Shown here piece after piece: positions 1 to 62,458 of a DNA stretch of 62,458 nucleotides (position 1 is the first letter of the stretch; each line of letters begins with the position of its first letter). Source of the stretch: Ignavibacteria bacterium (GTDB taxonomy: Bacteria; Bacteroidota; Ignavibacteria; Kapaibacteriales; UBA961); the NCBI GenBank assembly GCA_947491315.1, contig CANLII010000012.1, positions 1 through 62,458 of the forward strand. The letters are read 5' to 3'. Under the pieces are notes generated by a model. The model had not been told where the DNA came from and searched no databases. It saw nothing but the letters and a program-made list of their open reading frames with translations. Position numbers and translations under genes: made by a program.

Positions 1-1
1 T

Positions 2-142
2 TTCTACAACCTTCTCTCTGGACCGCTTGTCAATCTCACACCTTCCGAAAAAGGTCATTCGTGCTCCGTCGCGCCGAATGGGAATACAAATCTACGACTC
101 TTCTGCATTCCCACCAAATGGTTTTTTTTGTTTTCTTTATGA
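2..142 (+). pseudogene. Possible remnant of a prolyl-oligopeptidase-like (S9B) beta-propeller
   Basis: Reading frame 2 is open from the window edge to a TGA at about 142 and contains a stretch reading GPLVNLTPSEKGHS followed by APNG. This resembles a propeller blade of DPP-IV-type peptidases (LTP-x-GTHS-x-SPDG). Similarity fades after about residue 35, so this may be a decayed or frameshifted end of a gene lying to the left, or chance. No start codon is visible inside the window. The call rests on a short motif resemblance only. Confidence 0.2.
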
Positions 143-168
143 ATATCTATCCTTTCACATCGAATTTG

Positions 169-176
169 TATGTTTG
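169..176 (+). promoter_or_regulatory. Bacteroidota-type -7 element (TATGTTTG)
   Basis: TATGTTTG matches the TAnnTTTG consensus and lies 36 bases before the ATG at 212. No well-spaced -33 TTTG is seen, so the call is weak. Confidence 0.3.
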
Positions 177-211
177 AAGAAAGGCGGATATACTTCTAAT
201 TCCCAACAAAT

Positions 212-2020
212 ATGAATACTTCCATCAGAATGATATACTCAATATATTTTTTGATTTTTTTTGCATTTTCAATCGAATTGTGTTCTCAAGACTACATTTG
301 GGAGTTACAAAAAACACCTGAGGGCATAAATACATCCCAAAATGAATTCAATCCAGTGCAATTTGACAATCAATTCATGTTTAGCAGAATTGTATCAAGT
401 TATCCTAAGCAATTCCTTTATAGCGGTGAATCTACAATCACACCCTTTTCTTGGAAGCAAACGGCTTTGAAAGGAATGAATATCGCTTATCCTCACAAGC
501 GCTCTCCCAATCAGTATGACCCCACTATCTACTTCAGTTCCACCTATCAAACTCTTAAAAGATCATACCTAGGAATATTCGAGCTTAAAGGTGATAATGT
601 TGTCCTTCCACTTGGACAAGAAGAAAACGGTTCCTTCGCATCTCATCCATGCATAACTTCCGATGGGCAAACATTGTTTTTTTCCTCAGATAAAGAGGGA
701 AAAGGCGGTGCTGATATTTTTTATTATATAAAAGGTCCAAAAGGAGAATGGCTTGGTCCCAAACCAATGGAGGATTATATCAATTCAGCAGGGAATGAAA
801 TCAATCCTTTCTCACCACATCCTGATACTTTGTATTATGCATCGAATGGACATGGAGGCAAGGGTGGATTTGACATTCTAATGTCCGTAAGAGAACATGG
901 AAAGTGGCTCGAACCTATACCAATCGATGAAGTCAATTCCGAATGGAATGACATGGAATTTACAATTCTCAATGATGTCGAAGCCGCTTTCACTTCAGAT
1001 AGACCGGGCGGAAAAGGGAAATTGGATATTTACATGCTCAAGAAATCTAGTCAGATCCCAACTGCAACATCTTATCTGGCATTGACCCCAACAGTTAAAT
1101 TGATACAACAAGACATTGAAAAAGTTGAAAATGCCCTCGCATTTAGATCCTTTATCTTTCCCCGAAATAATAAACTCAGCATAGATGATGATGCGATGAT
1201 ACAGAAACTGGGTAAACAGCTGCTGGAACATCAAAATGCTAAAGTGTATATGACCATCCATCCGATAACTGAGAAGATTATTGATAGATTTAATGCAATG
1301 AATATTCCCAACTCACAAATAGGCATTGACTCCTCCATACTAGAATCCATGATTATGATCAGCATGAATTCCAAAGAAATGTATCGTTCGCATCCACATA
1401 TTAGATCTATTAGTAATCCCCAAAGCTTCAATGTGTATATAAGTTCAGTTCCGGAAAACATCATGTTAGAATGGGAAATCTTCATAAAAGATTCCATATT
1501 GAAAAAAGGCACATCACTTCCTGATTCAATTCAATACAACACTAATTTCACTATCATACCATTCCAAGACTCACTCGTAGTGTATGCAAAAGGTAGTAAT
1601 ATGATGGGTATGGAAGTCAGTGATTCACTCATCATTCCCATAAAAAGACAAATAGTTGACTTGAGCGAAGATCTAGACACAAATTCAATTCCGGTGCTTT
1701 GGCATGTGAAAGAAATAAAAGCAATGCTCCCACATTTTTTTAGATATGCTACATCCTTCACAAAAGAATCTGCGGAAGTCACTGAGAATAATCAATCAAA
1801 TTCATCTCCAAAGCAGATTCGTTTATTTGAGACCGACTACAATCAAATTGCTGTTGAGAATACGCTAAAAATGTTGAAAAATGAACCCGAACTCAAAGAG
1901 TTTACCATCTCAAAAGTAGAATTGACACCAAATCACAAACTTGCAAGAATGATTCGCTTTACCATCACAAGGGCGCCATTGGAAGAATATGGCAATATCA
2001 TTCCTGTTATCATCGAATAG
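212..2020 (+). CDS. PD40 (WD40-like) beta-propeller repeat protein, exported
   Basis: 602 residues with a hydrophobic N-terminal signal segment (about 6-25). Three PD40-type blades are visible at about 143-174, 194-226 and 245-276, each with a pattern like F-F/Y-x-S-D/N followed by GGKGxxDI. Such propellers usually precede an OmpA-like peptidoglycan-binding domain in Bacteroidota envelope proteins. Here the segments at about 310-370 and 530-595 only faintly recall that fold, and the usual TDxxG core is not recognisable. The role is probably periplasmic or outer-membrane scaffolding, possibly related to PorE-like T9SS accessories, but that is inference. The stop lies 2 bases before the next start, so the gene is likely co-transcribed with the methyltransferase downstream. 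Confidence 0.7.
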   Translation: MNTSIRMIYSIYFLIFFAFSIELCSQDYIWELQKTPEGINTSQNEFNPVQFDNQFMFSRIVSSYPKQFLYSGESTITPFSWKQTALKGMNIAYPHKRSPNQYDPTIYFSSTYQTLKRSYLGIFELKGDNVVLPLGQEENGSFASHPCITSDGQTLFFSSDKEGKGGADIFYYIKGPKGEWLGPKPMEDYINSAGNEINPFSPHPDTLYYASNGHGGKGGFDILMSVREHGKWLEPIPIDEVNSEWNDMEFTILNDVEAAFTSDRPGGKGKLDIYMLKKSSQIPTATSYLALTPTVKLIQQDIEKVENALAFRSFIFPRNNKLSIDDDAMIQKLGKQLLEHQNAKVYMTIHPITEKIIDRFNAMNIPNSQIGIDSSILESMIMISMNSKEMYRSHPHIRSISNPQSFNVYISSVPENIMLEWEIFIKDSILKKGTSLPDSIQYNTNFTIIPFQDSLVVYAKGSNMMGMEVSDSLIIPIKRQIVDLSEDLDTNSIPVLWHVKEIKAMLPHFFRYATSFTKESAEVTENNQSNSSPKQIRLFETDYNQIAVENTLKMLKNEPELKEFTISKVELTPNHKLARMIRFTITRAPLEEYGNIIPVIIE

Positions 2021-2022
2021 GT

Positions 2023-2742
2023 ATGCGCAGGAAACATCAATTTGATTTCAAATGCTTCTCCATTGTTCAGTCCCGAAGCGCTATGAAAGTATGCACTGAT
2101 TCTTGTGTGTTTGGTGCATTGATACACCCCCATAATGCTCAGTCAATCTTAGATATCGGAACAGGAACCGGACTGCTTTCCCTCATGCTTGCTCAAAAGA
2201 CAACTGATGCATTGATTGATGTCATTGAAATAGATCCGGAATCAATACTCGATGCAAAGGATAATATTGCAAACTCCCCTTGGAAACATCGCTTCACCAT
2301 TCACGAAGCAGATATTCAAATTTGGAATATGAAAAAGACATTTGATATAATCATATGCAATCCACCATTTCATGTGCGATCAACTCCATCATCAAATCCA
2401 AAAGAGCTTACCGCATTTCATGCTGACAATACACTTCCTTTTGACTCATTGATACAAGCAATGGTATCTCACTCCCATGCAAACACGCAATCTTGGGTTT
2501 TACTCCCCATTCAAGAAATGCTCGAGTTCATTGACATTGCAGAGAAATACTTTCTATTTCCACAAGAGTCCATCATGATACATCATGCAAGCAATGAAGA
2601 ATCTATTAGAAGAATTTGTAGATTCTCGAAGCATAAAGAAGAAAGATGCATCGAAAAACAATTTTCCTATAGAGTATATCCCTCAGGTCCATATACAGAA
2701 GAATTCATCACTGCAATGTCACCCTATTATCTTTTCCTCTGA
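2023..2742 (+). CDS. trmN6: tRNA1(Val) (adenine-37-N6)-methyltransferase, TrmN6/YfiC family
   Basis: 239 residues. A SAM-binding motif I (LDIGTGTG, about 43-50) is followed by an acidic loop (VIEIDP, 67-72) and the N6-adenine methyltransferase signature NPPF (113-116). The N-terminal KVCTDSCVFGAL block is typical of the YfiC/TrmN6 family, which methylates A37 of tRNA-Val using S-adenosylmethionine in the cytoplasm. ATG at 2023 lies 2 bases after the upstream stop, suggesting translational coupling. The 3' end overlaps the convergent hydrolase gene by 16 bases. tRNA specificity is taken from the family and is not visible in the sequence. Confidence 0.85.
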   Translation: MRRKHQFDFKCFSIVQSRSAMKVCTDSCVFGALIHPHNAQSILDIGTGTGLLSLMLAQKTTDALIDVIEIDPESILDAKDNIANSPWKHRFTIHEADIQIWNMKKTFDIIICNPPFHVRSTPSSNPKELTAFHADNTLPFDSLIQAMVSHSHANTQSWVLLPIQEMLEFIDIAEKYFLFPQESIMIHHASNEESIRRICRFSKHKEERCIEKQFSYRVYPSGPYTEEFITAMSPYYLFL

Positions 2743-4127
2743 GAATTTTTTGCTGTCACCTCTTTAAGCCAAGCGATGATATCATCAATTACTACTTGCT
2801 CAATCGTTGTTTCAATCTTTGCATACTCCTCAATGTCACATGTAGTACATCGCTGAAACAAATGATTCATCCCTTTATATTCTTGAACTCGAAATTTTAC
2901 ATTGCCATGCTTTTGAAGCAATGATTCAATGCTCTTCAGGTTTCGCTCTGATTCCACTTGCATGTCCTCTGAACCATTGATTGCAAAGACAGGACATTTC
3001 ACATTGCGTATATACTTCTCCGGGTCATAGGATATAAAATACTTCAGCCAAGGACTTTGCAATTGATTTAACTGGGCCTTGAATTCAGGAGAGTTAACCA
3101 TAAACATCCTCTGTTGCTGAACGGCCCAAAGACCAATGGAATCTGTTAATTGTGCTCGAAGTTTGATAGAATCAGTAGATTCTTTGATCATCGTGAGCAA
3201 TGTCTTTTGTCGCAATACTGATTTCTCAACTTCAACCATGGGCAGGGTCTTTGAAGTGACTTTTCTCGTCTGCCATACAAGAACTTCAAAACCACTGATT
3301 CCCAAACCGGCCATCGAACAGATAAATGCAATATCTTGAGGATATGTAGCAGCAAGGATTTGTGCTATCATTCCGCCTTCGCTATGACCAATCAAACCTA
3401 TTCTCGTGGTGTCAATTCCACTCTGCATATGCAATGCACGAACTCCCGCATAGATATCTTCAGACAAATCCTTTGTAGTCGCCTTGGATGGATCTCCTTC
3501 GGATGAACCCACTCCGCGATCATCCATGCGAAGCACTGCAAAACCGGCTTTGGTCAATGCATCGGCTATCACGAAAAATGGTTTGTGATTGAAAATTGTC
3601 TCATCTCTGTCTTGAGAACCGGAACCTGTGATCAATACAATCGCCGGAAATAATCCTTTGCCTTCGGGTTTTGTTAATGTGCCTGCCAATAAACCTGAAG
3701 GACCTTTCGCTTGAATTTCTTCAGCACTATATGGGAATGGTACTTTTGGAGTTTGAGGTCTTTTCGGTGGTTCAAAGTTTCCTTCTTTTTTCACCAATTT
3801 CAGAGGATAGATTCCACCATTCTGTTTCCAATTTCCTTCCAGTGTGATGGAGTCAATCTTCTTCCCGTCAAAAAAACCATTGATTGCTTGTACTTGAAAC
3901 TTTACGGATTGTTGAGTTTCGTTTATCAGCATTGGTATATCTTTAGCTCCTTGCAAAGGAACATCCAATGAACCTTCAATATTATATAATCCTCTAACTT
4001 TGAAAATCAATTCTAATGTAGCACCAACCTTTAACTCACCCACCCAATTTCCGCGAACATCGAAATTCGGAACTTGTGCCCGTAAAGAGAATATAGAGCA
4101 TAATATCAATATGATTATACGAATCAT
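2727..4127 (-). CDS. Secreted alpha/beta hydrolase (serine hydrolase, S9/S33-like)
   Basis: 466 residues with a signal peptide (about 1-17, ending LRAQ). An N-terminal beta-rich domain (about 20-120) precedes an alpha/beta-hydrolase core. The nucleophile elbow is GHSEGG at 247-252 with catalytic Ser249. An oxyanion-region segment ITGSGSQDRDE is near 166-176, and DDRGVGSS is near 202-209. Late Asp (AINGSED) and His (MNHLF) candidates complete a triad. This two-domain layout is common in Bacteroidota peptidases and esterases annotated as prolyl-oligopeptidase-like; the substrate cannot be deduced. Its ATG overlaps the stop of the upstream Omp28-like gene by 4 bases (ATGA), so the two form an operon. 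The 3' end overlaps trmN6 on the other strand. Confidence 0.8.
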   Translation of the reverse strand: MIRIIILILCSIFSLRAQVPNFDVRGNWVGELKVGATLELIFKVRGLYNIEGSLDVPLQGAKDIPMLINETQQSVKFQVQAINGFFDGKKIDSITLEGNWKQNGGIYPLKLVKKEGNFEPPKRPQTPKVPFPYSAEEIQAKGPSGLLAGTLTKPEGKGLFPAIVLITGSGSQDRDETIFNHKPFFVIADALTKAGFAVLRMDDRGVGSSEGDPSKATTKDLSEDIYAGVRALHMQSGIDTTRIGLIGHSEGGMIAQILAATYPQDIAFICSMAGLGISGFEVLVWQTRKVTSKTLPMVEVEKSVLRQKTLLTMIKESTDSIKLRAQLTDSIGLWAVQQQRMFMVNSPEFKAQLNQLQSPWLKYFISYDPEKYIRNVKCPVFAINGSEDMQVESERNLKSIESLLQKHGNVKFRVQEYKGMNHLFQRCTTCDIEEYAKIETTIEQVVIDDIIAWLKEVTAKNSQRKR

Positions 4128-6337
4128 CTCAGGACTCGCAATACTTGTGCTTGAGCGTATTCACCATGCTTAATTCTGAAAGAATATATGCCGGAAGGAA
4201 ATGCTGAAACATCAATGCTTCCAATACATTGACCTTCCCCTGAATGTTGAATGTCTTCTCCAAAAACCAAGTCACCAAGAAGTGAATACACTTCAATCCG
4301 TGAATTGCCACTTGGAATATGTACTTGAAATGTGACAAAATCATTCGCAGGTTGCGGAAACAATGCGAAGTCTGAACCGGAGATCGATTCTTGTACATTT
4401 GTGATTACTGATTTAATTGGAATAGAAGCTGCATTCAAGATTCTACCAAAAAGTGGATCAGGATTATATTCATAAAGGAAGCCAATCGCAGTTACTGTCT
4501 TAATATTCATGTCGGCCGGAAGCACTGTTGTGAATGTGCAAGCATATTTTTTTCCGATTTGAGTATCAGAAGCAACTGAATCAGGAACTCCAAATAATCC
4601 TGCTTCATCCAGAAACATTCTCGCAACATGTTTGTGTTGGAAATTAGAAATCTTCTGCGGTTGATTTCCCCAAATAGGAATGGTGCTATCGCCTGACATC
4701 GTATTTGCTTGATCTAATTCGAGTCCTCCAATAATACTATCTTGAACAATCATTGCATTCACACGAAAATCTCCCGAAACTTCCGCTTCAAATGTTGAAG
4801 TGATTGTACATGTCAATGTGCGAGAAGGATTATGAAAGACCGTATTGATGTTCACTTCGGCCGGTGTTGGAGCACTCTTAGAAATCTGCAATGCATCAAT
4901 AAGTGGCTTGCCTTCCAAGAAGGCGGAATTTCTTGGCAAAGTGAATCCCAATGTAGAACTGATATTCGGATAATATCCTCTATCCACCATGATTGCACCG
5001 GCAGATGTTGCAAAGGAAGCAGATAAAGTGTCGGCTCTGTTTAATGTCAAAGAGTCATCCAGATGATAAGCTATATGCAAAGCACCAGGATTGACACTCA
5101 ATGCAGTATCAATTGCAGTAATTCCTCGCGGGCACTCACCGCAATTCGTTGATGTGAATTGTTCAATCAATACATTCTTTTTGGGTGGATTCACCATATA
5201 TGCAGTGATGGTTTTTGCAGTATCATTTACACTATATTCATCAGGATTGTTTTCATTGATGCTATCACACCATGCTGAAAGTCTATATCGCTTTGATTGC
5301 TTTGGACTCCATATTGCTGTCCGCAATTGCAATGATGCACCAGGTGCTAGTAAAGTTTGATGAATGCTATCAATAATAGTATCATTCTCAATATCCAATC
5401 GCAATCTGAAACTCTTCACGGTATCAGATCCATTATTTCTCACTTCAACCGGAATATCAATACCATTCTTCGAGCCTGCTGTAAGTTCGCCGAGAGTTAT
5501 GCTTGCAATAGACAAATCAAAACGAGGAATGGCATCTTTGGGTCTGAATACATGATATGCATTGTCATCGGCAGTGAAATCATATTGCATTCCCAATCGA
5601 GGATTCAATACTTGCGATCCAACTCTTTGACCAAGCATCACTCCCGTTGAATCATTGATTTGCAAGCCGATGGACAAGCCAATATTTGTGGTATCGGGTC
5701 TTATTCCATTTTGTGAGAGTTCGAATGAGAATGTGGAATGATCAATCACGTACACAAAATTTGAAGATTCCTCAAGCATGATTGACCAATTACAAATTGA
5801 TATAAACTGCGAAGTGGAATGCATGAATGAGAATCCTGTATAGGAAATCCAGAATTGTCTATTCGGAGCAAAACCAAAAATTCTAGTGCGAATCATCGGT
5901 GTCCGAGCACTGGGATTGAGTATGATGGATGCTTGATTTTGTCGCGAGGAAAGCCCCAACATATAGATTGCAGAATTAGGGTATCCCGATTTCGGAAGAG
6001 AAATGGAAGTATCTTTTGGGATATTCACAAAGGAAGTGTCAAATGTTATGATTCCGGTATTTGATACCTTCAAAGATGATCTTAATTCATTGTTAAACCA
6101 ATAAGGAAAGGGCATCGTGATGAGTGAAGACCATTTGGGAATGGTATCAGATCCATTGTAAATGACGGTCCACCCCTGACCCGGCATGGGATTTTGAATA
6201 TCATCTCCACGATGAAATCCATTTGGATTTCCCGACCCAAAAGGGAAAGAAGTCGGTAGATACTGAGCTTGTACGGTGAAGATAATGGAACTTAATGCCA
6301 TCAACATCGATAGGATTCGCAACATGGAAGTCTGCAT
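4124..6337 (-). CDS. Omp28-like T9SS-secreted surface protein
   Basis: About 737 residues from the ATG at 6337. A TTG at 6358 would add 7 residues, but the ATG places the signal peptide (MLRILSMLMALSS...VQAQ) correctly. The N-terminal half is a beta-rich domain of unknown type. A middle domain beginning VLIEQFTSTNCGECPRG (about 390-470) is an Omp28/thioredoxin-like segment with a CGEC pair. The last ~75 residues (FPQPANDFVTFQV ... SGIYSFRI) are a T9SS type A sorting domain, so the protein should cross the outer membrane and be surface-attached. It is translationally coupled to the downstream hydrolase. A disulfide or redox role for the CxxC is possible but unproven. Confidence 0.8.
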   Translation of the reverse strand: MQTSMLRILSMLMALSSIIFTVQAQYLPTSFPFGSGNPNGFHRGDDIQNPMPGQGWTVIYNGSDTIPKWSSLITMPFPYWFNNELRSSLKVSNTGIITFDTSFVNIPKDTSISLPKSGYPNSAIYMLGLSSRQNQASIILNPSARTPMIRTRIFGFAPNRQFWISYTGFSFMHSTSQFISICNWSIMLEESSNFVYVIDHSTFSFELSQNGIRPDTTNIGLSIGLQINDSTGVMLGQRVGSQVLNPRLGMQYDFTADDNAYHVFRPKDAIPRFDLSIASITLGELTAGSKNGIDIPVEVRNNGSDTVKSFRLRLDIENDTIIDSIHQTLLAPGASLQLRTAIWSPKQSKRYRLSAWCDSINENNPDEYSVNDTAKTITAYMVNPPKKNVLIEQFTSTNCGECPRGITAIDTALSVNPGALHIAYHLDDSLTLNRADTLSASFATSAGAIMVDRGYYPNISSTLGFTLPRNSAFLEGKPLIDALQISKSAPTPAEVNINTVFHNPSRTLTCTITSTFEAEVSGDFRVNAMIVQDSIIGGLELDQANTMSGDSTIPIWGNQPQKISNFQHKHVARMFLDEAGLFGVPDSVASDTQIGKKYACTFTTVLPADMNIKTVTAIGFLYEYNPDPLFGRILNAASIPIKSVITNVQESISGSDFALFPQPANDFVTFQVHIPSGNSRIEVYSLLGDLVFGEDIQHSGEGQCIGSIDVSAFPSGIYSFRIKHGEYAQAQVLRVLR

Positions 6338-6390
6338 AGTGTGAAATGATATATGCAAACTTAGACAAGAACATGCGAAGAGCCAAGAGA

Positions 6391-6810
6391 CTAATCCTTG
6401 AATGACCGTGCATTGAATCTAAATAATTCAAGTACAATCTTATCTCGAATCTGGAAAAAACCTTGTTTTTCATCTTCCTGATTCTCATAATCCTTTACAG
6501 GATCTTCAAAACCTATATGCAGACGATGCCGTACATCACCGATGAATACAGGACATGTTTCATTTGCGCCATCGCAAACGGTGATGACATAATCCCAGCG
6601 TTCTTTGAGATATGTCTCCACTTGCATGGGAACATGATGAGAAATATCAATCCCCAAATCATGCATTACTTCCACAGCCATGGGATGCACTCGTAAATTG
6701 GGCTTTGTCCCGGCAGAGTGAACATATAAATCTGCATTGAGATTTTGCAATATTCCATGAGCCATTTGACTTCGTGCGCTATTTCCGGTGCAAAGTATCA
6801 GAATTTTCAT
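6391..6810 (-). CDS. arsC: Arsenate reductase, thioredoxin-coupled (LMW-phosphatase fold)
   Basis: 139 residues, the usual length. The phosphate-binding loop with the nucleophilic cysteine is C7-TGNSAR. The two further redox cysteines expected for the pI258-type enzyme are C79 and C86 in VCDGANETCP, so the full three-cysteine relay is present. The enzyme reduces arsenate to arsenite, which the adjoining ACR3 pump exports. Its start overlaps the end of acr3 by 4 bases, giving an acr3-arsC operon. No arsR-like regulator lies beside the pair. Confidence 0.93.
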   Translation of the reverse strand: MKILILCTGNSARSQMAHGILQNLNADLYVHSAGTKPNLRVHPMAVEVMHDLGIDISHHVPMQVETYLKERWDYVITVCDGANETCPVFIGDVRHRLHIGFEDPVKDYENQEDEKQGFFQIRDKIVLELFRFNARSFKD

Positions 6811-7841
6811 GTAGAATAGAACCTATGTTTGAAAGATTGTGAAAGTTTTACAAGAAGAATCAATGCCGGAACTTCAATGAGCGGTCCGATCACGCCGACA
6901 AATGCCTGTGGTGAATGAATACCAAAAAGAGCTATCGAAACAGCAATTGCCAATTCAAAATTATTGCCTGTCGCTGTAAATGAAATAGCTGCATTTTTGT
7001 CATATGGCACATTCAATGACTTCGAGAGTATAAAACTCGCCACAAACATGAAGATGAAATAGATTACTAATGGAACAGCAATTGTCATCACTTCAAAAGG
7101 TAATTGCATGATCGATTCACCTTTCACCGAAAACATGATGATGATGGTGAATAATAATGCATAGAGTGTCATTGGTGAAATTGCTGGTATGAATTTCCGA
7201 CTATACCAATCCTGACCTTTATATCTTGGAAGTATGATACTTGAAGCATAACCAAGCACAAAAGGTATTCCCAAATAGATGATGACGCTATATGCGATGT
7301 CGGAAAATGGGATATCAATCATCGTGGATTGCAAACCAAACCAATCCGGCACAATGCTAATAAAAAACCATGCATAAGTACTATAGGTCAGTAATTGAAA
7401 GATGCTATTGAAAGCAACAAGCAAAGCACCATATTCTCTATTGCCGCCCGCCAAATCATTCCATACAAGTACCATTGCGATACAACGAGCCAAGCCGATC
7501 AGAATCAATCCCATCATATATTCAGGTTTGTCTGAAAGGAAGAACATTGCCAAGCCGGACATCAAGATCGGACCAATGATCCAATTGAGGATCAAAGACA
7601 ATGATATGCTCGTGCGATCCTTGAAGATTTCTGGCAAGGCTTCAAACTTCACTTTTGCTAATGGCGGATACATCATCAAAATGAGTCCAAGAGCAATCGG
7701 AATATTTGTTGAACCAATGGAAAGTGTATCAATAAAGAGTGGAAGGCCTGGAAAGAGATTTCCAAGAGCAATTCCAATGAACATTGCAGCGAATATCCAC
7801 AATGTCAAAAAGCGATCAAGAAAGGAAAGTCTTTTTTTCAT
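6807..7841 (-). CDS. acr3: Arsenite efflux permease, ACR3 family
   Basis: 344 residues with about ten hydrophobic segments and the ACR3 signature LIGLARCIAMVLVWNDLA (conserved Cys120). An FTATGNNFELAIA motif lies near residue 290. Length and layout match bacterial ACR3 arsenite/H+ antiporters of the inner membrane. Translationally coupled to arsC. Only ~25 bases separate its ATG from the T-run of the terminator ending the 7-kb gene upstream, and no promoter is recognisable there, so expression may depend on terminator read-through or on a promoter inside the upstream gene. Confidence 0.93.
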   Translation of the reverse strand: MKKRLSFLDRFLTLWIFAAMFIGIALGNLFPGLPLFIDTLSIGSTNIPIALGLILMMYPPLAKVKFEALPEIFKDRTSISLSLILNWIIGPILMSGLAMFFLSDKPEYMMGLILIGLARCIAMVLVWNDLAGGNREYGALLVAFNSIFQLLTYSTYAWFFISIVPDWFGLQSTMIDIPFSDIAYSVIIYLGIPFVLGYASSIILPRYKGQDWYSRKFIPAISPMTLYALLFTIIIMFSVKGESIMQLPFEVMTIAVPLVIYFIFMFVASFILSKSLNVPYDKNAAISFTATGNNFELAIAVSIALFGIHSPQAFVGVIGPLIEVPALILLVKLSQSFKHRFYST

Positions 7842-7866
7842 ATCATCAAATTATTGAATGCCCTAC

Positions 7867-7903
7867 AAAAAATGCCGATACAAGATAAACCTGTATCGGC
7901 ATT
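7867..7903 (-). terminator. Rho-independent terminator of the four-module surface-protein gene
   Basis: Perfect 12-bp stem (AATGCCGATACA, 7871-7882, with 7892-7903) and a 9-base loop, followed on the minus strand by a run of six T (7867-7872). It lies 16 bases after the stop codon of the large gene and directly before acr3. Confidence 0.85.
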
Positions 7904-7919
7904 GTTCTGTGTGTGTGCA

Positions 7920-10900
7920 TTAGCGAATGACGCTAATGGTTTCTGTGCGAACACCTTGATCAGTGATGATCTGCATGAAATACATTCCCGATGCGAGATC
8001 CTGAGTATCTATGACAAATTCATAGATACCTGGCTCTTGGCGCTGACCACCGATGAAATCGGAACTCAATGTGCCGGATGCATTGTACAGGCGAATGCTT
8101 ACTTGCGATGTCTGCTTAACTTCATAACGAACTCTTATTCTATCTGTAGCGGGATTTGGAGTGACTTCTACTGCCATTCCACCTTTCACCGAACCTTCTT
8201 CAACACTGCTTGGATTCTGAGCTTTATAATCCGTATTGATCGGATCATAATTTGCCCATGGGAGATCCCATCTTTGCAAGCCCATTGCTCCACGATATGA
8301 CACTTTCTCAAAGTATGCATCATCGATGGCCACAACACCATTACGAGTGAATGAAGCTGATCCAAGAAGAGGAGAACCTGCTTTTGGTGCAGGATTGAAT
8401 GTAATATCTTCGGCAAATGCATTTTCGAGCATTGCAATATCTGGAGTGGAACGATCAAGTACATTACCAAATTCGGGCTTTGCAATCCAAGTTGGATCAA
8501 TACCAGCGGGAGGCGTACCACCTGCAAGATTAAGTCCTGTACCTTTCACACCATACCAGCTATTATTGCGTACTTGCAATGAATCTGCAAGAGCAGCATT
8601 CATCGTTGGAACTTGTGCAATTTCAATACCGCGTGGCCAACCCACAAATACAGAGTTGAAGATTGATTGACGAGAATTTCTTCTGATTTGAACCGCCGCA
8701 CCAAAGCGTGAGTTTGGAGAATTTGCCGTATCAGCCAAAGGACCAATTGCTGTAACATTCGAGAAGATTGATGATGACAAAGGAGCATTATATGTTGCAG
8801 TTGCATCATTGTCAGCTTCAAATGCTTGTGATGTGGATTGATCCGCTCTATTCTTGAAGCGTTGTGCAATTCCGAATTGAATGCGACCACTAAAGCCATT
8901 ATCTGTATCAAAATCATCATCAAGCGTACCAGTTGCGATGAGATATTTACCATCAACGGATCCACCGAACCATTCGAATGCATCATCATTGGAATAACTC
9001 ACTTGGATGCGCTGGAACTTTGTTCCACGACCAACACCACCCAATGTGATACCATTCAATTCTTGATTTGGTTGAAGAGCGATACCACCAAATTCAACGC
9101 GAACATATTCCAATGAACCACTATTGTCATTATCATCTGTTCCGCCATAATACCACTTGGTTTTATCATTCGCATTTGCAACGCCACCTTCTTGAGCAGC
9201 TTCACCACCTGGATTATTGATGCGTGCTTTTCCGAAGAGGAAGAGACCGCCCCAATCACCTGCACGACGCTGACCCGGAGGAGCTGATGATGTCATGACG
9301 ATAGGCAATGTTGGAGTACCATTTGCAATAAGCCTAGCACCACGATTAATGATAAGTGCAGAATTATTACCAACGGAATCACCAAGGATGATTGTACCAG
9401 GTTCGATTGTCAAGATTGCAGGTTCAACAACATGCACATAACCACGAAGACCGTAAATCTTGGTATTGGAAAGTTTGAGATTCGTTGAAATTGTGCCTGT
9501 CAAAACCGAGTCAACTTTCGAAGCAGAAGGACGCTCGATTGTGAATGGATTTGTTGTAATTGCTGTGGTTGTTGTATCAGATAATAATACCATTCTCACA
9601 TAACCACTTGTTGTTGGTACCGCAGGCGCTCTGAATCCACCACGATATTGTCCGCGACGGAAGCTTCCTGTTGTGCTGTCAATTACATTTGTCGCACCAG
9701 CCAAATCAGCCCAAGGACCTGTCGCTGAAGTACCGAATTGGAACTTGTAGCGTGAACCAATTGGAGATGCAGTTGTATCCCAATTAATATCATAAGACCA
9801 ACCTGCACGATATGTTTCACCTGTTTTACCACCTGGTGTGAGAATTATCAATGGTGCTTTAGGTGTTTGTGCTTTATAATTGGTATTTATGGGATCATAA
9901 TTAGCCCATGGCAAATCCCAGCGCTCTGTACCGAATGCACCTTTGAATGATACTTTTTCAAAGTATGAATCATCGATAGACACAGGACCATTCTTTGTGA
10001 ATGATGCACCAGTCAAAACAGGAGAGCCTGCTTTTGGTAATGCATTGAATGTAGCATCTTCTGCATATGGATTTTCAAGCATGGCACCATTTGCATTGTC
10101 TTTATCAAGAGAATTACCGAATTCTGTTTTCGCAATCCAATTGGCATCAAAACCTGAAGGAGCTGTTCCGCCTGCTGTATTCATCCATGTGTTCTTAACA
10201 CCGAACCACATGCTATTGCGAATTTGTAATGAATCGGAAAATGCAGCATTCATTGTTGGCACTTGTGCAATTTCCAAACCTCTCGGCCAGCCCATGAATA
10301 CTGAATTATAAATTGATTGACGAGAATTTCTTCTGATCTGAGCAGCTGCACCAAATCTTGAGTTTGGAGTTGCTGTTACATCAGACAATGGACCGATTGC
10401 GGTTACATTTGAGAAGATTGCAGTTGTATTTGGCAAATTATATGTTGCAGTAGCATCATTGTCGGATTCAAATGCTTGTGAAGTTGATTGATCGGCTCTT
10501 GCTTTAAATCTTTGTGAAACCGCGAATTGTATTTTACCACTGAAACCATTGTCAGTGTCAAAATCATCATCGAGTGAATTCACAACGATCAAGCGCTTTG
10601 CATTCACATTTCCACCAAACCATTCGATTCCATCATCATTTGCATAGCTAACTTGAACATTCTCGATGGTAGTACCTTTACCGACGCCGCCCAAAGTTAG
10701 ACCATTCAATTCCTGATTTGGCTGAAGAGCAATACCACCGAATTCAACACGCACATAGCGGAGAACACCACTATTGTCATCTTCGAATGTACCACCATAA
10801 TACCACTTGGATTTATCATTTGGATCTGCAACACCGCCTTCTTGTGCGGCTTCAAATCCTGGATTATTGATTTTAGCACGACCAAACATTAAGAGTCCGC

Positions 10901-13900
10901 CCCAATCGCCTGATCTTCTTTGTCCTGCAGGAGCAGAACTTGTGAAAACGATTGGAAGTTGCGGTGTTCCACTTGCATTGATCTTTGCACCACGATTGAT
11001 GATGAGTGCAGAGTTTTTACCAACTGTATCACCAACAATCACCGTACCGGGTTGAATGGTAAGTGTGGCAGGAGATACGACATGCACAAATCCACGAAGG
11101 CCATAGATTTTTGTATTTGATAAGAAAACATTTGATGTGATTGTACCAGATAATACTGAATCCACACTTGTTGGAAGTGGTCTTTCAATGGAAATAGAAT
11201 TTGTTGAAACACCTGCAAGATTTGTATCTGCAAGATTTACCATTCTCAAATAAAAGGTTGATGTTTCTATAGAAGGAGCTCTAAATCCACCTGTGAATTG
11301 TCCTCTGCGAACTGTTGAACTCACATTACTATCTTTCACATTTGTTGCACCGGCCAAATCAGTCCATGGACCTGTTTTGCTTGTACCATATTGGAATTTA
11401 TAGTTTACACCAAGAGTCGTTGTAGTGGTATCCCATTTCAAGTCATAAGAAATACCTGCACGATATGTTTCGCCTGTTGCACCACCGGGAGTTGTTATGC
11501 GTGGCTTGACAGGTTCCTGCGCTTTATATGTTGTATTGATCGGATCATAGTTTGCCCATGGCAAGTCCCATCTTTCTGTATTCATGGCACCACGATAATC
11601 AACCTTCGTGAAAAAGGCATCATCAATTGAAACTACTCCATTCTTTGTGAATGTAGCACCTGTTAAGAGAGGGGACCCTGTCTTCAAAGCAGGATTGAAT
11701 GTTGCATCTTCGCTGAATGCATTCTCAATCATTGCAGCAGCAATATTTCCTCTTTCGACACTATTAGAATACGGCGCTTTGCTAATCCAATTTACATCCA
11801 TGCCAGCAGGAGCAGTTCCACCTGCCAAGTTCATCCATGTACCTTTAACGCCATACCATGCAGTATTACGCACATGAACAGAATCCACATTAGCAGCATT
11901 CATTGTTGGAACTTGTGCGATTTCAATACCGCGAGGCCAACCGACAAATACTGAATTATAGATTGCTAGACGAGAATTTCTACGGATTTGAGCACCGGCA
12001 CCAAAACGAGAGTTTGGAGTAATCGAAGTATCGTTTACAGGACCAATTGCCGTGATATTCGAGAAGATGGAAGATGACAAAGGAGCATTATATGTTGCAG
12101 TTGCATCATTATCAGCTTCAAATGCTTGTGATGTAGATACATCGGCTCTTGTTTTGAATCTTTGGACAATACCAAATTGTATGCGACCGCTGAATCCATT
12201 ATCTGTATCAAAATCATCATCAAGAGCAGCTGTAGAAATAAGATATTTTCCATCCATTGAACCACCAAACCATTCGAATGCATCATCATTTGCATAGCTT
12301 ACTTGGATGCGTTCAAAAGTAGTTCCGCGACCAACACCACCCATCGTGATGCCATTCAATTCTTGATTAGGTTGAAGAGCGATACCACCAAATTCAACGC
12401 GAACATATTTCAATGAACCGCTATTGTCATTATCATCTGTGCCGCCATAATACCACTTGGTTTTATCATTTTGATCTGCAACGCCACCTTCTTGTGCGGC
12501 TTCACCACCGGGATTATTAATGCGTGCTTTTCCATAAATCAACAATCCACCCCAATCACCTGCGCGACGCTGACCTGGAGGTGCGGATGAAGTAAATACG
12601 ATAGGTAATTGCGGCGTACCATTTGCAATCAATTTAGCACCACGATTGATAATCATCGCAGAGTTTTTGCCGACAGTATCACCAACGATGATTGTACCCG
12701 GTTGAATGGTCAATACAGCGGGTTCAACAACATGAACAAAACCACGAAGACCATATATTTTGGTATTTGACAATGTTACATTGCTAGTAATAGAACCCGA
12801 CAATACCGAATCAACTCTTGTTGGAAGGGGACGCTGAATGACAATAGGATTGGTTGAAACACCATTCATGGTTGTGTCTGCAATTTCCACCATGCGGAGA
12901 AATCCAGTTGCAGTTTCAATACCTGGTGCACGGAAACCACCAACAAATTGACCTCTTCTGAAAGTGCTGCTGACATTACTGTCTTTTACACTTGTAGCAC
13001 CTGCCAAATCTGTCCAAGGTCCATTCTTAGATTGTGAGAATTGAAACTTGTACATCGCACCAAGTTTTGTAGTCGTTGTATCCCAACGAATGTCATATGA
13101 AGTACCTGCACGATATGTTTCACCTGCAGTTCCACCGGGTGATGTGATTCTTGGCTTTGGTGGCTCTTGTGCTTTATACTCGGTATTGATTGGATTATAG
13201 TTAGCCCATGGAAGATCCCAGCGAGTAGTGCCCATTGCACCTCTGAAATCAACTTTATCAAAGAATGAATCATCAATTGCAATTACTCCATTTCTGGTGA
13301 AATTTGCACCTGTGAGCAAAGGAGAATTTGCTTGCAAAGCTGGGTTAAAGGTGACATCAGAAAATGGATTTTCTAGTTTTGCAGCAGCAGGACTACCTTT
13401 TTCAAGAAGATTATTATATGGTCCTTTTGTAATCCAATTTGCGTCCATTCCTTGTGGAGGAGTTCCACCGGCCAAGTTTAGCCATGAACCCTTGATGCCA
13501 TACCATGCACAATAGCGAATATGCAATGAATCTACATTCGCTGCATTCATGGTTGGAGTTTGTGCAATTTCAATTCCGCGAGGCCAACCTAAGAATGCCG
13601 AATTATATATTGACAGACGAGAATTTCTACGAATTTGAGCACCTGCACCGAATCTTGAATTCGGGGTGAAGGACGTATCAGCCAAAGGACCAATTGCTGT
13701 GATATTTGAAAAGATTGCAGAAGACAATGGACTATTGAATGTCGCAGTAGCATCATTGTCCGCCTCGAATGCTTGGGATGTCGATTGATCTGCTCTTGTT
13801 GTATAGCGCTGAACAATACCATATTGAATTCTTCCACTGAAACCATTATCAGTATCAAAGTCATCATCCAATGCGCCAACTGAAATCAGATATTTACCAT

Positions 13901-14867
13901 CAACATTACCACCAAACCACTCATAAGCATCATCATTCGCATAACTTACTTGGATATATCGCATAGTTGTACCACGACCAACGCCACCCATCGTGATACT
14001 ATTTAATTCTTGATTCGGTTGAATAGAGATTCCCGCAAATTCTACTCGAACATATTGCAGAGATCCGCTATTGTCATTATCGTCAGTTCCACCATAATAC
14101 CACTTGGTTTTATCATTTGGATCTGCGACTCCCCCTTCTTGCGCGGCCTCGCCACCAGGATTATTAATGCGTGCTTTACCATACATTAAAAGACCACCCC
14201 AATCCCCAGCTCTTCTTTCACCCGGAGGTGCAGATGAAGTCATGACGATTGGTAATGTCGATGTTCCATTTGCAATGATCTTTGCACCACGATTGATGAT
14301 AAGCGCTGAATTCACACCAACTGTATCGCCTACAAGGATTGTCCCTGCTTGAATAGTCAAGACAGCCGGTGAGACCACATGTACAAAACCTTTTAAACCA
14401 TAAATCTTTTGATTTGAAAGGAATACATTATTTGTGATTGTACCAGTAATGACAGAATCCACTCTTGTTGGAGTTGGTCTTTCTATCACAATTGGATTTG
14501 TGCTTACACCAAATCTTGTTGTGTCTGAAAGTAATACCATTCTCACATAACCTGTCAAGGTCGGAACAGATGGAGCTCTAAAGCCTCCATTGAATCTTCC
14601 TCTTCTATTGGATGAACTTGCATTACTATCCAACACATTGGTAGCACCAGGCAAGTCAGCCCAAGGACCAGATGGAGTTGTTCCAAATTGAAATTTGAAT
14701 CTCTGACCAAGAGTTGTTGTGGTTGTATCCCACACCAAATCATTAGAGCTACCTGCTCTATATGTTTCAAATGCAGTTCCACCGGGTGATAAGATCCTGG
14801 GATTTTGTGCCCATACCTGCATTGACAATGCCAGTATTGCCAGAAATAGAGAAGTTATGAGTTTCAT
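7920..14867 (-). CDS. Giant T9SS-secreted surface protein with four tandem ~550-residue modules
   Basis: 2315 residues with a signal peptide (about 1-20). Four near-identical modules follow (about 23-572, 573-1123, 1124-1673, 1674-2217). Each begins with PGGxxxETYRAG, a beta-sandwich-like region, then KIYGLRGFVHV, LTIQPGT and DWGGL-type stretches resembling a right-handed beta-helix. Conserved KWYYGGT, DDDFDTDNGFSG and FEADNDATATYN segments follow, and each module ends RWDLPWANYxPINT. The C-terminus (EVTPNPATDRIRVRYEV ... SGMYFMQI) is a T9SS sorting domain. The start lies 33 bases after the stop of the TonB-dependent receptor gene, so the two are an operon. Role inferred: surface partner of that receptor, for example ligand capture. 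The ligand is unknown. The acidic D/N-rich stretches could bind calcium. Confidence 0.8.
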   Translation of the reverse strand: MKLITSLFLAILALSMQVWAQNPRILSPGGTAFETYRAGSSNDLVWDTTTTTLGQRFKFQFGTTPSGPWADLPGATNVLDSNASSSNRRGRFNGGFRAPSVPTLTGYVRMVLLSDTTRFGVSTNPIVIERPTPTRVDSVITGTITNNVFLSNQKIYGLKGFVHVVSPAVLTIQAGTILVGDTVGVNSALIINRGAKIIANGTSTLPIVMTSSAPPGERRAGDWGGLLMYGKARINNPGGEAAQEGGVADPNDKTKWYYGGTDDNDNSGSLQYVRVEFAGISIQPNQELNSITMGGVGRGTTMRYIQVSYANDDAYEWFGGNVDGKYLISVGALDDDFDTDNGFSGRIQYGIVQRYTTRADQSTSQAFEADNDATATFNSPLSSAIFSNITAIGPLADTSFTPNSRFGAGAQIRRNSRLSIYNSAFLGWPRGIEIAQTPTMNAANVDSLHIRYCAWYGIKGSWLNLAGGTPPQGMDANWITKGPYNNLLEKGSPAAAKLENPFSDVTFNPALQANSPLLTGANFTRNGVIAIDDSFFDKVDFRGAMGTTRWDLPWANYNPINTEYKAQEPPKPRITSPGGTAGETYRAGTSYDIRWDTTTTKLGAMYKFQFSQSKNGPWTDLAGATSVKDSNVSSTFRRGQFVGGFRAPGIETATGFLRMVEIADTTMNGVSTNPIVIQRPLPTRVDSVLSGSITSNVTLSNTKIYGLRGFVHVVEPAVLTIQPGTIIVGDTVGKNSAMIINRGAKLIANGTPQLPIVFTSSAPPGQRRAGDWGGLLIYGKARINNPGGEAAQEGGVADQNDKTKWYYGGTDDNDNSGSLKYVRVEFGGIALQPNQELNGITMGGVGRGTTFERIQVSYANDDAFEWFGGSMDGKYLISTAALDDDFDTDNGFSGRIQFGIVQRFKTRADVSTSQAFEADNDATATYNAPLSSSIFSNITAIGPVNDTSITPNSRFGAGAQIRRNSRLAIYNSVFVGWPRGIEIAQVPTMNAANVDSVHVRNTAWYGVKGTWMNLAGGTAPAGMDVNWISKAPYSNSVERGNIAAAMIENAFSEDATFNPALKTGSPLLTGATFTKNGVVSIDDAFFTKVDYRGAMNTERWDLPWANYDPINTTYKAQEPVKPRITTPGGATGETYRAGISYDLKWDTTTTTLGVNYKFQYGTSKTGPWTDLAGATNVKDSNVSSTVRRGQFTGGFRAPSIETSTFYLRMVNLADTNLAGVSTNSISIERPLPTSVDSVLSGTITSNVFLSNTKIYGLRGFVHVVSPATLTIQPGTVIVGDTVGKNSALIINRGAKINASGTPQLPIVFTSSAPAGQRRSGDWGGLLMFGRAKINNPGFEAAQEGGVADPNDKSKWYYGGTFEDDNSGVLRYVRVEFGGIALQPNQELNGLTLGGVGKGTTIENVQVSYANDDGIEWFGGNVNAKRLIVVNSLDDDFDTDNGFSGKIQFAVSQRFKARADQSTSQAFESDNDATATYNLPNTTAIFSNVTAIGPLSDVTATPNSRFGAAAQIRRNSRQSIYNSVFMGWPRGLEIAQVPTMNAAFSDSLQIRNSMWFGVKNTWMNTAGGTAPSGFDANWIAKTEFGNSLDKDNANGAMLENPYAEDATFNALPKAGSPVLTGASFTKNGPVSIDDSYFEKVSFKGAFGTERWDLPWANYDPINTNYKAQTPKAPLIILTPGGKTGETYRAGWSYDINWDTTASPIGSRYKFQFGTSATGPWADLAGATNVIDSTTGSFRRGQYRGGFRAPAVPTTSGYVRMVLLSDTTTTAITTNPFTIERPSASKVDSVLTGTISTNLKLSNTKIYGLRGYVHVVEPAILTIEPGTIILGDSVGNNSALIINRGARLIANGTPTLPIVMTSSAPPGQRRAGDWGGLFLFGKARINNPGGEAAQEGGVANANDKTKWYYGGTDDNDNSGSLEYVRVEFGGIALQPNQELNGITLGGVGRGTKFQRIQVSYSNDDAFEWFGGSVDGKYLIATGTLDDDFDTDNGFSGRIQFGIAQRFKNRADQSTSQAFEADNDATATYNAPLSSSIFSNVTAIGPLADTANSPNSRFGAAVQIRRNSRQSIFNSVFVGWPRGIEIAQVPTMNAALADSLQVRNNSWYGVKGTGLNLAGGTPPAGIDPTWIAKPEFGNVLDRSTPDIAMLENAFAEDITFNPAPKAGSPLLGSASFTRNGVVAIDDAYFEKVSYRGAMGLQRWDLPWANYDPINTDYKAQNPSSVEEGSVKGGMAVEVTPNPATDRIRVRYEVKQTSQVSIRLYNASGTLSSDFIGGQRQEPGIYEFVIDTQDLASGMYFMQIITDQGVRTETISVIR
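8215..14800 (-). repeat. Four tandem ~1650-bp coding repeats inside the surface-protein gene
   Basis: Unit boundaries fall near 14800, 13150, 11496, 9845 and 8215, so spacing is about 1650 bp each. The same landmarks recur in order in every unit (TATGTTTCACCTG-like start, CCATAATACCACTTGG, CATGGNAANTCCCA near the end). Units 2 and 4 look most alike in the central block (VVEPA, GTPxLPIV). Divergence is moderate and spread out, so the duplications are not fresh. Confidence 0.9.
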
Positions 14868-14900
14868 GGCCTTTTGTATAAAAAGTGAATGATTATTTCT

Positions 14901-17783
14901 TTATTGCCACTTATATGCAATGCTCAAAGAAAATGTGCTTCCAAACACATTAGATTGAACAGCATTATCGCCTTGTTTCCAATACAATGTTTGATTGAGT
15001 AGATCGCTTACCACAAACTTCACATCAAACATGGATGAAATTGTTTGTGATACTGAAATGTCCACAAGATCTCTTGCTTCTTCGTACCAATGGGGTGTTT
15101 TACCATCGCGTTCAAGTCCGGGGAATCGCCCCAATTGTGCTACAGACACAATGCGTCTACCGGCTCTATTATATGCGAGATTGACAGCTGTTCCGGTTTC
15201 AGGATTCATATAGAATAATGATGCATTGACTGAATATGGAGATTGTCCCCACATTGGTCTTGTCTCTTGTGAATTCCCTTGACTGATCGTGATCTCTGAA
15301 TTGATGAGCGTAACATTTGTACCGAACATGAAATTGGAGAACATTGAACCGAGGAAACCGAGTCCTTTTCTGAATTCGAATTCCACACCATAATTATTGG
15401 CAAAACCATTTTTGATGATATTGCCAAGTGAATCACGAACCGATCCACCATTTTCCCAAGTTCTATCCGGCTTACCGCCTGTTTCGCCACTCAATGTTTC
15501 TTCAATCGGATTTCTGAAGTTTTTGTAGAATCCGCTGACTGAGAATACTTCGCCGGGACCCATAAATGTTTCATAACGCAGATCGTAATTTTCAACTTGA
15601 GTGCGATTGAGTTTAGTATTTCCACGAACATTCACAAGATCATTGAAATTGTAAAATTCAAATGGTGCAAGTTCACGGAATGATGGACGAGAAAGTGTTT
15701 GAGAAGCTGATACTCTGATATTGGTTGTCTCATTCATTTTATAAATAAGATTCAATGCAGGAAGAAAATCGAAAGTGTGATAATCTACTATTGCGCTTTG
15801 ACCATTAGAGAAAAATCCATTGAGATTAATCGTATTATCTTCCACTCGCAAACCAGTAATCACTCGGAATTGCTCTGATCCAATTTCAAAGGGTGAATCG
15901 ATCATTGCATAACCGGCATAGAGACTTTCTGTACCTATATATCCATCGCTCGGTTTGGAGTCTTCGCGCATATATAATGTGTCACCACGCAAATCAAAAT
16001 TTTGTTCACTGAATAATTTATCGGGTGATGCTGCATAAAAATCAGTTCCCAATAAACCATTTGGATCATTGGAAGCAAGTGTAAAAGATCTAGCTGAGAA
16101 ACCACGATCGCGTACTTCCATCAAAGCGCCTGTCTTCACTTTCAATTCTGCTGTGATTGGAATGGTAAGATTGAATGATCCGCCATTCACTTTATCTGTG
16201 AGATTCGAGAAAAATCTTCCTGCAAGCGTGCCATCGCCCAATGGTTGAATATCTGCGATGAATGGTGCATCAGGTGAAGTTGATTGGCGTGAATAACGGA
16301 GTCTTCTAAAGTCAGGTTCATCTCTTTCAGATTGTGAATATCCATATCTCCAATCGAGTAGCATATTATTCAAAGGCAATGTATGCTCGCCACTCACTTG
16401 TGTAGAAAACAATTGTTTCTGTACGAATTGGGCGCTGAACTGTCTGAAATCAATCCCTTGAGTTGAATCTGCTCCCTGAAGGAATAGAGTTTCATCATCG
16501 ATGGAGCGATTAAATATATTCTTGAAGCTGATGGAATTTGTTGTTCCAATTTTATAGGATACATTCATTAATCCGCCGATTCCGGCTGATCTGTTTGATA
16601 CAGAACCGCTGCTCTTGCGCTCAAAAGAACCATCACCGAGCAATGTATTTCGGTCCGTTGCTGATTTGATAGCATAGGAATTTCCATGAGAAAGCGATGC
16701 AATCACACCGAGTTCATTACCACCAACTTCGAAGATATCTGTATATGCCAAATTCACTCTAGTATTAGGATTCGCGGATGCAGAATCTCTTCTCCAAGAA
16801 TCTGATTTCAAGTCACGACCAAATTGTTGGAGTCTTATTTGTGCATCTTGCTTTCCGGCATAAGAATCACGAATCAATCTGTCTGTCTCAGCTCTGTTCA
16901 AAGGCGTACTTGAAGGCAAAGATCTCATGCCATCATCAAAGCCAAGCCAGTCGGATGAACTTCCTGGTGTGCTCAAAAACGCATTGTCTCTCAGCGTTGT
17001 ATTCGTATTGAATGCGCTTGAAATGGAAGCCTTCAATGAAAATCCATCAGGAAAATCAACGGTATTCAATTGTACCAAACCACCCACAAAATTCCCGGGT
17101 AAATCCGGTGTGAATGATTTTGCAACATTTGCGCTTTGCAAGAATTCGGATGGAAACATATCAAAGGCGAATGAGCGCTTATCAGGTTCGGTAGTGGCCA
17201 AACCAGCGCCATTCAATGTGGTATTATTATAGCGATCACTCACGCCGCGGACATATACGAATTTGTCACCAACGAGTGTTACGCCTGAAACGCGCTTCAA
17301 TGCTTGACCTGCATCACCATCCGGAGTTTTGGAGATTTCTTCTTTTGAAATCCCATCACTCACTTGTGCAGCATTCTTTCTTTGAGCAAGAATTGTGGAT
17401 TGCGATTCATTGGAACGACGCGCTTCAATAACCACATCCTCGGTCTTTTTTGATTCCGGTGACATGGATGCATTGATTGTCGTGGTTTGTCCAGCAGTTA
17501 CGATCACTGAGCCGATTGTTTTTGGGGAATAACCAACAGAAGTGAAAATGAGAGTATAGGTGCCCGGAGCAACCGCTTTAATGGTATACTTCCCTTTCAC
17601 ATCAGAAAAAGACCCTTTTTTGGTGTCTTTGAGGCGAACAGTCACACTGCGCATGGGTTCGCCGGTTTCGGCATCTTTCACATTACCGGAAACTATGCCA
17701 TCTTGGGCCCGTGCATTCGCCGGCATCATACATGCAAATCCGGTGAAGAGCATGAAAAATAAGACTTGAAAACGATTTCGCAT
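14901..17783 (-). CDS. TonB-dependent receptor with CarboxypepD-like N-terminal domain
   Basis: 960 residues. Signal peptide about 1-26; a carboxypeptidase-regulatory-like beta domain (GIVSGNVKDAETGEP ... INASM) about 28-110; a plug domain about 130-240 (VSGVTLVGDKFVYVRGVSDRY, PDLPGNFVGGLVQL); then a 22-strand-type barrel ending in FSLSIAYKWQ, a typical terminal beta-strand with aromatic residues. It imports a ligand across the outer membrane using TonB energy. The ligand is not evident. The gene directly downstream encodes the four-module T9SS surface protein, a receptor-plus-surface-partner arrangement common in Bacteroidota. It starts within a 125-bp divergent region shared with the M42 peptidase gene. 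Confidence 0.9.
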   Translation of the reverse strand: MRNRFQVLFFMLFTGFACMMPANARAQDGIVSGNVKDAETGEPMRSVTVRLKDTKKGSFSDVKGKYTIKAVAPGTYTLIFTSVGYSPKTIGSVIVTAGQTTTINASMSPESKKTEDVVIEARRSNESQSTILAQRKNAAQVSDGISKEEISKTPDGDAGQALKRVSGVTLVGDKFVYVRGVSDRYNNTTLNGAGLATTEPDKRSFAFDMFPSEFLQSANVAKSFTPDLPGNFVGGLVQLNTVDFPDGFSLKASISSAFNTNTTLRDNAFLSTPGSSSDWLGFDDGMRSLPSSTPLNRAETDRLIRDSYAGKQDAQIRLQQFGRDLKSDSWRRDSASANPNTRVNLAYTDIFEVGGNELGVIASLSHGNSYAIKSATDRNTLLGDGSFERKSSGSVSNRSAGIGGLMNVSYKIGTTNSISFKNIFNRSIDDETLFLQGADSTQGIDFRQFSAQFVQKQLFSTQVSGEHTLPLNNMLLDWRYGYSQSERDEPDFRRLRYSRQSTSPDAPFIADIQPLGDGTLAGRFFSNLTDKVNGGSFNLTIPITAELKVKTGALMEVRDRGFSARSFTLASNDPNGLLGTDFYAASPDKLFSEQNFDLRGDTLYMREDSKPSDGYIGTESLYAGYAMIDSPFEIGSEQFRVITGLRVEDNTINLNGFFSNGQSAIVDYHTFDFLPALNLIYKMNETTNIRVSASQTLSRPSFRELAPFEFYNFNDLVNVRGNTKLNRTQVENYDLRYETFMGPGEVFSVSGFYKNFRNPIEETLSGETGGKPDRTWENGGSVRDSLGNIIKNGFANNYGVEFEFRKGLGFLGSMFSNFMFGTNVTLINSEITISQGNSQETRPMWGQSPYSVNASLFYMNPETGTAVNLAYNRAGRRIVSVAQLGRFPGLERDGKTPHWYEEARDLVDISVSQTISSMFDVKFVVSDLLNQTLYWKQGDNAVQSNVFGSTFSLSIAYKWQ

Positions 17784-17826
17784 TTGTAGAATAATCTAAA
17801 CTGATACAACACACACTAGAACACTG

Positions 17827-17834
17827 CAAAACTA
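17827..17834 (-). promoter_or_regulatory. Possible -7 element for the TonB receptor operon
   Basis: On the minus strand it reads TAGTTTTG, matching TAnnTTTG, 44 bases before the receptor ATG. The nearest TTG-type -33 is 28 bases away, longer than usual, so confidence is modest. Confidence 0.35.
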
Positions 17835-17874
17835 CCGTCGTGATATAACCTGTATGTTATGCCAATATTAAGTC

Positions 17875-17907
17875 TTGGTAAAGTACCCTCCCTTTTCCCT
17901 AACTTTG
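17875..17907 (+). promoter_or_regulatory. Bacteroidota-type promoter of the M42 peptidase gene
   Basis: TTG (17875-17877), 22 bases, then TAACTTTG (17900-17907). Transcription should start just after the GTG at 17909, which supports the ATG at 17930 as the true start. Confidence 0.5.
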
Positions 17908-17929
17908 TGTGAATAACTTTGGAGTATCT

Positions 17930-18970
17930 ATGTCATTCGAACTATTGCAAACCCTATGTAAAACTCCCGGAATACCCGGTCGGGAGCATCAATTCAGAGA
18001 TTTTATATCCGGAATACTTGGTCCAATCTCAGATGAACCCTTAAGAACAGATCCAATGGGTAATCTTTTTGCGGTGAAGAAAGGAAATAGCCAAGCGCCT
18101 CGTTCTATTATGCTTGCCGCACATATGGATGAAATCGGATTTATTGTCCGCTTCATTACAAAAGAAGGATTCATATATGTACAACCACTTGGTGGCTTTG
18201 ATCCAAGAGTATTGATTGCGCATCGCGTGACAGTACACACGAAGTTGGGTCCGCTGACAGGCGTGTTTGGCTTCAAGCCAACTCATTTCACAACGCCTGA
18301 AGAAAGAAATAAGGTTGTTCCCCTCACAGATCTGTTCATTGATATCGGTTTTCCTGCCGAGAAAGTCAAAGAAATGGTTCGTATAGGAGATCCCGTCACA
18401 ATGCAATCGGATTTGATTGAAATGGGTAATCTCTATTCCGGCAAAACTTTGGATGATAGAGTGGGTGTCTATGTCATGCTTGAGGCATTCAGAAGATTCA
18501 AACAAAGCTCAGATCATATTCATGCAGTTGCAACCGTGCAAGAAGAAATCGGAGTGCGTGGTGCAAGAACCGCATCATTTGGATTGGAACCACATATCGG
18601 CATTGCATTGGATATTACAATCGCAGCGGATATTCCCGGTGTGGATGAAAAAGATCATTGCGTAAAGATTGGAAAAGGGGTTGGAATCAAGGTGATGGAT
18701 AGTTTATCTGTTTCACATTATGGACTCTATCAATTTTTCTGCGAACTCGCCGAACGATTTGAAATACCGCATCAATATGAAGTACTTCCAAGCGGCGGTA
18801 CAGATGCCGGCGCAATGCAAGTCTCACGCGATGGCATTCCCGTGATCACACTGTCGATACCATGTCGATATACGCATACCGTCGCTGAAGCTGTTCACAA
18901 AGATGATATCGAAGCAACGATTCGATTGCTGATCACATTTCTTGAACATTCACATGAATTTACCTTCTAA
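17930..18970 (+). CDS. M42 family metalloaminopeptidase (FrvX-like)
   Basis: 346 residues from ATG 17930, which has GGAG six bases upstream. A GTG at 17909 is in frame but falls at or before the predicted transcription start. Metal-binding motifs of dinuclear M42 aminopeptidases are present: AHMDEIG (H65, D67), TLDDRVG, VQEEIGVRGA (catalytic Glu pair), ALDITIAAD and PSGGTDAGA, with PCRYTHT near the end supplying the last His. These cytosolic dodecameric enzymes trim N-terminal residues from peptides. Monocistronic: a divergent TonB receptor gene lies upstream and a bidirectional terminator downstream. Confidence 0.93.
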   Translation: MSFELLQTLCKTPGIPGREHQFRDFISGILGPISDEPLRTDPMGNLFAVKKGNSQAPRSIMLAAHMDEIGFIVRFITKEGFIYVQPLGGFDPRVLIAHRVTVHTKLGPLTGVFGFKPTHFTTPEERNKVVPLTDLFIDIGFPAEKVKEMVRIGDPVTMQSDLIEMGNLYSGKTLDDRVGVYVMLEAFRRFKQSSDHIHAVATVQEEIGVRGARTASFGLEPHIGIALDITIAADIPGVDEKDHCVKIGKGVGIKVMDSLSVSHYGLYQFFCELAERFEIPHQYEVLPSGGTDAGAMQVSRDGIPVITLSIPCRYTHTVAEAVHKDDIEATIRLLITFLEHSHEFTF

Positions 18971-18972
18971 TG

Positions 18973-18998
18973 AAAAAGGCTTCCCTCGGGAAGCCTTT
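18973..18998. terminator. Bidirectional rho-independent terminator
   Basis: An 11-bp perfect stem (AAAGGCTTCCC, 18975-18985, with 18988-18998) sits between convergent genes. The minus strand carries a TTTTT tail and the plus strand TTTGATATTT, so it probably ends both transcripts. Confidence 0.8.
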
Positions 18999-19020
18999 GA
19001 TATTTCAAATTGAAACAGTA

Positions 19021-19518
19021 TCAGAAGTTAATCTTGATAGTACCTGTTGATGCATTGTATGTAACCGGGAATTCTCTGAGTGTTTGAGAAGGACCGCTCT
19101 CCAGTACATTTCCGAAGCTTTTTTCATCAACAGAATATTTCGCTTTCATCGGGCAAGTTTCACAAATGATTTCCTTGTTAACAGGATTACCTAATGCAGG
19201 TGCAGGAGACTTTTTCTCGCAATTTTTGGGACATCCAACAGAGATGCAACGATATGTGTCAATATCAGTTTTCAAGATGATGATTGGATTGCCATTATTG
19301 TTCGAACCATATGTTCTTCGGACAAATCCATCCATATTTCCCAAACCCGGTTCATCGGCAACTTTTAACTCAATTGAATTATCACTCGGAGATGTTGAAT
19401 CCGAGCATCCTGACAAGGATAAGTTCATGAATAAACCTGCGGAAACAAAAGGAGCAATACCTAATGCTTTTAAGACAATTCTTCTTTGAGAGTCTGTAAG
19501 GGGTTTCTGCTGTGCCAT
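19021..19518 (-). CDS. Rieske-like Tat lipoprotein lacking the histidine ligands
   Basis: 165 residues. The N-terminus has a Tat-like QRRIVLK motif, a hydrophobic stretch and a lipobox LSGC (Cys38). It is paralogous to the Rieske lipoprotein encoded at 21861-22337: both share GFVRRTYG/GFIRRSFG and a VTYN ... I-x-I-x-F end. At the cluster-binding site the partner has C-P-H and C-P-N-H, while this protein has C96-P-K-N-C100 and C119-E-T-C122, plus C91. Both His ligands are replaced, and five cysteines remain. It may bind a different centre (all-Cys Fe-S or zinc) or have lost metal binding; the sequence does not decide. The gene follows the adenylate cyclase gene after 111 bases. Confidence 0.75.
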   Translation of the reverse strand: MAQQKPLTDSQRRIVLKALGIAPFVSAGLFMNLSLSGCSDSTSPSDNSIELKVADEPGLGNMDGFVRRTYGSNNNGNPIIILKTDIDTYRCISVGCPKNCEKKSPAPALGNPVNKEIICETCPMKAKYSVDEKSFGNVLESGPSQTLREFPVTYNASTGTIKINF

Positions 19519-19629
19519 CTAATTATCCGATCATTGTAAAACAATTTGCATTCAACATAGCTAGAAAATATGTTAGGAGCAAATTACTTTTATGCGAAGA
19601 CATTGATTGTCAAGGGATTATAACCTTTC

Positions 19630-21861
19630 CTACATTCTTCTTAGGAAAAATGTTCTCATCTCGCCTTTCCCTTTTATCTGCATTGTACCTCGATCATGAA
19701 TAGAAATTACTCCGAATGATAAGGTAATCGTATCCGGAAAAGATTCCGATCCTGACATACCACAAAGATTTCGGACAAATGATTCACTTACATGCACTTC
19801 TTCTCTTTGTCCTTGAGATTCCATCCTTGAAGCAGTATTGACAGTATCTCCCCAAAGATCATACGTGTATTTGTGGCCACCAATCACTCCTGCAATGACT
19901 GCTCCACAGTGTAAACCAATTCTTAATTTAATTATATCATGTCCGGGAAAGCGATGTTTCTTTGAAATACCCAATACTCGAAATGCAAATTCAGTAATCC
20001 TTTCAGCGTGATTTTCACGCAAAGTTGGAATACCGCAAGCACCCATATAAGCATCGCCCAGTGTTTTGATCTTTTCTATCCCTAATTCAAGAGCGAGTGC
20101 ATCAAAATCTGTGAAAAGATCATTCAAAGTTCCAACCACTTCAGCCGCCTGTAATTTCAAGGCAGTCTCTGTGAAAGAAACAATATCCGCAAAAATGATA
20201 CTCACATTTTCATATTGCTCCGCTATCATTGTTTCACCTGAAACAATTCGATTTGCAATTTCAATCGGCAAAATATCATGTAGGATTCGTTCTTTCTCTT
20301 TGAATCGAATCAATGACTCTTGATTGGTTCTTTCCATTTGTTCAATCTTGCGAATAAGCTCTAATTCCACAGCTTGCTTTTTTGCTTGTTCATTCATCAC
20401 TTCTTTTTCCAAATCATGATATAATTTGAAATGATGAAATGCTTCCCCAATACGATTAAGAGTTTCATATAATGTTGATATCGAAAGATATGTTCGATAT
20501 TCTTCTCTCTTCTGACCTAACTCAATATGAACTTTCAATGCTTCTTTCAAAAGATTCTCACTTTGCATTGCATCATATTGTTCAAAATCAGGAATACCAT
20601 ATAAATCACCTAATGCTGCTATCCATCCGGCTTCTTCTGCTCTGATGCCAAGTTCATTCGAAATGAGAATTGCCTTTTGTAAATATTCATTGCCTTTGGA
20701 ATAATCCTTAACCGCAATAAAAACCAATCCTAAATTTCCATAAGCAGATGCTGTTTCAGACTTATTCCCAATTTTCTTTGCAATCTGCATTTGAACATTT
20801 AGATACTCCATTGCATCTTGATTTTCCCCTTTTAATCGATATATATCTCCAAGGTTTTTTGCGATATACATTTCTTGATCAGGATTTGGAAATTCCTTCA
20901 ATAACTCCAGAGCTTGCTGATTATACTTCAATGCTTGTTCATGATCACCAAGATCTTTATTAATGGTGGCGATATTTCCAAACTGGCGAATCATCCCAGA
21001 AACATTTTCATGCTCTTCATCAATATTGAGTGCTTTCTGATAACATTCCAATGCCTTTTGAAAATCAGATACAGAGCCATAAACAACTCCCATATTTCCA
21101 TAATACATTGAATGATTTGTGCTTATGCCCAATTGTTCATCAAGATTCATTGCTTTTTTATAATACTCTAGAGCCTTAGTATACTCACCAAGATTACTAT
21201 AAATCACTCCCATATTTCCAAGTATTGAAGCGATACCACTTGCATTCCCCATTGCTTCTTCTTTCTTGAGTGCCGATTTGTAATAAGTTAGAGCATTATC
21301 GAATTCTGAAATACTTACATATGTCATTCCAATATTTGTCTCGCAACTTGCTATTTTTCGATTATCCCCAAGTTGTTTTGCTAACTCCAAACCTTGTAGA
21401 TAATAATTCAGTGCCTCAGTGAATTCTGACAAATAATAATGAAGAACACCAAGATTCATCAGATACTTTGCCATTCCGTCCAAGTCACGCTCTTCAATGC
21501 ATAATTCAAGAGCTTGTTTCATGAAGTCGCGTGATTGCTCGAACATTCCTGCTTGAAGGTATAAGACACCAGCATTTCCATTAATTTGAGAACAGAGTGC
21601 TTTACTCCATGAAGAACCATGTTCTTTCATGAGCTTCATGGAAATTGATGAAGATATCTCTCCCTTATTACGATTTCCTCTCCTCCAATATGACTGAGAT
21701 AGTAGTACATGAATATGTGCCAAATATTCAGGACCAAGTTGCAAGTTTGAGTCTAGAATGCTCAGACAAGCTTCTTCCAATTGTTCATAGTGTCCCAAAT
21801 CCAGTAATGACTGTAATGGGGCAATATTGTATTTGACATTATGTTCTTTTTCTATTATCAT
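19630..21861 (-). CDS. TPR-repeat class III adenylate cyclase
   Basis: 743 residues from ATG 21861, which overlaps the TGA of the Rieske gene by one base; a TTG at 21864 is possible. About ten tetratricopeptide repeats fill residues ~20-440, a coiled coil follows at ~470-540, and the cyclase domain occupies ~555-740. Visible catalytic features are metal-binding Asp in FADIVSF and in LGDAYM, adenine-specifying Lys in EKIKTLGD with Asp in YDLWGDTVN, and the transition-state Asn/Arg pair in NTASRME. No membrane segment is seen, so it is cytosolic. It should make cAMP from ATP, with TPRs as a protein-interaction input. Translational coupling to a periplasmic Rieske lipoprotein is unusual. Confidence 0.88.
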   Translation of the reverse strand: MIIEKEHNVKYNIAPLQSLLDLGHYEQLEEACLSILDSNLQLGPEYLAHIHVLLSQSYWRRGNRNKGEISSSISMKLMKEHGSSWSKALCSQINGNAGVLYLQAGMFEQSRDFMKQALELCIEERDLDGMAKYLMNLGVLHYYLSEFTEALNYYLQGLELAKQLGDNRKIASCETNIGMTYVSISEFDNALTYYKSALKKEEAMGNASGIASILGNMGVIYSNLGEYTKALEYYKKAMNLDEQLGISTNHSMYYGNMGVVYGSVSDFQKALECYQKALNIDEEHENVSGMIRQFGNIATINKDLGDHEQALKYNQQALELLKEFPNPDQEMYIAKNLGDIYRLKGENQDAMEYLNVQMQIAKKIGNKSETASAYGNLGLVFIAVKDYSKGNEYLQKAILISNELGIRAEEAGWIAALGDLYGIPDFEQYDAMQSENLLKEALKVHIELGQKREEYRTYLSISTLYETLNRIGEAFHHFKLYHDLEKEVMNEQAKKQAVELELIRKIEQMERTNQESLIRFKEKERILHDILPIEIANRIVSGETMIAEQYENVSIIFADIVSFTETALKLQAAEVVGTLNDLFTDFDALALELGIEKIKTLGDAYMGACGIPTLRENHAERITEFAFRVLGISKKHRFPGHDIIKLRIGLHCGAVIAGVIGGHKYTYDLWGDTVNTASRMESQGQREEVHVSESFVRNLCGMSGSESFPDTITLSFGVISIHDRGTMQIKGKGEMRTFFLRRM

Positions 21862-22337
21862 CAAAATTCAATCGTGATGCTCTTTGCTGTTGAATTATAT
21901 GTCACTGTGAATGTTTGAGCGGATGCACTTGATTGACCACCAATATTCTGCGCAAAATTCCCTTCGCTTAGTCCGAATTCCGCTCCATGATTTGGACATA
22001 CTGCTTTATTACCTGAGGGTACACCGATGGTGCCACCTTCATGTGGACAATAACTCGACATCGCACGGAATTTATCTTGCGAAGTACGGACCACAATCAC
22101 GGGTCTATTCCCATTCATGTTTGCGCCAAATGAGCGTCGAATGAATCCACCATTATTTGCCAATGTCGGTTCATTATCCAAAAGTACTGTCACCTTCTCA
22201 CCGGTGAGTGGACTTGTAGGATTATCATCATCTGAACATCCTGATGTACATAAGCTCATTATCATAGCACTTGAAACAATGGGTAATATTCCCATGGTAC
22301 GAATGAATTGTCTGCGATCTACTTGATTCTCTTTCAT
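21861..22337 (-). CDS. Tat-exported Rieske [2Fe-2S] lipoprotein
   Basis: 158 residues. It has a twin-arginine motif (DRRQFIR) followed by a hydrophobic stretch and a lipobox-like TSGC (Cys34). The Rieske ligand set is intact: C97-P-H99 and C114-P-N-H117, with the usual spacing. Folded export with a pre-inserted cluster fits Tat. The family covers cytochrome bc subunits, oxygenase ferredoxins and stand-alone Rieske proteins; no bc-complex or oxygenase genes are near, so this is a stand-alone protein of unknown partner. It is coupled to the adenylate cyclase gene and starts 24 bases after the stop of the M43 protease gene. Confidence 0.88.
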   Translation of the reverse strand: MKENQVDRRQFIRTMGILPIVSSAMIMSLCTSGCSDDDNPTSPLTGEKVTVLLDNEPTLANNGGFIRRSFGANMNGNRPVIVVRTSQDKFRAMSSYCPHEGGTIGVPSGNKAVCPNHGAEFGLSEGNFAQNIGGQSSASAQTFTVTYNSTAKSITIEF

Positions 22338-22361
22338 GGTAACTACTAAATGCTTGATAAT

Positions 22362-24494
22362 TTAATGCTTGATAATTGATTGCGAACGAATGCGATGTCC
22401 TGCATGATCGATCAGAGAAATCACATACATACCTGTAGCCAAATCCTGTAATGAAATTTCCTGCAATGATTGCTCAAGTGGAATACGCTTCATTTCAATG
22501 CCGGTGATTGAATGGATTACGAAGGCTCCACCTATAGGCATATCACTGTTGAAATCAATCATGATATTGTCATTCGTTGGATTCGGCTTGATGGTAAATG
22601 ATTCAACCATGACTTGTTCTTCTGCGGATAATGCAATTGAGCAATCCGCACCGGCAGCAATGCCTTCATTTGGTTTTTCATTGTATTGATATTCAAGCAA
22701 TGTACATCCATTTGATGCGGATACTGCCATGCGCATCCATCCATAATGGAAGGCATCACCAGCTTGAATGCGAAATCCAACATAGCCGGTTTTACCGTCA
22801 AGCGCGGTATGCTCCGGACCATGCAATATAATAGGTGCGCCTCCTTGATTCCATTCATTATCGGAACCAATCACTGTGCCCGGCTCGAGGAAGACCACTT
22901 TTGAGCTCATTGCTGATTCAGTTATGAAACCACGGCCATAGTTCTCAATAGCATACACATCATTATTCTTCCACATGCCATAATAGCGTGGGAATGGACC
23001 TTGCAATTCAAAAAGGTTCCATGTTGTGTCCGCACTTGCTCGAACATATATATCCACACATGTCTTCTTCCACGGATCTCTGAACTCCAGACGCAACTGT
23101 GTTGACATATTCACGATTGCTTTATCCGCACCTTCGGAAAATGCTTCTTCAAATAATGTGAATATGAGCGATGCCTTTGTATCATTTGATGCATGCTTCA
23201 CGGCCTTTCCGGATATAGTCATCGTGGCAAATGTTCCATCACCGGAAACAATAATATTTTCTTTGAGTCCATCTGGCAATTCAATCGGGGAATAATGTTC
23301 TCCCGAAATCAAAGGATTTCCCTTCATGCCAAACTTCGCGCCATTGCTCGCATAAATGATAATTGAGCTACCATCTAAACTACCATCATTGATCAATGCC
23401 TCTCTGAGATATTGCGTTGAATATGAAATGAAAGGCGAATCCAAACAAGTGTCTTTGCTATTAGGAGACAATAAACCTGTTGCCACAAGATTTGATGGTT
23501 GCCATAATGTGCTTCTACCGGGATGCTTCATAGCGGCGTCCATGCGTGCAACTTGATCAATCGTGAAATTCTTATAACAAGTGGTATTATAATCCATGTA
23601 ATTTTCACCATTGATGATTCCATTGCATCGAGTTGCATCGCAACCGGCGGCCGCAATATCTGTCGGAGGAGTATCATCACATAAATCACCTGCACCCGTG
23701 CATGAACTTCCTTCAAATGTATGGCGAAGATCAAGAGAATGTCCAATCTCATGCGTGAATGTTTGATTGAACTCCAAGTAATTATACGATGAACCACCTT
23801 TGCCGAGATAGACATAATTGTACACCATGCGAGCGATATCATTATCACTCATCCAAGTTGATGGATACCAGCAAACCCCGGAATTATTGAAGACATTATT
23901 CGCATATATATCATTCTGAACATAGACATTGAAGTACTTATAATTATCCCAAGCATAAGTGCGAATTTGATTTTCCCAGCTGGGTCCGATATTGCCGAAT
24001 CCACCCTGACGATCTTGATAATACATCACGCCATTGGTGGGCTTTCCATAAGGATCTCTTTTAGCAAGTGCAAATCTGATTTTTGAGTATGACTTCGTGT
24101 TTTTGAATACGGGATTCACGGTTCCATAATCAGCATCCGTTCCGGCAAATGTGCGATTCAAATCTTCGATTGCATATTCCAATTGAGCAAGAGGAACACC
24201 GGCTTCACCTTTTGGATGAAACACATGAAACACAATGGGAATGATTTGCACACATGCAGTATCAGGCATATCATATATACCTAATCCTGCCTCTCCATTC
24301 CGTTTCCTTTGAATCTTCGGTATGGGTCTATATGATGGATCATGCCTCAATTGATGATTCAATGCTTCAATTTCCCTTGAAATACCACGATCATGAGATT
24401 CCAAACCACCGGGAATGGGTTCTTTCGGTAATTGTTGAGCATTCGCGATCATACTCATGATCAGAAAGAGAAATGCAGTGTAGAATATGTTCAT
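22362..24494 (-). CDS. M43 (pappalysin/cytophagalysin-type) metalloprotease, T9SS-secreted
   Basis: 710 residues with a signal peptide (about 1-19). The zinc site is HEIGHSLDLRHTF at about residue 250, the extended HExxHxxxxxH metzincin motif. The Gly usual in HExxHxxGxxH is Asp here. Downstream GDLCDDTPP and NYMDY are typical of M43 enzymes, the latter including the Met-turn. The C-terminal ~75 residues (IKPNPTNDNIMIDF ... TGMYVISLI) form a T9SS sorting domain, so the enzyme acts at or beyond the cell surface. It is the first gene of a minus-strand run with the Rieske and cyclase genes (gap 24 bases) and is divergent from alkB. Confidence 0.9.
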   Translation of the reverse strand: MNIFYTAFLFLIMSMIANAQQLPKEPIPGGLESHDRGISREIEALNHQLRHDPSYRPIPKIQRKRNGEAGLGIYDMPDTACVQIIPIVFHVFHPKGEAGVPLAQLEYAIEDLNRTFAGTDADYGTVNPVFKNTKSYSKIRFALAKRDPYGKPTNGVMYYQDRQGGFGNIGPSWENQIRTYAWDNYKYFNVYVQNDIYANNVFNNSGVCWYPSTWMSDNDIARMVYNYVYLGKGGSSYNYLEFNQTFTHEIGHSLDLRHTFEGSSCTGAGDLCDDTPPTDIAAAGCDATRCNGIINGENYMDYNTTCYKNFTIDQVARMDAAMKHPGRSTLWQPSNLVATGLLSPNSKDTCLDSPFISYSTQYLREALINDGSLDGSSIIIYASNGAKFGMKGNPLISGEHYSPIELPDGLKENIIVSGDGTFATMTISGKAVKHASNDTKASLIFTLFEEAFSEGADKAIVNMSTQLRLEFRDPWKKTCVDIYVRASADTTWNLFELQGPFPRYYGMWKNNDVYAIENYGRGFITESAMSSKVVFLEPGTVIGSDNEWNQGGAPIILHGPEHTALDGKTGYVGFRIQAGDAFHYGWMRMAVSASNGCTLLEYQYNEKPNEGIAAGADCSIALSAEEQVMVESFTIKPNPTNDNIMIDFNSDMPIGGAFVIHSITGIEMKRIPLEQSLQEISLQDLATGMYVISLIDHAGHRIRSQSIIKH

Positions 24495-24542
24495 ATATAA
24501 CTCCTTGATGACATTATAATGACCACAAAATAGACAAAAGAC

Positions 24543-25169
24543 ATGGAACCGAAAACGGAAAACATGGGTTTCGTAAACATGAATAATACTGCAATTTCCC
24601 TACTTCCTCATGATGGCGAGGCCATATATTATCCCAGTGATTTGCTTCCTCTGTCAAATCCGTCTTGGCTTGACATTCTGACCGATTCAATTGCTTGGTC
24701 GAATGACACCGTAAAAATGTTCGGAAAAACACTGACTCTCAATCGAAAGAGTGCATGGTATGGTGATTCCGGAGCTGCATACTCCTATAGCGGGATTCGT
24801 CGGGAGCCATTGCAGTGGACAGAAGAATTATTGATGATTAAAAAATCATGTGAGGAAGTGTCGAATGCGACCTTTAATTCCGTTCTCTGTAATTACTATC
24901 ATGATGGTAAAGACGGCATGGGATGGCATTGCGATGATGAGCGCGAACTTGGCAAAGAACCCATCATTGTATCAGTGTCTTTCGGTGCGGAACGCATATT
25001 TGCTTTCAAACATCGCAATTCAAAAGAGCGCATAAATATTCGACTGGAACATGGAAGCATGCTCATCATGCGAGGTCAAACACAGCATTCTTGGCAACAT
25101 GCATTACCCAAAAGTACTATCGTGCATGAGCCTAGAATCAATCTCACATTCAGAAATATTCTAATGTGA
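24543..25169 (+). CDS. alkB: AlkB-family 2-oxoglutarate/Fe(II) DNA dealkylase
   Basis: 208 residues. The iron triad is H129-x-D131 (GWHCDD) and H186 (SWQH), and the 2-oxoglutarate-binding pair is R198 and R204 (EPRINLTFR). The layout resembles the AlkB2-like group (NYYHDGKDGMGWH). It repairs alkylated bases such as 1-methyladenine by oxidative demethylation. The start could also be the ATG at 24564. It lies just upstream of umuD-umuC, forming a DNA-damage cluster. The 48-bp divergent gap to the M43 gene must hold both promoters. Confidence 0.92.
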   Translation: MEPKTENMGFVNMNNTAISLLPHDGEAIYYPSDLLPLSNPSWLDILTDSIAWSNDTVKMFGKTLTLNRKSAWYGDSGAAYSYSGIRREPLQWTEELLMIKKSCEEVSNATFNSVLCNYYHDGKDGMGWHCDDERELGKEPIIVSVSFGAERIFAFKHRNSKERINIRLEHGSMLIMRGQTQHSWQHALPKSTIVHEPRINLTFRNILM

Positions 25170-25248
25170 ACAAGATGCCTCGAATAAATCAGTATAATTC
25201 CATAGTTTGCCAACACACACAAATCACTCCTGAAATTCACCGAATATC

Positions 25249-25692
25249 ATGAAAGAAGAAACCACAGTTTTAACGATAATGGGATTCAAAGAATCTCCTC
25301 CGGATAGTTCTTATCCGCTGTTTTTATCAGGTGTGAGTGCCGGTTTTCCTTCGCCTGCCGAAGATTATATTGACAAAAGACTTTCACTTGACGAATATCT
25401 AATCCAAAACAAAACGGCAACATTTTTCGTGCAAGTGAGTGGCACTTCCATGGTGAATGCAGGCATTTCAGATGGCTCGCTTGTTGTCGTGGACAGATCA
25501 CTCAAAGCTCAGTCTGGTGATATCGTTGTTGCAATCGTGAACAATGAATTTCTCATCAAAAGAATTGAGATGCGTGGTTCCGAATGCTTCTTACATGCCG
25601 AAAATGAAAAATATGGAACCGTAACACTCAATGAAAATTCCGGTGATTGCATTTGGGGTGTGGTCACTTCCTGTATTCAAAAATTCCGATGA
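25249..25692 (+). CDS. umuD: UmuD-like S24 self-cleaving protein (DNA polymerase V subunit)
   Basis: 147 residues. The region GFPSPAEDYIDKRLSLDEYL is typical of UmuD, with an Ala31-Gly32 cleavage site (Cys-Gly in E. coli). The Ser-Lys dyad is Ser67 (SGTSM) and Lys104 (LIKRIE). RecA-stimulated autocleavage would give UmuD', which pairs with UmuC for translesion synthesis. Three bases separate it from umuC. A TATAAT at 25193-25198 lies upstream, but no E. coli-type LexA box is visible. Confidence 0.92.
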   Translation: MKEETTVLTIMGFKESPPDSSYPLFLSGVSAGFPSPAEDYIDKRLSLDEYLIQNKTATFFVQVSGTSMVNAGISDGSLVVVDRSLKAQSGDIVVAIVNNEFLIKRIEMRGSECFLHAENEKYGTVTLNENSGDCIWGVVTSCIQKFR

Positions 25693-25695
25693 ATC

Positions 25696-26994
25696 ATGGT
25701 CTTTGCACTTGTTGACGGCAATAACTTTTATGTGAGTTGTGAACGCGTTTTTCAGCCGGCGCTGAGAGGGGTTCCCGTCATTGTACTTTCAAATAATGAT
25801 GGTTGTGCCGTTGCTCGTTCCAATGAAGCAAAAGCCCTTGGAATCAAAATGGGGGATCCATTATTCAAAATCATGGATATTGTCGAGGCACATGATGTCC
25901 AAGTATTTTCCTCCAATTATGAACTCTATGGGGATATGAGTCATCGTGTGGTGGAAACACTCTCTATGTTCACTCCTAACCTTGAAGTCTATTCCATTGA
26001 TGAATCATTTTTGGATATTGAACATATCCCATATTTGGGCCGCACTGCATATTGTAAGGAGATTCGCGACACGGTATTACAATGGACTGGTATTCCGGTT
26101 GGGATCGGTGTTGGGCCAACACGCACATTATCTAAGGTTGCAAATCGTATAGCCAAGAAAAGAAAGGAATGTGAAGGGGTTTTTGTTTTTCCTGAGGATC
26201 CCATTGAACAAGATGCATGGCTGGAGCAGATTCCTGTAGAGGACATTTGGGGTGTTGGATATAGAACGGCTCCACGCTATAAAGGCGCCGGCATCATGAA
26301 TGCCAAAGACTTGAAATATGCCCCACAGGAGTGGATCAAAAAAGAATTCACGATTGTCGGCTTGCGAATGGTGCATGAATTGAATGGAATTTCATGTATC
26401 AGCATTGATGATTTGCCTCAACAGAAAACAATAGTTTGCTCCCGAAGCTTTGGAGAGTATGTCACGGAATTGCATGAACTCACAGAGGCAATAGCAAGAC
26501 ATGCGGAAAGCGCATCGGTGAAACTTCGCGCACAAGGAACGGTTTGCGGCGCTATCTCCATCTCTATTCGCACAAATAATTTCTCCCCGAAATATCCGCA
26601 ATATGCCAATTCAACTACGGTGAAATGTGAAATTCCCACTCAATATTCTCCCGATTTGGTGCATGCAGCAATTGAAGGTGTAAAAAGGATCTACAAAGAA
26701 GGATATCATTACAAAAAATGCGGTGTGATGCTCCATGATATTTGTCCGAAAGAAAGTGTACAACAGTCTCTCTTCATCGAACAAAACATCGTGCGTAATT
26801 CCGCATTGATGGAGGCAGTGGACAGTATTAATCTACGATATGGGAGAAGAATGATTCGCAGTGGAGCCAGTGGAGGTCCGGCAGAAAATAAACGCAAATG
26901 GAATATGCGCAGGGACAGAAAATCACCGGCTTATACGACGCGATGGAATGAATTACCTCATTTGAATACCGATCTTCCACCGAACAACATCTGA
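25696..26994 (+). CDS. umuC: Translesion DNA polymerase V catalytic subunit, Y family
   Basis: 432 residues, full length for UmuC. The first catalytic Asp is in [15 protein letters not shown], and the Asp-Glu pair is in YSIDESFLD (near residue 100). Helix-hairpin-helix and little-finger regions follow, then a DUF4113-like tail ([13 protein letters not shown] ... [12 protein letters not shown]) typical of UmuC rather than DinB. It bypasses lesions together with UmuD'. Operon with umuD. Its 3' end overlaps the convergent TPR gene by 37 bases. Confidence 0.95.
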
Positions 26995-27989
26995 TTCATC
27001 TTTTGTGGGGGCTGATGCGAATCAATCCAAGAACGCATTTCTTGCACTTTGGCCTGATTTAAACGCACCCATGTTTCATTTTTAGGATCAGTGTTCAAAC
27101 TTGATAAACTATGCGAGAATGCTTCGCAATGTCCTGAATTCTGCAAACCATAGAATGTATGCGCATACAGATCCGACCAAAGATGATGCCCTTTTTCAAT
27201 GAGAGATTCTAGACTACCAAGAAATAGGCACAAATTATTGCTAAAAGAAGAATCCTTCGATCTCTGTTTTAAATCACTCAGAGATGTATAAACACTCTGA
27301 AAAATTGAATCTCCAGGAAATACTCCTATATGCAATTGACCACCGGATATGTCAAACATTGATTCAACTTTTGAATAAAGCATTTCCTCGATCGAAGATG
27401 CATTGTAAATCTCAGGATCGAGATATAATACATAAGCATAACATAATGCCGACCTGAAATTATCACCTCTATTTGAAAATACATTTCCCAAAAGTACATG
27501 ACTATTCACATGGCCGGGTCGCATTTGTAATGCATGATACAATGCTTCTTCGGACTTCGTCAAATTACCAATATCATAATATGCCAATGCCAAATTATAA
27601 TGTAATTGATGCATAGTCCGAAACTTCGTCAAACCCTCAAGATATACCTGAATCGCATCCTGGATTTTTCCGGACATGTTCAATGCCGAGCCAAGCATCA
27701 AATATGCCCCTTGTTGCTGTTTACTATCAAGATCAATGACTTTCCGACTAAATTGTGCGGCTTCATCAAAGCGTCTCATAGCAAGCAAGGTATAGGCCAT
27801 TTCATATTGAACCAATCCCGATATGCTGTCATGCTTCAATGCTTTCTTATAGAATATTAGGGCTTGATCATAATTACCAACATCATGTTGTGCATTCCCT
27901 TTTCTTAGTAATTCTATAAGCTCCTTGCCTTCTCGGGCAATGAGATTTGAAGATGTCAAAAGAATAAGTAGAGTCAGAACGAATTTCAT
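26958..27989 (-). CDS. Exported tetratricopeptide-repeat protein
   Basis: 343 residues with a signal peptide (about 1-18). TPR motifs run from about 20 to 190 (e.g. [54 protein letters not shown]). The C-terminal ~150 residues have no recognised domain. It is likely periplasmic and mediates protein contacts; partners unknown. It overlaps the end of umuC on the opposite strand. The HMA-CDF transporter gene upstream is separated by 118 bases. Confidence 0.75.
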
Positions 27990-28107
27990 AGGGAATTTCC
28001 ATCGTGGTGCAATGGCAAGGAGCTGGTATTTGGAAAAAAGTTATATCCACATACTCCATGTGTATAAGTGTAATAAGATGTGGAAAACCTTACCGAATGT
28101 ATAAAAT

Positions 28108-28896
28108 TTAACGAAGTCTTAAAATTCTGAATGCTCCTCTGAGGACAAATCCGAAGACTATAAAGCCAATGATAAGATCCGGATATGTGGACCCAAAATA
28201 AAGCGTGCATATTCCTGCGAGGATAACTCCAGCATTAACAAGCACATCGGTTGATGTAAAAATCATACTTGCTTGCATATGCGGTTCATCGCTTTGTTGT
28301 TTTTGCAGTATGCGCATGCTCATGAGATTACCGGCCATTGCAATGAGTGAAATGATAATCATGGTGGAATATTCAGGTACTTCCGTTCCAAGAATTGTTC
28401 TCTTTAAACATTCAAAAAAACCAAAAATACCCAAACTCAATTGCATGAATCCGCTCAATGTGGCTATTCGGGTTTTCAAAGCTCTGGAGCCTGAAATGAC
28501 AAATAATGAAAGACCATACACCATTGCATCGGCAAGCATATCAAGACTATCTGCAAATAGTCCGATAGACCCAGAAATATATCCGGCAATCGCTTCAATG
28601 AAAAATAGACTTGCATTAATAAGCAATACAGATTTCAATGCAGAAGCCTGATTTCCCGATTCATTGATCATTCCTTCATAATCAGTGGTTTCTTCATGCT
28701 TGGCTCCAAGTCCGAGAGGATGGAGTCGTTCCATGATGAAACTAAGATCTGTATCATGAATAATCGTTAGCATTCGATTTGGAAAATCTGCCTTCATGGA
28801 ATGAATTTTGGGTACATCTTGCAAAGCCATGCGAATCATGGCTTCTTCGGATGGACAATCCATTGCATCAATGCGAATTCGACTGGAAGAACTCAT
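28108..28896 (-). CDS. Cation diffusion facilitator with N-terminal HMA-like domain
   Basis: 262 residues from ATG 28896 (a TTG at 28920 is also in frame). Residues ~5-70 resemble a heavy-metal-associated domain with MDCPSEE (a single Cys14 instead of CxxC). Six hydrophobic segments follow, with CDF-type acidic residues ADSLDMLAD (D116, D119, D123) and H206 with D217 (HMQAS ... STDVL). CDF proteins export Zn2+ or similar divalent metals from the cytoplasm by proton antiport. The metal is not determinable. The gene is divergent from a MarR regulator gene, and an inverted repeat lies between them. Confidence 0.8.
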   Translation of the reverse strand: MSSSSRIRIDAMDCPSEEAMIRMALQDVPKIHSMKADFPNRMLTIIHDTDLSFIMERLHPLGLGAKHEETTDYEGMINESGNQASALKSVLLINASLFFIEAIAGYISGSIGLFADSLDMLADAMVYGLSLFVISGSRALKTRIATLSGFMQLSLGIFGFFECLKRTILGTEVPEYSTMIIISLIAMAGNLMSMRILQKQQSDEPHMQASMIFTSTDVLVNAGVILAGICTLYFGSTYPDLIIGFIVFGFVLRGAFRILRLR

Positions 28897-28925
28897 AAAT
28901 CCTCGTGAAACAGTCTGCAAAATAC

Positions 28926-28933
28926 TATGTTTG
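28926..28933 (+). promoter_or_regulatory. Possible -7 element for the marR gene
   Basis: TATGTTTG matches TAnnTTTG on the plus strand, 85 bases before the MarR start. No -33 was assigned. Confidence 0.3.
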
Positions 28934-28952
28934 CATTACCTTCTCAATTACT

Positions 28953-28983
28953 GTTGATTATTGAATTTCTGAGGATAATCAAC
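28953..28983. promoter_or_regulatory. Putative MarR operator: perfect 9-bp inverted repeat
   Basis: GTTGATTAT (28953-28961) and its exact complement ATAATCAAC (28975-28983) are separated by 13 bases. The arm centres are 22 bp apart, about two helical turns. It lies in the divergent region between the CDF transporter and MarR genes, where an autoregulatory MarR operator is expected. Confidence 0.5.
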
Positions 28984-29017
28984 TGTACATCAAATAATTC
29001 ATATTATCTGGTTAAGC

Positions 29018-29494
29018 ATGCCCGGTCAAGAACATAATACACATCAATCTAGATATCGTTTTCCTGCTTTGGAAGCGATTTTAGATATCAGCATGGCCGC
29101 GGAATATTTACGACATCAGGTTGATAGAGCATGTGCCCCGCTAGATATCAATGGTGGACAATACGCCATACTTCGATTATTGAAAAGAGCATTTCCTGAA
29201 AGTATGTCTCGAACCGAAATCGTGAAAAATTTGATTGAGAAAACAACTGATGTCACTCGACAAATAGATAGTCTGGAAAAAAAGGGATTTGTCGAAAGAA
29301 TTCGCGTCAAAGAAGACAGAAGATTGTCTCTCGCAAGAATCACTCCTTCCGGAATGGAAGTGATGGAAAAGGTTGATCCGCTCTTTTTTACAATGCTATC
29401 AGAAATCAGCAAGACAATTGACGAAGAAGAATGTAAACAACTCTCCATGCTCTGCAAAAAAATGTATGCTTCATCGAGTGATGAAACTCGGTAA
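29018..29494 (+). CDS. MarR-family transcriptional regulator
   Basis: 158 residues with the winged-helix layout of MarR: a recognition region MSRTEIVKNLIEKTTDVTRQIDSLEKKGFVER (about 68-100), then the wing VKEDRRLSLARITPSG, flanked by dimerisation helices. A dimer should bind a palindromic operator, probably the inverted repeat at 28953-28983. It is divergent from the CDF transporter gene and ~50 bases upstream of the deoxyhypusine-synthase-like gene, so it could control either. The effector is unknown. Confidence 0.88.
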   Translation: MPGQEHNTHQSRYRFPALEAILDISMAAEYLRHQVDRACAPLDINGGQYAILRLLKRAFPESMSRTEIVKNLIEKTTDVTRQIDSLEKKGFVERIRVKEDRRLSLARITPSGMEVMEKVDPLFFTMLSEISKTIDEEECKQLSMLCKKMYASSSDETR

Positions 29495-29544
29495 GACCCA
29501 AAGTATAATCATATTTATCTCATAATCATTTGAAGAACATCGCC

Positions 29545-30519
29545 ATGAACAGAGGTCCGATTTCACAATTCATTGAAAGTAATTTTCTTCATTTCAATTC
29601 AGCCGCTTTGGTTGATGCCGCAAAAGGATATGAAACCCATTTGGCCGAAGGCGGAAAGATGATGATCACGCTTGCAGGTGCGATGAGTACAGCTGAGCTA
29701 GGCAAGACCCTAGCTGAAATGATTCGTCAGGACAAAGTGCAGATTATCTCATGCACAGGCGCGAATCTCGAGGAAGATATCATGAATTTGGTAGCTCATT
29801 CCCATTATAAACGAGTACCTCATTATCGCGATCTTTCCCCTCAAGATGAGTGGGATTTACTTGAGAATCATTATAATCGCGTAACTGATACCTGCATTCC
29901 CGAAGAAGAAGCATTTCGTCGCTTACAGAAACATTTATTCCGCGTTTGGAATGATGCGAACTCCAAGGGTGAGCGTTATTTTCCACATGAATTCATGTAT
30001 CAAATGTTGCTATCGGGTGAACTTGAACAATATTATGAAATCGATCCAAAGAATTCATGGATGCTCGCCGCGGCTGAAAAAAACCTTCCAATAATCGTAC
30101 CCGGCTGGGAAGATTCCACCATGGGAAATATCTTTGCTTCATACTGCATTAAAGGTGAATTTATAAGCACCACAATGAAATCCGGCATTGACTATATGAT
30201 GTGGCTTTCAGATTGGTATGTAAAGAATTCTTCAGGAAAAGGCATTGGATTCTTCCAAATTGGTGGTGGAATAGCAGGTGATTTCCCCATTTGCGTGGTA
30301 CCAATGTTGTATCAAGACATGGAAATAAAAGACATTCCTTTCTGGAGCTATTTCTGTCAGATCTCTGATTCAACCACTAGTTATGGTTCATATTCAGGTG
30401 CGGTTCCGAATGAGAAGATCACATGGGGTAAACTGGATATTGATACACCGAAATTTATAGTGGAATCAGATGCAACAATCGTTGCTCCGCTGATTTTCGC
30501 ATGGTTGCTCAAAATGTAA
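29545..30519 (+). CDS. Deoxyhypusine-synthase-like protein
   Basis: 324 residues from ATG 29545 (a TTG at 29530 is in frame). The fold shows in MITLAGAMSTAELG, ISCTGANLEED, and a C-terminal QIGGGIAGDFPICVVPML block. In eukaryotic deoxyhypusine synthase the equivalent GGGxxKHH carries the Lys that forms the enzyme-substrate imine. Here the positions after GGG are I-A-G-D and the Lys is absent. This is characteristic of the bacterial DHS-like group, for which hypusination is not expected because bacteria lack eIF5A. The reaction may involve other polyamines or amidines; it is unknown. No frameshift is seen. Confidence 0.85.
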   Translation: MNRGPISQFIESNFLHFNSAALVDAAKGYETHLAEGGKMMITLAGAMSTAELGKTLAEMIRQDKVQIISCTGANLEEDIMNLVAHSHYKRVPHYRDLSPQDEWDLLENHYNRVTDTCIPEEEAFRRLQKHLFRVWNDANSKGERYFPHEFMYQMLLSGELEQYYEIDPKNSWMLAAAEKNLPIIVPGWEDSTMGNIFASYCIKGEFISTTMKSGIDYMMWLSDWYVKNSSGKGIGFFQIGGGIAGDFPICVVPMLYQDMEIKDIPFWSYFCQISDSTTSYGSYSGAVPNEKITWGKLDIDTPKFIVESDATIVAPLIFAWLLKM

Positions 30520-30532
30520 TTGAAATCATAGC

Positions 30533-31483
30533 ATGAAGTATAGAGGAATATTCATGGCCATGACTTGCATGGTCATGGGACATGTGTATGTATATTCGCA
30601 AACTGTCGGTCAGGGTCTTGTTGATTCATTGAAACGCGTTACAATGACATTGAATGCTGCAAAGAAAGATGAAGGTTGGACAGTTTCAGGTATTACCAAT
30701 TTCACTTTCAGTCAAGTCGGACTTCTGAATTGGACAGCTGGTGGGAATAGTTCTATCTCCATCATTGCACTTGGAATGTATAAAGCTAACTATATCAGAG
30801 AGAATTATACTTGGAATAATTATCTCGAGCTAGGATATGGTTTGACAAAAATCGGTGATGTAGAATTTCGAAAGAGTGATGATCGCATCATCTTTGTTTC
30901 ACAAGCAGGTATTACTGCAGGACAAATGATGAATCATAGTTTGCTCGTGGATTTCAGAACGCAATGTACTGAAGGTAGGAATTATGGTGGTGTATTTGAT
31001 TCAGTAAGTGGTAATTTTCCCCTGACATCCACATTCCTTGCACCTGCCTTTTTGACAACAGCTCTTGGAATGGAAATCAAGCCGACTTCTTCATTGTCCA
31101 TATTGATTGCTCCGCTTACGGGTAGAACAACAATCGTTGCCAATAGATTATTGTCTGAACAAGGTGCATTCAATGTAACAAAAGGGCATACGATAAAGGT
31201 ATTTCTTGGTGCATTAATCAATGCTCATTTCAATGATCAGATTTTTGAAAATGTAACATTGAATTCCCGTATGAATGTTTTTTCTCCTTTTTCTTCTCCT
31301 GATTTGATGGTGGTAAACTGGGAAAATCTTATTTCTATGAAAGTTAATAGTTTTATGAAAGTTACTGTATCGCTTGATGCATTCTATGATCACCGCATAA
31401 ACATCAATCGTAAAGATGGTACAATTGGTCCTTCAACACAGTTAAAAAATACATTTGGCTTAGGTTTTGGATATACATTTTAA
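30533..31483 (+). CDS. DUF3078 outer-membrane-like protein
   Basis: 316 residues with a signal peptide (about 1-23, ending VYSQ). The DUF3078 hallmark is present: GWTVSGITNFTFSQVGLLNWTAGG, followed by repeated amphipathic strands (YTWNNYLELGYGL, RIIFVSQAG) and a C-terminus ending FGLGFGYTF with terminal aromatic. The family is restricted mainly to Bacteroidota and probably forms an outer-membrane beta-barrel; no function is established. The stop overlaps the start of the DUF721 gene by one base (TAATG), so the two are coupled. Confidence 0.85.
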   Translation: MKYRGIFMAMTCMVMGHVYVYSQTVGQGLVDSLKRVTMTLNAAKKDEGWTVSGITNFTFSQVGLLNWTAGGNSSISIIALGMYKANYIRENYTWNNYLELGYGLTKIGDVEFRKSDDRIIFVSQAGITAGQMMNHSLLVDFRTQCTEGRNYGGVFDSVSGNFPLTSTFLAPAFLTTALGMEIKPTSSLSILIAPLTGRTTIVANRLLSEQGAFNVTKGHTIKVFLGALINAHFNDQIFENVTLNSRMNVFSPFSSPDLMVVNWENLISMKVNSFMKVTVSLDAFYDHRININRKDGTIGPSTQLKNTFGLGFGYTF

Positions 31484-31770
31484 TGCAGTCATCAGCCAAA
31501 CATATTGCAGAATTGCTCAAAGAAATTGTCAAAGACAATGGTTGGGAAAAAGATATCATCTCCACTAAGTTACCCCTCCTTTGGTATGAACTTCTAGGGG
31601 AAAAAGGACGGGAACTCACAGAGTTTAAAAGGTATGATGAAGGGAAATTATACATCCATGTTCATAGCGCACCCTGGCGTCATGAGTTAACTCTCCGAAA
31701 ACAAGAATTCATTTCAAAAATCAATAACCATATTGGTTTCTCCCTCATAACAGACATTATTTTCCGATAG
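31483..31770 (+). CDS. DUF721 (DciA-like) protein
   Basis: 95 residues. The DUF721 pattern is visible: LLKEIVKDNGWEKDI near the N-terminus, LLWYELLGEKG, and a KLYIHVHSAPWRHELTLRKQEFISKIN core. DUF721 includes DciA, the bacterial loader of the replicative helicase DnaB, and in Bacteroidota small DUF721 proteins often sit near recF. Here the neighbour is a DUF3078 gene, so the DciA role is suggested by family only. It is translationally coupled to DUF3078 and followed by an intergenic repeat block. Confidence 0.8.
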   Translation: MQSSAKHIAELLKEIVKDNGWEKDIISTKLPLLWYELLGEKGRELTEFKRYDEGKLYIHVHSAPWRHELTLRKQEFISKINNHIGFSLITDIIFR

Positions 31771-31779
31771 GTCATCACG

Positions 31780-31950
31780 GTTGCATCCCGAGCGGAAGCC
31801 GAGAGTTGCACCCCGAGTAGAAGCCGAGAGTTGCACCCCGAGCGAAGCCGAGGGTTCCACCCCGAGCTAAGCCGAGGGTTCCACCCCGAGCGAAGCCGAG
31901 GGTTCCACCCCGAGCTAAGCCGAGGGTTCCACCCCGAGCGAAGCCGAGGG
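31780..31950 (+). repeat. Seven tandem 24-25-bp units (CCCCGAGCGAAGCCGAGG type)
   Basis: Units start at 31780, 31805, 31830, 31854, 31878, 31902 and 31926. Each has GTTSCACCCCGAG, then CGAAG, CTAAG or a similar variable core, then CCGAGG. The core forms an imperfect hairpin closed by CCC/GGG. Because 24 is a multiple of three, all frames stay open and give spurious peptides. The same core recurs near 46100-46142, 48080-48120 and 50515-50590. Confidence 0.9.
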
Positions 31951-31957
31951 GTTGGTT

Positions 31958-32050
31958 ATTGCGATGTCGCCCCGATGGGGCTATTGCGATGTCGCCCCGA
32001 TGGGGCTGCCATGAGAAGCCCCGAGCGGAGCCGAGGGGCGACATCATAAT
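31958..32050 (+). repeat. GCCCC-NNN-GGGGC hairpin repeats, copy set 1
   Basis: Two identical 25-bp units (31958-31982, 31983-32007) each contain GCCCC-GAT-GGGGC. A third at about 32016-32039 has the loop replaced by the GAGCGGAGCCGA core of the neighbouring repeat, followed by GACATCATAAT. Located between convergent genes. With the 31780-31950 block and the terminator this explains the whole gap from 31771 to 32114. Confidence 0.85.
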
Positions 32051-32057
32051 AACAAAC

Positions 32058-32093
32058 AAAAAAAGCCGACCTCTTTTTAGAGATCGGCTTTTT
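32058..32093. terminator. Rho-independent terminator, bidirectional
   Basis: A 15-bp stem with one mismatch (32060-32074 with 32079-32093) and a TTTT loop, flanked by A-run and T-run so it can act on both strands. It lies 22 bases after the stop of the GEVED gene. Confidence 0.8.
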
Positions 32094-32114
32094 GAGTATA
32101 AGAACTCTTTTGAA

Positions 32115-35100
32115 TTACTTCACGAAGAGCATCTTCTGTGTCAATGCTGTACCACTTGTTGTCAATGTATAGTAATATACACCGTTTGCAAGACCAAACT
32201 CGCTAGGTACAAAATTGAATGAATGGATACCTGAATCAAAGTTGTTTGCTGCAAGTTGTGCTACTTCACGACCGAATACATCGGAGACGCTAAGTGTAAC
32301 AAATGCTGGCTTTGGCAATTCGAAACGGATGGCTGTTGAGCTTGCGAATGGATTAGGCTCATTGTTATAAAGCTTAAGACCTTCAGCAATGATTGTTTCG
32401 TTAACACTTGTTGTAAGTGTCACTTTAACATCAATCTCAGCTGACTTTGTTGTACCGCAATCATTAGTTACTTCGCAGTGATACTTACCTGCATCTGCAT
32501 TTGTAACATTGAATTTGATGTATTCTCTGTTTGTTGCATTTGCATCAGTAAGTGCTGTACCATTTAAGAACCACTTATATGAAGTTGTTCCATCTTCACT
32601 TGCATTGACTGACAATGAAAGTTTAGCACCAGACTTGATTGTTTCTGCTGGCTCTGGTAATGTAACAGTTGGCTTTGTTGAATAAACAATATTCGCTGAG
32701 GCTGATACTGGACCACAAGCACCTGTTGCAACTACTGTGTAGTTTCCAGCTGAAGCTGCATCCATGGATGCAATTTCATAACTGGAAGCTTTTGCACCTG
32801 CAATGTCTTGACCATCTTTCTTCCATTGATATGTCATTGTGCCACCACCGGTAGCTGTAACTGTCAATGTTTCTTTAGCACCTTCACAAACTTTCTTTCC
32901 TGCAGGAGCAGTAGTGATTACTGTTGCTGCATAAAGATTCAAACCAACATTCGTTGATGCTGAGATATTAACAGCTGTTGGAGCTACTGCCATTGCTTTA
33001 TACTGACCTGCATCAGATGTTTGTGCATTCTTGACAGTCAATGCATTTGTGTGTGCTCCTGAATACTTAGGACCATCAAACAATTGAACATCGCCTTTGA
33101 ACCAGTGATATTCTACATTCAAACCTGGAACTGATGCTGTTGCATTTACTTCCAATTTAGCATCGCTAGTTTGGCAAGCATCTACTGTTGCAGCTACTGC
33201 ATTAATGGTAACTGTACCAAGTGTCAATGTGAATGTTTGTGATGTTGCTTCACCGCATGAACCAATAACTTTTACGCTATAGTTACCTGCATCCGTACCA
33301 GCAACATTCTTGATGCTGAGTACAGGTGTTGATGCTCCACCAAAACGACCATTGTCACCAATAACAACGCCATTCTTTGACCACTCATAACGAACCGGTG
33401 AAATACCGAAGCTACCTGTTGCTTCTGCAGCTGCTACTTCAAACTTTGCAGTTGAACCAGCAGATACTACTTGGCTTACAGGCTCTTTGTCAATTTGTGT
33501 ACCTTTCGCTACATAAACAATTGCTTCTTGAGTAGATACAGAGTTCTCAGAAGAAGAAACACCGCATGATGTTGTAATCTTACATACATAACGACCGGAA
33601 GCTGAGAAATCAACATTACGGACAGTCAATACATAGTTATTTACGCCTTCAACTGAGGATGCAAATGTGTACATAGTATTTGCTTGAAGTTTTTCACCAT
33701 CTTTAAACCACTCATAAGCAATTGAAGAACCGCGCTTTGTTGTGAAGTTCAATACAAAGTCACTGCCCTTACATACAACTTGAGAAATAGGCTGTCTGCC
33801 GATTTCTGTAGGTTGATTAACACCTAGTTGGCGAGTAAACATGGATTGTGTAAGGTCAATACCGTTTGCTTCTCTTGCACCATCATTTAGTGTTGCAACT
33901 AAACTATAGGTACCTGCATCATATTCATCAGTATTGAAAATGGTCAAGATCGGTGTCAATACACCTGTGAATTTTGGACCATTAGCAACTGCTCTGGATG
34001 TAGATGATGACCACTGATAAGTAACTCTCGATCCACCACTTAGTAATGCATATTGATATGGTTTCAATGAAGATACTACAGGTAGAGAATTGATCACTGT
34101 TGATGTTCTTACGCAAGTACTATCAAATGCAGTACCGCCAAATGCTACAACTGGTACCACTTCATGTGCACCAATCATAGGTGGGTTTCTGCGAAGTGTT
34201 CCATCAATATCTACATTGGTATTTCCACCGTTGATATTGCTGATGTTTTGATCACCACGAAGTACAACATTGATATCACCGATATATGTATCAAATGGAG
34301 CAGGAAGGAATGTAATTTGATTCCATCTGCTGGTTGAATTGATATCTTGGAATGTTCCTGAATACCATGCACTTGGTGAAGTTCTGGAAATTCCACCGGA
34401 GAATCCGACATTAGTTCCGCATGAAGAGCATATAGTTGTGCTATTACGAATATTGTTAAAGTCAGATGTTAATGGTGAGCCACCAGAAGTAATCGTGTAA
34501 GCATAACCAGTATTAGTATTGTTAATGATATTATTAACAATTCTTGTTCCAACTGTACTTGCACCGAATAAATTCAATGCTGCTGCAAGTGTTGTAACAG
34601 GAGCATTGACAATGAAGGTGTTGAAGTAGATATTCGTATTTGTGAAGTTTTGTGCTGTTAATGCAAAAGTTGTATTGGAAATACCATTACCAACTTTAAT
34701 CATATTATTATGAATTTCAACAGGTGAAGTGGTATTGCCATTTTGAGCAAATCTAAAACCAATACCAAATCTGTTGAAATTGATATTATTAGATCTGTAA
34801 TTACCACCAACTCTGTTGAGTTCAACATCCAATGCTGTAACAGCAGATGGATTCGCAGATAGTGTAGTCATTGTATTTTTCACAACTGAAGGCAATTGGA
34901 GATTACGCATGAATACGCCGCGTGTATAGAAATTGGTAAATGCATTACCTGTCAGATTTGTATTAGAAGAACCGATGGCACCATAACCACCATCCAACCA
35001 AAGATGTGCATCACCATTATTAAAAGTATTATTGGTAAATACAAGACCATCAGTGATATGTCCAGCATCTGTCATAAACAAGTAATTATCTGTACCCATT

Positions 35101-36509
35101 GTAGCAGTATTTACACCATTGAATGCGCAATTCATAAATACAAGGTCGCGAGTATAATTAACTGCACCTTGATTTGTTAACCAGAAGAAGCGGGCTTGCG
35201 CCGCAGAACCATTTGCTTGAAAAGTGATACCATCAAATGTGGTGTATACATTTCCAACCACTTTGAACATGTAATTATTAGCGCCAGGACCTGAGTTTTC
35301 TGAAACAAAAACAGAATTACCTGGGATGGCAGGATCTTTTCTGAAGAGAACTCTCTTGGTTGGAGAAGCACCAGGAACACCCTGGACTTGAGCTGTTACT
35401 TGGCCAATTTGACCTTTTGTATCAGGATAAGAACCGGGACGAACATTAAATGTTACCGGACCAAGAATACCACCATATGTCAAAGCAATTGTAACGGCAT
35501 TTGGATGATTAAACCAATTTGTTGGTGTTGGTGTACCACCGACCCAATACTCGCCCCCACTAATTGCTGGACCAACAAATGCGTCAAGCGTATTATTACC
35601 TGCATTGTTGTCACCGTTAGCAAATTGCCCCTTCACTGAAGAAGGTGGAATTGAAACTTGAATGCGGTATGGCTGCAAAGGATTTGTAATATCAAGATTG
35701 CTAACCAAAGGAATAGCAACAGAATTGCCACCAGCAAGTGGTGTAGCATAAGTAGCTGTTACAGAAGGTACAACAAGAGAGCCATCAGAAACTCTCGTTA
35801 CTGATGCGGTATATTGACACTCTGTCATTCCTGAAGAACCAAGATTAGTAAGTGTGAAACCAACATTGTATGTTCCTTGTGGAACCGGAGAACCAATAAC
35901 TGAACCATCACCTGGACTTGTAATTAATACTGCAGTTGGAGAAGGGTCTGAAAGAGGTGGAAGAATTTCAATGATATAATCCTCAACCTCACCATAATAA
36001 TTCATACATGCATTCATGGAGTTGCCTTCTGGCGGGCCAACAGCTTTCCATCTTGACTTATACATACCTGGAACAAGATTTGCTGCAGGTGTAATATTGA
36101 ATGTTCTTGCATTCACTGTACCATTACATGGCAATCCCGGAGGCATGAAGATCTCGCTGTTATCAAAATTATTGTCGCGATTAAAGTCTATCCATATATT
36201 CAATGGAATCTCTGGACTATAATCCCAAGTGCCAAAAGTCTTTGCCTTGACAGTTACGGTATTTGGCATACCGGCAAATAGTCTGAAAGGCACCGAAGAA
36301 CCATAATCAGTGTAACCTGAACATCCTGTGGCATTGGTTACACTACCAATGGTAATCTCAGTGAAACTTGCACCATAAGGCTGGTTACAAGCATAACCCC
36401 ACTCAGAATACATGGGGTAACACTGCGCATTCATTGTTTGCTGATTTGCAATCAAACCAGCAACAATCATCAGGACAGTGTGTAAAGAGAGGCGCAAAAC
36501 ATTTCGCAT
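32115..36509 (-). CDS. T9SS surface protein: GEVED, beta-helix and Ig-like domains
   Basis: 1464 residues from ATG 36509 (a TTG at 36515 is possible), with signal peptide about 1-28 (ending MNAQ). The N-terminal ~60-165 is a GEVED domain, with WIDFNRDNNFD and the name-giving GEVEDYIIEI. Residues ~330-760 are a Ser/Thr/Asn-rich region resembling a right-handed beta-helix (repeated NN-T-x-N/F patterns). From ~790 to 1390 there are about five or six Ig-like domains (YEWFKDGEKL, YEWSKNGVVI, YHWFKGDVQL, YQWKKDGQDI, YKWFLNGTAL). The last ~75 residues (NNEPNPFASSTAIRFELP ... NGVYYYTL) are the T9SS sorting domain. Likely an adhesin or surface-layer protein. Confidence 0.85.
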   Translation of the reverse strand: MRNVLRLSLHTVLMIVAGLIANQQTMNAQCYPMYSEWGYACNQPYGASFTEITIGSVTNATGCSGYTDYGSSVPFRLFAGMPNTVTVKAKTFGTWDYSPEIPLNIWIDFNRDNNFDNSEIFMPPGLPCNGTVNARTFNITPAANLVPGMYKSRWKAVGPPEGNSMNACMNYYGEVEDYIIEILPPLSDPSPTAVLITSPGDGSVIGSPVPQGTYNVGFTLTNLGSSGMTECQYTASVTRVSDGSLVVPSVTATYATPLAGGNSVAIPLVSNLDITNPLQPYRIQVSIPPSSVKGQFANGDNNAGNNTLDAFVGPAISGGEYWVGGTPTPTNWFNHPNAVTIALTYGGILGPVTFNVRPGSYPDTKGQIGQVTAQVQGVPGASPTKRVLFRKDPAIPGNSVFVSENSGPGANNYMFKVVGNVYTTFDGITFQANGSAAQARFFWLTNQGAVNYTRDLVFMNCAFNGVNTATMGTDNYLFMTDAGHITDGLVFTNNTFNNGDAHLWLDGGYGAIGSSNTNLTGNAFTNFYTRGVFMRNLQLPSVVKNTMTTLSANPSAVTALDVELNRVGGNYRSNNINFNRFGIGFRFAQNGNTTSPVEIHNNMIKVGNGISNTTFALTAQNFTNTNIYFNTFIVNAPVTTLAAALNLFGASTVGTRIVNNIINNTNTGYAYTITSGGSPLTSDFNNIRNSTTICSSCGTNVGFSGGISRTSPSAWYSGTFQDINSTSRWNQITFLPAPFDTYIGDINVVLRGDQNISNINGGNTNVDIDGTLRRNPPMIGAHEVVPVVAFGGTAFDSTCVRTSTVINSLPVVSSLKPYQYALLSGGSRVTYQWSSSTSRAVANGPKFTGVLTPILTIFNTDEYDAGTYSLVATLNDGAREANGIDLTQSMFTRQLGVNQPTEIGRQPISQVVCKGSDFVLNFTTKRGSSIAYEWFKDGEKLQANTMYTFASSVEGVNNYVLTVRNVDFSASGRYVCKITTSCGVSSSENSVSTQEAIVYVAKGTQIDKEPVSQVVSAGSTAKFEVAAAEATGSFGISPVRYEWSKNGVVIGDNGRFGGASTPVLSIKNVAGTDAGNYSVKVIGSCGEATSQTFTLTLGTVTINAVAATVDACQTSDAKLEVNATASVPGLNVEYHWFKGDVQLFDGPKYSGAHTNALTVKNAQTSDAGQYKAMAVAPTAVNISASTNVGLNLYAATVITTAPAGKKVCEGAKETLTVTATGGGTMTYQWKKDGQDIAGAKASSYEIASMDAASAGNYTVVATGACGPVSASANIVYSTKPTVTLPEPAETIKSGAKLSLSVNASEDGTTSYKWFLNGTALTDANATNREYIKFNVTNADAGKYHCEVTNDCGTTKSAEIDVKVTLTTSVNETIIAEGLKLYNNEPNPFASSTAIRFELPKPAFVTLSVSDVFGREVAQLAANNFDSGIHSFNFVPSEFGLANGVYYYTLTTSGTALTQKMLFVK

Positions 36510-36640
36510 AAACAAACCTCAAAAAATAAAAAATTTATAATGATAAATACATTCAAAGTGCTTCGGTGAAAATCCTACTCAGTAATTAAAAAGAGTAGAA
36601 ATCTGCCCGACCAAACAATTAATCCAAACATAAGCCTAAT

Positions 36641-36671
36641 TATTGGGCCTTGATGGATGAGTGCAAATATA
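36641..36671 (-). promoter_or_regulatory. Possible promoter upstream of the GEVED gene
   Basis: The minus strand reads TATATTTG at 36664-36671, matching TAnnTTTG, with a TTTG about 23 bases upstream of it on that strand. It would give a ~150-base leader. The rest of the 36516-36784 gap is AT-rich with nothing else recognised. Confidence 0.35.
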
Positions 36672-36784
36672 CACCGACCCATCAAAATAAAAAGCAAAAA
36701 ATCTTTTTTACTTAAAATAAAATAGAGCCATTGTTAAATTATGGCAATAAATGCCAAAAAAGTCATCTAAATCAGAAATTATTT

Positions 36785-37087
36785 CTATTGCTTCCTACAT
36801 TTTTCTGTCATTTTGTAGTATTCCATATGTATAGACAACTTAAATGCTATCATTGTATCAATAGAAAGTTTTTTTTCTTGAACTTCTTTCCACTTGTCCT
36901 TAATGATCAACTCTAATTGCACTTCAGCCAATGAATCGCATTGTTTTGAAGCTATTTTGGGAGTGTTATCGTCCAAATCACCAATACAAGAACACCATTC
37001 ATTAGCAATTTTTTTTGTACCAATGGCTGTTGTGCAGGCAGAAAGTGTTAAAAGAACAAAAACAGTAAGCAGTACAATGATTTTCAT
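36785..37087 (-). CDS. Small lipoprotein of unknown function
   Basis: 100 residues. The N-terminus MKIIVLLTVFVLLTLSAC is a clear lipoprotein signal with lipobox LSAC (Cys18). The mature part is helical and charged, with four further cysteines (WCSCIGD, KQCDSL, EKCRKQ), so disulfides are plausible. No family recognised. It starts 5 bases after the stop of the FG-GAP/UnbV gene, so it belongs to that operon. Confidence 0.65.
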   Translation of the reverse strand: MKIIVLLTVFVLLTLSACTTAIGTKKIANEWCSCIGDLDDNTPKIASKQCDSLAEVQLELIIKDKWKEVQEKKLSIDTMIAFKLSIHMEYYKMTEKCRKQ

Positions 37088-37092
37088 GAATA

Positions 37093-40000
37093 TTACTTTT
37101 TGATTTTCTTAATGATGGTTGACTTATTATATAGTGTGACTGATAAAACATTTTTGTCAAGAATCAAGTATCTTGGCTGCTGTGAGTAATAGCCAAATCC
37201 ATGGTAAAACTCAATCAATCTTTTCTTCCCAGACTTCAGGTGCATAACTGCATGAGTAATGATTTCTTTATCGTCGATTTGTAACATTTCCGCATTTGAT
37301 GGAATTGAATATGAAAATGTTCTGAGTGAATCTTTACATGAGCCAACCATAAGCCACAATTCTTGTTTTTCCTTACTAGGGAACATAATCATAGATCTTG
37401 CTTCATTAGGTACAAAGAATCCTGATTGCGTGTTAGGTATAGGACTAAAGCTCCCATTACCATCACCTAATAATATTTCTCCGATTCCAGCATCATATCT
37501 CCACGCATCTCTATCAGGTCCATAAAAATTACCTGCATGAAGTATATCAAGATTCCCATCACCATTAATATCAAAAACTTGGCTTCCAAACAATGGAGAT
37601 GCTTGAGAAATAACTGGAAGTGGCTTAATCGTGAAAGGATTTTTTCCATTATTAACCAGAACCACGCTATTGCCCATTGAACTTTTCAGATAGTGAGCTT
37701 TATTAAAAGCATCTTTTCCACCAAATAGTTCCTCAAGACTAACTTTTGCAATATCCTCTATATTGATATGAAGTTTTCTGAGTGTTGGAATCTGATTTAT
37801 CAAACTACCAACAGTACGCGAAGGATATCGAACTCCATGTTCATAATAACTCTGGATATATTCAATACTACCATTATCGTCAAAATCAGCACTAAATAGT
37901 TCAAATGGGTATGTATTGCAGGGTTCCTCATATCTTCTATTTATACCTACATTTCCAATGATATAATCCATATCGCCATCATTATCAATATCTCCGGCAT
38001 TTATGCTATTCCACATTCCAGATGTGGTATCAATACCAAACTCAGCAGATTTATCATAAAACACCCCTTCATTATTTTGAAGTAGAAGAATTTTCATCCA
38101 CTCGCCAACAACAATGAGATCCTTATCTCCATCATTGTCAAAGTCAGTCCATAATGCAGACTTGACTCTACCCGGTTGCATAAGCGGATTCGCAAGATAA
38201 CTTGTCACATCACTAAAAATTCCACCAGTATTTAATAAAAGATAACTACGGGGCTCTTTGTAAAATGCACCCGGGATACTTCTCCCCCCTACAAACAAAT
38301 CAATATCGCCATCATTATCAATATCACTTCCAATCACACAAGACTTGCCTATTGGCATATCTGGCAGAGAGCTTTTCGTAAAGCTCCCCTTGCCATCATT
38401 AATATATAATCTGTCTTGTAATAGAGATGGATTATCAATAGACATTTCATTCCCACCACTGGCAACATACATATCGAGATCACCATCTAATTCAACATCC
38501 AGTAGTAGTATTCCTTGGTCTTCAAAGAGTGAATCAATATGAAATACCTCTTGGGTACTTGCTTTTGTAAATTTTCCCGGCATATGTTGATAGAAAATTG
38601 AAAGCGGAGATCCTTGCGGACCTCCTATAACAACATCATATAATCCATTGCCATCAAGATCTCCTGATGCAAGAGCTGGACCATTGATCGAAATCTGATT
38701 CGGCAATAGCCTCTCATGATAAAAATCATCATGGGAATTTTCAATATGTAAAAATGCAATTGCACCCGAATCACTATGAGTTATCTCTTTTACAAGAGTT
38801 TGAACAACATTTTCTTTTGCTTCTATCTCTCTGGCATTATGTTGGAATAATTTTACATGTTGATTTACTTTTACTTTATTCAATTTTTGTTGTTTTCCTC
38901 CTGGCCAAGTGACTATCAGCTCATCAATAATCTTATTCTGCCCGAGACCAAAATGAGCTATTGGGGCTACTCCAGAAGCGAAGCCTCTTGTAGCTGCTAA
39001 TTCAACCATTTGAGTTTGATTTCCAGTCTTTATTTGGATTCTTGTGCCAATACCCTGTGTATTCTTTGTATTCCCAATACAACTGACTTTTAGATAACTG
39101 TGATTGCCGGCATTCATCATTGTATTTTCATATAGAACAGCAATCGTATCAATATTGTTTAGAATCAAATCAATATCACCATCATTATCAAAGTCAGCAA
39201 AAGATGAAGAGCATGTATTATATGGTATGTTCATTCCCCAGTCATTTGTCACTTTGCTAAAGGTAAGATCACCATTATTCCTAAATAGATAATTGGGTAC
39301 TTGGGTTCTTTTCACATCACGGATAAGCTTTCCTATATCAAATTCCTCTGCCAACTCTCGCATATCAACTTTTTTATTTGATGCCTCTGAAAGTTTTTGA
39401 TATCCCTTATCTCGTAATTGTTGCATCATTTCATGAGTCACTCCCAATCTTCGTAAATCTTTATCCATAATGTCCCAGTTAAGACCATTAGCGACAAATA
39501 AATCCTTATTACCATCAAGATTGAAATCGGCAAAGAAAACAGTCCATGACCATTCCGTTGCATCAACTCCCGACATCTGGGCGATATCACTAAATCTTCC
39601 ATTTCCACGATTTAATTGCAGAGTATTTTGAATGAATTGCGAAGAATCAAATGTTGAATTATATGTCGTGAAATTATCAAACTGTGAATTGATGCGTTCA
39701 TGTGTCTCAGGAAGCATATCAACAACAATGATGTCAAGTAAATTGTCATTATTGAAATCAGCAATATCATTCCCCATTCCAAACATCACTGTATGCGGTA
39801 ATTCTTTTCTTGTACTTCTTTCGAATTTCCCATTCTTACTATTTATGTATAAGTAATCTTTTTCTTCAAAGTCATTTGCGATATAAATATCAGGCCATCC
39901 ATCATTATTGATATCCGCAGCAGTTGCACTCAATCCAAATCCTTTATGATGTATTCCAGCAGATTCGGTTATATCTGTAAATGTATTGTCACCATTGTTT

Positions 40001-40683
40001 CTCATAAGAATGGGCGTAACACCTTCATGTTTGAACCCAACTCTGGAAAATCCATTATTCACGATCATGACATCCAAATCCCCGTCCAAGTCATAATCAA
40101 AAAATGTAGATTGAATACCATTACCAATTGTTGCTAATCCAAATTCTTTTGCTTTTTCGGTAAAAACGCCGTTTCCATCATTTATGAAAAGCTTATTTGG
40201 TTCCTGATTGTATTTAGTCACATAAATATCAAGATCACCGTCGCCATCTATATCAACCATTGTAGAACCAAAACTATATCCAGCTGAATCAGTTACCCCG
40301 GCTGAAGAAGGAGCCTCTTCAAATTTTAGATTACCCTTATTAATAAATAATGAATTCTTCCCTAGAAAACTCGTAAGATAAATATCTATGAGACCATCGC
40401 CATTAATATCTCCAACAGATGTACCCCCACTAGCAATGGTAAATAACCTACTCTCTTTTTTTAAATCTGGAGGTCCGGGAGTTAAATTCAAAAACTTTAT
40501 ACCAGAAGCTGAGGAATCTATTTCCTTGAAAATTGGTATGCTCGATTGTAGTGTATTGTCCTTTTTCTTTTGTGCATTAACTAACGATAGCACTGAAATG
40601 AGAGTAAAAAAACATACTACAACAAATCTAGAGTAATGGTTTATCATCCGCTGTATTGTGAAAGCTCTCTTCATATTCATCAT
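37093..40683 (-). CDS. FG-GAP/VCBS repeat protein with ASPIC/UnbV domain (CRTAC1-like)
   Basis: 1196 residues with a signal segment (about 15-38, ending VNAQ). At least thirteen FG-GAP-type blades carry calcium-loop motifs of the form DxDxDGxxD (e.g. DINGDGLIDIYL, DIDGDGDLDIYV, DFDNDGDIDLIL, DIDNDGDIDLFV), in two sets. Between them (about 545-625) is an ASPIC/UnbV domain with GIGTRIQIKTG and HFGLGQNKIIDELIVTWPGGK. This is the usual layout of large exported CRTAC1-type proteins in Bacteroidota: two beta-propellers stabilised by calcium. No T9SS tail is seen. Function unknown; a binding or adhesive role is likely. A small lipoprotein gene follows in the same operon. Confidence 0.88.
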   Translation of the reverse strand: MMNMKRAFTIQRMINHYSRFVVVCFFTLISVLSLVNAQKKKDNTLQSSIPIFKEIDSSASGIKFLNLTPGPPDLKKESRLFTIASGGTSVGDINGDGLIDIYLTSFLGKNSLFINKGNLKFEEAPSSAGVTDSAGYSFGSTMVDIDGDGDLDIYVTKYNQEPNKLFINDGNGVFTEKAKEFGLATIGNGIQSTFFDYDLDGDLDVMIVNNGFSRVGFKHEGVTPILMRNNGDNTFTDITESAGIHHKGFGLSATAADINNDGWPDIYIANDFEEKDYLYINSKNGKFERSTRKELPHTVMFGMGNDIADFNNDNLLDIIVVDMLPETHERINSQFDNFTTYNSTFDSSQFIQNTLQLNRGNGRFSDIAQMSGVDATEWSWTVFFADFNLDGNKDLFVANGLNWDIMDKDLRRLGVTHEMMQQLRDKGYQKLSEASNKKVDMRELAEEFDIGKLIRDVKRTQVPNYLFRNNGDLTFSKVTNDWGMNIPYNTCSSSFADFDNDGDIDLILNNIDTIAVLYENTMMNAGNHSYLKVSCIGNTKNTQGIGTRIQIKTGNQTQMVELAATRGFASGVAPIAHFGLGQNKIIDELIVTWPGGKQQKLNKVKVNQHVKLFQHNAREIEAKENVVQTLVKEITHSDSGAIAFLHIENSHDDFYHERLLPNQISINGPALASGDLDGNGLYDVVIGGPQGSPLSIFYQHMPGKFTKASTQEVFHIDSLFEDQGILLLDVELDGDLDMYVASGGNEMSIDNPSLLQDRLYINDGKGSFTKSSLPDMPIGKSCVIGSDIDNDGDIDLFVGGRSIPGAFYKEPRSYLLLNTGGIFSDVTSYLANPLMQPGRVKSALWTDFDNDGDKDLIVVGEWMKILLLQNNEGVFYDKSAEFGIDTTSGMWNSINAGDIDNDGDMDYIIGNVGINRRYEEPCNTYPFELFSADFDDNGSIEYIQSYYEHGVRYPSRTVGSLINQIPTLRKLHINIEDIAKVSLEELFGGKDAFNKAHYLKSSMGNSVVLVNNGKNPFTIKPLPVISQASPLFGSQVFDINGDGNLDILHAGNFYGPDRDAWRYDAGIGEILLGDGNGSFSPIPNTQSGFFVPNEARSMIMFPSKEKQELWLMVGSCKDSLRTFSYSIPSNAEMLQIDDKEIITHAVMHLKSGKKRLIEFYHGFGYYSQQPRYLILDKNVLSVTLYNKSTIIKKIKK

Positions 40684-40752
40684 TGTGTGATTGATTTAGT
40701 TTCAAACATTCTGCAATTGGAAAGTTGATGGGTGCTCAAGAACGAACGAGAA

Positions 40753-40760
40753 CAAATATA
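40753..40760 (-). promoter_or_regulatory. Possible -7 element for the FG-GAP operon
   Basis: The minus strand reads TATATTTG, matching TAnnTTTG, 70 bases before the ATG at 40683. A TTG lies 15 bases further upstream, closer than usual. Confidence 0.35.
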
Positions 40761-40782
40761 TGTCATAGATTAACTCAATCAC

Positions 40783-42372
40783 CTATTCTGTATCAATCCC
40801 GACGCCTATATGTCGTGGAATAGCATATCTATGTTTTTTTATGGTGGAAATTGCGAATGAAGTGGATAACACAATGCCACTATAAGATTGTTCCTGAAGT
40901 CCATGTGCATATTCAATGCGCAAATATGGAAAGGATTGCAGGCCGGCAATATTGTCACCCGAAATCACCAATCCCAATCCCAATGCGGACGACCATTGTG
41001 TTCCAAACAGTGGGTCTCCAGCATTCCATACTGTTCCTGCATCCGTAAATCCAGTCATTCCCAATCGAAGATTCATTGGCAAAGCGACTAAATCCGCACG
41101 ACATTCCAAGGTCGCAGCCATTCGATTCAATCCAAATCGACGATTGAGTGGAATTCCACGAACTCCATTGTCATTATCCAATGTTAATTGTCTAAAACCA
41201 TCCCAATTCCATATACTTCTTTGACTAAAAAAACCAATTATTGCCATATTAGACATTGGATTCCAATGTCCGACAGCATCAATCTCCAGCGCGGTATTTA
41301 TTGGAATTCCCTTCGATATCCCGCTTCCCGCAGAAACAGAACCGGCAAGATAGAGCTGATTTTTCAGCATGAGATCGCTTTGTTCCAAAAATCCACCTAC
41401 ATAATAATAGGAATTGCCTGAATTCCCATTAAATGGCATAATTCTACCCAAAACGGCGGTTCCCCATGCTCCAATTGGAATATCGCGCTCATTTAAGGTA
41501 ATGGTGCGATCTGCCAATGAGCCAAAACCCAATAATACTGATTGCGTATTGTCAAATGCCTGTACTGTTTTTACATTTCCTCTTTCTGCTTGCTTGGAAT
41601 TCACAAGAAGCGTAAAGAACAGATCATCACGACGAGGCAGGAGCCATCCACCCCAAGCGGATATTTCTTGCGCTTTAAATGAGATTTTTTCAGGATTTTC
41701 GCCATTAAACACAAAATCAATGCCTTGTCCGCTATTGAACCGTGCACCATAAAACATCCCACCTGTCGGATGAGGAGTTTTGGAAATATCCAAACTCAAT
41801 TCAGTGGTGAGCGAATGTGAGCGAAGATTAAAACCCAAGCTGAGCGGCAGATCAAAAGCCGTATTCCAATGAAATCCCGTAATTCCTTGCATTCCGATGC
41901 CAAGTTCTGTGCGATTGCGAATATCCAGCAGCATGTTCATGGCATGACCGAATAGTCTTTTCGACTCAAATCTCGCTCCCAAAGCCGATTCTTCACCACC
42001 GATATTGACCAAGAGTCCCGGACCATAAGTCGGCAATTCCTCACGAACAACGATATATGGGGTGCAATGTCTACTATCCACCGAATCAATTTCTATTCTC
42101 ACCGACTGAAATACACCCGACCTTCTCAAAGCTTGTTCTGCTTTGTCCAAAGACCAGGCATCAGTTTCCTCACCGACTTGCAAACCGGATATGGTCATAT
42201 ACTCCGCATCGCGTAAATTGCCGATGAAATCGAGTCTGAAGCGATTGAAGGTTGAAAGTGATTGTTTCTCTCTTTCCACCACAATAGAATCCATCATTAG
42301 ACCTTGTTGGGCCTGAATGGAGCCGAGCAGAAGAAACAATTGGAACAATACTATAAAAATGGTGTTATTCAT
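40783..42372 (-). CDS. POTRA / 16-stranded barrel outer membrane protein (BamA/TamA superfamily)
   Basis: 529 residues from ATG 42372, which puts the signal peptide MNNTIFIVLFQLFLLLGSIQAQ at the N-terminus; a TTG at 42411 would give an unlikely leader. A single POTRA-like segment lies at about 35-110 (LQVGEETDAWSLDKAEQALRRSGVFQSVRIEID). The rest is a beta-barrel with a C-terminal aromatic-rich region and RFG...AMAATLEC / FTDAGTVW motifs typical of BamA/TamA/patatin-barrel proteins. It is much shorter than BamA (five POTRAs), so it is probably a specialised outer-membrane transporter or assembly factor. Monocistronic, divergent from the IgGFc gene. Confidence 0.75.
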   Translation of the reverse strand: MNNTIFIVLFQLFLLLGSIQAQQGLMMDSIVVEREKQSLSTFNRFRLDFIGNLRDAEYMTISGLQVGEETDAWSLDKAEQALRRSGVFQSVRIEIDSVDSRHCTPYIVVREELPTYGPGLLVNIGGEESALGARFESKRLFGHAMNMLLDIRNRTELGIGMQGITGFHWNTAFDLPLSLGFNLRSHSLTTELSLDISKTPHPTGGMFYGARFNSGQGIDFVFNGENPEKISFKAQEISAWGGWLLPRRDDLFFTLLVNSKQAERGNVKTVQAFDNTQSVLLGFGSLADRTITLNERDIPIGAWGTAVLGRIMPFNGNSGNSYYYVGGFLEQSDLMLKNQLYLAGSVSAGSGISKGIPINTALEIDAVGHWNPMSNMAIIGFFSQRSIWNWDGFRQLTLDNDNGVRGIPLNRRFGLNRMAATLECRADLVALPMNLRLGMTGFTDAGTVWNAGDPLFGTQWSSALGLGLVISGDNIAGLQSFPYLRIEYAHGLQEQSYSGIVLSTSFAISTIKKHRYAIPRHIGVGIDTE

Positions 42373-42465
42373 TGATGTAAAGTTAATCGAGATTGGGTAA
42401 ATTTCACACAAATGTCATGCCTTACTCGTCGCTAGGACCACTTTTTCCACATTGATTTCCAGTCA

Positions 42466-45400
42466 ATGCACAACATTCTCATCATATTGATTTCCATTTT
42501 TTCCTTTTTGGAAGTATGTCCTATACTTGCACAAGGCGGTGGAAACAGTAAGGGCAAAGAATTTTGGCTGACATTCATTCCGAATATCCATCGTGGCGTG
42601 GGATCCATTCCCGGTTCGCCGGCAGATCTTGAAAGGCGCTCGGATTCTCTCTACATATTCATCGCCGCAGAGGTTCCAACCACGGGTAGAATCACATATC
42701 GTGATATTTTCAATCGACAATATATCCGCAATTTCACGATTTCCAATCCAACACAAATCTATTCATTCAGTGTGATGTGGGATGGATTTGAATTGGTGGG
42801 TGTAAATAATAGCAATGAATTATTGCCCGATGGGGGTCAAACAGAAAAGATAGCCGCACAATCATTCAAAGTGGAAACAGATAATGATGTGATGGTCTAT
42901 GCTTTGAATCAAGCATGGACAACCAGCGATGCTTTTTTGGTTTTGCCAAGACCTGCACTCGAAAGAGATTATTATGTGATGTCCTATCCATCCGATAATA
43001 TCATAGATGATAGAACGGGTAGATTATCCATAGGAAGCACGCCATCGCAATGTGCAATTGTGGCGGTGGAAGACAATACCCGCATAACGATTGCACCAAC
43101 AGCTCCCATGTTATTTGGTGGAAGAAATCCCACTCCGATTGTACTCAATAAAGGCGATGTGTATTTGGTACAATCCCTTCCGAGTATAAGTATCAATTAC
43201 GATTTGACTGGCACAAATATAAGTTCTGATAAACCGATTGCTGTATTTGCCGGACATCAGCGTGCGCGCATTCCCCAAGATGGTGGTTTTGATTTGAATT
43301 CAAGAGATTGTCTTGTGGAGCAAATGGTGCCAACAACCAATTATGGAAAGAGTGCATTTCTCACTCCATATCCTTTGCCCCAGGATGCCTCAACCGTTGG
43401 TTGGGATGTATACCGCGTTCTTGCGGCGATGGACAGCACTGTGATTTATGTGGATTCCAATCGAGTTGCCACATTGAATGCCGGACAATTTTTCTCCGGG
43501 AGATTGACAAGAGCCGCTGAAATGTATAGTGATAAACCATTCATGGTGGCGCAGTATAAGAAGACATCATCAACAGGAAATACGGGTCTTGCAAACAGCG
43601 ATCCATTCATGATGATGATTCCGCCATATGAACAATTTCTTCCTTCCTATCGATTCATCAGCGCTCAAGCCGTTCAATTGAATTCGAATTTTGAACGAGT
43701 GAAAGTGTACAATTTTCAATATGTGAATATTGTTGCACCTCAAACTGTCATCGACAAAGTTGTATTGGATGGAGCGACAGTTCCGGCAAATCAATTCACG
43801 CGCATAGGTGGATCTCGGTTTTATTATGCAACCATACAAATCACCGATGGAGTTCATACTGTTTCTGCACCTGAACCAATTGGAATCTATGTGTATGGAT
43901 ATGGTCCTGCGAATTCCTATGGCTATATCGGCGGAATGAGTTTTACGCTTTTTGATTTCAGACCTCCGACCATACTATCCAAACAGGATTGTAATACTAT
44001 TCGCGGAATGGTATTTGATTCTTCGGCAACTGATTCACGAATCAGAAGTATTGACATTGAATCTCAAAATAATGTTCTAGTCAATGTAGGCGATGTCTCA
44101 GGCTTGCCTGATTCAGTGGCATTTGATGCTACAATCATTGATCCTTATTTGGATGCATCATTTATCTTGATTGCGAAAGATTCAGCAGGATATTCCACAC
44201 GCAAACAATTTGATTTGCCGGGATTCACGGTTTTGGTTGAAGGGGATTCCATGCCGGTATCCATACGAAAGGATGGTCCGATCAAAAGAGAATTCTGTTT
44301 CCCCATTACACTTTCCAATACAGGCAAATTCCCTCAGGTGATTGATCGCATCAAGATTGAAGATGCAGGATCGGTGTCCGTAAGACTCAATTCAACATTA
44401 CCAATCACGATTCCACCGGGAAAGACAATCGACATTTCCATTTGTGCTATCGGTGATTCAATTGGAGTTAATGCTGCACGGATCATTCTTGAGAATGCTT
44501 GCGCTTCAAGACATGTTGTGGATTTATTCGTAACAACAAATGCAGACATCACGCCACCTGTGATTACTGCAGACAAAAGTGATTGCGGTATTCCTGTCAC
44601 ATTTTACATCAGTGATGAAACGCTCATTGATTCTGGTTTGGACAGCATAAGTGTGGACCAAAATGGAACAATCAATTGTGCTATTGATATCAAACAAAAT
44701 GGTGATCGTGCGACAGTTTCTGTTTCCATTATTGATCAATATCAAGACGCAAAATATACAATCATTGTAACGGATAAAGCAGGCAATCGTAGAGTCCTTT
44801 CTGATTCTGTTTCGGGTCTTACAATCAAGATTCGAGACCTAGAAAATAATGAAATTTCAGTTATTGATTTTGACTCAACCGCACTGGGAATCACAAAATG
44901 TGATACAATCATGATTGAAAATACAGGTAGATTTACGATCATTATACCACATGTATTCATGTCGAGAAATCTTGCATTCAGCATTCCCGTTACGCAAATG
45001 CCTCTCACATTGGAGCCCGGCGAGAAAAATGCACTCGCGATTTGTTATCATCCATTGATTGCTTCGAATGATATTGATACGATGGAAAGAGACACTGTTG
45101 GGATATATTATGGTTGTTCGGAAAAACTGATTCCATTATCAGGTATTGGTGTGAAGATTCTTGGTATAACAGGAACGAATTGCGATGTCATACTCCGCAG
45201 TGAAATTGTTACTGTTCCAGGTTTGATTGCTGGACCATATCCACATCCATTACAGGATCATGGAAATATCGATATTGGTATCAATGTGTCGGGTCAAGTG
45301 AGCGTAAAGATGCGCAATGCATTCAATCCAATGGAGACAATCATTCTCCATAATGGATTTATGATGTTCGGTTCCTATACTATTTCATTCTCAACGGAAA

Positions 45401-45480
45401 AAATGTCATCAGGACTTTGGACAATGGAAATCATGATACCCGAGGGTATTCAAACAATTCCAATGTTGATCACAAAATAA
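42466..45480 (+). CDS. IgGFc-binding-domain protein, T9SS-secreted
   Basis: 1004 residues with a signal peptide (about 1-22, ending ILAQ). The N-terminal ~30-480 matches the IgGFc_binding domain widespread in Bacteroidota surface proteins, beginning GKEFWLTFIPN and including DNDVMVYALNQ, ALERDYYVMSYP and SSDKPIAVFAGHQ. The middle contains beta-sandwich segments with paired cysteines and a choice-of-anchor-D-like stretch (ENTGRFTIIIPHVF ... LEPGEKNALAICYHP). The C-terminal ~70 residues (GPYPHPLQDHGNIDIGI ... SSGLWTMEIMI) are a T9SS sorting domain. Probably a surface adhesin; antibody binding is only the family name and is not implied. Confidence 0.85.
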   Translation: MHNILIILISIFSFLEVCPILAQGGGNSKGKEFWLTFIPNIHRGVGSIPGSPADLERRSDSLYIFIAAEVPTTGRITYRDIFNRQYIRNFTISNPTQIYSFSVMWDGFELVGVNNSNELLPDGGQTEKIAAQSFKVETDNDVMVYALNQAWTTSDAFLVLPRPALERDYYVMSYPSDNIIDDRTGRLSIGSTPSQCAIVAVEDNTRITIAPTAPMLFGGRNPTPIVLNKGDVYLVQSLPSISINYDLTGTNISSDKPIAVFAGHQRARIPQDGGFDLNSRDCLVEQMVPTTNYGKSAFLTPYPLPQDASTVGWDVYRVLAAMDSTVIYVDSNRVATLNAGQFFSGRLTRAAEMYSDKPFMVAQYKKTSSTGNTGLANSDPFMMMIPPYEQFLPSYRFISAQAVQLNSNFERVKVYNFQYVNIVAPQTVIDKVVLDGATVPANQFTRIGGSRFYYATIQITDGVHTVSAPEPIGIYVYGYGPANSYGYIGGMSFTLFDFRPPTILSKQDCNTIRGMVFDSSATDSRIRSIDIESQNNVLVNVGDVSGLPDSVAFDATIIDPYLDASFILIAKDSAGYSTRKQFDLPGFTVLVEGDSMPVSIRKDGPIKREFCFPITLSNTGKFPQVIDRIKIEDAGSVSVRLNSTLPITIPPGKTIDISICAIGDSIGVNAARIILENACASRHVVDLFVTTNADITPPVITADKSDCGIPVTFYISDETLIDSGLDSISVDQNGTINCAIDIKQNGDRATVSVSIIDQYQDAKYTIIVTDKAGNRRVLSDSVSGLTIKIRDLENNEISVIDFDSTALGITKCDTIMIENTGRFTIIIPHVFMSRNLAFSIPVTQMPLTLEPGEKNALAICYHPLIASNDIDTMERDTVGIYYGCSEKLIPLSGIGVKILGITGTNCDVILRSEIVTVPGLIAGPYPHPLQDHGNIDIGINVSGQVSVKMRNAFNPMETIILHNGFMMFGSYTISFSTEKMSSGLWTMEIMIPEGIQTIPMLITK

Positions 45481-45557
45481 ATTCTTGATATTTGTAGAAG
45501 TGCTGATGCTTGTTGGGGCATCAATAGCATATGGGTGTTTATCTATTTGAGGTGTAT

Positions 45558-46082
45558 ATGCGACTATATTACGCATTGTGTTTCTTGTGTGTATGTTCTA
45601 TCTCCGCTTGTCGGGAAGCAAAAACTACAAATGATGAAACCATAAATCTACAGGAATATGAATCCAAGCTTGATCAATCAGATGAACTTTCTGATAAAGA
45701 ACAAGAACTCCGACAATTAGAATTGGATTTGCAACAAAAAGAAGAAGAATTATCACGACAAGAATTATCGACTCCCGATCCTCAGATCATCGAGCCTGAA
45801 CCACCTCGTGCAACAATATCAGGAGGACTTACAGGTGATTATCCTGAAGCATCCAAACAATTGTTGACCGCGAATGAATTGCGTTATACTTCAAAAGAAG
45901 TTCTGGTCATCATGCGCAATGAAATCTTTGCGAGGCACGGCTATATCTTCAAGCGTGCGGATTTACATAATCACTTTGCCAAAAAGTCTTGGTATAATCC
46001 GCAACACAGTGATGTATCACATCTGCTCACACAAGTTGAAAAAGATAATATTCGCTTGATCAAAGCATTTGAAGATCTGTGA
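45558..46082 (+). CDS. YARHG-domain lipoprotein
   Basis: 174 residues from ATG 45558, which has GAGG 7 bases upstream and gives a proper lipoprotein signal with lipobox ISAC; the in-frame ATG at 45531 would prefix nine residues. Residues ~35-70 form a charged coiled coil (ELSDKEQELRQLELDLQQKEEEL). The C-terminal ~80 residues are a YARHG domain with the signature RNEIFARHGY, which is found on extracellular or envelope proteins and may bind the cell wall. The M15 peptidase gene lies downstream on the same strand across a repeat block. Confidence 0.85.
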   Translation: MRLYYALCFLCVCSISACREAKTTNDETINLQEYESKLDQSDELSDKEQELRQLELDLQQKEEELSRQELSTPDPQIIEPEPPRATISGGLTGDYPEASKQLLTANELRYTSKEVLVIMRNEIFARHGYIFKRADLHNHFAKKSWYNPQHSDVSHLLTQVEKDNIRLIKAFEDL

Positions 46083-46099
46083 GGCGAAATTCCACTTGT

Positions 46100-46330
46100 T
46101 CGTCGAGCGAAGCCAAAGGGTGCAACCCGAGCGAAGCCGAGGTGTGATGTCAGCTCCGATGGGGTTATTGCGATGTCGCCCCGATGGGGCTATTGCGATG
46201 TCGCCCCGATGGGGCTATTATGATGTCGCCCCGATTGGGCTATTATGATGTCGGCCCCGATGGGGTTATTGCGATGTCGCCCCTCTGGGGCTATTATGAT
46301 GTCGCCCCTCTGGGGCTATTGCGATCCATT
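46100..46330 (+). repeat. GCCCC-NNN-GGGGC hairpin repeats, copy set 2
   Basis: Two degenerate GAGCGAAGCC units (about 46104-46142) are followed by about seven 25-bp units (46144-46326). Stem GCCCC/GGGGC is kept while the loop is GAT in some units and TCT in others, and a linker ATTGCGATGTC or ATTATGATGTC joins them. They fill the gap between the YARHG and M15 genes; nothing else is seen there. Confidence 0.9.
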
Positions 46331-46351
46331 TCTCATTTCTCATTCAACATT

Positions 46352-47101
46352 ATGATATCATTTTTTCTTCTTATCGCAATAAGCACATCTCTTCACGCAC
46401 AGATTCCTGATCCTGTGCGTATACTCATGAAATTCTATCCGCAGATTGTGAAGTATGAGAATAATCGCGTGTATTGCACGAATGGCGAATCATTTATGTA
46501 TGATGATGGGAAGAAGAAGAGTCCGCAAGAATTGCTAGACAATCCCGACATAGAAGATATGTTTACATACAAATATCAACGAGGTATGTTATCAGCACCA
46601 ATAGAACGATACTATGATCCGGGTAGAATCAGACATGAAGGATTGTTCAAAGCCATTTACGGAAAAATGAAGAATGAGGTTTCGAAGAATTTAACCAAAG
46701 TGATATGGTGTCCAAAAACAGCCCCACAAATGATTCGTATTTCCACTGTGAATGACATACACAAACGCGTGATGGACATTTCAAAAGAATTGGATGAATA
46801 TCCCGATTGGAAAAAGTATGTATCGAATATTGGTGGAACATTCAATTGGCGCAATATCGCAGGCACCAATCGAATCAGTTTCCATAGTTTCGGCATCACG
46901 ATGGATATCAATACCAAGCACTCACATTATTGGCAATGGGTTTGTAACTGCACCGATGAAAACAAAATCCTCACTTATCGCAATGCAATTCCACAAGGCA
47001 TCGTAGATATCTTCGAAAAGCATGGTTTTATATGGGGTGGAAAATGGTATCACTTCGATACCATGCATTTTGAATTCAGACCGGAATTGGTCTGGGGGTG
47101 A
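46352..47101 (+). CDS. M15-family D-Ala-D-Ala carboxypeptidase / peptidoglycan endopeptidase-like
   Basis: 249 residues from ATG 46352, which gives the signal peptide MISFFLLIAISTSLHAQ. The frame is open further upstream, but that part translates the hairpin repeats and is rejected. The zinc/catalytic pattern of M15 enzymes is present: SFHSFGITMDIN (metal His and Asp) and a C-terminal GGKWYHFDTMHFEFRPEL (catalytic Asp and final His). These enzymes trim peptidoglycan peptides in the periplasm. The upstream neighbour encodes a YARHG lipoprotein, consistent with an envelope role. Confidence 0.85.
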   Translation: MISFFLLIAISTSLHAQIPDPVRILMKFYPQIVKYENNRVYCTNGESFMYDDGKKKSPQELLDNPDIEDMFTYKYQRGMLSAPIERYYDPGRIRHEGLFKAIYGKMKNEVSKNLTKVIWCPKTAPQMIRISTVNDIHKRVMDISKELDEYPDWKKYVSNIGGTFNWRNIAGTNRISFHSFGITMDINTKHSHYWQWVCNCTDENKILTYRNAIPQGIVDIFEKHGFIWGGKWYHFDTMHFEFRPELVWG

Positions 47102-47104
47102 GGA

Positions 47105-47449
47105 AAGAGTACTCTTGTAATTTAGTTAAGATTTCTTCGCCCAAATTAGTAATTAATTCATCTGCATTTTGATTCAAACACTTACTCGTAAATATCCTCC
47201 ATTTACTTCTTCGCCTTTATTGAGTGTAAAGCTACCATCTATTTTATCTATGTTATTTGTCTCTCCATCACCTGTCATCACCTTGAAATCAACCCTCTCT
47301 TTATATGTATCATAGGTTTTCTTCATGACCGGTGAAAATCCATAGCACTAACCACAAAGTGGATCAAACACATAGATAATTGTTGGCTTTTCTTGTCCGC
47401 ACATAGCTGTACATCCAAACAATACGAGGCATGCGACAAGAGTTTTCAT
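47105..47449 (-). pseudogene. Disrupted DsbA-family (DSBA-like thioredoxin) gene with TAG at the CGWC Trp
   Basis: ATG at 47449 begins a signal/lipobox-like MKTLVACLVLFGC, then KPTIIYVFDPLCG, then TAG (47348-47350), and directly in the same frame CYGFSPVMKKTYDTYKERVDFKVMTG. Family members read CGWCYGFSPVMK, so TGG has become TAG at the active-site Trp. The frame then continues to TGA at 47174-47176 without the helical domain expected of a ~220-residue protein. A shifted frame (NQNADELITNLGEE) stays coding-like to about 47105. This is a nonsense-mutated and truncated remnant that accounts for the gap 47102-47497. Confidence 0.75.
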
Positions 47450-47497
47450 ATAATTTCCTTTATCAATTGAGATTGCAAAAATGGGTAAATTGTTTGC

Positions 47498-48067
47498 ATG
47501 GACAAACAAACATATAAGCATAACATTCAGCTGTTTTTTAAACATCCTGAAACCCGATTCATACTCCCATCGACATTACTCTATATGGGAATCATGATAT
47601 TTGTTGGTTCTCTTATCATGTTTGGCTTCGGGGTTGCACCAGTATTATTCAAAGTCATGCCCACAAAAGATTTGGCCGGCATGGCAAATCAGGCGATTCT
47701 CTCAAGGATGGTCATCCTACAAGGTATTGCACTGCTGATCATGTCAGGTTCATTGATTCTTCTGAGGAATTGGTCAGGTGTGATCGTTCGCAAGTCAATG
47801 TGGTTCACTGTAGGATGCATTTCCGTCATATATATCCTCTATGGAATAGTCATTCAAAATGCAATGCTTTCTCTTCAAAGTGCTATTGGTTCATTTGACA
47901 ATCCATTGGAAACAGGTCAGCAAGCCCTTTCTCAATTCAGACAATTGCATAAATTATATTCGTTTTTATCATCATTCGCATCAGTACTATCCATTGCATT
48001 GATGATACTTCACATGTATTTCAATCGCATCAACATCAACTCACCCCACCCTGAATTTCGAGCATAG
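47498..48067 (+). CDS. DUF4149-like inner membrane protein
   Basis: 189 residues with four hydrophobic segments (about 25-50, 73-88, 102-122, 160-178). FVGSLIMFGFGVAPVLFKVMP is like the DUF4149 start motif, and an FRQLHKLYSFLS segment precedes the last helix. DUF4149 proteins are small membrane proteins of unknown function, often near genes for redox or heme biology. It is divergent from the DsbA pseudogene and convergent with acn. Confidence 0.6.
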   Translation: MDKQTYKHNIQLFFKHPETRFILPSTLLYMGIMIFVGSLIMFGFGVAPVLFKVMPTKDLAGMANQAILSRMVILQGIALLIMSGSLILLRNWSGVIVRKSMWFTVGCISVIYILYGIVIQNAMLSLQSAIGSFDNPLETGQQALSQFRQLHKLYSFLSSFASVLSIALMILHMYFNRININSPHPEFRA

Positions 48068-48069
48068 TC

Positions 48070-48172
48070 GACATACGGCTCACCTCGGCTTCGCTCGGTG
48101 TGCAATCGGCTTCGCTCGGTGTGCAAGCCCCAGAGGGGCGACATCTCAATAGCCCCGTAGGGGCGACATCAT
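48070..48172 (-). repeat. Hairpin repeat block, copy set 3
   Basis: Two TCGGCTTCGCTCGGTG units are followed by GCCCC-AGA-GGGGC and GCCCC-GTA-GGGGC units, each followed by GACATC. Orientation is opposite to the block at 31958. The block lies between the convergent DUF4149 and acn genes. Confidence 0.85.
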
Positions 48173-48175
48173 AAT

Positions 48176-48209
48176 AAAAAAAAAGGATTGACCACAAAGT
48201 CAATCCTTT
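48176..48209 (-). terminator. Rho-independent terminator of acn
   Basis: A perfect 11-bp stem (48182-48192 with 48199-48209), 6-base loop, and nine T on the minus strand (48176-48184). It lies 25 bases after the acn stop. Confidence 0.85.
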
Positions 48210-48233
48210 CTCATACATCTCTGAACGCTCTTA

Positions 48234-50480
48234 TTATGAAGCAGAGTTCTTCGCTATCAAGTTCAATGCACTTCCTGCCTTGAACCAACCGATTTGTTGT
48301 TCATTCAAGCTTTGTTTCACTGTGATTGTATCACTGGTACCATCAGCATGCGTGATTGTCATATCAAGATTCTTTCCGGGTGACAATTGTTCAATATCGA
48401 TTGCAATCATGTCATCTTCACGGAATACATCATAATCAGCAGGATTGATGAAGGTAAGTGGCAACATGCCTTGCTTCTTCAAATTTGTTTCATGAATGCG
48501 GGCAAATGATTTCACGAGAATGATCTTTCCACCAAGGAAGCGTGGCTCCATTGCTGCATGCTCGCGTGAAGAACCTTCGCCATAATTTTCTTCACCAACA
48601 ACAACCCAATATGCACCGCGCGCTTTATAATCGCGTGCCACTTTTGGCACTTCGTCATAATCGCCGGTGAACATATTCTTGATTGTATTCGCTTTACCAT
48701 TCACATAATTGATGGCACCAATCAACATATTATTGGAAATATTGTCGAGATGACCACGGAAGCGAAGCCAAGGACCAGCCATACTGATATGATCTGTTGT
48801 ACATTTACCATTCACTTTGATAAGCAAAGGCATATGTAAATAATCTTCAGCCTTCGGTGCTTTGAACGGTAAAAGCGCCTGTAATCTCTGTGATTCGGGT
48901 GCAATAGATACATTTAAAGAAGATCCATCTTCAGCAGGAGACACAAAACCATGCTCATCAGGTACAAAGCCACCTACAGGCAATTCTTTGCCAATGGGAG
49001 GATTAAGAATGATGCCATTGACAGGCTCTTTGGTGAAGTCAATAGTCAAATCTCCAGTCAGTGCAAATCCAATGACAGTCTCCGGAGAAGCCACGAAAGC
49101 ATGCGTATCGGGATTGCCATCATTTCTGGATGTGAAATTTCTATTGAATGAAGTGATGATTGAATTTTTATCACCTTTTTGCACATCATGACGCTTCCAT
49201 TGTCCGATACATGGTCCACAAGCATTCGCAAGAACTTTTCCGCCGACAGATTCCATCGCAGTGAGAAAGCCGTCTCTTTCGATGGTAGCTCGCACTTGTT
49301 CAGAACCTGGTGTTATCGTGAATTCACTCTTTGTTTTGAGTCCTTTTGATGCTGCATATGCAGAAATCTCGGCCACACGACTCATGTCTTCATAGCTTGA
49401 ATTCGTGCAAGAACCAATAAGTGCAACTCGCAATTCTGAAGGCCAATTGTTTTCTTTCACAGCTTTGGTAAATTCACTGATGGGCATCGCACGATCAGGA
49501 GTGAATGGTCCATTCACATGTGGCTCAAGCGCATCCAAATCAATGTGAATCACTTGGTCATAATAGTGTTCAGGATTCAATGCGACTTCATCATCTGCTC
49601 GCAAATGATCCATCACATTTGAAGCCAAATCTGCAATATCCGATCTATCTGTTGAATGCAAATAACGCATCATAGATTCATCGCATGGGAAGATTGATGT
49701 GGTTGCTCCAATCTCCGCACCCATATTACAAATAGTACCTTTTCCTGTTGCACTAAATGATGCACATCCATCACCGAAATATTCAACGATTGCACCTGTA
49801 CCACCTTTCACGGTCAAGATTCCGGCAAGCTTCAAAATCACGTCTTTTGCTGAAGTCCATCCACTCATCTTTCCTGTCAATTTCACACCGATAAGTTTTG
49901 GCATTTGCAATTCCCATGGCATGTCTGCCATCACATCAACGGCATCTGCCCCACCAACTCCGATTGCAATCATTCCGAGTCCACCCGCATTCGGTGTATG
50001 AGAATCTGTACCAATCATCATGCCACCGGGGAATGCATAGTTTTCTAGTACAACTTGATGAATGATTCCAGCACCCGGCTTCCAAAAACCAATACCGTAT
50101 TTCTGTGATACAGATCCAAGGAAGGCAAATACTTCGTCATTTTCAATCAATGATTGCTTCAAGTCACTGATGGCACCATGCTCTGCACGAATTAAATGAT
50201 CACAGTGTACGGTTGAAGGAACTGCAACTTTTGGAATGCCTGCACTCATGAATTGAAGAAGCGCCATCTGTGCTGTTGCATCCTGCATGGCAACGCGATC
50301 AGGATTGAAATCTACATATGATGCACCACGCTGATGAGGGGCTGAAGGCATTTCAGACATATGTGCATAAAGAATCTTCTCAGCAAGAGTTAATGGTCTG
50401 CCAAGAAGTGTTCTCGCCTGCTGTACTTTCCCAGGAAGTGCAGCATATACCTTCCGTATCATCTCAAGATCGAATGCCAT
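48234..50480 (-). CDS. acn: Aconitate hydratase (mitochondrial-type)
   Basis: 748 residues from ATG 50480 (TTG at 50495 is in frame). The [4Fe-4S] cysteines are in [15 protein letters not shown] (near 355) and [11 protein letters not shown] (near 420-425). Active-site stretches [27 protein letters not shown] and [10 protein letters not shown] are intact. The ~750-residue length and [10 protein letters not shown] start match the mitochondrial-type group rather than the ~890-residue AcnA. It isomerises citrate to isocitrate in the TCA cycle, next to sucC. The start is preceded by hairpin repeats rather than a recognisable promoter, and the gene may be transcribed with sucC. Confidence 0.95.
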
Positions 50481-50514
50481 AAAATCTAAAACCAATTGGT
50501 GAAAAAATCAAAGT

Positions 50515-50717
50515 CACACCTCGACTTCGCTCGGTGTCCATCTGCGTTCGCTCGGTGTCCATCTGCGTTCGCTCGGCTCCGCTCGGTGTGCAAGCCCCGT
50601 AGGGGCGACATCATAATAGCCCCAGAGGGGCGACATCATAATAGCCCCAGAGGGGCGACATCACAAACATCGTCGGAAATCGCACCCCGGCCTGAAGGCC
50701 ACCCCTCATCCGAGGGG
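50515..50717 (-). repeat. Hairpin repeat block, copy set 4, with two further hairpins
   Basis: Four GAC/GCG-TTCGCTCGG units (50520-50586) are followed by GCCCC-GTA-GGGGC and two GCCCC-AGA-GGGGC units (to about 50662) spaced by GACATCATAATA. Then come GGCCT-GA-AGGCC (50689-50700) and CCCCTC-ATCC-GAGGGG (50702-50717), just after the sucC stop. No T-run follows, so it is not a classical terminator. Confidence 0.85.
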
Positions 50718-50724
50718 AATCACA

Positions 50725-51963
50725 TCATTTCGAAAGCGCAATGGTCACTTTATTCGCAGCATCTTCAAGTGTTGTTGCAACGAGAAATTCCATTCCGGAA
50801 TTCTTCAAAATTTCGCCTGCTTCGATTGCATTTGTTCCTTCGAGACGAACAATTACAGGTGTGGAAACAGAGACTTCTTTGAGTGCCTGCACAATACCAT
50901 TTGCAACACGATCGCAACGAACAATGCCACCAAAAATATTGATGAGCACGCATTCCACTCCAGGATCATTTGTCATAATACGGAAAGCATTTGCGATACG
51001 CTCAACATTTGCTCCGCCTCCCACATCGAGGAAGTTTGCAGGGGCTCCGCCGGCAAGCTGGATGATGTCCATCGTGGCCATCGCCAAGCCAGCACCATTC
51101 ACCATGCAACCAACATTACCATCAAGTTTGATATAATTCAAATTGAATTTTGATGCTTCCACTTCAAGTGGATCTTCTTCTGATTCATCACGCAATTCCA
51201 CGAAATCAGGATGACGATACAATGCATTATCATCAAAATTCACTTTGGCATCGAGGGCGATAAATTCACCGTCTTCAGACACGACAAGTGGGTTCACCTC
51301 AAGCATGCTGCAATCCATGTCTTCATAAGCATGGTACAGCTTTTCAATGAATGTGATGAAACTCTTATATGCCTGACCACTCAATCCTAAACCGAATGCC
51401 ATACGGCGCGCTTGGAATTGTTGGAATCCGATTGAAGGATCAATGAATTCTTTCAAGATTTTTTCTGGTGTATGCTCGGCAACTTCTTCAATGTCCATAC
51501 CGCCTTCGGTGGAAATCATGATAATATTGCGTGAGGTACCGCGATCAAGAAGGATACTGCAATAATATTCATGAGCAATCTTACAACCTTCTTCGATGAA
51601 CATGCGGCGAACAACTTTGCCGGCTTCACCGGTTTGAATGGTTATAAGCGTATTATTAAACGTTGCTTCAGCATACTGCTTGGCTTTTTCTGCAATATCA
51701 CCATCATAAATCACGGTGACGCCACGAACCGGCTTACCATATAACTCCAGAGGCTGCTTGGTTTGTGTATCATGCATGATACCTTTACCTCTTCCTCCGG
51801 CATGAATTTGTGATTTGAGAACAATCACATTAATTCCATTGTCAACAAATTCAGTCTTGGCTACTAAGCTGGCTTCGTCTGCTGAAAAAACCGCTTTCCC
51901 TTTGAGCACAGGGACATTATAGCGACGCAGAATTTCTTTGGCTTGATACTCGTGGATATTCAT
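50725..51963 (-). CDS. sucC: Succinate-CoA ligase (ADP-forming) beta subunit
   Basis: 412 residues, slightly longer than the usual ~390. It starts MNIHEYQAKEILRRYNVPV; the ATP-grasp domain has HAGGRGKG and EVNPLVV, and the C-terminal CoA-ligase domain has VGCMVNGAGLAMATMD, FLDVGGGAN and NIFGGIVRCD. With SucD it converts succinyl-CoA to succinate with substrate-level ATP formation. sucD is not adjacent in this window. A well-formed promoter lies ~85 bases upstream. Confidence 0.95.
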   Translation of the reverse strand: MNIHEYQAKEILRRYNVPVLKGKAVFSADEASLVAKTEFVDNGINVIVLKSQIHAGGRGKGIMHDTQTKQPLELYGKPVRGVTVIYDGDIAEKAKQYAEATFNNTLITIQTGEAGKVVRRMFIEEGCKIAHEYYCSILLDRGTSRNIIMISTEGGMDIEEVAEHTPEKILKEFIDPSIGFQQFQARRMAFGLGLSGQAYKSFITFIEKLYHAYEDMDCSMLEVNPLVVSEDGEFIALDAKVNFDDNALYRHPDFVELRDESEEDPLEVEASKFNLNYIKLDGNVGCMVNGAGLAMATMDIIQLAGGAPANFLDVGGGANVERIANAFRIMTNDPGVECVLINIFGGIVRCDRVANGIVQALKEVSVSTPVIVRLEGTNAIEAGEILKNSGMEFLVATTLEDAANKVTIALSK

Positions 51964-52046
51964 GGTGGTTGACCAACTATTGAAAATTGTTTTCGCGATT
52001 CTTTGCTGAACCGCTAAATTGTTCGATATTCAAGTTAAAACAGACT

Positions 52047-52078
52047 CAAAACTACCAAATCGGCATGGGATAGCCAAA
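52047..52078 (-). promoter_or_regulatory. Bacteroidota-type promoter of sucC
   Basis: On the minus strand TTTG (52075-52078), 20 bases, then TAGTTTTG (52047-52054). Spacing and both boxes fit the consensus. The predicted leader is about 80 bases. Confidence 0.5.
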
Positions 52079-52092
52079 ACCATGCGAATACC

Positions 52093-53022
52093 ATGAAAAT
52101 TGGATCAATCTATCTTTCTCTCATTACCATCATTTTGCTCTATTTGAGCATCAAACCAATGATGGAATCCACTGAAATCGGAAGCGAGGGTAATCCAATC
52201 CGGATCTTGCTGACCCCCTCTGTGGATGCTCAGAAATTGAGCAATAGCGCCGATAGCCTCGTGGCTTATCTTGAAGCAAAAACCGGTTATCATTTCATGG
52301 TCACATTCCCAGCGAGTTATATAGCAGTCGTGGAATCCTTTGGAAGCGGAAAAGCTGACATTGCGGCGATGAATACATTCAGTTATATTCTGGCACATCA
52401 AAAATATGGCGTTAAAGCCGTATTGAAAGTCATTCGTAGAGATGGAGAAACCACTTACCGTGGACAATTCATAGCAAAAACACAGAGCGGTATCAATTCT
52501 ATTGATGATCTTAGAGGGAAGAAAGTCGCATTTGTCGATGCAGCATCAACTTCAGGATATATTCTTCCCAAAGCCCTGCTCGAGAAAAAAGGTATCAAAC
52601 CCGCCGAAGAAGTCTTTGCGATGAGACATGATAATGTGGTGACAATGGTTTATCAGAATCAAGTAGATGCAGGGGCAACATATTTTTCGCCACCGGATAA
52701 AAAAACAGGCGAAATCCTTGATGCAAGAGCTCGCGTGAGCAAACAATATCCTGATATTTATTCAGTGGTCAAAATCATAGGATTCACCGAAAGCATACCT
52801 AATGATCCCTTCGTGTTTCGTGCAGATTTTCCGGAAGATATGAAGAAGGAATTGATTCAAGCATTACTTGATTTTCAATCCACGCCGGCAGGAAAAGAAA
52901 CATTGTATGCCACATATAGTGTGGAAGGATTGGCACCGACTACAGACAAAGATTATGATGTATTGCGCAAGATGATCGCCACTTTCGGCGGAGATCTCGA
53001 AAAAGCATTAAAGAAAAAATAA
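52093..53022 (+). CDS. phnD: PhnD-like phosphate/phosphonate ABC substrate-binding protein
   Basis: 309 residues. A single N-terminal hydrophobic segment (about 5-20) has no lipobox. The periplasmic binding fold is seen in IRILLTPSVDAQKLSNSADSLVAYLE, GKADIAAMNTFSYI, SIDDLRGKKVAFVDAASTSGYILP and NDPFVFRADFP, a pattern typical of PhnD/PtxB proteins. Such proteins deliver phosphonate or phosphite to an ABC importer, but no phnC or phnE gene is adjacent. The next gene is convergent. The ligand is therefore uncertain, and a sensory role is also possible. Confidence 0.82.
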   Translation: MKIGSIYLSLITIILLYLSIKPMMESTEIGSEGNPIRILLTPSVDAQKLSNSADSLVAYLEAKTGYHFMVTFPASYIAVVESFGSGKADIAAMNTFSYILAHQKYGVKAVLKVIRRDGETTYRGQFIAKTQSGINSIDDLRGKKVAFVDAASTSGYILPKALLEKKGIKPAEEVFAMRHDNVVTMVYQNQVDAGATYFSPPDKKTGEILDARARVSKQYPDIYSVVKIIGFTESIPNDPFVFRADFPEDMKKELIQALLDFQSTPAGKETLYATYSVEGLAPTTDKDYDVLRKMIATFGGDLEKALKKK

Positions 53023-53973
53023 TCAGCGCACAATCATCAATGTGCCCGTTTGAATATTCCCCTGTTCATATCCCCGCATAAGATATAATCCAGCGGAAAG
53101 TCCTGAAATGGAAATGTATCCGTTCTCCACTCGACTCACCCATACACCTTGCATGGTATATACATCAAATTGTTGTAAGCCGGAAATTACTCTAGCCAGC
53201 CCATCAGCACTTGCATGCACAGGATTCGGTGCTACTTCTATCTTCCCTTTGCTTTGCTCTTTCTCATTGATTACTGCAATCGCATCCAAATCAAAACCAC
53301 ATGTTGGAAATGGCGTAGGCCAAGGATCATTGATGATATTTCCATCTGAATCATAAGAAGCAAAGCGCGGATCAATAGAACCAATCACATCAATCACACG
53401 AATATGCGTGATAGATTGGATATCAATTCCGGCACTATCTTTCAATTCAAACAAATCAAATGGAGTACCAAATCCACCTCGATATTTTCCAGCAAGATTA
53501 TTGAGCTTGCGCACATCGGGAATACGATCAAATGGTCCGATTTGCTTTGCAGAAGATGTGAGCGAAGTTGCAGGAAAACGCACAAAATGCACACCATCAC
53601 TACTCACCTCAATAAAAGCAAGTTCCAAAAAGTAGTCTTCGAAGGAATTTTCAAATACGGCAAAATCAGGTCCCGAACCATCTGTAATCGGTTGCGCAAA
53701 TATCATTGTCGCCACACCACCATCCCCCAAACTGATCACATTTTGATCCGCAAAACCGATCGCATTATTCACATCATCAATGCCAACTTTTTCTCCATTT
53801 TGATTTGCAATGGAAAGAAGTCCTGGCATTACTTGACATGAAACACCCCATTTCAAACCCAATTGATCGGCTGGAATTGCATCACTGCCCGGCATACCCA
53901 CTCTGTCCGGAAATTGTGCATAGATGCTTGTCAAACCACAAAGCATGACAAGCATCTTCATCATGCTTTTCAT
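53023..53973 (-). CDS. T9SS surface protein of a cobalamin-riboswitch operon
   Basis: 316 residues with signal peptide (about 1-19, ending IYAQ). The body (about 70-235) has a conserved beta-rich pattern: SLGDGGVATMIFAQPITDG, GPDFAVFENSF, FLELAFIEVSSDG, LAGKYRGGFGTPFDLFEL and a GFDLDAIAVIN end. The last ~70 residues (EVAPNPVHASADGLARVI ... SAGLYLMRG) are a T9SS sorting domain. Its ATG overlaps the TGA of the DUF6580 gene by 4 bases, and a cobalamin riboswitch precedes that gene. I infer a surface-exposed corrinoid-capture role by position; no binding site is recognisable. Confidence 0.75.
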   Translation of the reverse strand: MKSMMKMLVMLCGLTSIYAQFPDRVGMPGSDAIPADQLGLKWGVSCQVMPGLLSIANQNGEKVGIDDVNNAIGFADQNVISLGDGGVATMIFAQPITDGSGPDFAVFENSFEDYFLELAFIEVSSDGVHFVRFPATSLTSSAKQIGPFDRIPDVRKLNNLAGKYRGGFGTPFDLFELKDSAGIDIQSITHIRVIDVIGSIDPRFASYDSDGNIINDPWPTPFPTCGFDLDAIAVINEKEQSKGKIEVAPNPVHASADGLARVISGLQQFDVYTMQGVWVSRVENGYISISGLSAGLYLMRGYEQGNIQTGTLMIVR

Positions 53974-54542
53974 ATTTGCTCTGTTTTGGCAATCGCAATA
54001 TTCAATGTCTTGCCTGCCAATGCAAAACCACCGAATAAAATACCGGAATACATCAAATCACCAACAAAACTGCCTTGCAAGAATGGCAAACCTGCAGCAT
54101 AACTCATCATCAATCCCTCAAAAGATTGTGGATACATTGGATTTCCAATCCAAGCACCAAAATTCGTGATGAGGAAGAAGATGGAAGTTGCAAGAATGCT
54201 GCCGGACATGATGCGGGCTATGGATACGGTATTGAATAAGAAAAATCCCATCATACTTATTAATGCATAACTTCCATATACCCAAGCAGAACCCGCATAA
54301 AACCAAGTAAATCCATCAAATAATTCAGCATAGATTACATTGTTTATAAAGAGATCGCTGAGCCAAGTGGCAAGGAATGGAATCAATAAAGCCATCCATT
54401 TTCGAGAAAAATACGCAGAACCCAATAAGCCCATCGCGGCAATTGGTGACATATTATAGGGATGTGGAATGATTCTGCCGAATGCGGCAATAAGAATGAG
54501 AGCCGAAAGAAGAATGAGTCTGCTATGCATCTGTGACTTCAT
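53970..54542 (-). CDS. DUF6580-like membrane protein, riboswitch-controlled, putative vitamin uptake
   Basis: 190 residues from ATG 54542, which begins MKSQMHSRLILLSALILIAAFGRIIPHPYNMSP just before the first membrane helix. The frame is open back to an ATG at 54632, but that would lie at the end of the aptamer, so I prefer 54542. Five or six hydrophobic segments are seen, with NMSPIAAMGLLGSAYFSRKW, FLATWLSDLFINN and NFGAWIGNPMYPQS. The layout resembles ECF-type S components and DUF6580 proteins. Under a cobalamin riboswitch and coupled to a surface protein, it is likely part of cobalamin or precursor uptake; the transport role is inference. Confidence 0.7.
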   Translation of the reverse strand: MKSQMHSRLILLSALILIAAFGRIIPHPYNMSPIAAMGLLGSAYFSRKWMALLIPFLATWLSDLFINNVIYAELFDGFTWFYAGSAWVYGSYALISMMGFFLFNTVSIARIMSGSILATSIFFLITNFGAWIGNPMYPQSFEGLMMSYAAGLPFLQGSFVGDLMYSGILFGGFALAGKTLNIAIAKTEQI

Positions 54543-54635
54543 GGTATCAACACCTTTATGGATGAAAGAAAGTGTGGCCATGGTCATATACCGTAACGCA
54601 GATGCCTGCACTTTCTCGTGAGTGCTATGCATTGA

Positions 54636-54745
54636 CTATCAAGTGAAGTATCCGGCTGATCCGATTGGATTCACGGTTGCACGACAGCTCAGGATTTACA
54701 CCTGATTCCTTCTTGTCAATTACTGACAAAACTTGAGGCCTATGT
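54636..54745 (-). ncRNA. Cobalamin riboswitch (compact form)
   Basis: On the minus strand the order of conserved elements is: hairpin TTGTCA-GTAAT-TGACAA; GAAGGAATC; CAGGTGTAAATCCTG; AGCTGTCGTGCAACCGTGA; short hairpin ATCC-AATC-GGAT; B12-box-like AGCCGGATAC. Closing helix P1 is a perfect 6-bp pair, TCAAGT (54731-54736) with ACTTGA (54639-54644). The matches to GGTGnAAnTCC, GCnACYGTGA and AGCCnGRnAC follow the cobalamin family. The P7-to-B12-box region is reduced to ~13 bases, far shorter than large AdoCbl aptamers. A 3' hairpin with GCACT/AGTGC stem (54607-54632) may be the expression platform; it lacks a T-run, suggesting translational control. Confidence 0.8.
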
Positions 54746-54758
54746 CAAATCAATGATG

Positions 54759-54788
54759 CAAATCTAATGAGTTTTTCGTTTCAACAAA
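54759..54788 (-). promoter_or_regulatory. Promoter of the cobalamin-riboswitch operon
   Basis: On the minus strand TTTG (54785-54788), 18 bases, then TAGATTTG (54759-54766). Predicted transcription starts near 54752, just before the aptamer's 5' end. Confidence 0.5.
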
Positions 54789-54805
54789 GTATTTCCCTGA
54801 TTAAC

Positions 54806-55330
54806 TTATCCAAGATTCTGCAATTCAGACACCAAATCTCTATCTGTGCCAATTTGCATCTTCTTTCTAATGCTGAAACGATGATTCTCAACAGTCCGCA
54901 CCTGAATTGCAAAAAGTTCTGCAATCTCCTTTGTGGTCATGCCGGACTTGAGAAGCGATGCAATGCGTATCTCTTGATGTGAAAGAGTGGGGAATTTCTT
55001 GCATAATGACTCCATGAACGGTTCATTGTACATCCGCAATTGCGAGTGAAATAATTCCCAATCCCGCTTCTTCAAACCTTCCACCTGCAAGGAACGCAAA
55101 ATCTCTTTCAACATGAGCTTATGATCAGCCCTGTCAATTTCCTTCTTCAATCCTGACAATAGTTTATGCGCATTTCCCATGATATCTTTTATTTGAATCA
55201 GCTCAAGAGTCTTACTCATCAATTCAGACTGCATTGATGAAAATTTTGTACTTGATTCGCGGTTCTTATGTTCCCGACTGATCTTATCTTTTTTCACAGT
55301 TCCCGATGACTGAACATTCTGCTTTGTCAT
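54806..55330 (-). CDS. LuxR-type helix-turn-helix regulator without receiver domain
   Basis: 174 residues. The C-terminal ~60 residues are a LuxR/FixJ DNA-binding domain (FPTLSHQEIRIASLLKSGMTTKEIAELFAIQVRTVENHRFSIRKKM). Before it, a coiled-coil stretch (about 35-95) and WELFHSQLRMYNEPFMESLCKKFP match the cytoplasmic end of Bacteroidota propeller- or TPR-type LuxR sensors. Here the sensory part is missing, so this is a soluble stand-alone form. There is no phosphoacceptor domain. Targets are unknown; it lies upstream of the cobalamin operon in the same direction but has its own stop 40 bases before that promoter. Confidence 0.8.
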   Translation of the reverse strand: MTKQNVQSSGTVKKDKISREHKNRESSTKFSSMQSELMSKTLELIQIKDIMGNAHKLLSGLKKEIDRADHKLMLKEILRSLQVEGLKKRDWELFHSQLRMYNEPFMESLCKKFPTLSHQEIRIASLLKSGMTTKEIAELFAIQVRTVENHRFSIRKKMQIGTDRDLVSELQNLG

Positions 55331-55394
55331 AAAACCTCAATTGCTGTTGTTTACCCTTTTGGAGCAGAATTTTTCATCATCTCCAAAGTTTAAG

Positions 55395-55402
55395 CAAATT
55401 TA
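55395..55402 (-). promoter_or_regulatory. Possible -7 element for the LuxR-type gene
   Basis: The minus strand reads TAAATTTG, matching TAnnTTTG, 65 bases before the ATG. No -33 is seen at the expected distance. Confidence 0.35.
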
Positions 55403-55549
55403 TGAGGTCATACTCCGTAGTCATTACTTAATAAGTACGGACTTTTTTAAAGTTTATTTCTCAAAAACATCAAAATTGCACGAATAATCAAGCATTACAA
55501 TCAAATCTGGAATTTTCGATTCATGTGGGGGGGGGTCTGAAGGGAAATA

Positions 55550-58500
55550 TTAGCGCATAATGAGTATCGGTAGAACTTCAGCATCGATAATTAATGAATA
55601 AAATCCTTGAGGTAAATGTTCAACTGAAATTGTATGCTGATATGATTCTGCCCATTCTTGATATACTCGTATTCCAAGCATATTGAAGATGGAAATTTGA
55701 GGATTTTGATATGGATGAAGGATGCGCAATTCCTTGTCTATCGGATGACCAAGAATGATGGATGCTTGCCTTTCTTCTTTTGGCAATGCAGTTACTCTGA
55801 TGAAAGAGAATGGATCTGAAATGCTTGAACAATCCTCCAGATTCCATACACGCACGCGGTAAAGACCGGTTGTATCAGGTTTGAACCATTGCGAGCGAGC
55901 ATTCTGAATTTCTCCATTATCAGCATACCACTGATATGCCATAGCGCTTGAAGCAATGAGTGAATCTCCATTTACAGTGATCGTCGGCTTCACGGGAGGG
56001 GCATTGAATCGTATCATTGCAGTATCCGATCGTGAAATACAACCATTTCGATCTTCAATATCAGCCCAGAATATTCCGGAACGAGTCAATGTTTTTTTAC
56101 CCTTGCTTCCATCAGGCCATGTATATTCACGCATATCACCTCCAATCGAAAGCAACACCGTATCCCCTTCGCATGATTCTTTACTTCCTTCAATTGTAAT
56201 CTTCCCATCAAATGGCGGAAAAACTCGCACTGAATCACGCTGAATGAATATACAATTTCCTTGCTTTCTCTCAAGCTGAATCATCCCTGATTTCTGCATG
56301 CGAATCTTCACAGAATCTGCTGTATTGATTCCAATGATTTCACCACCGATTATAGACCATGCTTGCGTAAAATTCGGAGCAGGGTCGGCATATAAAGTAA
56401 TGATGTCATTCGCGCAATATTCTCCCAAACCTATTATCTTCATTTTCGGTGCATCAATCATGCGAATGATCATGGTGTCTGATATCATTGCGCATCCATT
56501 TGCATTTTTACCTTCCACAAATACGGTATCAGCCTTGCGAATGGTGATTGTTCTCTTATTCGAACCATCTTTCCAACGATATGTTGCAATATCTCCCATC
56601 GCTTCTAGTACAATACTGTCTCCGGGACATAGAACGGTATTTCCTTTCACAATGCGAAGTGCTGGCTTTATGGGAAGTATTGCAGTGATTTGTATGGTGT
56701 CTTTCTTGGTGCAACCCGCGCCATCAGTGACTTGCAGGATATAATTGCGTGTTTGCGGATTGGTGATGATTGGATTCGCAATTGTTGTGGAAGAAAGTCC
56801 AAGGGCGGGTGACCACTGATATTGATAGGGAGGGAAGCCTCCACTTACTGTTGGTTTGCCTCCGATCGTATCTTGAATATTCATGCAAAGCACTTTGTCG
56901 TTTCCGGCATTCACCGTTAATTCAGGATGCATGGCAATATTAACTGTATCTTGTTTCACGCATCCTTGAGCATCAGTTACGGTAACCACATAGATTTGAT
57001 TCTGCCTGATCACAAATGTTGGATTGGCAATCACCGAAGAACTGAGTCCGACAGTCGGCGACCAAGCATATGTATATGGCATCGTACCACCAACTGCTGT
57101 TGCATTTCCACCCAATGTAATCACGGCACCCGCACATTCAGTTCGATCGGCACCTGCACTGACTATTATTACGGGATTCGGATTTACGGTGTCTCGAACA
57201 ATTATGCTGCATCCTCTTTGATCGGTGATTGTAAGTGCATAGATTCTTTGATTCGTGAAGTCAATCGGCAATGTTGGATTGAGAGTGAATGCATTGCTGA
57301 GACCGGTTGAGGGAGACCATGAATATGTGTATGGAGGTAAGCCACCTGTAGGTGCAATCGGAGGACCCAATACTTGTTGTAAGCCTTGACATGCAGTGAA
57401 TGCTCCGCGGCCAATGGCTAGCGGACTTTGATTCACCGTAATCATATTTGTCATTGTCGCACTATTCGTTCCACTTCCACTTGACACGGTCAATTTCACG
57501 GAATATGTTCCCGGAATGGAATATATATGCAGTGGATTTTGTGTGGTATAATCAGTCGTTCCATTATTGTCGATATCCCATGCATAAGTCGTGGGATTAT
57601 TCTCACTCAAATCAGTGAATTGCACTTGCAGCGGCGAACAACCCACTGTGGGTATTGCTGAGAATGCTGCAATCGGCGGAGCAAACAGTTGACAATTGTT
57701 CGTGTTCAGTGCAACCATTTCATCAGGACCACATGGTTTTGTGGCTGTTGAAAAAGTAACCACATCACTTCCACCAGCAATATCTGAAACAGGATTCAAT
57801 GTGCGTTTATCGGTATTGGGTCCTAATGCATAATGCATCACATAGTTTGCATTGATCACATGTCCGAGTTGATGCGCATGACCCAATTCATGTACAACAA
57901 CTGTTTCGAAATCATATCGATTTCCCGTTGTTGGTCCCGGTCCAAAATTCCAACCAACTCCGGGAGCTGGCGAAAAGATCATGTCAAATTCATCATTAAA
58001 GTATTGATTGGCAGCACATGCGGCATACCAATTATAGGTCACTCCCAAAGCTCCTGCGGGCAAACTCGCATTGAATGAAATGACATTAATTCCATCTTTC
58101 GCGGATTGATCGATGCTTGTGGTATTTCCACTTATGGCAAAATTCACAAATGAATTGCAACGCCAACTTTGCAATGCTCTTTTGGCGGCATCGGTGGGAT
58201 TGGTTCCAAAGGAAGAATTAAACACGAATGTATGTCCGCCATTGCCATTTTGACCATTCAGCCAAATACGATTAAGTGAAGTATTGAGCAGTGAATAGTC
58301 GATCGTGAGTGTCTGACCCGAAACAGCGGTTGAATTATCGGCTGCTGTCACACGAATCTGTCCCGTACCTGCCAAAGTAGGAATGCGAACTTGTATCTCA
58401 GCATCAGACCATGACACATATTGTGATGATGCAGGCAATGTCCAAGTTGCTCCTCCATCATTTCCATTTTTGAATTCTACTTTTGCATTGCCTGTTCTGC

Positions 58501-59110
58501 TGGCACCAAAACCGGAACCTGAGATTGTGAGTATTGAACCTCTGCCCGCATTTGATGTAGTCGGTGAGATGGAGGTTATGCTCGCGGCCAATGTCTTTTC
58601 AGATTTCTCATTTTTTTGAATAATTGGTATATGTCGATAGGGTATTCCTGTGAGTGCAACGATGCGCTCAATCGCATCAAGCATATTCGGATAGATCCGA
58701 AATGGCTCATGCGCTTTGCCATCTTCCTGCAATGCAATCATGCTTTGAGGTCCGGCAAAAGGCACATACAATGCACCCAATTTCTTCAGAAAGAATATCC
58801 CTCTTGAGCCGATGGTTGGAGTGAGAGAAGGTTGTACGATCAAGGCTCTGTCCTTCAATACACCGCCTTCGGTGAGCAATTGAATTGTCTCGAATTCTGC
58901 GCCTTTCAATGTACCCAAGACTCGCAATTGATAGGCCGTATAAATCATGTTTTTTTCAGCAAATGCAGAGTCGCTTACTATCTCTCCTTCAATGATCAAA
59001 TCTGATGTTTGCACTCTGTCCGACAATGAAACCGGATAGAGCAAACAATGATCTGAAGCCAAAAGATCGGTTGCCAGAAGTAATAGCATGAATAGGTAGC
59101 GTATCATCAT
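55550..59110 (-). CDS. Multidomain T9SS metalloprotease (IPT/TIG, zincin, PKD and SprB-like repeats)
   Basis: 1186 residues from ATG 59110, with signal peptide about 1-19. In order: an N-terminal domain of unknown type (20-165); an IPT/TIG domain (about 175-265, SPTTSNAGRGSILTISGSGFG); a matrixin-like zinc protease with VVHELGHAHQLGHV (near 410, HExxHxxxxxH) and the Met-turn candidate NYVMHY; a PKD domain (about 485-560, PLQVQFTDLSENNPTTYAWDI, GTYSVKLTV); three SprB-like repeats (GGLPPYTYSWSP, GGTMPYTYAWSP, GGFPPYQYQWSP; about 575-800); further beta domains; and a T9SS sorting domain (last ~70, HPYQNPQISIFNMLGI ... QGFYSLII). A secreted surface protease, substrate unknown. Confidence 0.88.
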   Translation of the reverse strand: MMIRYLFMLLLLATDLLASDHCLLYPVSLSDRVQTSDLIIEGEIVSDSAFAEKNMIYTAYQLRVLGTLKGAEFETIQLLTEGGVLKDRALIVQPSLTPTIGSRGIFFLKKLGALYVPFAGPQSMIALQEDGKAHEPFRIYPNMLDAIERIVALTGIPYRHIPIIQKNEKSEKTLAASITSISPTTSNAGRGSILTISGSGFGASRTGNAKVEFKNGNDGGATWTLPASSQYVSWSDAEIQVRIPTLAGTGQIRVTAADNSTAVSGQTLTIDYSLLNTSLNRIWLNGQNGNGGHTFVFNSSFGTNPTDAAKRALQSWRCNSFVNFAISGNTTSIDQSAKDGINVISFNASLPAGALGVTYNWYAACAANQYFNDEFDMIFSPAPGVGWNFGPGPTTGNRYDFETVVVHELGHAHQLGHVINANYVMHYALGPNTDKRTLNPVSDIAGGSDVVTFSTATKPCGPDEMVALNTNNCQLFAPPIAAFSAIPTVGCSPLQVQFTDLSENNPTTYAWDIDNNGTTDYTTQNPLHIYSIPGTYSVKLTVSSGSGTNSATMTNMITVNQSPLAIGRGAFTACQGLQQVLGPPIAPTGGLPPYTYSWSPSTGLSNAFTLNPTLPIDFTNQRIYALTITDQRGCSIIVRDTVNPNPVIIVSAGADRTECAGAVITLGGNATAVGGTMPYTYAWSPTVGLSSSVIANPTFVIRQNQIYVVTVTDAQGCVKQDTVNIAMHPELTVNAGNDKVLCMNIQDTIGGKPTVSGGFPPYQYQWSPALGLSSTTIANPIITNPQTRNYILQVTDGAGCTKKDTIQITAILPIKPALRIVKGNTVLCPGDSIVLEAMGDIATYRWKDGSNKRTITIRKADTVFVEGKNANGCAMISDTMIIRMIDAPKMKIIGLGEYCANDIITLYADPAPNFTQAWSIIGGEIIGINTADSVKIRMQKSGMIQLERKQGNCIFIQRDSVRVFPPFDGKITIEGSKESCEGDTVLLSIGGDMREYTWPDGSKGKKTLTRSGIFWADIEDRNGCISRSDTAMIRFNAPPVKPTITVNGDSLIASSAMAYQWYADNGEIQNARSQWFKPDTTGLYRVRVWNLEDCSSISDPFSFIRVTALPKEERQASIILGHPIDKELRILHPYQNPQISIFNMLGIRVYQEWAESYQHTISVEHLPQGFYSLIIDAEVLPILIMR

Positions 59111-59149
59111 GAGCAAACATAGTAAAAGATATTATTGAATCCATGCATC

Positions 59150-59183
59150 TTGATTAGCAAAGCAAAAAACATCCGTATCTTTG
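59150..59183 (+). promoter_or_regulatory. Promoter of the Popeye-like gene
   Basis: TTG (59150-59152), 23 bases, then TATCTTTG (59176-59183). Transcription would start near 59190, which favours ATG 59213 over the upstream TTG at 59135. Confidence 0.45.
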
Positions 59184-59212
59184 TCCATCGAAGTTTATAC
59201 GATACAGATCTC

Positions 59213-59881
59213 ATGCAAACACAATTCTCATTGACCGAGTTCTTCCTCACTAGCATCTTTAATCTCTTCTATTTGGCGGGTTTTATCGTCAAAGATATCC
59301 TCTGGCTTCGGGTACTCATCATCATCGGATTCAATATCGAATTGATGTATCATTTCAGGGACTTACATGCTCCCGAATGGGCGGAAATCGTATGGTGTGG
59401 GTTTTATATCCTCGTCAATGGTTATCAATTCACAATGCTCTATCGCGAAAGAAGAAATCTGAAATTTACTGATGAAGAATTGGCATTGCATGCAAAAGTA
59501 TTCAAAGACATGCCGAAAAGTGCTTTTCGAAAACTATTGAATATCGCGGGTCAAGAGGATTTACCAACAGATTTCGTGATGGTGCATCAGAATACTACGA
59601 TCGACAAATTAGCATTGATTTCTGATGGACTTGCCAAAATAGAAGTGGATGATGCAATTGTAAGTTATGTGAGGAATGGACAATTCGTGGGAGAAATGAG
59701 TTTTCTTTCGGGTAGTCTCACAACAGCAACTGTCACCACGATAGATGAAACGCGATGTCTGCTTTGGGATAAAGAGCAATTGAAGGAATTGATGAAAAAG
59801 GACAGTGAGGTGGAAACCTCTTTGAGCATGGTATTCAATAGCGATTTACTATCAAAACTATTGGGTGGAAAAGGAATTTAA
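59213..59881 (+). CDS. Popeye-like membrane protein with cyclic-nucleotide-binding domain
   Basis: 222 residues from ATG 59213 (chosen because the promoter lies between it and the in-frame TTG at 59135). Three hydrophobic segments (about 8-24, 30-45, 58-76) with FNLFYLAGFIVKDILWLR and a HFRDLHAPEWAEIVWCGFYILVNGYQ stretch resemble Popeye-domain proteins. The C-terminal half is a cNMP-binding beta-roll with GQFVGEMSFLSGSLTTATVTT, close to the phosphate-binding cassette. It probably senses cAMP at the membrane; an adenylate cyclase is encoded at 19630-21861 in this window. It overlaps the MBL gene 3' end by 4 bases. Confidence 0.8.
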   Translation: MQTQFSLTEFFLTSIFNLFYLAGFIVKDILWLRVLIIIGFNIELMYHFRDLHAPEWAEIVWCGFYILVNGYQFTMLYRERRNLKFTDEELALHAKVFKDMPKSAFRKLLNIAGQEDLPTDFVMVHQNTTIDKLALISDGLAKIEVDDAIVSYVRNGQFVGEMSFLSGSLTTATVTTIDETRCLLWDKEQLKELMKKDSEVETSLSMVFNSDLLSKLLGGKGI

Positions 59882-60726
59882 TCGAATATATAACGCATTC
59901 CTTTTTGGGCATACCCATAGAATTCACTCACATCATAATTGGCATGTGCATCCCCATAATGTACGAGAAACATCTTCTCTTTGATTTGGGCAGGCAGAGT
60001 GCGTAAATCTTCAAGTGATGCATGTACGGGATTGGGAAAGAATGAAGCATCATGAAACATATAATCAGAACGATCCGCATATATGTCCAATAATTCTCTA
60101 TCGAATTTTGTATCGCCAGAAAAGAAAATACGACCATCTATATGCAATCCATGCGTGATGAATGCACTCGATGCGCTGGATGCTTGCTCGGGCACATGAT
60201 TCGTGCCGAAGAGTTCAATATGAATGCCCTGCCATTCAATGTCCAAATGCAATCGCGGTTCGCGTTCAATCCACTGAGGTCTGATCAATTCAAAGAAATC
60301 CGACATTGCAAGTGGCTTCCCTTCTGCTGAATATTCATTCTGTTCCATACCACCACGCAATGAATAATTCCAGAGAATTTCTTCATATTCTTCGGAAATG
60401 ATCATTGACAATTTCTTCTTGCCGAATTGCGGTATTGCCACATAGCGATTCCACAAAGCAAGTGATTCAATGCCACCGATATGATCGCAATGGCTATGCG
60501 TTGGGAGTATTGCATCAATATCGGTTAATGTCAAACCGGTTGAAGCGGGCAGAGAAAACGGACCCGTTGTTCCAAAATCCACAAGAAGATGAGCATCTCC
60601 TTTGATGATCAGGAAATTGGTATTAAATAGCGTCTGAGAAAATGCTCCGCCAACTCCGAGAAAGACAATTTCCAATTCTCCGGAATTGCTGAGACGCAAT
60701 GGTTTATCTACGGGAATAACCTTCAA
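59878..60726 (-). CDS. MBL-fold metallohydrolase (RNase Z/phosphodiesterase-like)
   Basis: 282 residues from a TTG at 60726; no ATG suits the fold's first strand. The metal-binding motif is LPTHSHCDHIGG (about 74-85), with later His in GTNHVPE, FSGDTKFD and LVHYGDAH. No signal peptide. The layout resembles the RNase Z/PhnP branch of the metallo-beta-lactamase superfamily, which cleaves phosphodiester bonds; with no phn cluster here the substrate stays open. It is convergent with the Popeye-like gene, overlapping by 4 bases. Confidence 0.82.
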   Translation of the reverse strand: MKVIPVDKPLRLSNSGELEIVFLGVGGAFSQTLFNTNFLIIKGDAHLLVDFGTTGPFSLPASTGLTLTDIDAILPTHSHCDHIGGIESLALWNRYVAIPQFGKKKLSMIISEEYEEILWNYSLRGGMEQNEYSAEGKPLAMSDFFELIRPQWIEREPRLHLDIEWQGIHIELFGTNHVPEQASSASSAFITHGLHIDGRIFFSGDTKFDRELLDIYADRSDYMFHDASFFPNPVHASLEDLRTLPAQIKEKMFLVHYGDAHANYDVSEFYGYAQKGMRYIFD

Positions 60727-60827
60727 GCTTCTGCTTCCTTGCTAAATTACACTGTAAATTGCGGAAAAAAATCCATGACACAATACATAAAAAGGAAAAA
60801 CCATGCCAATGATTGAAGAATATGTAC

Positions 60828-62458
60828 TTATTTCCTGATCACCATGCATTTTGCAATGCCTGATTGATCTTGATTTCCGGATTGCGCCACAATGAGATAG
60901 ACTCCGGAGCCAACCAATTCTCCTTGATCATTTTTTCCATCCCAAATGATGCGACCACTTTGCGTAGTAATGGTGCGAAGAGGCATGCCGGAAGGAGTGA
61001 CGATGGATATTCCGCTTTGCTCGCCAAGACCTTCTATCGTGACATGTGAATGAATTCCCGGAATGAATGGCTGAGGGAAACATCTGATATTGGAATAATC
61101 CACTGTTGGTGTGATGATGGTTGTGATACCACGATATAGACCTTCATCAGTACCCACATAGACCAAACCTTGTTGTTTGTCAATTGCGATAGTCTTAATT
61201 GCAGTGCTTTGAAAGATGGTATTGCGTGCGGTGAATGTTGAAAGAATTTCCGATCCATCATCACTCAAAACAAAGAGTCCATTATCGGTTGCAATCCATT
61301 TATTATTCACGGCATCAATGCCGATATCATTGACGACTTGTCCTTTGAGTCCTGCAATGGCAATGATAGTAGGCTGTCTGCCGGACAAAATACTTCCCGG
61401 TGAAAACATCACATGTAAACCGGTGCCTGTGCCAAACCACATGAAACCTGATGCATCTTTGCGAATGACGCGAATATCGGATAGCGCAGTGAGAGGACCG
61501 CGAATATCATCCGATTCATCATTTGGCGTATTTTTTTGATTGAAATAGTAACTATTTCCATCGCCTGTATTCGAAGTTGGCGCGCCGAGCCAAACAGTTT
61601 TATTATTGTCAATTTCAGCAATGGTGAATTTCTTTCCGGAGATGCTTCCTTGATATGGACTATATGATCCATCGGGATTTTTCTTCACGATCAATGCTCC
61701 ATCATTGCCTGTGGTGAGGCGTGGAATCCACACCGATCCATCTCTTTCTTCGGTTACTTTTCCGGATACGGTATAATCTCCGGCATTGATTGCCAAATTC
61801 TTTCGAGCATCATCATCCATCTGCGTGAATTTGACTTCATTGCTTTCAGCCGAACCAATAGCAAAGCCATTTCCGAAGCTTCCGATCCACATTGTACCAT
61901 TGCTCATGGCTTGCAATGCATTGAATCGAGTATTGCCGAGTGCTTTGGCTCCAAAAACTTCTGCTCTATTGAAATTCTTCCAATTATCTCCGTTGAGGAC
62001 TCCCACATATCCTTCATCCATATTCACCCAAAGATTGGAGGCATTGTCCACCGCAAGAGCCCCATATTTACTACCAGCCGGAGTATTTGGAAGAATTGCA
62101 CTATAATTCCCATTGCTGAGATAACCGATTCCTCCTGTATTCTGCATCACTGCAATGGAGCCATTTTCCAAATGATGAAATCCATTATTGGTGATTGTAG
62201 GCAAGCCGGGTAGAATTGTATTTGAGGGAAATTGGAAGATCCCATTTGGATTGCTGTAACATATGATTCCATTATGCACAGAGATATCATTCAATTGAGA
62301 TTTGAATCCTATATCAAGTGTATCAATTGCGCCTGAACGGATTCTTTTCAGTGCATCAAATTCAGCATACAAGATTGCATCACCATCAGTATTCATGGCA
62401 TAGATAGTTTCAGTATTGAGTACTTTCCATGAAGTAACTTCTTGCAATGTTGCATTGA
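60828..62458 (-). CDS. Propeller-type T9SS protein, PorZ-like (5' end outside window)
   Basis: At least 543 residues. The frame is open to the right edge of the window, so the N-terminus is missing. Repeated two-component-regulator-propeller blades are seen: NLWVNMDEGYVGVLNGDNW, GTMWIGSFGNGF, SGFMWFGTGTGLHVM, NKWIATDNGLFVLSDDGSEIL and GLVYVGTDEGLYRGI. A C-terminal beta domain with IIWDGKNDQGELVGSGVYLIVA (FlgD-like/T9SS type) ends it. This combination matches PorZ, the surface component of the T9SS attachment complex that presents A-LPS to the sortase, but other propeller proteins share the layout. Confidence 0.7.
   Translation of the reverse strand, partial: NATLQEVTSWKVLNTETIYAMNTDGDAILYAEFDALKRIRSGAIDTLDIGFKSQLNDISVHNGIICYSNPNGIFQFPSNTILPGLPTITNNGFHHLENGSIAVMQNTGGIGYLSNGNYSAILPNTPAGSKYGALAVDNASNLWVNMDEGYVGVLNGDNWKNFNRAEVFGAKALGNTRFNALQAMSNGTMWIGSFGNGFAIGSAESNEVKFTQMDDDARKNLAINAGDYTVSGKVTEERDGSVWIPRLTTGNDGALIVKKNPDGSYSPYQGSISGKKFTIAEIDNNKTVWLGAPTSNTGDGNSYYFNQKNTPNDESDDIRGPLTALSDIRVIRKDASGFMWFGTGTGLHVMFSPGSILSGRQPTIIAIAGLKGQVVNDIGIDAVNNKWIATDNGLFVLSDDGSEILSTFTARNTIFQSTAIKTIAIDKQQGLVYVGTDEGLYRGITTIITPTVDYSNIRCFPQPFIPGIHSHVTIEGLGEQSGISIVTPSGMPLRTITTQSGRIIWDGKNDQGELVGSGVYLIVAQSGNQDQSGIAKCMVIRK

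Follow-up and report, generated by a model that had tools for sequence, protein, structure and literature searches.

Proteins that retain the Rieske fold without its cluster ligands are known, as in the NirD type. Rieske-type ferredoxins, exemplified by Sulfolobus ARF and the ferredoxins of dioxygenases, are low-potential proteins that lack the disulfide-forming cysteines of their respiratory counterparts (PMC2946596). Ligand exchange on the ARF scaffold has yielded several outcomes: the H64C substitution alone converts the centre to a low-potential 3Cys-1His [2Fe-2S] cluster, the H44C/H64C double mutant assembles a cluster poorly, and in the engineered variant H44I/K45C/H64C a rubredoxin-like Fe(Cys)4 site forms (PMC2946596). 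In the window, by which we mean the whole 62,458-nucleotide stretch of Ignavibacteria DNA that was analysed, two Rieske-related lipoprotein genes flank a gene for a class III adenylate cyclase with TPR repeats. Our literature search, partial in its coverage, turned up no publication describing a Rieske-cyclase system.

An earlier note, made from the sequence alone, had described three open reading frames at this locus, namely a Rieske protein (R1), a TPR-adenylate cyclase and a paralogue of R1 (R2), and the profile matches and the identity between the paralogues bear this out (Table 1). The note had omitted an M43-family metalloprotease gene, which lies on the same strand 24 bp upstream of R1 and may be the first gene of the R1-cyclase-R2 transcript; the C-terminus of its product resembles Por_Secre_tail, a T9SS sorting domain, with a score below the cut-off of the model. 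Upstream of the metalloprotease gene, a sigma-70-like TTGACA-18-GATAAT sequence was identified at 24657-24628 as a consensus match only. R1, the cyclase gene and R2 form a genus-specific cluster and are probably read as one transcript. The translational coupling of R1 and the cyclase that the note had proposed was also upheld, as the ATG of the cyclase at 21861 overlaps the stop codon of R1 as TGATG in five genomes (G000, G114, G115, G117 and G118), with a 12-bp gap and no such overlap in the sixth (G116). Retention of TGATG in five genomes suggests that the levels of R1 and cyclase matter to each other, beyond pure hitch-hiking. The gap between the cyclase gene and R2 spans 90-112 bp in the relatives, and its sequence is poorly conserved in the alignment.

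Table 1 Features of the R1-cyclase-R2 cluster in the window.
Feature	Coordinates	Strand	Evidence
M43-family (pappalysin-like) metalloprotease gene	22362..24494	-	Pfam M43 2.9e-42; Por_Secre_tail 3.8e-05, under curated cut-off
R1, Tat-exported lipoprotein, intact Rieske site	21861..22337	-	Pfam Rieske 2.7e-08
Soluble TPR + class III adenylate cyclase	19630..21861	-	Pfam Guanylate_cyc 1.6e-53, TPR_12 2.8e-48
Gap between cyclase and R2, 111 bp	19519..19629	-	Alignment
R2, Tat lipoprotein, Rieske fold without His ligands	19021..19518	-	35% identity to R1; structure model

Seven genomes of the genus were sampled, and the order R1-cyclase-R2 was present in all six that could be tested, spanning contig breaks in G114 and G118 and with R1 truncated where the contig ends in G115. 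The seventh genome (G119) yielded no R2 match and no orthologue-level cyclase match, an absence that is uninformative because the assembly, at 85% completeness, is missing the neighbouring M42 gene as well. The conserved neighbourhood that the earlier note had put forward as a check was therefore found within the genus and not beyond it: none of the sister-genus loci read linked a Rieske gene to a cyclase, and the R1 relatives there adjoin aconitase, MsrB or unrelated genes, with neither a cyclase gene nor R2 beside them. The MsrB proteins encoded next to an R1 relative in a sister genus (L049 8904-9416 and L050 1620-2216) are exported and are possibly redox partners. In G116, a bacteriorhodopsin-family gene that is missing from the window lies between the TonB receptor and M42 genes (L043 5401-6129).

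Within the genus, every flanking gene shows the same degree of synteny, and conservation therefore fails to set R1, the cyclase and R2 apart. Furthermore, TPR-cyclases are numerous enough in the family (66 matches in G108, 18 in G111 and 23 in G112) for the adjacency of one of them to Rieske genes to be weak evidence of shared function; in sister genera they are lined up head to tail, most with intact motifs, and 20 array members have a median identity of 43%. Large tandem arrays occupy L096 1-20000, L097 1-20000 and L098 5002-17918 (G108 and G111), and 66 matches in one 3.7-Mb genome are unusually many. The numbers and frequent tandem arrangement of these cyclases, the equal synteny of every neighbour and the other partners of R1 relatives all fit an account in which a member of this abundant family landed between the Rieske paralogues in the ancestor of the genus and was kept by descent, with no shared function. 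We consider such fortuitous neighbourhood rather unlikely; against it, the overlap was retained in G115 and G117 although their cyclases share only 71% protein identity with that of the window.

R1 carries the Rieske ligands as CPH...CPNH, conserved in every member in which the region is present, and its Rieske domain, with the C-x-H and C-x2-H ligands of a [2Fe-2S] protein, scored above the Pfam cut-off. Its sequence, CPHEGG...CPNH, does not follow the C-T-H-x-G-C / C-P-C-H pattern, with disulfide cysteines, of respiratory high-potential Rieske proteins. A twin-arginine motif and a lipobox cysteine are present in both R1 and R2, and TatC was found in 7/7 genomes of the genus; the earlier description of R1 as a Tat lipoprotein with an intact Rieske site is borne out. 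The LES signal of B. fragilis is SDDDD, to which CSDDDN in the R1 of the window is similar (PMC5080379). Since conservation of CSDDDN does not extend to G116 or G117, a surface export signal is not claimed for R1.

R2 had no match in Pfam or NCBIfam, and a PDB search with its sequence returned weak, unrelated matches only. Its similarity to R1 was nevertheless clear (E about 1e-21), and a tree placed it within the clade of R1 and the family Rieske proteins (support 97/91), with a stem 1.46 substitutions per site in length. A structure model from 42 sequences, replacing a shallower model with pLDDT 59, reached a pLDDT of 76.6, rising to about 90 across the greater part of residues 51-165. This predicted model has the Rieske fold: its top structural match was the Rieske protein 1g8j_D (Z 11.3, rmsd 2.4, 105 residues), and its top Foldseek matches were Rieske proteins.

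The two-Cys/two-His ligand set is absent from R2, which carries CPKNC...CETCPMK in 6/6 genomes. Both histidine ligands are replaced (C96-P-K and C119-E-T-C), as the note had recognised in calling the protein His-less, but it had missed five cysteines, C91, C96-x3-C100 and C119-x2-C122, that are invariant in all six genomes. C119-x2-C122 occupies the position of the Rieske C-x2-H motif, with C122 in place of the loop 2 histidine. The site differs from the two C-x2-C knuckles of rubredoxin in that loop 1 is C-x3-C and loop 2 is C-x2-C, and a c-type haem was dismissed since R2 has no CxxCH. Its dN/dS of 0.056-0.18 indicates purifying selection, and in a comparison of G000 with the most divergent member, 25/29 residues of its ligand loops are identical, as against 56/98 elsewhere (p = 0.004, for loops picked after viewing the alignment); the low dN/dS and the conserved loops ruled out a decaying pseudogene. 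Going by the model, R2 is a conserved Rieske-fold variant with replaced histidine ligands and new cysteines. No other five-Cys R2-like Rieske protein was found among the homologues read from searches of 123 genomes of the order and 395 of the phylum, and a scan of genome contigs with exact patterns returned same-genus MAGs (Kapaibacterium/Ignavibacteria) only.

R2 is probably either a metal protein with cysteine ligands only or a protein with a redox-active disulfide. The predicted Cys-only site would most likely be a mononuclear Fe or Zn site, a [2Fe-2S](Cys)4 cluster or a redox-active disulfide; C91, the fifth cysteine, is not accounted for by a metal site of this kind, and the C-x3-C of loop 1 and the poor cluster assembly of the ARF H44C/H64C double mutant likewise count against one. 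The main rival to such a metal site is a metal-free R2, whose cysteines would either form structural disulfides, given an oxidising periplasm, or serve as a thiol-disulfide redox pair. This reading is a real possibility, although we would not call it probable: R2 is exported and has five cysteines and no histidine ligands, and its CPKNC resembles the C-x3-C of Sco proteins, whereas the retention of Tat export, which is usual for folded cofactor proteins, and the exact replacement of C-x2-H by C-x2-C argue, though not decisively, for a metal site.

In the cyclase, D559, D603, K599, D668, N675 and R679 are invariant in five orthologues and make up the class III catalytic set, with roles assigned as those of both metal aspartates, the adenine-binding lysine and aspartate, the asparagine and the arginine. 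Hydropathy analysis in 19-residue windows revealed no apparent membrane segment, because the best window lies within the catalytic core. The enzyme would act in the cytosol, where its TPR domain may sense a protein or another cytosolic signal, and would make cAMP for the CRP/FNR-type regulators of the genome; two CRP/FNR-like proteins encoded elsewhere are possible readers. The window also encodes, at 59135-59881 on the plus strand, a bacterial Popeye-like (POPDC) protein that contains a cNMP-binding domain and may act as a cAMP effector. At L037 3432-4898, another TPR-cyclase gene of the genome is followed directly by one for an exported protein containing CGGGCHG.

The earlier note had proposed a redox-sensing cAMP circuit with one paralogue as reporter or antagonist; in the form considered here, R1 would sense the redox state of the envelope and control the cyclase, and R2 would be the reporter or antagonist. 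The conserved linkage and the overlapping stop and start codons fit such a circuit. However, the cyclase is cytosolic, R1 and R2 are Tat-exported and the cluster encodes no membrane relay, so a direct circuit has no evident route, and the membrane link between sensor and cyclase that marks redox-sensing transmembrane cyclases was not found. Moreover, the linkage is limited to one genus with equally syntenic flanks, and TPR-cyclases are very numerous in the family. We therefore regard the circuit as improbable. That R2 acts as reporter or antagonist is speculation, and the abundance of cysteines at its site suggests a function of its own, based on thiols or on a different cofactor. The sole topologically simple contact, itself speculative, would be between the cyclase and unexported R1 or R2 precursors. 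Least probable of all, and highly so, is the combined proposal that R2 is the first natural conversion of a Rieske fold to a Cys-only metal site and that the TPR-cyclase binds the Tat precursors of R1 and R2 in the cytosol, signalling through cAMP the state of their cofactors or of their export.

Collectively, we lean, by a little over even chances, towards a genus-specific cluster whose products share expression and not a direct redox relay. R1 would be an envelope-anchored electron carrier of the Rieske-ferredoxin type, R2 a Cys-only protein derived from an R1-like Rieske by duplication and subsequent neofunctionalisation, and the cyclase a cytosolic enzyme.

Compared with known systems, R1 is like the Rieske-type ferredoxins in its C-x-H...C-x2-H ligands and in lacking the two disulfide cysteines, and unlike them in being a Tat lipoprotein and not a cytosolic oxygenase ferredoxin. 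The cyclase shares its full catalytic set and TPR sensor with other class III adenylate cyclases that have N-terminal TPR repeats, but it is encoded between Rieske lipoprotein genes, an arrangement seen in this genus only. An independent tandem pair, unrelated to R2, occurs at L086 1498-2767, where a His-lost Rieske-like protein (CTKDS...CPVDG) adjoins a classic Rieske protein. Like this protein and the NirD type, R2 is without histidine ligands; unlike the L086 protein, which keeps two loop cysteines and gains none, it gains three. With ARF H44I/K45C/H64C, R2 shares a Rieske scaffold, the loss of both histidines, a Cys-only ligand set and C-x2-C in loop 2, and it differs in being natural, in having C-x3-C instead of C-x2-C in loop 1 and a fifth cysteine, and in that its site is predicted from sequence. 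To our knowledge, a metal-site switch of the R2 type on a Rieske scaffold is otherwise laboratory-made only. If R2 does hold a Cys-only metal site, evolution would have repeated the cofactor switch engineered in ARF, moving few ligands on a conserved scaffold, and because R2 nests among ordinary Rieske relatives, R1 included, the steps of that switch could be traced and tested.
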